NCBI GenBank assembly: GCA_013290085.1
Contig: JABCYS010000006.1
Span: forward strand, 1-17,828
Source of the DNA: Candidatus Babelota bacterium
Lineage (GTDB): Bacteria; Dependentiae; Babeliae; Babeliales; JABCYS01
DNA: 17,828 nt
Direction: 5' to 3'
This document shows, in pieces, positions 1-17,828 of this stretch. The notes beneath the pieces were generated by a model. It had not been told where the DNA came from. It did no database searches and saw only the letters and a list, made by a program, of their open reading frames with translations. The position numbers and the translations under genes were made by a program. Each line of letters opens with the position of its first letter. Positions within the stretch are counted from its first letter, which is position 1.

Positions 1-1856
1 GCTGCTTCTTGCGCTATGTCAGCCGCACCCTCTACCACAATGGCAACGTTAGCAATTTTGAGTGCGGGGGCATCATTGATACCATCACCCAGATACCCGA
101 CCTCATATTTTTCTTGGAGCAATTTAATGATTTCATATTTCTGCTCGGGAGCAATACGAGCAAAAATATGATGCTCTAGTACAACTACCTTGCGCCGGTC
201 TGGTGATAATCCTTCAAATGCGTCCCCGGTGATAACGTCTTGCATGGAAGTAGTGATGCCAACCTGTTGTCCAACATATCCTGCAACTTCAGGGCTATCC
301 CCGGTCAGGATTTTAATTTGTACCCCCAAGAGTTGCGCCTCTTTGATTGCTTCAAAGCTGCTTTCTTTAATAGGATCCTCAAAGGCTATGATGCCCAGGA
401 ATTCAAGATCTTTTTCGGCACCTTTGATGTCAGAGAGTTGATCTTGGGTTATTTCTTTTTTTGAAATGGCAATAACGCGTCTACCTTTTTCCCCTTCTGT
501 CTCTACCCAGCGCGCAATATCTTCCTTCTTTTTTTGATCTAAATTCTTGGCAGTTTTTTCTAATTCCTCATAGGCACCGCGAACAATTAAAAAATAAGTG
601 TCTCCTTTTTTTCTCACCATGCTGCCACGTCGACGCGCCGGCTCAAATGGAACCTCTGCCACCATTTCATATTCAGCCAACTGGCTTTTGTGTTCTGGTG
701 AAATATAAGAAAAGAGTGCGGTATCAAAAGCGGTGCCCGCATGTTTTTTATTTTTTAGTGAGATATCAGTGCTCAGAAGTGACGCAAAAAAAGCGGTCAT
801 TGCTTTATCATCTGCATAGATATCAGTCACGACGAGTTTATTTTCTGTCAAAGTTCCCGTTTTATCCGTACAGAGTACTTGAATACTTCCCAAATCTTCG
901 ATGGCAGATAAGCGCTTTACTACCACCTTGCTCCGCGCTAGAAGTTGAGCACCCTGTGATAGGCAAAAGGTAAGTACGGTAGGAAGAAGTTCGGGGATAA
1001 TGGTTACGGTAAGTGCGATAATGAACACAAGAAATTTAGTATCGAGCAATGATGCACTCTGAAGGAAAAAGTGAACAACAAGAATTAATCCCAGCGTGAT
1101 CAAGACCATTAAAATAATAAATTTTGATAACCGGTTAATATTTTTTGAAAAGGTGCTTTCTCGTTCTGTTTCATGAATAAGTTGAGAAATAGAACCTAAT
1201 TTTGTTTTTAATCCGGTAGCAACAACAACCCCTTTTGCATTGCCACCAACTACCGTTGTTCCGGCAAAGCAAAAATTGGTCGCTTGAAAAAATTGTTTCG
1301 GCAGTTCTGGCAAAGCGTCACTTATTTTTGCAACCGGTATTGCCTCCCCAGAAATAACTGATTCATCGACAAATAATCCCTGGCACTCTAGTACCCGTAT
1401 ATCGGCGGGCACTGAATCGCCAGGTTCGAGAAAAACTATATCGCCTGGTACCAATTCTCGAGTTGGCACGAGTGCCTGCTTGCCGGCACGAAGAATTTTT
1501 TCATGGGAGACTATGTATGTCTTGAGCAAGCGCAATGTTTGTGATGCTTTGTATTCCTGATAAAAGCCAAGGAAGCTATTGGCAATAACAATTATTAAAA
1601 TAAGTGCGCCTTCTATGACATCCCCTGTTCCTAAAAAGGCAATCAAGGAGGCCAAAAAAAGAAGATACACAAAGGGGGACTTTAATTGTCGGAAAAAAAT
1701 CTGCCACCAGGTAGCTTCGTGCGATTCAACTTCATTAAACCCATACGTGCGCTGGAGATTTTTGACTGTCTTTAAAGAAAGGCCTTTCTCTGCTGAGGTT
1801 CCCAACTCTTTGAGAACGTCAGCTATGTGCTGGGTACAATAGACGAATAAATTCAT
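1..1856 (-). CDS. MgtA-like P-type (P3B) cation-transporting ATPase, C-terminus cut off by window edge
   Basis: This gene starts at ATG 1856 (AAGGAGG four bases upstream) and stays open to base 1, giving 618 residues of a protein usually near 850-900. I translated it through without a frameshift. Visible order: an N-terminal cation-ATPase segment; first membrane pair (FVYLLFLASLIAFLG region); actuator domain with DESVISGEA (the TGES-like loop); a membrane segment with IPELLPT; the phosphorylation motif CTDKTGTLTEN with Asp331; a nucleotide-binding domain with FEPARRR; then LTGDSP, DPIKES and GDGINDAPALK of the P domain. IPELLP followed by VVVKRLSAIEDLG matches the MgtA/MgtB Mg2+ importer group rather than Ca2+ or heavy-metal pumps. 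The usual KGA of the nucleotide site reads RGA (residue about 434). It follows trxB by 30 nt and is probably cotranscribed. The inner-membrane location and Mg2+ substrate are inferred from the family; the final membrane segments lie outside the window. Confidence 0.88.
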   Translation of the reverse strand, partial: MNLFVYCTQHIADVLKELGTSAEKGLSLKTVKNLQRTYGFNEVESHEATWWQIFFRQLKSPFVYLLFLASLIAFLGTGDVIEGALILIIVIANSFLGFYQEYKASQTLRLLKTYIVSHEKILRAGKQALVPTRELVPGDIVFLEPGDSVPADIRVLECQGLFVDESVISGEAIPVAKISDALPELPKQFFQATNFCFAGTTVVGGNAKGVVVATGLKTKLGSISQLIHETERESTFSKNINRLSKFIILMVLITLGLILVVHFFLQSASLLDTKFLVFIIALTVTIIPELLPTVLTFCLSQGAQLLARSKVVVKRLSAIEDLGSIQVLCTDKTGTLTENKLVVTDIYADDKAMTAFFASLLSTDISLKNKKHAGTAFDTALFSYISPEHKSQLAEYEMVAEVPFEPARRRGSMVRKKGDTYFLIVRGAYEELEKTAKNLDQKKKEDIARWVETEGEKGRRVIAISKKEITQDQLSDIKGAEKDLEFLGIIAFEDPIKESSFEAIKEAQLLGVQIKILTGDSPEVAGYVGQQVGITTSMQDVITGDAFEGLSPDRRKVVVLEHHIFARIAPEQKYEIIKLLQEKYEVGYLGDGINDAPALKIANVAIVVEGAADIAQEA

Positions 1857-1886
1857 CAAACCTCCTTATGCGGAAGATTTCTTCCT

Positions 1887-2978
1887 TTAACCATGTTTGC
1901 CACAGAAGCAATATGAATGAAGTGCTCGTTCCTTACCAAGCAGTTCACTTAAATAATCTTCTGCATCAACCGCGGCCATAGCTCCTGAGCCTGCGGCAGT
2001 TATTGCGGGACGATATCCATGATCAGCAACATTGCCCGCAACATAAACACCTTCAACCGATGCTTTGGTAAAACGGTCACAAACACAGATAAAGCCGCCT
2101 TCTGTCATTTTTAGTTGGCCTTTAAAAATATCTGAGCAGGGTAAGAATCCGATAGCAATAAAAAGGCCGTCTATGGTAAAAAGTGTTTCTTTGCCGGATA
2201 AAGCATCTTTCAGTTGTAAGCCGGTAACTTTTTCGCCATTACCTTTAATTTCTTTTAATTCGGTACTGTACATAATTTTGATGAAAGGATTTTCTTTAAC
2301 ACGATTGTACCAGTAAGGAGAAGCACTCAATTTGTCAGAGTGATGGATAATCGTAATATCCTTGGTGTAGTTGGCAAGAAAGAGCGCTCTTCCCATAGCT
2401 AGGTCACCACCACCGATTACTGCAACTTTTTTATTTTTATACAAAGGACCGTCACATAAAGCACATACGGTAATTCCTTTGCCCCAATATTCTTTTTCTC
2501 CAGGGCAATTGAGTTTTCGTGGCAGGAGTCCGGTTGCGATAATGACCGTATGTGTTTTTAATTCGCGACCGGTATCAGTTTTAATCGTAAAAGGTCGTTT
2601 TGAAAAATCGGCGGCTGTTACCCATTCAGGCAAAAGTGTCGCACCACGCGCTGCTGCATTTTCTTGTGCCGCGCCCATAACTGTTGGGCCTGTGGGCTCT
2701 ATAATGCCCGGCCAGTTTTCTAAGGGGCCCGATGTCATAAGAATGCCGCCAGGATTACCCTCTATCACGACCGGGTTAAATCCTTCATTGGCCAAATACA
2801 GGGCTGCGGCAAGCCCTGCAGGACCAGAGCCGATGATAACAACATTTTTAATCTCAGAATCTTGAATCATTCCTGCTTGAGCAACCCCAACCAATTCAGA
2901 ATCTTGAATCGCTCCTGCCTGAGCAACCTGCGTTAATCCAACCAAGATGCAAAAGGAAAAGATATTGAATTGTTTCAT
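1887..2978 (-). CDS. trxB: Thioredoxin reductase-like flavoprotein with N-terminal signal peptide
   Basis: 363 residues; bacterial TrxB is about 310-320. The extra length is mainly an N-terminal signal peptide (MKQFNIFSFCILVGLTQVAQA) plus a duplicated 14-residue segment. Core: FAD-binding GSGPAG at 50-55, redox pair C172-A-L-C175 followed by DG, second nucleotide fold GGGDLA at 189-194, and C-terminal FAD motif AGNVADHGYRPAITAAG at 314-330. Family function is NAD(P)H-dependent reduction of thioredoxin. Oddities: the NADPH 2'-phosphate motif HRRxxxR is replaced by HHSDKLS at 212-218, the usual AGD is AGN, and the C-terminus carries CFC (357-359). The first ATG has AGAGGA upstream; the internal Met37 has no properly spaced ribosome site, so I keep the long form. 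Export implies a periplasmic role, unusual for this enzyme. Family assignment is firm; electron donor and partner are not known. Confidence 0.87.
   Translation of the reverse strand: MKQFNIFSFCILVGLTQVAQAGAIQDSELVGVAQAGMIQDSEIKNVVIIGSGPAGLAAALYLANEGFNPVVIEGNPGGILMTSGPLENWPGIIEPTGPTVMGAAQENAAARGATLLPEWVTAADFSKRPFTIKTDTGRELKTHTVIIATGLLPRKLNCPGEKEYWGKGITVCALCDGPLYKNKKVAVIGGGDLAMGRALFLANYTKDITIIHHSDKLSASPYWYNRVKENPFIKIMYSTELKEIKGNGEKVTGLQLKDALSGKETLFTIDGLFIAIGFLPCSDIFKGQLKMTEGGFICVCDRFTKASVEGVYVAGNVADHGYRPAITAAGSGAMAAVDAEDYLSELLGKERALHSYCFCGKHG
2854..2937 (-). repeat. 42-bp tandem duplication inside the trxB signal-peptide region
   Basis: Two adjacent 42-bp units (2854-2895 and 2896-2937) share a nearly identical 33-bp part with three differences. 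In protein they read VAQAGAIQDSELVG and VAQAGMIQDSEIKN, so the possible signal-peptidase site VAQA|G occurs twice in a row. The duplication is in frame (14 codons). Confidence 0.85.
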
Positions 2979-3015
2979 ACATTCCTCTTATAAAAAAGAA
3001 TATTTTCTTTTTCTA

Positions 3016-3045
3016 GGAATAGCAGATTTTTTAGGAGCGACTCAA
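3016..3045 (-). promoter_or_regulatory. Possible promoter for trxB-mgtA
   Basis: On the minus strand, TTGAGT (-35, 3040-3045) and TATTCC (-10, 3016-3021) are spaced 18 bp, in the AT-rich 101-bp gap upstream of trxB. This is a consensus match by eye only. Confidence 0.3.
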
Positions 3046-3079
3046 TAGTTTGTACCACTTTTGCAACAATGATTTGCAA

Positions 3080-4564
3080 TTAATACACCACCCCCGCCTT
3101 AAACCATGCTGTCCAGCGATCGAGTGTGGTGTTATCTCCTGAAAACTCATACGAGCCACCTATGCCAAGCATTGGTGACCAGGAATCTTTTGAATTTTTT
3201 TGATAGCCAAGAGAAAGGTAAAGAACGCTACTTATGAGTGCCGGGTGTGCCGCACTTGTTATATCAAGATCTTCTCGTGCTAGTATGGCATATTGCGACA
3301 AAGGAAAATCATCGACTGCATTAGCACCATGATTGATTGTTCTTGCTTTTGTTGTTTGACCTGAACCACCCTTTGCCACTAATGCCGGACCACTCAAACA
3401 TTTTTCGAGGCGCACTTTTTCCGCTTGCCGTGAAGTAAGGTTATAGCCCCCTTCAAGATGCCATGGTTTATGTTTGTACAAAAGAGCAAGATTGTATCGG
3501 TGCAAAAAGCGTGGCGTCACTCTTAAACAACGAGTAAATACGTTAATGCCTGGTGAACCGATATCGCCGGTGGCCGGCGTTGACGCATTAAACGCTGCTT
3601 GTGCAGCATCTTTATTCACATACACTTCCATGTAGCGACCCCATTGTTTGTCGGTAAGATCAAAGGAACGCACTTGGGAATTTTCAAAAAGGTACTGACT
3701 ATTCCCCGTAATGATAAAATAAAAGCTATCAATACCATCGTTATAAAATTCTTCTGCAAGCATACTTCCCGTCATGATCCCAAAGTGTTGGTTGTTCCCC
3801 ACTATTGGCTCAAAGACAAGCTTGCCTTCTGGTTTATTGCCGGTGGGAATAACAAGACCGATGTAAGATTCTCCGTGACTTTTTCCGGTTGTTTTCCATT
3901 GATAGCCCACTTGCAACTCAATATCAGCAATTCTGGTTCTGCTATGGTGTTCACCATCAATACGACCAAATTCCCATATCGTTTGCTTAAATGCCTGGGT
4001 TACGTTAGCAACACGAGGAACAAGTGCTGATTCCAGCGTACCGCCCGCGTCTTCTATTGTTTCGCACAGTTTTGCTTTATTGCGAACTACTTCAATTGGC
4101 GCTGATGCAGCAACCCACCACTTGCTATCTTTCTCTTTAAATATACGCGCTCGGGCCGCCAGACCAATACCAAAAACATCTTGCTCAAAAATAAATTTAA
4201 CTTTGCTTTGAAAGGTATTGCCCGGAGCATCGTGAGCAATATTGAGATGAACCGCATCTACATCACGAGAGGCTACATCTGATGCGCCATCTTCGGCAAC
4301 CAAAAGTTCGCATTTGCCGAATGGTAAAAAGTATTGAGCTAATCGATTTGAATTATGGGATTTGCCACCGTAGGCAACTGCCTCAAACACTAAACGCTTG
4401 GTATCGTTCATTACAAAATGATCACGAAAGAGAGCTTCTCTTTCAGGGGTACCGGCTTGAAATTGTGGTATAGCGGTAAAGAATGTTCTGCTTTTGATAT
4501 CATACTCAGATGCAAAACTCATCAGGGGTAGGGCAACAACTAAGGCTGCTAGACTTTTCTTCAT
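3080..4564 (-). CDS. Predicted outer-membrane beta-barrel protein of unknown function
   Basis: 494 residues. The N-terminus MKKSLAALVVALPLMSFA is a clear Sec signal peptide, with cleavage likely just before SEYD. The mature part has no hydrophobic helix. It alternates polar and aromatic/aliphatic residues in strand-like runs with Gly/Tyr/Trp content (for example IELQVGYQWKTTG, LYLSLGYQKN, GIGGSYEFSG). It ends in DRWTAWFKAGVVY, a terminal strand with a C-terminal aromatic residue as in barrels assembled by the BAM complex. Four cysteines (85, 167, 346, 389) are the only ones in the protein and could form two disulfides. AAGGA lies 6 nt before the ATG. No named family recognised; a porin-like or adhesin role would be a guess. 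It lies between the ATP/ADP translocase and the exported thioredoxin reductase. Confidence 0.75.
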   Translation of the reverse strand: MKKSLAALVVALPLMSFASEYDIKSRTFFTAIPQFQAGTPEREALFRDHFVMNDTKRLVFEAVAYGGKSHNSNRLAQYFLPFGKCELLVAEDGASDVASRDVDAVHLNIAHDAPGNTFQSKVKFIFEQDVFGIGLAARARIFKEKDSKWWVAASAPIEVVRNKAKLCETIEDAGGTLESALVPRVANVTQAFKQTIWEFGRIDGEHHSRTRIADIELQVGYQWKTTGKSHGESYIGLVIPTGNKPEGKLVFEPIVGNNQHFGIMTGSMLAEEFYNDGIDSFYFIITGNSQYLFENSQVRSFDLTDKQWGRYMEVYVNKDAAQAAFNASTPATGDIGSPGINVFTRCLRVTPRFLHRYNLALLYKHKPWHLEGGYNLTSRQAEKVRLEKCLSGPALVAKGGSGQTTKARTINHGANAVDDFPLSQYAILAREDLDITSAAHPALISSVLYLSLGYQKNSKDSWSPMLGIGGSYEFSGDNTTLDRWTAWFKAGVVY

Positions 4565-4688
4565 ACTTTTCCTTTTTAAAACAACTAGTTATTGCTGAAC
4601 AATAATTTCGGCAATGCCATTATGGATTAACAAGGAGTTGAAAAAAAATCAAACTGGATCAATTTCTTTTTAGTCATTAAGCGACTAC

Positions 4689-4713
4689 AAAAAAAGCGCT
4701 CAAGAACTGCGCG
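4689..4713 (-). terminator. Possible rho-independent terminator after the ATP/ADP translocase
   Basis: On the minus strand a short stem (GCGC 4709-4712 with GCGC 4696-4699, 9-nt loop) is followed directly by seven T residues (4695-4689). It lies about 30 nt after the translocase stop. The stem is short, so the call is tentative. Confidence 0.4.
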
Positions 4714-4743
4714 ACTAACATTTTTTTATCAAACAAACTCAAT

Positions 4744-6141
4744 CTATTCGACGATTTCACCGCGCGATAATAGATTAGCGTTTTTATTACCCACATATAT
4801 GGCTGCCACTATCCAAACAGCTGTTAGGCCAAAGCTAAAGAACGTGCCGTAGATCATCAGGTCATGCATATTGTGCTTAAACGAATTATTAATCTGCGCG
4901 CCACCCAGTTTTGCCATACGACCGCCAAAAACATCGATAAACCCTTTTGATTTAAACTTCACATCTTTGCTTGTTGGAATGTACATCATTTCTTTGACAG
5001 GGTTATTTACCGCATAACCAAGACCTTTTGCTATCATCATCACCACAAAAGTAGCCGCAAGTAACCCGGCTGCTGAGGGAGCACCATACATGTAGAAAAC
5101 AAACAGTAACGAAAACGAAATACCCAAACAAACAGGGAAGAACAATAAACCAAATTTGAGACCAAACCGCCTTATCAGATAGCTTGTTCCCAAAAGGGCC
5201 ATTAAAAAAGAAAGTGAATTGGAGGCAACGCCATAGAAGCCCTGGAACTGTGCAAATCCTGTTTCGGTAGCAAATCGTGGAAACTCAGATGCCTGTGTTT
5301 GCATCTGATACTCAATAACTTGATTAATTACTTCATACAATGTTGAAACAATCAAAATACCAAAAATATACGGCCGTGTTGCTATAAGACGAATACCAGC
5401 TACTAAACCTTCCAAAGCCCCTTCTTCTTTTTTTTCGGTAGCCATAGCCTGTTTATTACCAACAAGCTGCGATGCTGGCATGACTTTCATAAAATGATAA
5501 ATGGATGCCATCACGCAAACTACCAAAAAAGTTACCAAGCCGAAAAGTTGCCATATACCAAAGCTTTCAGAAAAAATGAGTAAAGCTGACCCACCAATAG
5601 CACCAAATTGAGCTGCTGCAACAATCATGGGATAACCCTTTTTTGCTGACTCAGAAGTACAAATGCTGTTGGTAAAAGACCAGAACAGGGCAACAATTAA
5701 AGAACCAAAACTTTCAATGGCAAAAAATGAAACCCATCCAATAACTCCGAGCAACCATTTACCCAAGAAAAGGTCACCATACAAATTACGCATAATAAGC
5801 GCAGCTGTTATTGAACCAAAGACAACGGCATACACTGAACAGATGATGTAGAACAGCGTTTGCTTTTTAAAAAGATCAATAAGCTTTGTATAGACCATCA
5901 CCAAAGCAAACACGACGAAAGGCGACCAAAATTTTGCAACCGGCTGAAAAAGACGCCCTTGCCCAGGCATCCAACCCAATGCTTCAGGAAAAGCAATTTT
6001 GTAGAACAGGGTATTTTTTAATAAACGAACCAGCCAATACCCACCAATGATAAGAAAAAAAGTAAGCGAAAGAAGACTAAATTTTTTCATTTCTTCTTTG
6101 CTAAGACCAGGAAAAAAATAAGATAACGTTGCATTAATCAT
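4744..6141 (-). CDS. tlc: ATP/ADP translocase (Tlc / NTT family nucleotide transporter)
   Basis: 465 residues from the ATG at 6141, with a polytopic membrane pattern of about 11-12 segments. The start FFPGLSKEEMKKFSLLSLTFFLIIG and the adjoining YWLVRLLKNTLFYKIAF are typical of the bacterial and plastid ATP/ADP carrier family (Rickettsia Tlc, Chlamydia Npt1). So is the late segment NNPVKEMMYIPTSKDVKFKSKGFIDVFGGRMAK. These carriers exchange cytosolic ADP for host ATP across the inner membrane; some paralogues move other nucleotides or NAD, so exact substrates are inferred. A GTG at 6153 would add four residues, but GAGG in that stretch is ideally placed (6 nt) as ribosome site for the ATG at 6141, so I use the ATG. 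Length is slightly below the usual 490-530. It follows gatA by 129 nt with its own promoter candidate. Confidence 0.93.
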   Translation of the reverse strand: MINATLSYFFPGLSKEEMKKFSLLSLTFFLIIGGYWLVRLLKNTLFYKIAFPEALGWMPGQGRLFQPVAKFWSPFVVFALVMVYTKLIDLFKKQTLFYIICSVYAVVFGSITAALIMRNLYGDLFLGKWLLGVIGWVSFFAIESFGSLIVALFWSFTNSICTSESAKKGYPMIVAAAQFGAIGGSALLIFSESFGIWQLFGLVTFLVVCVMASIYHFMKVMPASQLVGNKQAMATEKKEEGALEGLVAGIRLIATRPYIFGILIVSTLYEVINQVIEYQMQTQASEFPRFATETGFAQFQGFYGVASNSLSFLMALLGTSYLIRRFGLKFGLLFFPVCLGISFSLLFVFYMYGAPSAAGLLAATFVVMMIAKGLGYAVNNPVKEMMYIPTSKDVKFKSKGFIDVFGGRMAKLGGAQINNSFKHNMHDLMIYGTFFSFGLTAVWIVAAIYVGNKNANLLSRGEIVE

Positions 6142-6188
6142 AGGCGTCCTCACTGAAAAAAATAATTTTTTATATCGAAGAAAAAATC

Positions 6189-6218
6189 ATCATAACAGGC
6201 AACAAACAGATAGTACAA
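6189..6218 (-). promoter_or_regulatory. Probable sigma70-type promoter for the ATP/ADP translocase
   Basis: On the minus strand, TTGTAC (-35, 6213-6218) and TATGAT (-10, 6189-6194) are spaced 18 bp, and TG one base before the -10 makes an extended -10. It lies about 48 nt upstream of the translocase ATG in the gap after gatA. Confidence 0.5.
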
Positions 6219-6270
6219 AAATCTTTGACTGTAGCTTTTGACACCAAGCCACTCTCTCACAAAGAAGATC

Positions 6271-7713
6271 TTAAAAACCACCTGGGTGCATGGTATGCCA
6301 CGGTGTCGATTGTTCATAGGCATGCGCTGTTTGGAAGATTAACTCTTCAGAAAGATGCGGGCCGACCAACTGGAACCCTATTGGTAACTTGTTGGCAAAT
6401 CCACACGGAATAGAAATTGCTGGTGCTCCGGTGATATTGGCCGGTGCTGTAAAGTAATCTTGCAGATCCATTTGCAATCTATTTTGATCAAATGCACCAA
6501 ATTTAAATGCCGGTGCTGCTTGCGTTGGCATAAGAAGAAGATCTACTTTTCCAAAAACATTTTTTAGTTCACGACACATGAGTGTTCTGACTTTTTGAGC
6601 ATTGCCATAAAACTCTGAATGGTGCCCAGCAGAGAGTACGTAATTGCCGATAAAGATACGGCGACGAACTTCTTTGCCAAAACCTTCATAGCGAGAGTTG
6701 AAATAGAGATCATGCAAGGTATCTGATTTCTTTGAACGATGGCCGTACCGTACGCCATCAAAGCGTGCAAGGTTTGAGGCTGCTTCGGCGCGACTTAAAA
6801 TGAAGTAAACAGCGGCAGAATAATCAAAGGTGGGAACTTTAACATATTCAATCTTCGCCCCTAATTTTTTTAGTTGCGCGATGGCTTCTTCTAGTAATTT
6901 CACCACTTCATTTTCCATGCCCTCTGCATGGATGGCATTTTCAACCACCCCTATTCTCAGGCCTTCTTTTAAAATGCCCTTTAACGATTTTGTGTAATCT
7001 TTTTTTGGCTCGGGCAAGCTTGAAGAATCTTTTGGATCTGCACCTGCCATTACTGAAAAAACAAGAGCATTGTCATAAACGTTGCGGGTAAGAACACCAA
7101 CCTGGTCTAAGGATGAACCGTAGGCCACTAAGCCTGAACGAGAAATAAGTCCGTAGGTTGGCTTGCTGCCAACAATGCCACATAATGCGGCTGGTTGACG
7201 GACTGAGCCACCGGTTTCAGTACCAAGCGCCCAGGGAACAAGCCCTGCAGCTACTGCCGCCGCAGAACCACCACTAGAGCCTCCCGGTACGCGTCCCGTA
7301 TCCCAAGGGTTACTTGTTTTTTGATAAGCAGATGTTTCTGTTGAGCTGCCCATGGCAAATTCGTCCATGTTTGCTCTGCCGAGGAACAGTGCTCCTTCAT
7401 CTCTTAAACGACTAATGATCGTAGCATCGTAGGTCGCTTTATAGTTCTCTAATATTTTTGAAGCGCAGGAAGCAATTCTATCTTTTTGACAAATGTTATC
7501 TTTGATCAAACCTGGGATGCCGTTCAATACACCGCGCTGTTTTCCCTGTTTGGTAATTGAGTCTGCTTTAAAGATTTCTAATGCTGAACCCAATTTTTTA
7601 TCATGATCTGCAAATCTTTTTATAAAAAAATCAACTAACTCAGCAGCTGAAATCTCTTTTTTTTCAAGTTTTGCTTTAAGTTCAGTTATGGAGGCGAATG
7701 AGAGATTTTCCAT
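6271..7713 (-). CDS. gatA: Asp-tRNA(Asn)/Glu-tRNA(Gln) amidotransferase subunit A
   Basis: 480 residues, full length for GatA. The amidase-signature catalytic triad is present with the family's exact spacing: Lys71 in GLIKDN, Ser146 in PGGSSGGS and nucleophile Ser170 in TETGGSVRQPA. The enzyme frees ammonia from glutamine or asparagine for conversion of Glu-tRNA(Gln) or Asp-tRNA(Asn) to the cognate amide form, working in the cytoplasm as GatCAB. It starts 2 nt after the gatC stop, with no strong ribosome site of its own, so translation is probably coupled to gatC. The GatB subunit is not in this window. The C-terminus ends in HPGGF, a normal end for the family. Confidence 0.95.
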   Translation of the reverse strand: MENLSFASITELKAKLEKKEISAAELVDFFIKRFADHDKKLGSALEIFKADSITKQGKQRGVLNGIPGLIKDNICQKDRIASCASKILENYKATYDATIISRLRDEGALFLGRANMDEFAMGSSTETSAYQKTSNPWDTGRVPGGSSGGSAAAVAAGLVPWALGTETGGSVRQPAALCGIVGSKPTYGLISRSGLVAYGSSLDQVGVLTRNVYDNALVFSVMAGADPKDSSSLPEPKKDYTKSLKGILKEGLRIGVVENAIHAEGMENEVVKLLEEAIAQLKKLGAKIEYVKVPTFDYSAAVYFILSRAEAASNLARFDGVRYGHRSKKSDTLHDLYFNSRYEGFGKEVRRRIFIGNYVLSAGHHSEFYGNAQKVRTLMCRELKNVFGKVDLLLMPTQAAPAFKFGAFDQNRLQMDLQDYFTAPANITGAPAISIPCGFANKLPIGFQLVGPHLSEELIFQTAHAYEQSTPWHTMHPGGF

Positions 7714-7715
7714 GA

Positions 7716-8003
7716 TTACTCGTTACTTTCTAAGATCATAGGAACAACAAAAAAATCTTCGATGCGTTCTGGGGCTTGCGCAAGGAGAGGTTGCGGAGGG
7801 GTTGGTATGACTACATCTTCGCGCGTAACATTAACATTTTTTTTCGTTTCTTCTTCTACGTCTGCTGCTATTTCACCAACACGCGCTGCGTACGTGAGTA
7901 CATTATCAATATCAGCAATAAGTCCATCTATCTCATTTTCAGGTAAAAAAACATGAGACAGTCGCGCTACTTTTAGTAATTCTTCTTTGGTGATCTTGGT
8001 CAT
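7716..8003 (-). CDS. gatC: Asp-tRNA(Asn)/Glu-tRNA(Gln) amidotransferase subunit C
   Basis: 95 residues, the normal GatC length. It begins MTKITKEELLKVARLSHV and has the family's helical start (ARLSxL-type) and a middle stretch IDNVLTYAARVGEI. The C-terminus (EDFFVVPMILE) matches the family ending F.VP.il. GatC wraps around GatA and GatB and stabilises the complex. An upstream ATG at 8024 would add seven residues, but the ATG at 8003 overlaps the stop of the MATE gene as ATGA, a classic coupling arrangement, and gives the usual N-terminus, so I chose it. Confidence 0.92.
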   Translation of the reverse strand: MTKITKEELLKVARLSHVFLPENEIDGLIADIDNVLTYAARVGEIAADVEEETKKNVNVTREDVVIPTPPQPLLAQAPERIEDFFVVPMILESNE

Positions 8004-9490
8004 GAGAGGATGGATCCTTTCCATTTTTCGCCACGGAATCTTTGGATATAAACAATGCTCATTATAGCATTACCAAGATAAAAAGATCCGTAGATGAGAA
8101 AAAATTTAAGCGTGTCGTTTTCAAATTGTATCCGCGAAAAAATGTAGGAGATGGGGAAGAAATAGCAGGAGAAGACGAGTAAGCGCACGAACATGACTGT
8201 TTTGACGTTCGCGGCACCGCGCAGTGCGCCGGAAAGCACTAGTTGCAAGACATCAAAGAAGGCCAGAAGGCTTAGGTAGGGGAAAAGCCCTGCTGAAAAT
8301 TCTGTTATGCGACCCTTGGGGTCAAAGAACGGAATGATACGGTGCGCATAGAAAGAAAAGAAAAAGAGGTTTATGCACACAAATATAGAGGAGAGGAGGA
8401 ATATTTTCTTGATACTACTTTTAATTCCCTGCCAGTCTTGTCGGCCATAAGAATTACTTACTAAAAAGGTAACTACCTGCGCAAAGGCTATTGCAGGTAA
8501 CAAGGCGAAGCGCTCGATGATTTTTATGGTCCCATAGCTGGCAATTGCATATTTACCCATTGAGGTAATCATTGATCCTAGCCAGATATAGGCACCGGCA
8601 AAGCTCGCCTTATCCAAAATGGCTGGCCAACTCAGCGCAAAGATCTGTTTAACTCTTTTTCGATCGCTCAGGCCTTTTAATAATTCAATCTCATATTTTT
8701 GTGTTTCTTTATTCATCGTGACGTACACGATTGCAAGGAGGCACATGATGCTGTATTGAATAACGGAAGCCGCGGCAGACCCCTGAAGCTGCATCTCAGG
8801 AAATCCAAAGAACCCGTGAATGAGCGCATAATCAAAGAATAAGAAGAAGGCACCGCCTAGGACAAAAATGTGCATAGGCACCCGTGTATTTTTTATACTA
8901 CGCAAAAATCCTATCAGGGCCATATACACAAACATTAAGAAGACCCGCACGGCTTGAAGCCTGAGGTAGGGAGTACCGATAAGAATCATTTTTTCTGGTA
9001 AGCCGTAGAGAGCGTAGAGGGTAGAAGCACCAAAAAATAACATGCTTGCTAACATGCCGCCGACGACCAAGTTCACCCAAAAAACATCGCGGAAGGCGCG
9101 CCCTGCTGCCTTATGATCGCCAAGGCCATTATATTGGCCACACAATACCACGGAACCTATTGAAAAACCTTCGGCAAGTTTGATCATAAAATGAATAAAG
9201 TCGTTTGTTACATTCAGCGCTGCATAGGTTGAAGTTGATTTTAATCCCGCTATCCAGCGAGCATCAAGAACATTGGTCAGTGAAATAAGCACTAAGGCTG
9301 ATATAAATTCTGGCCAAAAATACCCAAAGATGGATTTGTAACTTTCTCCGTATACAAAATCTTGAAGGCCAGAAACGAAACTGGGTATTAATTTTTGTTG
9401 TGAAGGAACTGGTTTGCCTTTCTCAGGCGCGGGAATGTGCGGTGGTACCTGTTCGGGTATTTGAATCTGGTTCTTCTCGTGATCCAACAT
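8000..9490 (-). CDS. MATE-family multidrug/organic cation efflux transporter
   Basis: 496 residues with about 12 membrane segments in two similar halves. The N-half has a typical MATE run from IFGYFWPEFISALVLISLTNV through GQYNGLGDHKAAGRAF; the C-half starts IFALSWPAILDKASF and repeats the pattern (VTFLVSNSYGRQDWQGIKSS). These proteins export drugs or metabolites using Na+ or H+ gradients across the inner membrane. A hydrophilic 45-residue N-terminal extension is rich in Pro, Gln, Glu and Lys and is not part of the core. AAGGGGA lies 7 nt before the ATG. The gene overlaps gatC by 4 nt, so it heads an operon MATE-gatC-gatA. Substrate cannot be told from sequence. Confidence 0.9.
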   Translation of the reverse strand: MLDHEKNQIQIPEQVPPHIPAPEKGKPVPSQQKLIPSFVSGLQDFVYGESYKSIFGYFWPEFISALVLISLTNVLDARWIAGLKSTSTYAALNVTNDFIHFMIKLAEGFSIGSVVLCGQYNGLGDHKAAGRAFRDVFWVNLVVGGMLASMLFFGASTLYALYGLPEKMILIGTPYLRLQAVRVFLMFVYMALIGFLRSIKNTRVPMHIFVLGGAFFLFFDYALIHGFFGFPEMQLQGSAAASVIQYSIMCLLAIVYVTMNKETQKYEIELLKGLSDRKRVKQIFALSWPAILDKASFAGAYIWLGSMITSMGKYAIASYGTIKIIERFALLPAIAFAQVVTFLVSNSYGRQDWQGIKSSIKKIFLLSSIFVCINLFFFSFYAHRIIPFFDPKGRITEFSAGLFPYLSLLAFFDVLQLVLSGALRGAANVKTVMFVRLLVFSCYFFPISYIFSRIQFENDTLKFFLIYGSFYLGNAIMSIVYIQRFRGEKWKGSILS

Positions 9491-9520
9491 AACCTGATCC
9501 CCTTATCTCATATTCATGTA

Positions 9521-9546
9521 ATTTGTAACAAATGTATGGACATACA
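9521..9546. promoter_or_regulatory. Two abutting palindromes upstream of the MATE gene (possible operator)
   Basis: ATTTGTAACAAAT (9521-9533, perfect 6-bp arms around one base) abuts TGTATGGACATACA (9533-9546, perfect 6-bp arms around two bases). They lie 31-56 nt upstream of the transporter ATG in the 101-bp gap after rsmG, where a promoter would be expected (minus-strand TTTACT and TAATAC, 16-bp spacing, lie just upstream). Repressor binding is inference; no regulator gene is in the window. Confidence 0.35.
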
Positions 9547-9591
9547 GTATTAAAAAAGGCACTAAAAAAGTAAATCTCTGCTTACACTTTT

Positions 9592-10236
9592 TTAAACGGC
9601 ACTCATAAGGATGTAGCGCCTTTTCTTGCTGCCCAGTTGATAGGCATATTCACTTTTTACATAAGGACCCTCTTCTTGACCCGGTTGCCAATCATGTGAA
9701 GCCCAGTAGATCAAGCGTGCTGATTTGTACCGACAGCCGGGTTTAAAGAGCCGGATGAGTTCATCGGTATGTAATGATGCTCGGGCACAGAAAAGGTCGA
9801 TCTCATAGTCGGTTTTGCGTAAAAAGGTACGCCAATCAAGGTCGCTTATGGTTACGTTATCAAGGCCAAGCTCATGGATTACGGTGGTAAGAAATTGAAC
9901 TTTTTTATTGTTAACCTCGATTAAAACCACCGACAGGTGAGGAAATTTTATTTTGAGTGGTAGGCCAGGAAATCCACCACCGGTTCCCACATCACAGATG
10001 GTATTCACCTTTTTTACATCAATAAACCGGGCGACTTCTAGTGAGTCTTGGAAATGGTTGCGGATGATGTTAGCGGTTCCCGTGATGGTGGTCAGGTTGA
10101 TACGCTCCCGCCATTCTTCCAGCAATGCTGCATAGCGCTTAAATTGTTCGAGGGCTTGGGCAGAAAGATTTTCCTGTTCTGCAAATTTTTGCCAGATATC
10201 GGCATCTTGATTTTCGTAGTGCTCTTGATTGGTCAT
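9592..10236 (-). CDS. rsmG: 16S rRNA (guanine-527-N7)-methyltransferase RsmG (GidB)
   Basis: 214 residues, normal for RsmG. The N-terminal part (LEQFKRYAALLEEWRERINLTTI) matches the family helix. The SAM-binding site is CDVGTGGGFPGLPLKIKFPHL followed by LIEVNNKKVQFL. A later FCARAS segment corresponds to the family's RAV/RA catalytic-domain loop. The enzyme methylates N7 of G527 in 16S rRNA in the cytoplasm using S-adenosylmethionine. GGGA lies 7 nt before the ATG. It is divergent from the plus-strand gene at 10408 and upstream of the MATE operon. There is no gidA/mnmG neighbour, unlike the classical arrangement. Confidence 0.93.
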   Translation of the reverse strand: MTNQEHYENQDADIWQKFAEQENLSAQALEQFKRYAALLEEWRERINLTTITGTANIIRNHFQDSLEVARFIDVKKVNTICDVGTGGGFPGLPLKIKFPHLSVVLIEVNNKKVQFLTTVIHELGLDNVTISDLDWRTFLRKTDYEIDLFCARASLHTDELIRLFKPGCRYKSARLIYWASHDWQPGQEEGPYVKSEYAYQLGSKKRRYILMSAV

Positions 10237-10296
10237 AGTCTATTCCCGGGAAACCATAGCTTTTTTGTGGCGGTTTTTCTTATCCTTAAATAAGGA

Positions 10297-10353
10297 GCTC
10301 GTGGAGGATACGCCTCAATCGAGCGCGCTGTTGCTTGAGTATACGTACTCAGG
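10297..10353 (+). promoter_or_regulatory. Two consecutive hairpins with a shared ATACG loop in a divergent intergenic region
   Basis: First element: outer stem GCTCG (10297-10301) with CGAGC (10320-10324) and inner stem GAGG (10304-10307) with CCTC (10313-10316), loop ATACG. Second: CTTGAGTA (10334-10341) pairs with TACTCAGG (10346-10353) around TACG. Both read GAG..ATACG..CTC. They lie between divergent rsmG and the exported-protein gene at 10408, and could be leader RNA structure or paired protein-binding sites. The remaining leader is purine-rich with several GGA triplets. Confidence 0.4.
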
Positions 10354-10407
10354 AAACAAAGGGGAAGAAAATTAGGGAAGATTGTTGGGGAAAATCAGGG
10401 GGAATTT

Positions 10408-11118
10408 ATGAAGCGTAGCAGCCTTTTATTGCTGAGCATTATCTTCATGTCGCTTTTATGCCACGCAAAGCACCGCATAAGCTTTTTTGTTCAAACCTAT
10501 CCAGAACTTATGAGCAAAGCTGACATAGAAAAAATAGTCAGCCATGCCACCAATCCTCAAAAGGCAATTTCTCAGATTTTAAACGCAGACCAGGCATCAA
10601 AACCCTTCTCGGGCCTTTTTGCTTCGTATGCTGGTTATGCAACCATTTCAAGTGCTTTTAATGGGGAAATTTCTTTCCCTAAAAAACAAAAGGATCCTTT
10701 TTTTTATATGGTTGTTACCCCACGCATTACGCCGGTTATGATGCTTGGCGCTACCGTACACCACTGGCAGCTGTCAAAAGATCTTCCGGCTGCATTTTAT
10801 GCGATAGACCGTAAGCAGGACCCTGATACAAAAAATTATTTTTGGTCTACGCGCAACGCTGAGATACCAGAGTCGGGCATTGTGCCTCTATCGTCCATTG
10901 TTGTTTTTGCCAAACCTAAAAACATCTATTTGCCTTTAGGCATAACCCCTACCAATGGTGATCCGCAATTTGTACTCCCTACCCTGTATGCTCGTAAGGA
11001 CATTGATTTGGTTACCAGCGCCCTATCCTTATTGAATGTAAAACATTTCTTTAGATCTGTTCGCTCACTCTACAAAAAAGGAACAAGCCAATCATGGATC
11101 TCGCAAATCCAAGGTTAG
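10408..11118 (+). CDS. Exported protein of unknown function
   Basis: 236 residues. MKRSSLLLLSIIFMSLLCHA is a strong Sec signal peptide, cleaved probably before KHR. The Cys at 18 lacks a proper lipobox, so a lipoprotein is unlikely; the mature chain has no cysteine and no further hydrophobic helix. It contains a soluble mixed alpha/beta-like sequence with the recognisable stretches TYPELMSKADIEKIVSHATN and FFYMVVTPRITPVMMLGATVHHW, and ends with a basic segment (FFRSVRSLYKKGTSQS). I do not recognise a family. The ribosome site AGGGGGA precedes the ATG well. It is divergent from rsmG and lies 81 nt upstream of the hexulose-phosphate synthase-like gene on the same strand. A periplasmic or secreted location is inferred from the signal peptide only. 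Confidence 0.72.
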   Translation: MKRSSLLLLSIIFMSLLCHAKHRISFFVQTYPELMSKADIEKIVSHATNPQKAISQILNADQASKPFSGLFASYAGYATISSAFNGEISFPKKQKDPFFYMVVTPRITPVMMLGATVHHWQLSKDLPAAFYAIDRKQDPDTKNYFWSTRNAEIPESGIVPLSSIVVFAKPKNIYLPLGITPTNGDPQFVLPTLYARKDIDLVTSALSLLNVKHFFRSVRSLYKKGTSQSWISQIQG

Positions 11119-11121
11119 AAA

Positions 11122-11167
11122 GTTAGCCGAATGGCGGACAAACAACAAAATTGCTATACTGGCTAAC
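11122..11167 (+). promoter_or_regulatory. Inverted repeat around a -10-like TATACT upstream of the HPS-like gene
   Basis: GTTAGCC (11122-11128) and GGCTAAC (11161-11167) are perfect 7-bp inverted arms, 32 nt apart. They enclose TATACT (11155-11160), which directly abuts the right arm. No good -35 is visible at 16-18 bp. It could be an operator-controlled promoter, or a long-loop hairpin after the preceding gene. Confidence 0.3.
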
Positions 11168-11199
11168 AATGTAGTTATTCTTTACAAAGGTTACTTTGC

Positions 11200-11823
11200 A
11201 TGAAACTTCACATTTCTTTTGATCAATCAGATTTAGAAGGTGCTCTGGCAACAGCCTCAGAAGTCGCCCCCTACACTCAAATCTTTGAAGTAGGAACACT
11301 CCTCATGTACAAATATGGCACCGAGGCGATCAAGAAATTTAGTCAAACATTTCCTGAGCACACCATTGTTGCAGATTCAAAAATTATCGACCGCGGCACC
11401 GACTCGGTTAACATTTTTGCTGATTCGGGCGCTCACTGGCTTACTATCATGGCAGGAACCCACAAAGACATTATTTATAGTGCCTGTACCGCCGCTCATA
11501 ACCAGGGTAAGAAAATCATGCTTGATTTGTTGGATGTAAGCTCATTAAATCAGGCTGCGTTAGAAGCTGCAAATCGTGGTGTTGATGCCTTAAGATTCAG
11601 ACAGGCATATGAACCAGGACCTGCAGAATTCTTAGAACATTGGGACATGGTTCGTGGCAACACCAAACTTCCTATCTTTCTTGTCGCAAACATCTCTCGA
11701 AAAACCGTCGATCAGATTTCTAAAATTAAACCCGATGGTTTAATTATCGGCAGTGCCATTACTGGTGCCGCAAATCCACGCGAAGAAGCACAATTTTTTA
11801 GCAACTTCTGCGAAAATTTTTAA
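11200..11823 (+). CDS. 3-hexulose-6-phosphate synthase / keto-gulonate-6-P decarboxylase-like (OMP decarboxylase superfamily)
   Basis: 207 residues, the usual length for this (beta/alpha)8 family. Metal and catalytic positions are kept with the spacing of the group: Asp8, Glu30, and Asp59-x-Lys61-x-x-Asp64 in ADSKIID. The C-terminal phosphate-binding region GLIIGSAITGAANP (180-193) also fits. HPS condenses formaldehyde with ribulose-5-phosphate, or in reverse makes ribulose-5-phosphate from hexulose-6-phosphate; related KGPDC decarboxylates 3-keto-L-gulonate-6-phosphate. The strand-5/6 motif that usually carries His (H.G.D.Q in HPS) reads RFRQAYE here, and the usual GGI phosphate loop reads VANIS, so substrate is uncertain. 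No isomerase (hxlB) is nearby. The gene lies on the plus strand, convergent with the caspase-like gene 65 nt away. Confidence 0.78.
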   Translation: MKLHISFDQSDLEGALATASEVAPYTQIFEVGTLLMYKYGTEAIKKFSQTFPEHTIVADSKIIDRGTDSVNIFADSGAHWLTIMAGTHKDIIYSACTAAHNQGKKIMLDLLDVSSLNQAALEAANRGVDALRFRQAYEPGPAEFLEHWDMVRGNTKLPIFLVANISRKTVDQISKIKPDGLIIGSAITGAANPREEAQFFSNFCENF

Positions 11824-11888
11824 GCAACTTCACCATTCTTCTTCCAAGCAATGCTACATTTCTGATGCCTGCAGAGAGTCACTCAATA

Positions 11889-13787
11889 TCACGCCATGAT
11901 TCCTCTTGCACGATTATTGTGACTATCCAACTTATTTTTTGACTTCATTCTTTTGGCCACGCGAAGATTCTTTTTTGATGTTTTAGCATGAGCCTGGGGC
12001 GCGGGCACTTCATATTCCCTGCCCTTTCTTTGTTCTGGGCTAAAAACATCTTTCAGGCGCCCTTTTATCGCGGGCGTAAAGCTTTCCCCTGAAGGAATGT
12101 ATTTTTGCAAATATGCTGAGGCACGGCCAGCATAATTTGGGTTAATTTCTTCTAGTTTAAAACCCTCCTTAAGACTTTTTCGTTGCCAACCATACGCTTT
12201 TCCCTTGTAGGTAAAACAAATAATAGCTGAATCGGATGAAGGATTTTTAAATCCAAAAAAGGATTTTGTAAGGTCTGCATCTTGTCCACGATGCATACAA
12301 AGAACATTAGACAAAGTGACTACAGGACGCCCCTCCTCAAGATCATTGGCGACTACCAACTTTTTAATAAAAAATACTTTTTCATCGGGGATATCGGGAT
12401 AACTAAGAAATGATTTGAATAAGCTGCTTGCATTGTAACTTTGCGCAAGAATAGATGAAAACACGTGGCAAGCATCCCCTGGTATCATTGAAACTACAAT
12501 GGGACAGTCATCTGCAGAGCGAGGAGATTGTCGATACATCAGAGAAAAGGGAATGTCGGGCGCATATAAAAGAATTAATTTCTGTTGTTCTAGTAAGATA
12601 GGTTTCTCCCTAGTTGCGGCCAAAACTTTTCCAATAGATAGAGCAAACTCCTTTATATCTGGCACATTAAACCATTCCGTGCCGGGAAATTTTATAAGTG
12701 GGGTATTCTCTTTTGGCTGTAATGAGAATTGAAAAAGATCCTCAAGGGCCTCTGCCCAATTAATAGTCTTATTTCTCTTTTCACATTCGGCAAAAAAGGC
12801 ACCAAAATCTTGGGACCCCGCGGTCACTTTGCTTTCGGAAATTCCCGCTAAAGCTATAACAAAGGGATGTTGTTCCACATAGCCCGTTTTTATATCTTTA
12901 ATATAGGTCTCGTAAAGATTTGAGCCCGCGGCATAACAAGAGGTATATGCAAAAACAGAGACCGGCACTTTTTTGGTAAAATAGTTCAGAAGTTTTTTAA
13001 ATTCTGGTATCTCCAGTGCAGCTATTTTACCGAACGAGCCATGTCCAGAAAGGTATATGGCCCAATGCTTGTCATCACTCGTTGAAGGCGTGAATATAGA
13101 ATCAAATTCAGCTAATAATTTCGCACCAAGATTCGTAGAATCTCCTGCGTCAGATAGACTGAACTCTTCTTTCAAAACACTCTCATATCTATCGCGACCT
13201 AATTCCAATCCTAATGTTTTCCCCATTTTTTCTTGATATTCTTTTGGAATGAGCAGTACAAAATTTTCCCCTGTGTTACCGTACACCCACTCATCTGGAT
13301 TAAAATGGATACGCAATATTACCATGGCCACTATATGCCAGACCACAAGAAAATCAGGCAGCGAACCATAAAGCTCTGTAAACCTGGCCGCCCTCTTTTT
13401 TGATTCTTCCTTACTTCTTTCCCTAAGGCTCCCTAGTTGTAAAATCTCAATGTATTTTGGATAATTCTCTTTGAGTGCGTAATCAAGCGCACTATATTTT
13501 TTATCAAAATCTTGTTTGTCCAATTTTTGCACATCATCAATTAATTTTCTTCCCCACACGAATCTCTTCCAAAGATCCTTAGTCATTAGGATGGGGCATG
13601 TCTTTGTCTCGATCAAGTCAAGCAACTGACGCGTAACTCCCATAGAAGGATTCCCGACACGACCTTCTTCCGTATCAAGTAAGATAGCTAATCGGTTGGT
13701 TGCAAATGGCCGCCCATATTCGCTCATCCCCATTATGTAGGCACATTGTCCTAGTGCAACACCTAATAACACAAAATGAATGCGCAT
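11889..13787 (-). CDS. Exported caspase-like (clan CD) cysteine peptidase candidate
   Basis: 632 residues from the ATG at 13787, preceded by GAGGGAG at 7 nt; a GTG at 13808 would add seven charged residues before the signal peptide and cover that site, so I reject it. MRIHFVLLGVALGQCAYIMG is a signal peptide. The middle domain (about 240-345) shows the clan CD pattern: hydrophobic strand and His249 in WAIYLSGHGSFG, then hydrophobic strand and Cys284 in VSVFAYTSCYAAGSNLYETY, with further strand HPFVIALAG after. This is the arrangement of caspases, metacaspases, clostripain and gingipains. The N-terminal region (60-160) is helical and charged; the C-terminal 200 residues are not recognised; the last 35 residues are very basic (TSKKNLRVAKRMKSKNK). 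Peptidase activity and any role on host proteins are inference. It is a single gene with a repeat-rich upstream spacer. Confidence 0.7.
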   Translation of the reverse strand: MRIHFVLLGVALGQCAYIMGMSEYGRPFATNRLAILLDTEEGRVGNPSMGVTRQLLDLIETKTCPILMTKDLWKRFVWGRKLIDDVQKLDKQDFDKKYSALDYALKENYPKYIEILQLGSLRERSKEESKKRAARFTELYGSLPDFLVVWHIVAMVILRIHFNPDEWVYGNTGENFVLLIPKEYQEKMGKTLGLELGRDRYESVLKEEFSLSDAGDSTNLGAKLLAEFDSIFTPSTSDDKHWAIYLSGHGSFGKIAALEIPEFKKLLNYFTKKVPVSVFAYTSCYAAGSNLYETYIKDIKTGYVEQHPFVIALAGISESKVTAGSQDFGAFFAECEKRNKTINWAEALEDLFQFSLQPKENTPLIKFPGTEWFNVPDIKEFALSIGKVLAATREKPILLEQQKLILLYAPDIPFSLMYRQSPRSADDCPIVVSMIPGDACHVFSSILAQSYNASSLFKSFLSYPDIPDEKVFFIKKLVVANDLEEGRPVVTLSNVLCMHRGQDADLTKSFFGFKNPSSDSAIICFTYKGKAYGWQRKSLKEGFKLEEINPNYAGRASAYLQKYIPSGESFTPAIKGRLKDVFSPEQRKGREYEVPAPQAHAKTSKKNLRVAKRMKSKNKLDSHNNRARGIMA

Positions 13788-13895
13788 CTTCTTTCTCCCT
13801 CTCACCAAAAATCATTCTGACTCTTAGCATGGGGAATCAACGAAAATCAATGCTCTCGTCTTTTTTCCGAGGGGCTCTATGCGCGGGATGAAGAA

Positions 13896-13985
13896 TTTTT
13901 TTGTTCAGTTTTTGAAGAACCATTCAATCATGGTTTTGTTTAGATTTTTTAAAAAAAAGCAAGCAGTTTTTTGTTCAGTTTTTGA
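13896..13985. repeat. 19-bp direct repeat pair with an inverted repeat between the copies
   Basis: TTTTTTGTTCAGTTTTTGA occurs at 13897-13915 and again at 13967-13985, exactly 70 bp apart. Between them AACCAT (13918-13923) and ATGGTT (13930-13935) form a perfect 6-bp inverted repeat with a 6-nt centre, and a related CATGGTT follows the second copy. This suggests a diverged 70-bp duplication in the region upstream of the caspase-like gene. Confidence 0.7.
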
Positions 13986-14049
13986 GGTTTACAAAGACGA
14001 ACATGGTTGCCATACTAGGACCGATTTTTTTTAAACCTCCTCATTCCTG

Positions 14050-14082
14050 GAGACCGCGCGGTGTTTTATATCGCGCGGTCTC
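14050..14082 (-). terminator. Perfect 11-bp GC-rich hairpin directly after the ankyrin gene
   Basis: GAGACCGCGCG (14050-14060) pairs perfectly with CGCGCGGTCTC (14072-14082) around an 11-nt AT-rich loop. It starts 7 nt after the ankyrin stop codon, as a terminator or 3' protecting stem would. On the minus strand it is followed by CCAGGAATGAGG rather than a T-run, so it is not a standard intrinsic terminator. Confidence 0.5.
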
Positions 14083-14089
14083 ACTTTAA

Positions 14090-14599
14090 TTATTTTGAAG
14101 TTGAATGAGCAGCCTTAAATGCATCTAGTTTCTTTTGTGATTCGTCTATTCTTTTTTGCCGCTTTTCTAATGCTGTTTTCATCGAACTTTTTACAAGTTC
14201 TCTCTTTGCTTTATCGTCCCGCATAGCATCCATTAAGTTGTCATCTATCTTCGCATCATACTCCATCAACATTGATACTAAGATTTTATTTCGTGTCATT
14301 ACTGCCATGTATAGAGGCGTCCAGCCATCCCCGCATACGTGATTAACGTCAGCATTGCGCTTAAGCAATATTTCTACAGCATTAGGATTGGTACTGGTAA
14401 TCGCTTCCATAAGAGCCGTGATGCGGAATCCATGGGTTGCATTTGGATTTGCACCTTGTGCTAGAGCCGCTTCCATAGCTTTAACATCACCTATGGTGGC
14501 AGCTTCTAGTAATGCTTGATCTGCTCTTGGATTCATAGCTATACAATTACTTACAGCTAAAAATAAAACGCCTAGCATTACCATTCTTTTGTTTAACAT
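14090..14599 (-). CDS. Small exported ankyrin-repeat protein
   Basis: 169 residues. MLNKRMVMLGVLFLAVSNCIA is a signal peptide; the Cys in SNCIA lacks a good lipobox. Residues about 26-130 hold three to four ankyrin repeats: ADQALLEAATIGDVKAMEAAL / GANPNATHGFRITALMEAI / NAVEILLKRNADVNHVCGDGWTPLYMAV / KILVSMLMEYDAKIDDNLMDAM. The C-terminal 35 residues are a charged helix (KTALEKRQKRIDESQKKL). Ankyrin repeats bind proteins, and in intracellular bacteria are often found in proteins acting on the host; here the export signal supports action outside the cytoplasm, but the target is unknown. AAGGA lies 6 nt before the first ATG. It lies between the ligase and the caspase-like gene, probably as its own transcript. 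Confidence 0.85.
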   Translation of the reverse strand: MLNKRMVMLGVLFLAVSNCIAMNPRADQALLEAATIGDVKAMEAALAQGANPNATHGFRITALMEAITSTNPNAVEILLKRNADVNHVCGDGWTPLYMAVMTRNKILVSMLMEYDAKIDDNLMDAMRDDKAKRELVKSSMKTALEKRQKRIDESQKKLDAFKAAHSTSK

Positions 14600-14666
14600 A
14601 AAATATCCTTTTCTTGATAAGGGTTAAAAATTAAGCAATTAACAACGTGCTCATTGCCTAATAATC

Positions 14667-14694
14667 AGTATCCGGGAATAGGAAAAACAATCAA
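14667..14694 (-). promoter_or_regulatory. Possible promoter for the ankyrin gene
   Basis: On the minus strand TTGATT (-35, 14689-14694) and GATACT (-10, 14667-14672) are spaced 16 bp, about 68 nt upstream of the ATG. The rest of the 284-bp gap up to the ligase stop (14600-14883) shows no gene I can support; a run of seven C at 14699-14705 is the only other notable feature. Confidence 0.33.
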
Positions 14695-14883
14695 AAGCCC
14701 CCCCCATAAAAAGCCCTTACTAGAGCCAAAATCGAGCGCAAATGTTACACATAGAAAAAATTATATCGGCCGAATTGAAATTTCTTTTCAGAGGTGTCGG
14801 CACATTAAGTACATGAGGCTATCGAGTATAGAATATCGCCCGAACAAGCCAATTAAATCTTGCTCTGAAGAAAGGCAACATTA

Positions 14884-16626
14884 TTACTTTTTAGAAAACT
14901 GGTCTTTGTACATATTTTTTATTTCGGTAACCGCGGTTGCATCTTGCGCAGACTTGTCCGGGCGGTATCCCATGAACCGTGGAAACCGTAATGCATAGCC
15001 CTGATGTTCTGCGGTCTTGTGTGCTGTGTGTAACGGAGAGAGGGTAATTTCATCGGCACGAACCATACATACGATTTCTGGTGTAACCCAAACATCGGGA
15101 TAAAGTTCCTTCGCGCAATCAACACGCGCTGGCTTTGATGCCACTTTGATTCGGTCACAACGATGCTTAAGATCTTTCCATTCTGCATCGGTCATTCCCG
15201 TACCAATCTTGGCGATGGTTTGCAAAGTATCATTTGTTTTGTTGTATACCCCAACCAAGAATGCTCCCACACCAAAGCTTGCGCGTTTACCGCTCCCAGC
15301 ATAATAACCGAGAATTACACAATCAATCGTATCTTCAAGATGTCCTTCTTCCTGACGTTTTAATTTAATCCAGTTAAAGTTACGTTTTCCTGGTTGATAG
15401 ATAGAGTCTGGTTTTTTTACCACCAGTCCTTCAAGGCCAGATGCTATATTTGCATGAAAATAGTCTTCTAAATCTTTGGCGTTATCTATTTTCTTTTCAT
15501 CTATTACGCTCACCACATTCGTATCTGAATGTTTAAAAAGCTTCTCAAGAGCTGCACGTCGTTGGGTATGAGTTTTTTCCATGTAGTCATCGCCATCGAG
15601 GTAGAGAAGATCAAAAATATAGACATGGAGTGGATAGTCGCTTATTGCTTCTTCTATACCGTGTTTCCTTTTGCGCTTAACGGTTTCTTGGAATTTTAAA
15701 TAAGTTTTTGTTCCTTCATCGTATGCAATAGCTTCGCCTTCACAAATTAGTTCCTCGGCATCAATTTTAATTACTTCTTTTACTAAATCAGGAAACATGT
15801 GCGACATATCTTGTAGATTACGGGAGAAAAAATAGACCTCAGGATGTTTGCCTTTTTTCTTCATATGAATTTGCAAACGGAACCCATCTATCTTCGGCTG
15901 CGCAACGCAGTGTCCTAACTTTTCTATGATAGCTTTGGCTGTTGGTAGTCGTTCAGCCGCCGCAGGACGAATGGGAATCCCCACATGGATTTTCATATGT
16001 TCAATAGCTTTTATGCCCTTTTCTTTTAAGGTGTAGGCAATCAAGCCGATGTCTGCGCAGATATTGTAAGCATTTTCAAGAATCCCCCGCAGTGACTTGT
16101 CGCCCTTTTCCATCCATGAAAGCGCGTCCACAATGGTCATGTCTGAAAATCCAAGGCGCAATGTTCCAAGAATGATACGGACAACATATTTGCCCGAGAC
16201 AGGATCTAAACCTTTGAGAAGCTTGATGATTGCTTTTCCTTTTTCTTCTTGCGATCCCGTTCCGCTTATTTTTTCTAGATCACAGAGGTCATCATAGACC
16301 TGGGTGATAGTTGGGTGGTGAGTAACTCGCCATTCCCCCTCTGCCACTACAGAGCCGAGGTCACCCACCTTTTTTGCATGGGCTTGGACAGTTGATTCTG
16401 ATTTGTCCAAAAGTTCGGCAAGAACTTTAATAAAACTTTTTTCAGCAAAATTAAATTGGGTGCCTTGGTACGGTGGCCGCAGAAGGCCTAAAGAAAGATT
16501 GGTAATCACCTTTGCTTCTTCTGGGGTGGCTTTTTTAAAAAGCTCTGCCAAAAGCTCGGTCATTTTTAAACGGGAACTTTCTTGCTCTATCTGTTCAAAT
16601 GTCTTGGCTACTTCGTAAAACTGCAT
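14884..16626 (-). CDS. ATP-dependent DNA ligase, archaeal/eukaryotic type
   Basis: 580 residues, the size of archaeal replicative ligases. Domains in order: N-terminal helical DNA-binding domain (about 1-205), adenylation domain with the AMP-accepting lysine Lys245 in QPKIDGFR (motif I), LICEGEAIAYD (motif III), SGLEGLVVKKP (motif IV), NFNWIKLKR (motif V), then the OB-fold domain with RVDCAKELYPDVWVTPEIV and the C-terminal block ALRFPRFMGYRPDKSAQDATAVTEI. It seals nicks in DNA with ATP. Most bacteria replicate with NAD+-dependent LigA; this three-domain archaeal-type ligase is the less usual form and is probably a repair or replication accessory, acquired by transfer. AAGGGA sits 5 nt before the ATG. 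It lies 62 nt downstream of pgsA. Confidence 0.95.
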   Translation of the reverse strand: MQFYEVAKTFEQIEQESSRLKMTELLAELFKKATPEEAKVITNLSLGLLRPPYQGTQFNFAEKSFIKVLAELLDKSESTVQAHAKKVGDLGSVVAEGEWRVTHHPTITQVYDDLCDLEKISGTGSQEEKGKAIIKLLKGLDPVSGKYVVRIILGTLRLGFSDMTIVDALSWMEKGDKSLRGILENAYNICADIGLIAYTLKEKGIKAIEHMKIHVGIPIRPAAAERLPTAKAIIEKLGHCVAQPKIDGFRLQIHMKKKGKHPEVYFFSRNLQDMSHMFPDLVKEVIKIDAEELICEGEAIAYDEGTKTYLKFQETVKRKRKHGIEEAISDYPLHVYIFDLLYLDGDDYMEKTHTQRRAALEKLFKHSDTNVVSVIDEKKIDNAKDLEDYFHANIASGLEGLVVKKPDSIYQPGKRNFNWIKLKRQEEGHLEDTIDCVILGYYAGSGKRASFGVGAFLVGVYNKTNDTLQTIAKIGTGMTDAEWKDLKHRCDRIKVASKPARVDCAKELYPDVWVTPEIVCMVRADEITLSPLHTAHKTAEHQGYALRFPRFMGYRPDKSAQDATAVTEIKNMYKDQFSKK

Positions 16627-16637
16627 GGGAATCCCTT

Positions 16638-16673
16638 AAAAAGAAATTATCTAAGACTTAGTTTTAGCTTAGA
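16638..16673 (-). terminator. Weak hairpin plus T-rich tract between pgsA and the ligase
   Basis: On the minus strand TCTAAG (16668-16673) pairs with CTTAGA (16650-16655), followed by TAATTTCTTTTT. It could be a weak terminator or attenuator for the pgsA transcript; the T-rich tail runs into the ligase ribosome site. Confidence 0.22.
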
Positions 16674-16688
16674 CGCATTATGTGTTTT

Positions 16689-17282
16689 TTAAAGGGGATG
16701 GTGATGTTTTTGTTCGACAGAAAAACCTTTGACAAAGGCACGGTAATAACGGTAGGCCGTCCACACCGTAAGGACGAGCGCTGCAGCAAGAAGTCCTTGT
16801 TCAACTTGATTAAACAAAGAAGCTTGTACCGTAAAATCATGATACGGGTTGGCGATTGCAACGGCGAGGTACATCATCTGAGCAAATGTTTTCATTTTAC
16901 TCAACCAGACTTCTGGCAAAGAAAATTTATGTTCAAGTGCTAAAATCCTTAGTCCGAGTACGAAAAATTCTCGGCCGATAAAAATGATTACCCATACGAA
17001 AAAGATTTTTTTGACCACCAGAAGAGCAATCAGTGTTGCATAGATCAAAAACTTATCTGCTATCGGATCAAACACTTTCCCAAATAGTGTTGATTGTCCT
17101 CGTGAGCGTGCCAAGTACCCATCAAGAAAATCGGTCAAGCTCAACAGCATAAAGACCGCCGCCAAAGCAGCATTAATCAAAAGAACGTTGAGCGGTAAAA
17201 GGTAAATCAGAAGCGCTGGCAGGAGAATAGGAGAAACGATAAGACGGAAGAGCGTAAGAATTGTTGGCGTATTGACTGGCAT
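16689..17282 (-). CDS. pgsA: CDP-diacylglycerol--glycerol-3-phosphate 3-phosphatidyltransferase
   Basis: 197 residues, normal for PgsA. It carries the complete CDP-alcohol phosphatidyltransferase signature D-G-x2-A-R-x8-G-x3-D-x3-D: Asp54, Gly55, Ala58, Arg59, Gly68, Asp72, Asp76, with Asp51 before it. The N-terminal NTPTILTLFRLIVSPILLPALL is the usual PgsA start, and further membrane helices follow (about five or six in all). It makes phosphatidylglycerol phosphate from CDP-diacylglycerol and glycerol-3-phosphate in the inner membrane, the committed step to phosphatidylglycerol and cardiolipin. AAGGAG lies just before the ATG, at the short spacing of 3 nt. It begins 12 nt after the encoded CCA of the tRNA, so it is probably cotranscribed with it. 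A short His-rich tail (EQKHHHPL) ends the protein. Confidence 0.93.
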   Translation of the reverse strand: MPVNTPTILTLFRLIVSPILLPALLIYLLPLNVLLINAALAAVFMLLSLTDFLDGYLARSRGQSTLFGKVFDPIADKFLIYATLIALLVVKKIFFVWVIIFIGREFFVLGLRILALEHKFSLPEVWLSKMKTFAQMMYLAVAIANPYHDFTVQASLFNQVEQGLLAAALVLTVWTAYRYYRAFVKGFSVEQKHHHPL

Positions 17283-17294
17283 AGTCTCCTTTTT

Positions 17295-17371
17295 TGGTGG
17301 CGACGCAGGGACTCGAACCCCGGACCTACGGATTATGATTCCGCCGCTCTAACCAGCTGAGCTACGTCGCC
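17295..17371 (-). tRNA. tRNA with CAT anticodon (elongator Met, or Ile2 before lysidine modification)
   Basis: A complete cloverleaf: acceptor GGCGACG (17371-17365) with CGTCGCC (17305-17299), D arm GCTC/GAGC, anticodon stem GCGGA/TCCGT with loop ATCATAA (anticodon CAT, 17337-17335), T arm CGGGG/CCCTG around TTCGAGT, discriminator A and encoded CCA. The G1-C72 pair and the lack of three G-C pairs in the anticodon stem exclude initiator tRNA. The body resembles elongator tRNA-Met, but Ile2 (CAT) cannot be excluded by eye. It is wedged 16 nt after the secD stop and 12 nt before pgsA. Confidence 0.95.
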
Positions 17372-17381
17372 TTATCGTATT

Positions 17382-17387
17382 AGTATA
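17382..17387 (-). promoter_or_regulatory. Possible tRNA promoter -10 element
   Basis: TATACT on the minus strand directly follows the secD stop codon and ends 10 nt before the tRNA 5' end, a suitable place for a start site. The -35 region inside secD is poor, so read-through from secD is equally possible. Confidence 0.22.
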
Positions 17388-17828
17388 TCAAAACTTCATC
17401 TTTTGAACGCCCATGCCACCAACGAAAAAGCTGAAGATAGAGCGTAAGAAAAACAATCCGGTAATCAGGGTGGTTGCGATACCAATCATCAGGGTGATAG
17501 CAAATCCCTGAACAGGACCAGTACCAAATTTAAAGAGCACGACACCCATAATAAAGGTGGTAATGTTAGCGTCTAAAATTACTACAAGCGCCCCTGAAAA
17601 GCCAGATTCAATAGCCTTTTGTAACGTTGACCCACCACGCAACTCTTCCTTAATCCGCTCATAAATAAGAATGGATGAATCGATAGCCATCCCCAGCGTA
17701 AGAATTAAACCTGCAATGCCAGGAAGGGTGAGTGTGCCGCCAAACCAGGCAAAGGCGAGAAGAATTAGAAGGAGGTTATAGAGCAGGGTTACAAAGGCAA
17801 AAAATCCTGGGATTTTATAATAGAGCAC
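17388..17828 (-). CDS. secD: SecD protein-export membrane subunit, C-terminal part (gene runs off the right edge)
   Basis: 146 residues are visible, starting inside the gene; the GTG at the edge is just an internal codon. The segment carries the hallmark SecD C-terminal block: LTLGMAIDSSILIYERIKEELRGG, then LQKAIESGFSGALVVILDANITTFIMGVVLFKFGTGPVQGFAITL, with about four or five membrane helices. The family consensus reads D.N/DAN at the first motif; here it is DSS. ILDANITT and GPVQGFA point to SecD rather than SecF, whose equivalent region differs. SecD with SecF uses the proton-motive force to aid late stages of Sec export. SecF is not directly downstream as is common, so it must lie elsewhere or upstream. 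Confidence 0.9.
   Translation of the reverse strand: MLYYKIPGFFAFVTLLYNLLLILLAFAWFGGTLTLPGIAGLILTLGMAIDSSILIYERIKEELRGGSTLQKAIESGFSGALVVILDANITTFIMGVVLFKFGTGPVQGFAITLMIGIATTLITGLFFLRSIFSFFVGGMGVQKMKF

Follow-up and report, generated by a model that had tools for sequence, protein, structure and literature searches.

A predicted exported clan CD-type cysteine peptidase from Candidatus Babelota and its family, amplified within genomes of the Dependentiae

The window, i.e. the whole 17,828-nucleotide stretch of DNA that was analysed, carries on its minus strand a gene, P0001, predicted to encode an exported clan CD-type cysteine peptidase, together with a neighbouring gene for a small signal-bearing ankyrin protein (Table 1). 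AGGGAG was read by eye 5' of the P0001 ATG, and two 25-nt direct repeats (13891–13915 and 13961–13985), 92% alike and 70 bases apart, lie upstream of the gene. Since the inverted repeat behind the ankyrin gene has its T-rich tail on the plus strand only, it is not a clear terminator for the minus-strand genes. An ATP/ADP translocase is also encoded in the window, as is GatA, which has a match in 90 of the 101 genomes of the phylum, the best full-length matches being 67% identical and those in the genomes of Babela massiliensis and Chromulinavorax destructans, both Dependentiae, 63% identical. Two further ORFs, at 3080–4564 (minus strand, 494 aa) and 10408–11118 (plus strand, 236 aa), have starts that look signal-like on visual inspection; neither matched Pfam at E <= 1.

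Table 1. Features of P0001 and its immediate surroundings (positions in the window)
Feature	Position	Strand	Basis or remark
P0001 CDS, predicted exported clan CD-type cysteine peptidase	11889..13787	-	632 aa; ATG at 13787, stop at 11889
Signal-peptide-like N-terminus, residues 1-20	13728..13787	-	hydrophobicity heuristic
Predicted clan CD catalytic domain, residues 26-378	12654..13712	-	AlphaFold2, Foldseek, VIA-align
Gly248-His249-Gly250, predicted catalytic His	13038..13046	-	motif, alignments, model
Cys284, predicted nucleophile	12936..12938	-	motif, alignments, model
Asp38 and Glu41, candidate S1 pocket	13665..13676	-	acidic in family alignment
Glu318, candidate S1 pocket	12834..12836	-	D/E in 77/107 aligned
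Conserved beta-rich C-terminal domain without recognised fold, residues 376-570	12078..12662	-	
Basic tail, residues 571-632	11892..12077	-	low model confidence
Signal-bearing ankyrin protein, neighbour of P0001	14090..14599	-	169 aa; genomic context
Perfect 11-bp inverted repeat	14050..14082	.	directly after ankyrin stop

The start of P0001 (MRIHFVLLGVALGQCAYIMGM) is positive by a simple signal-peptide heuristic based on hydrophobicity, which is the sole basis for the signal peptide claimed in an earlier sequence-only reading. The criterion is passed by 102 of 112 family ORFs; it is loose, as 141 of 262 other ORFs pass it too, and export of P0001 from the cytoplasm is therefore graded as no more than likely. 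As the type II system is the sole secretion system found in B. massiliensis according to the accessible text of its genome paper (PMC4378268), Sec followed by type II would, by analogy, be a plausible export route.

Clan CD peptidases follow the element order b1-a1-b2-a2-b3-a3-b4-a4-b5-a5-b6. Flanked by helices, their central sheet has six strands or more (PMC4357240), and the AlphaFold2 model of P0001, a mid-confidence one (pLDDT 68) built from an alignment of eight sequences, likewise has at least six strands in a central sheet lined by helices. His249 directly follows a predicted strand (242–247) and Cys284 closes another (276–284), so that both residues are placed at the ends of the two strands that correspond to strands 3 and 4 of caspases. 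An inserted helical region spans about residues 70–160 of the catalytic domain. The approximately 240 residues preceding the His motif had been noted as unrecognised; in the model they are no separate region, the first two strands of this fold lying within them. Foldseek gave no match to the model at E <= 0.001, with clan CD structures in 4 of the 50 rows listed and low TM-scores (legumain, 0.15/0.32), and a viral structure library gave none at the same threshold. The rows returned by VIA-align were uniformly clan CD, the best Z of 8.1 being only at the level that the tool itself rates as trustworthy. Structure prediction and fold comparison thus support the caspase-like fold that had been proposed, with a clan CD sheet and the dyad at strand ends, and we regard the fold class as well supported.

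The His249 (GHG) and Cys284 (SCYAAG) motifs reported earlier are present in P0001 and separated by 35 residues. A comparable motif pair occurred in 64 of 20000 shuffles of P0001, so that the pair by itself is only suggestive; it was found in 102 of the 112 family ORFs (those at E <= 1e-5 in the fetched regions) and in 4 of the 262 other ORFs. Two of these four (L104 and L105) are divergent, distant family members that were dropped by HMMER's filters and stand outside the 112. GHG together with [YF]x[TS]C was present in all 9 sequences comprising P0001 and its eight relatives, and G248, H249, G250 and C284 were the sole invariant columns of the 36-member alignment A3, the divergent members of which share 18 to 40% identity with P0001. 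With a permissive pattern and no alignment, HG and Cys at a suitable spacing were detected in 64/64 first-round ORFs, with His and Cys 35 to 146 residues apart. When the 112 ORFs were aligned to the profile, His249 was retained in 110, Gly250 in 111 and Cys284 in 111, and the 45 of them from loci outside profile building retained the His in 43 and the Cys in 44 cases; since both sets were recovered with dyad-containing profiles, these counts are biased toward members that keep the motif. In a separate alignment of P0001 with the held-out ORFs (44 of 45, L091 being left out), the same four columns alone reached at least 90%. Across the whole family, conservation is highest at the dyad, the assignment of which is well supported. 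The exceptions, both among the 45 held-out ORFs, are L096 (638–2668, minus strand), in which both dyad residues are apparently absent, and L101 (493–2811, minus strand), in which Tyr replaces the His; judged by sequence, these two are likely pseudo-proteases.

A search of 5.8 billion proteins with the single sequence (7996 candidates scored) yielded eight relatives of P0001, none of which had a peptidase name or a Pfam domain in that search, and a scan of genome contigs added one family locus, in a MAG. Profile searches of the phylum recovered family members from 48 of 101 genomes, a number that rose to 60 of 101 with a richer profile; members are present in both B. massiliensis (G005:C1:704239–708594) and C. 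destructans (G025:C1:838242–839969). Up to nine analysed copies were found per genome (G076). Adjacent copies on the same strand occurred in 11 of the 12 loci listed, which had been chosen for having several copies, and in multi-copy genomes 55 of 86 members had their closest relative within their own genome, compared with 2.4 expected. The family is therefore patchy across the phylum and amplified within genomes, a distribution that we consider well supported, and the finding exceeds a single gene. The closest relative fetched has in its genome a second family copy that appears to be split in two (G001:C29; L003, L004 and L054). No title or abstract start found in the openly accessible literature on proteases of Dependentiae or Babeliales describes the family, and the accessible text of the two Dependentiae genome papers names C11 and other peptidases and leaves it unmentioned (PMC4378268, PMC6561590). 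The family is large and, it appears, so far undescribed.

P0001 itself had no sequence match in Pfam, NCBIfam or PADLOC, and in the clan CD profile search, suggested as a check on the caspase-like assignment, no C13, C14 or C11 profile matched. Neither P0001 singly nor the A1 profile (P0001 and its eight relatives) matched any PDB sequence, and the A3 profile gave two chance-level matches only (E 0.87 and 1.5). PHROGs returned only a weak tail-spike match (E 0.022), plasmids contained no match to P0001, and two scans of viral contigs gave pattern matches and no relative. The C13 profile PF01650 did not match P0001 at E <= 1; it matched 2 of the 36 A3 members, spanning the dyad, but its best score, 22.7 bits, fell short of the cut-off of 22.8; in the genome search, with neighbouring pieces included, it was 23.2 bits. 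A shorter ORF (L082, G048:C16, 1108–2442, minus strand), not among the family places listed, has a weak C13 match of its own (E 0.007). Pfam C14 matched neither P0001 (E <= 1) nor any entry in the 9- and 36-member family tables, and it was absent from the first 25 of 32 families listed for 45 members. C11 (clostripain) was considered because both Dependentiae genome papers mention C11 peptidases, and was rejected: PF03415 occurs in 97 of the 101 genomes, and its places and those of the family, compared by eye, do not overlap among the matches listed. In B. massiliensis, for example, PF03415 lies at G005:C1:653172 (one of three there) and the family at 704–708 kb (G005:C1:704239 and 706672). 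The profile-profile probability between C11 and the family was 0.1%, like that of two unrelated single-protein controls. Ulp1/C48, a peptidase family present in B. massiliensis (PMC4378268), was likewise set aside, as the order and spacing of His and Cys and the fold predicted here are those of clan CD.

The C-terminal domain, modelled alone as residues 376–590, was beta-rich (pLDDT 80, pTM 0.80) and had no convincing match among PDB structures. In L083, L084, L085, L086 and L089, eleven ORFs (311 to 415 aa) apparently consist of the catalytic domain only, their profile matches reaching no further than position 372 of the 607-position model. Other members carry repeats: ankyrin repeats on the C-terminal side in L035, L037 (6024–8834), L039 and L065, and leucine-rich repeats N-terminal to the domain in the relative P0002. 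The first scan for repeat domains covered 20 proteins picked for length or interest and is no basis for an ankyrin frequency; among 44 further members scanned, one or two had ankyrin repeats, and no ankyrin match was found in P0001 or in many scanned members. A K/R-rich motif ending in [LF]RVA lies near or at the C-terminus of P0001, P0002, P0004, P0005 and P0007 (5 of the 9 sequences in A1), and is possibly a sorting signal. None of the 112 family ORFs that were fetched matched the pattern, and one unrelated ORF did.

The choice of the P1 residue in clan CD has been attributed by McLuskey and Mottram to residues of alpha1/L1, L4 and L5, places at which the Arg-specific paracaspase MALT1 has Asp365, Asp462 and Glu500 (PMC4357240). 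In the family, acidic residues predominate at positions 38 (D/E in 88 of 98 aligned) and 41 (E/D in 91 of 96), just after strand 1, and at position 318 (Table 1), just after strand 5 (310–316). As these resemble the MALT1 residues, a preference for Arg or Lys in P1 is predicted, on a putative residue equivalence taken from the model. Caspase-7, in contrast, one of the caspases with their P1 Asp specificity, has Arg87 on L1 (PMC4357240) where, if this putative equivalence holds, the family is acidic at 38 and 41.

Several named clan CD systems invite comparison. Legumain (asparaginyl endopeptidase) and GPI transamidase (C13) differ from P0001 in that it lacks a PF01650 match, and the LSAM domain of legumain is helical (PMC4357240), whereas the C-terminal domain of P0001 is modelled as beta-rich. 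Caspases and paracaspases (C14) differ in that P0001 has no C14 match and a predicted export signal. Orthocaspases or bacterial metacaspases, which cut after basic residues (PMC6426788), are bacterial clan CD enzymes with a His/Cys dyad, as is predicted for P0001; however, Peptidase_C14 was absent from the tables of the scanned family members, among the matches listed, and P0001 bears a predicted export signal. RARP-2 of Rickettsia resembles the family in coming from an obligate intracellular bacterium and in combining a clan CD-like active site with ankyrin repeats, here found on some members, and both its predicted catalytic Cys and its ankyrin repeats are required for Golgi disruption (PMC7259798, PMC11077975). 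RARP-2 offers a precedent for a host-directed role, the likeness drawn here being one of description. It is a type IV effector from an unrelated phylum; P0001 has no ankyrin match and has a C-terminal domain of its own.

From these features we infer that P0001 is an exported cysteine endopeptidase of the caspase/legumain (clan CD) fold, most likely acting on proteins of the protist host (probability about 0.6). By virtue of its signal peptide, P0001 would leave the cytoplasm through Sec. The catalytic dyad would consist of His249 and the nucleophile Cys284, each closing one of two neighbouring core strands, while Asp38 and Glu41 (after strand 1) and Glu318 (after strand 5) would probably form part of the S1 lining and give a preference for Arg or Lys in P1. 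The C-terminal domain of about 200 residues probably regulates or positions the catalytic domain, like the C-terminal or pro-domains of other clan CD enzymes. In a family amplified in Dependentiae, with ankyrin or leucine-rich repeats on some members, proteins of the protist host would be the most likely target. Dependentiae are widespread protist parasites with genomes rich in secreted proteins of unknown function (PMC6561590, PMC4378268), and proteins directed at a host may well show such family expansion, export signals and repeat domains. P0001 is a good candidate for a tool of the parasite against its host. The sequence-only reading, which allowed for host or envelope proteins as substrates, is upheld in its structural part; as a whole it is only partly supported.

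The same enzyme might instead serve the bacterial envelope, maturing or anchoring exported proteins while host proteins are left untouched. C25-type sortases mature or anchor exported proteins in this manner, as does GPI transamidase. We consider such a role unlikely, as envelope housekeeping would predict one conserved copy per genome, whereas the family is patchy (60/101), amplified and fitted with variable ankyrin or leucine-rich add-ons. These fusions, which suggest targeting, also speak against the degradation of bulk host protein for amino acids, as does the narrow P1 specificity usual in clan CD (Table 2 in PMC4357240); although C. destructans is described as lacking complete metabolic pathways and its proteases have been proposed to degrade host biopolymers for import (PMC6561590), a digestive enzyme seems distinctly improbable.

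That P0001 has kept the fold and lost activity, acting as a pseudo-protease or binding scaffold, finds a precedent in L096 and L101, but with the dyad being the most conserved feature of the family this is very improbable. Least probable of all is that the motifs are coincidental and P0001 is no clan CD enzyme: the invariance of the dyad, the placement of both residues at strands, the uniformly clan CD rows of VIA-align and the C13 profile, which in two relatives matches across the dyad, all argue against it. With this family, one abundant set of secreted Dependentiae proteins gains a probable catalytic chemistry along with a prediction of its active site, and host proteolysis by these bacteria becomes directly testable. 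Clan CD apparently gains a family missed by the profile libraries searched, with a C-terminal domain that matches no known fold here. More tentatively, Dependentiae may possess an arsenal of secreted clan CD proteases, built up by repeated duplication, with a constant catalytic core, often a new C-terminal domain, and exchangeable ankyrin or leucine-rich targeting repeats, i.e. a host-directed effector family outside Pfam and NCBIfam that would parallel RARP-2 on a much larger scale.

Elsewhere in the window, an ORF at 14884–16626 (minus strand) encodes an ATP-dependent DNA ligase of which the N, catalytic and C domains were all matched; three-domain ATP-dependent DNA ligases are usual in archaea and eukaryotes.
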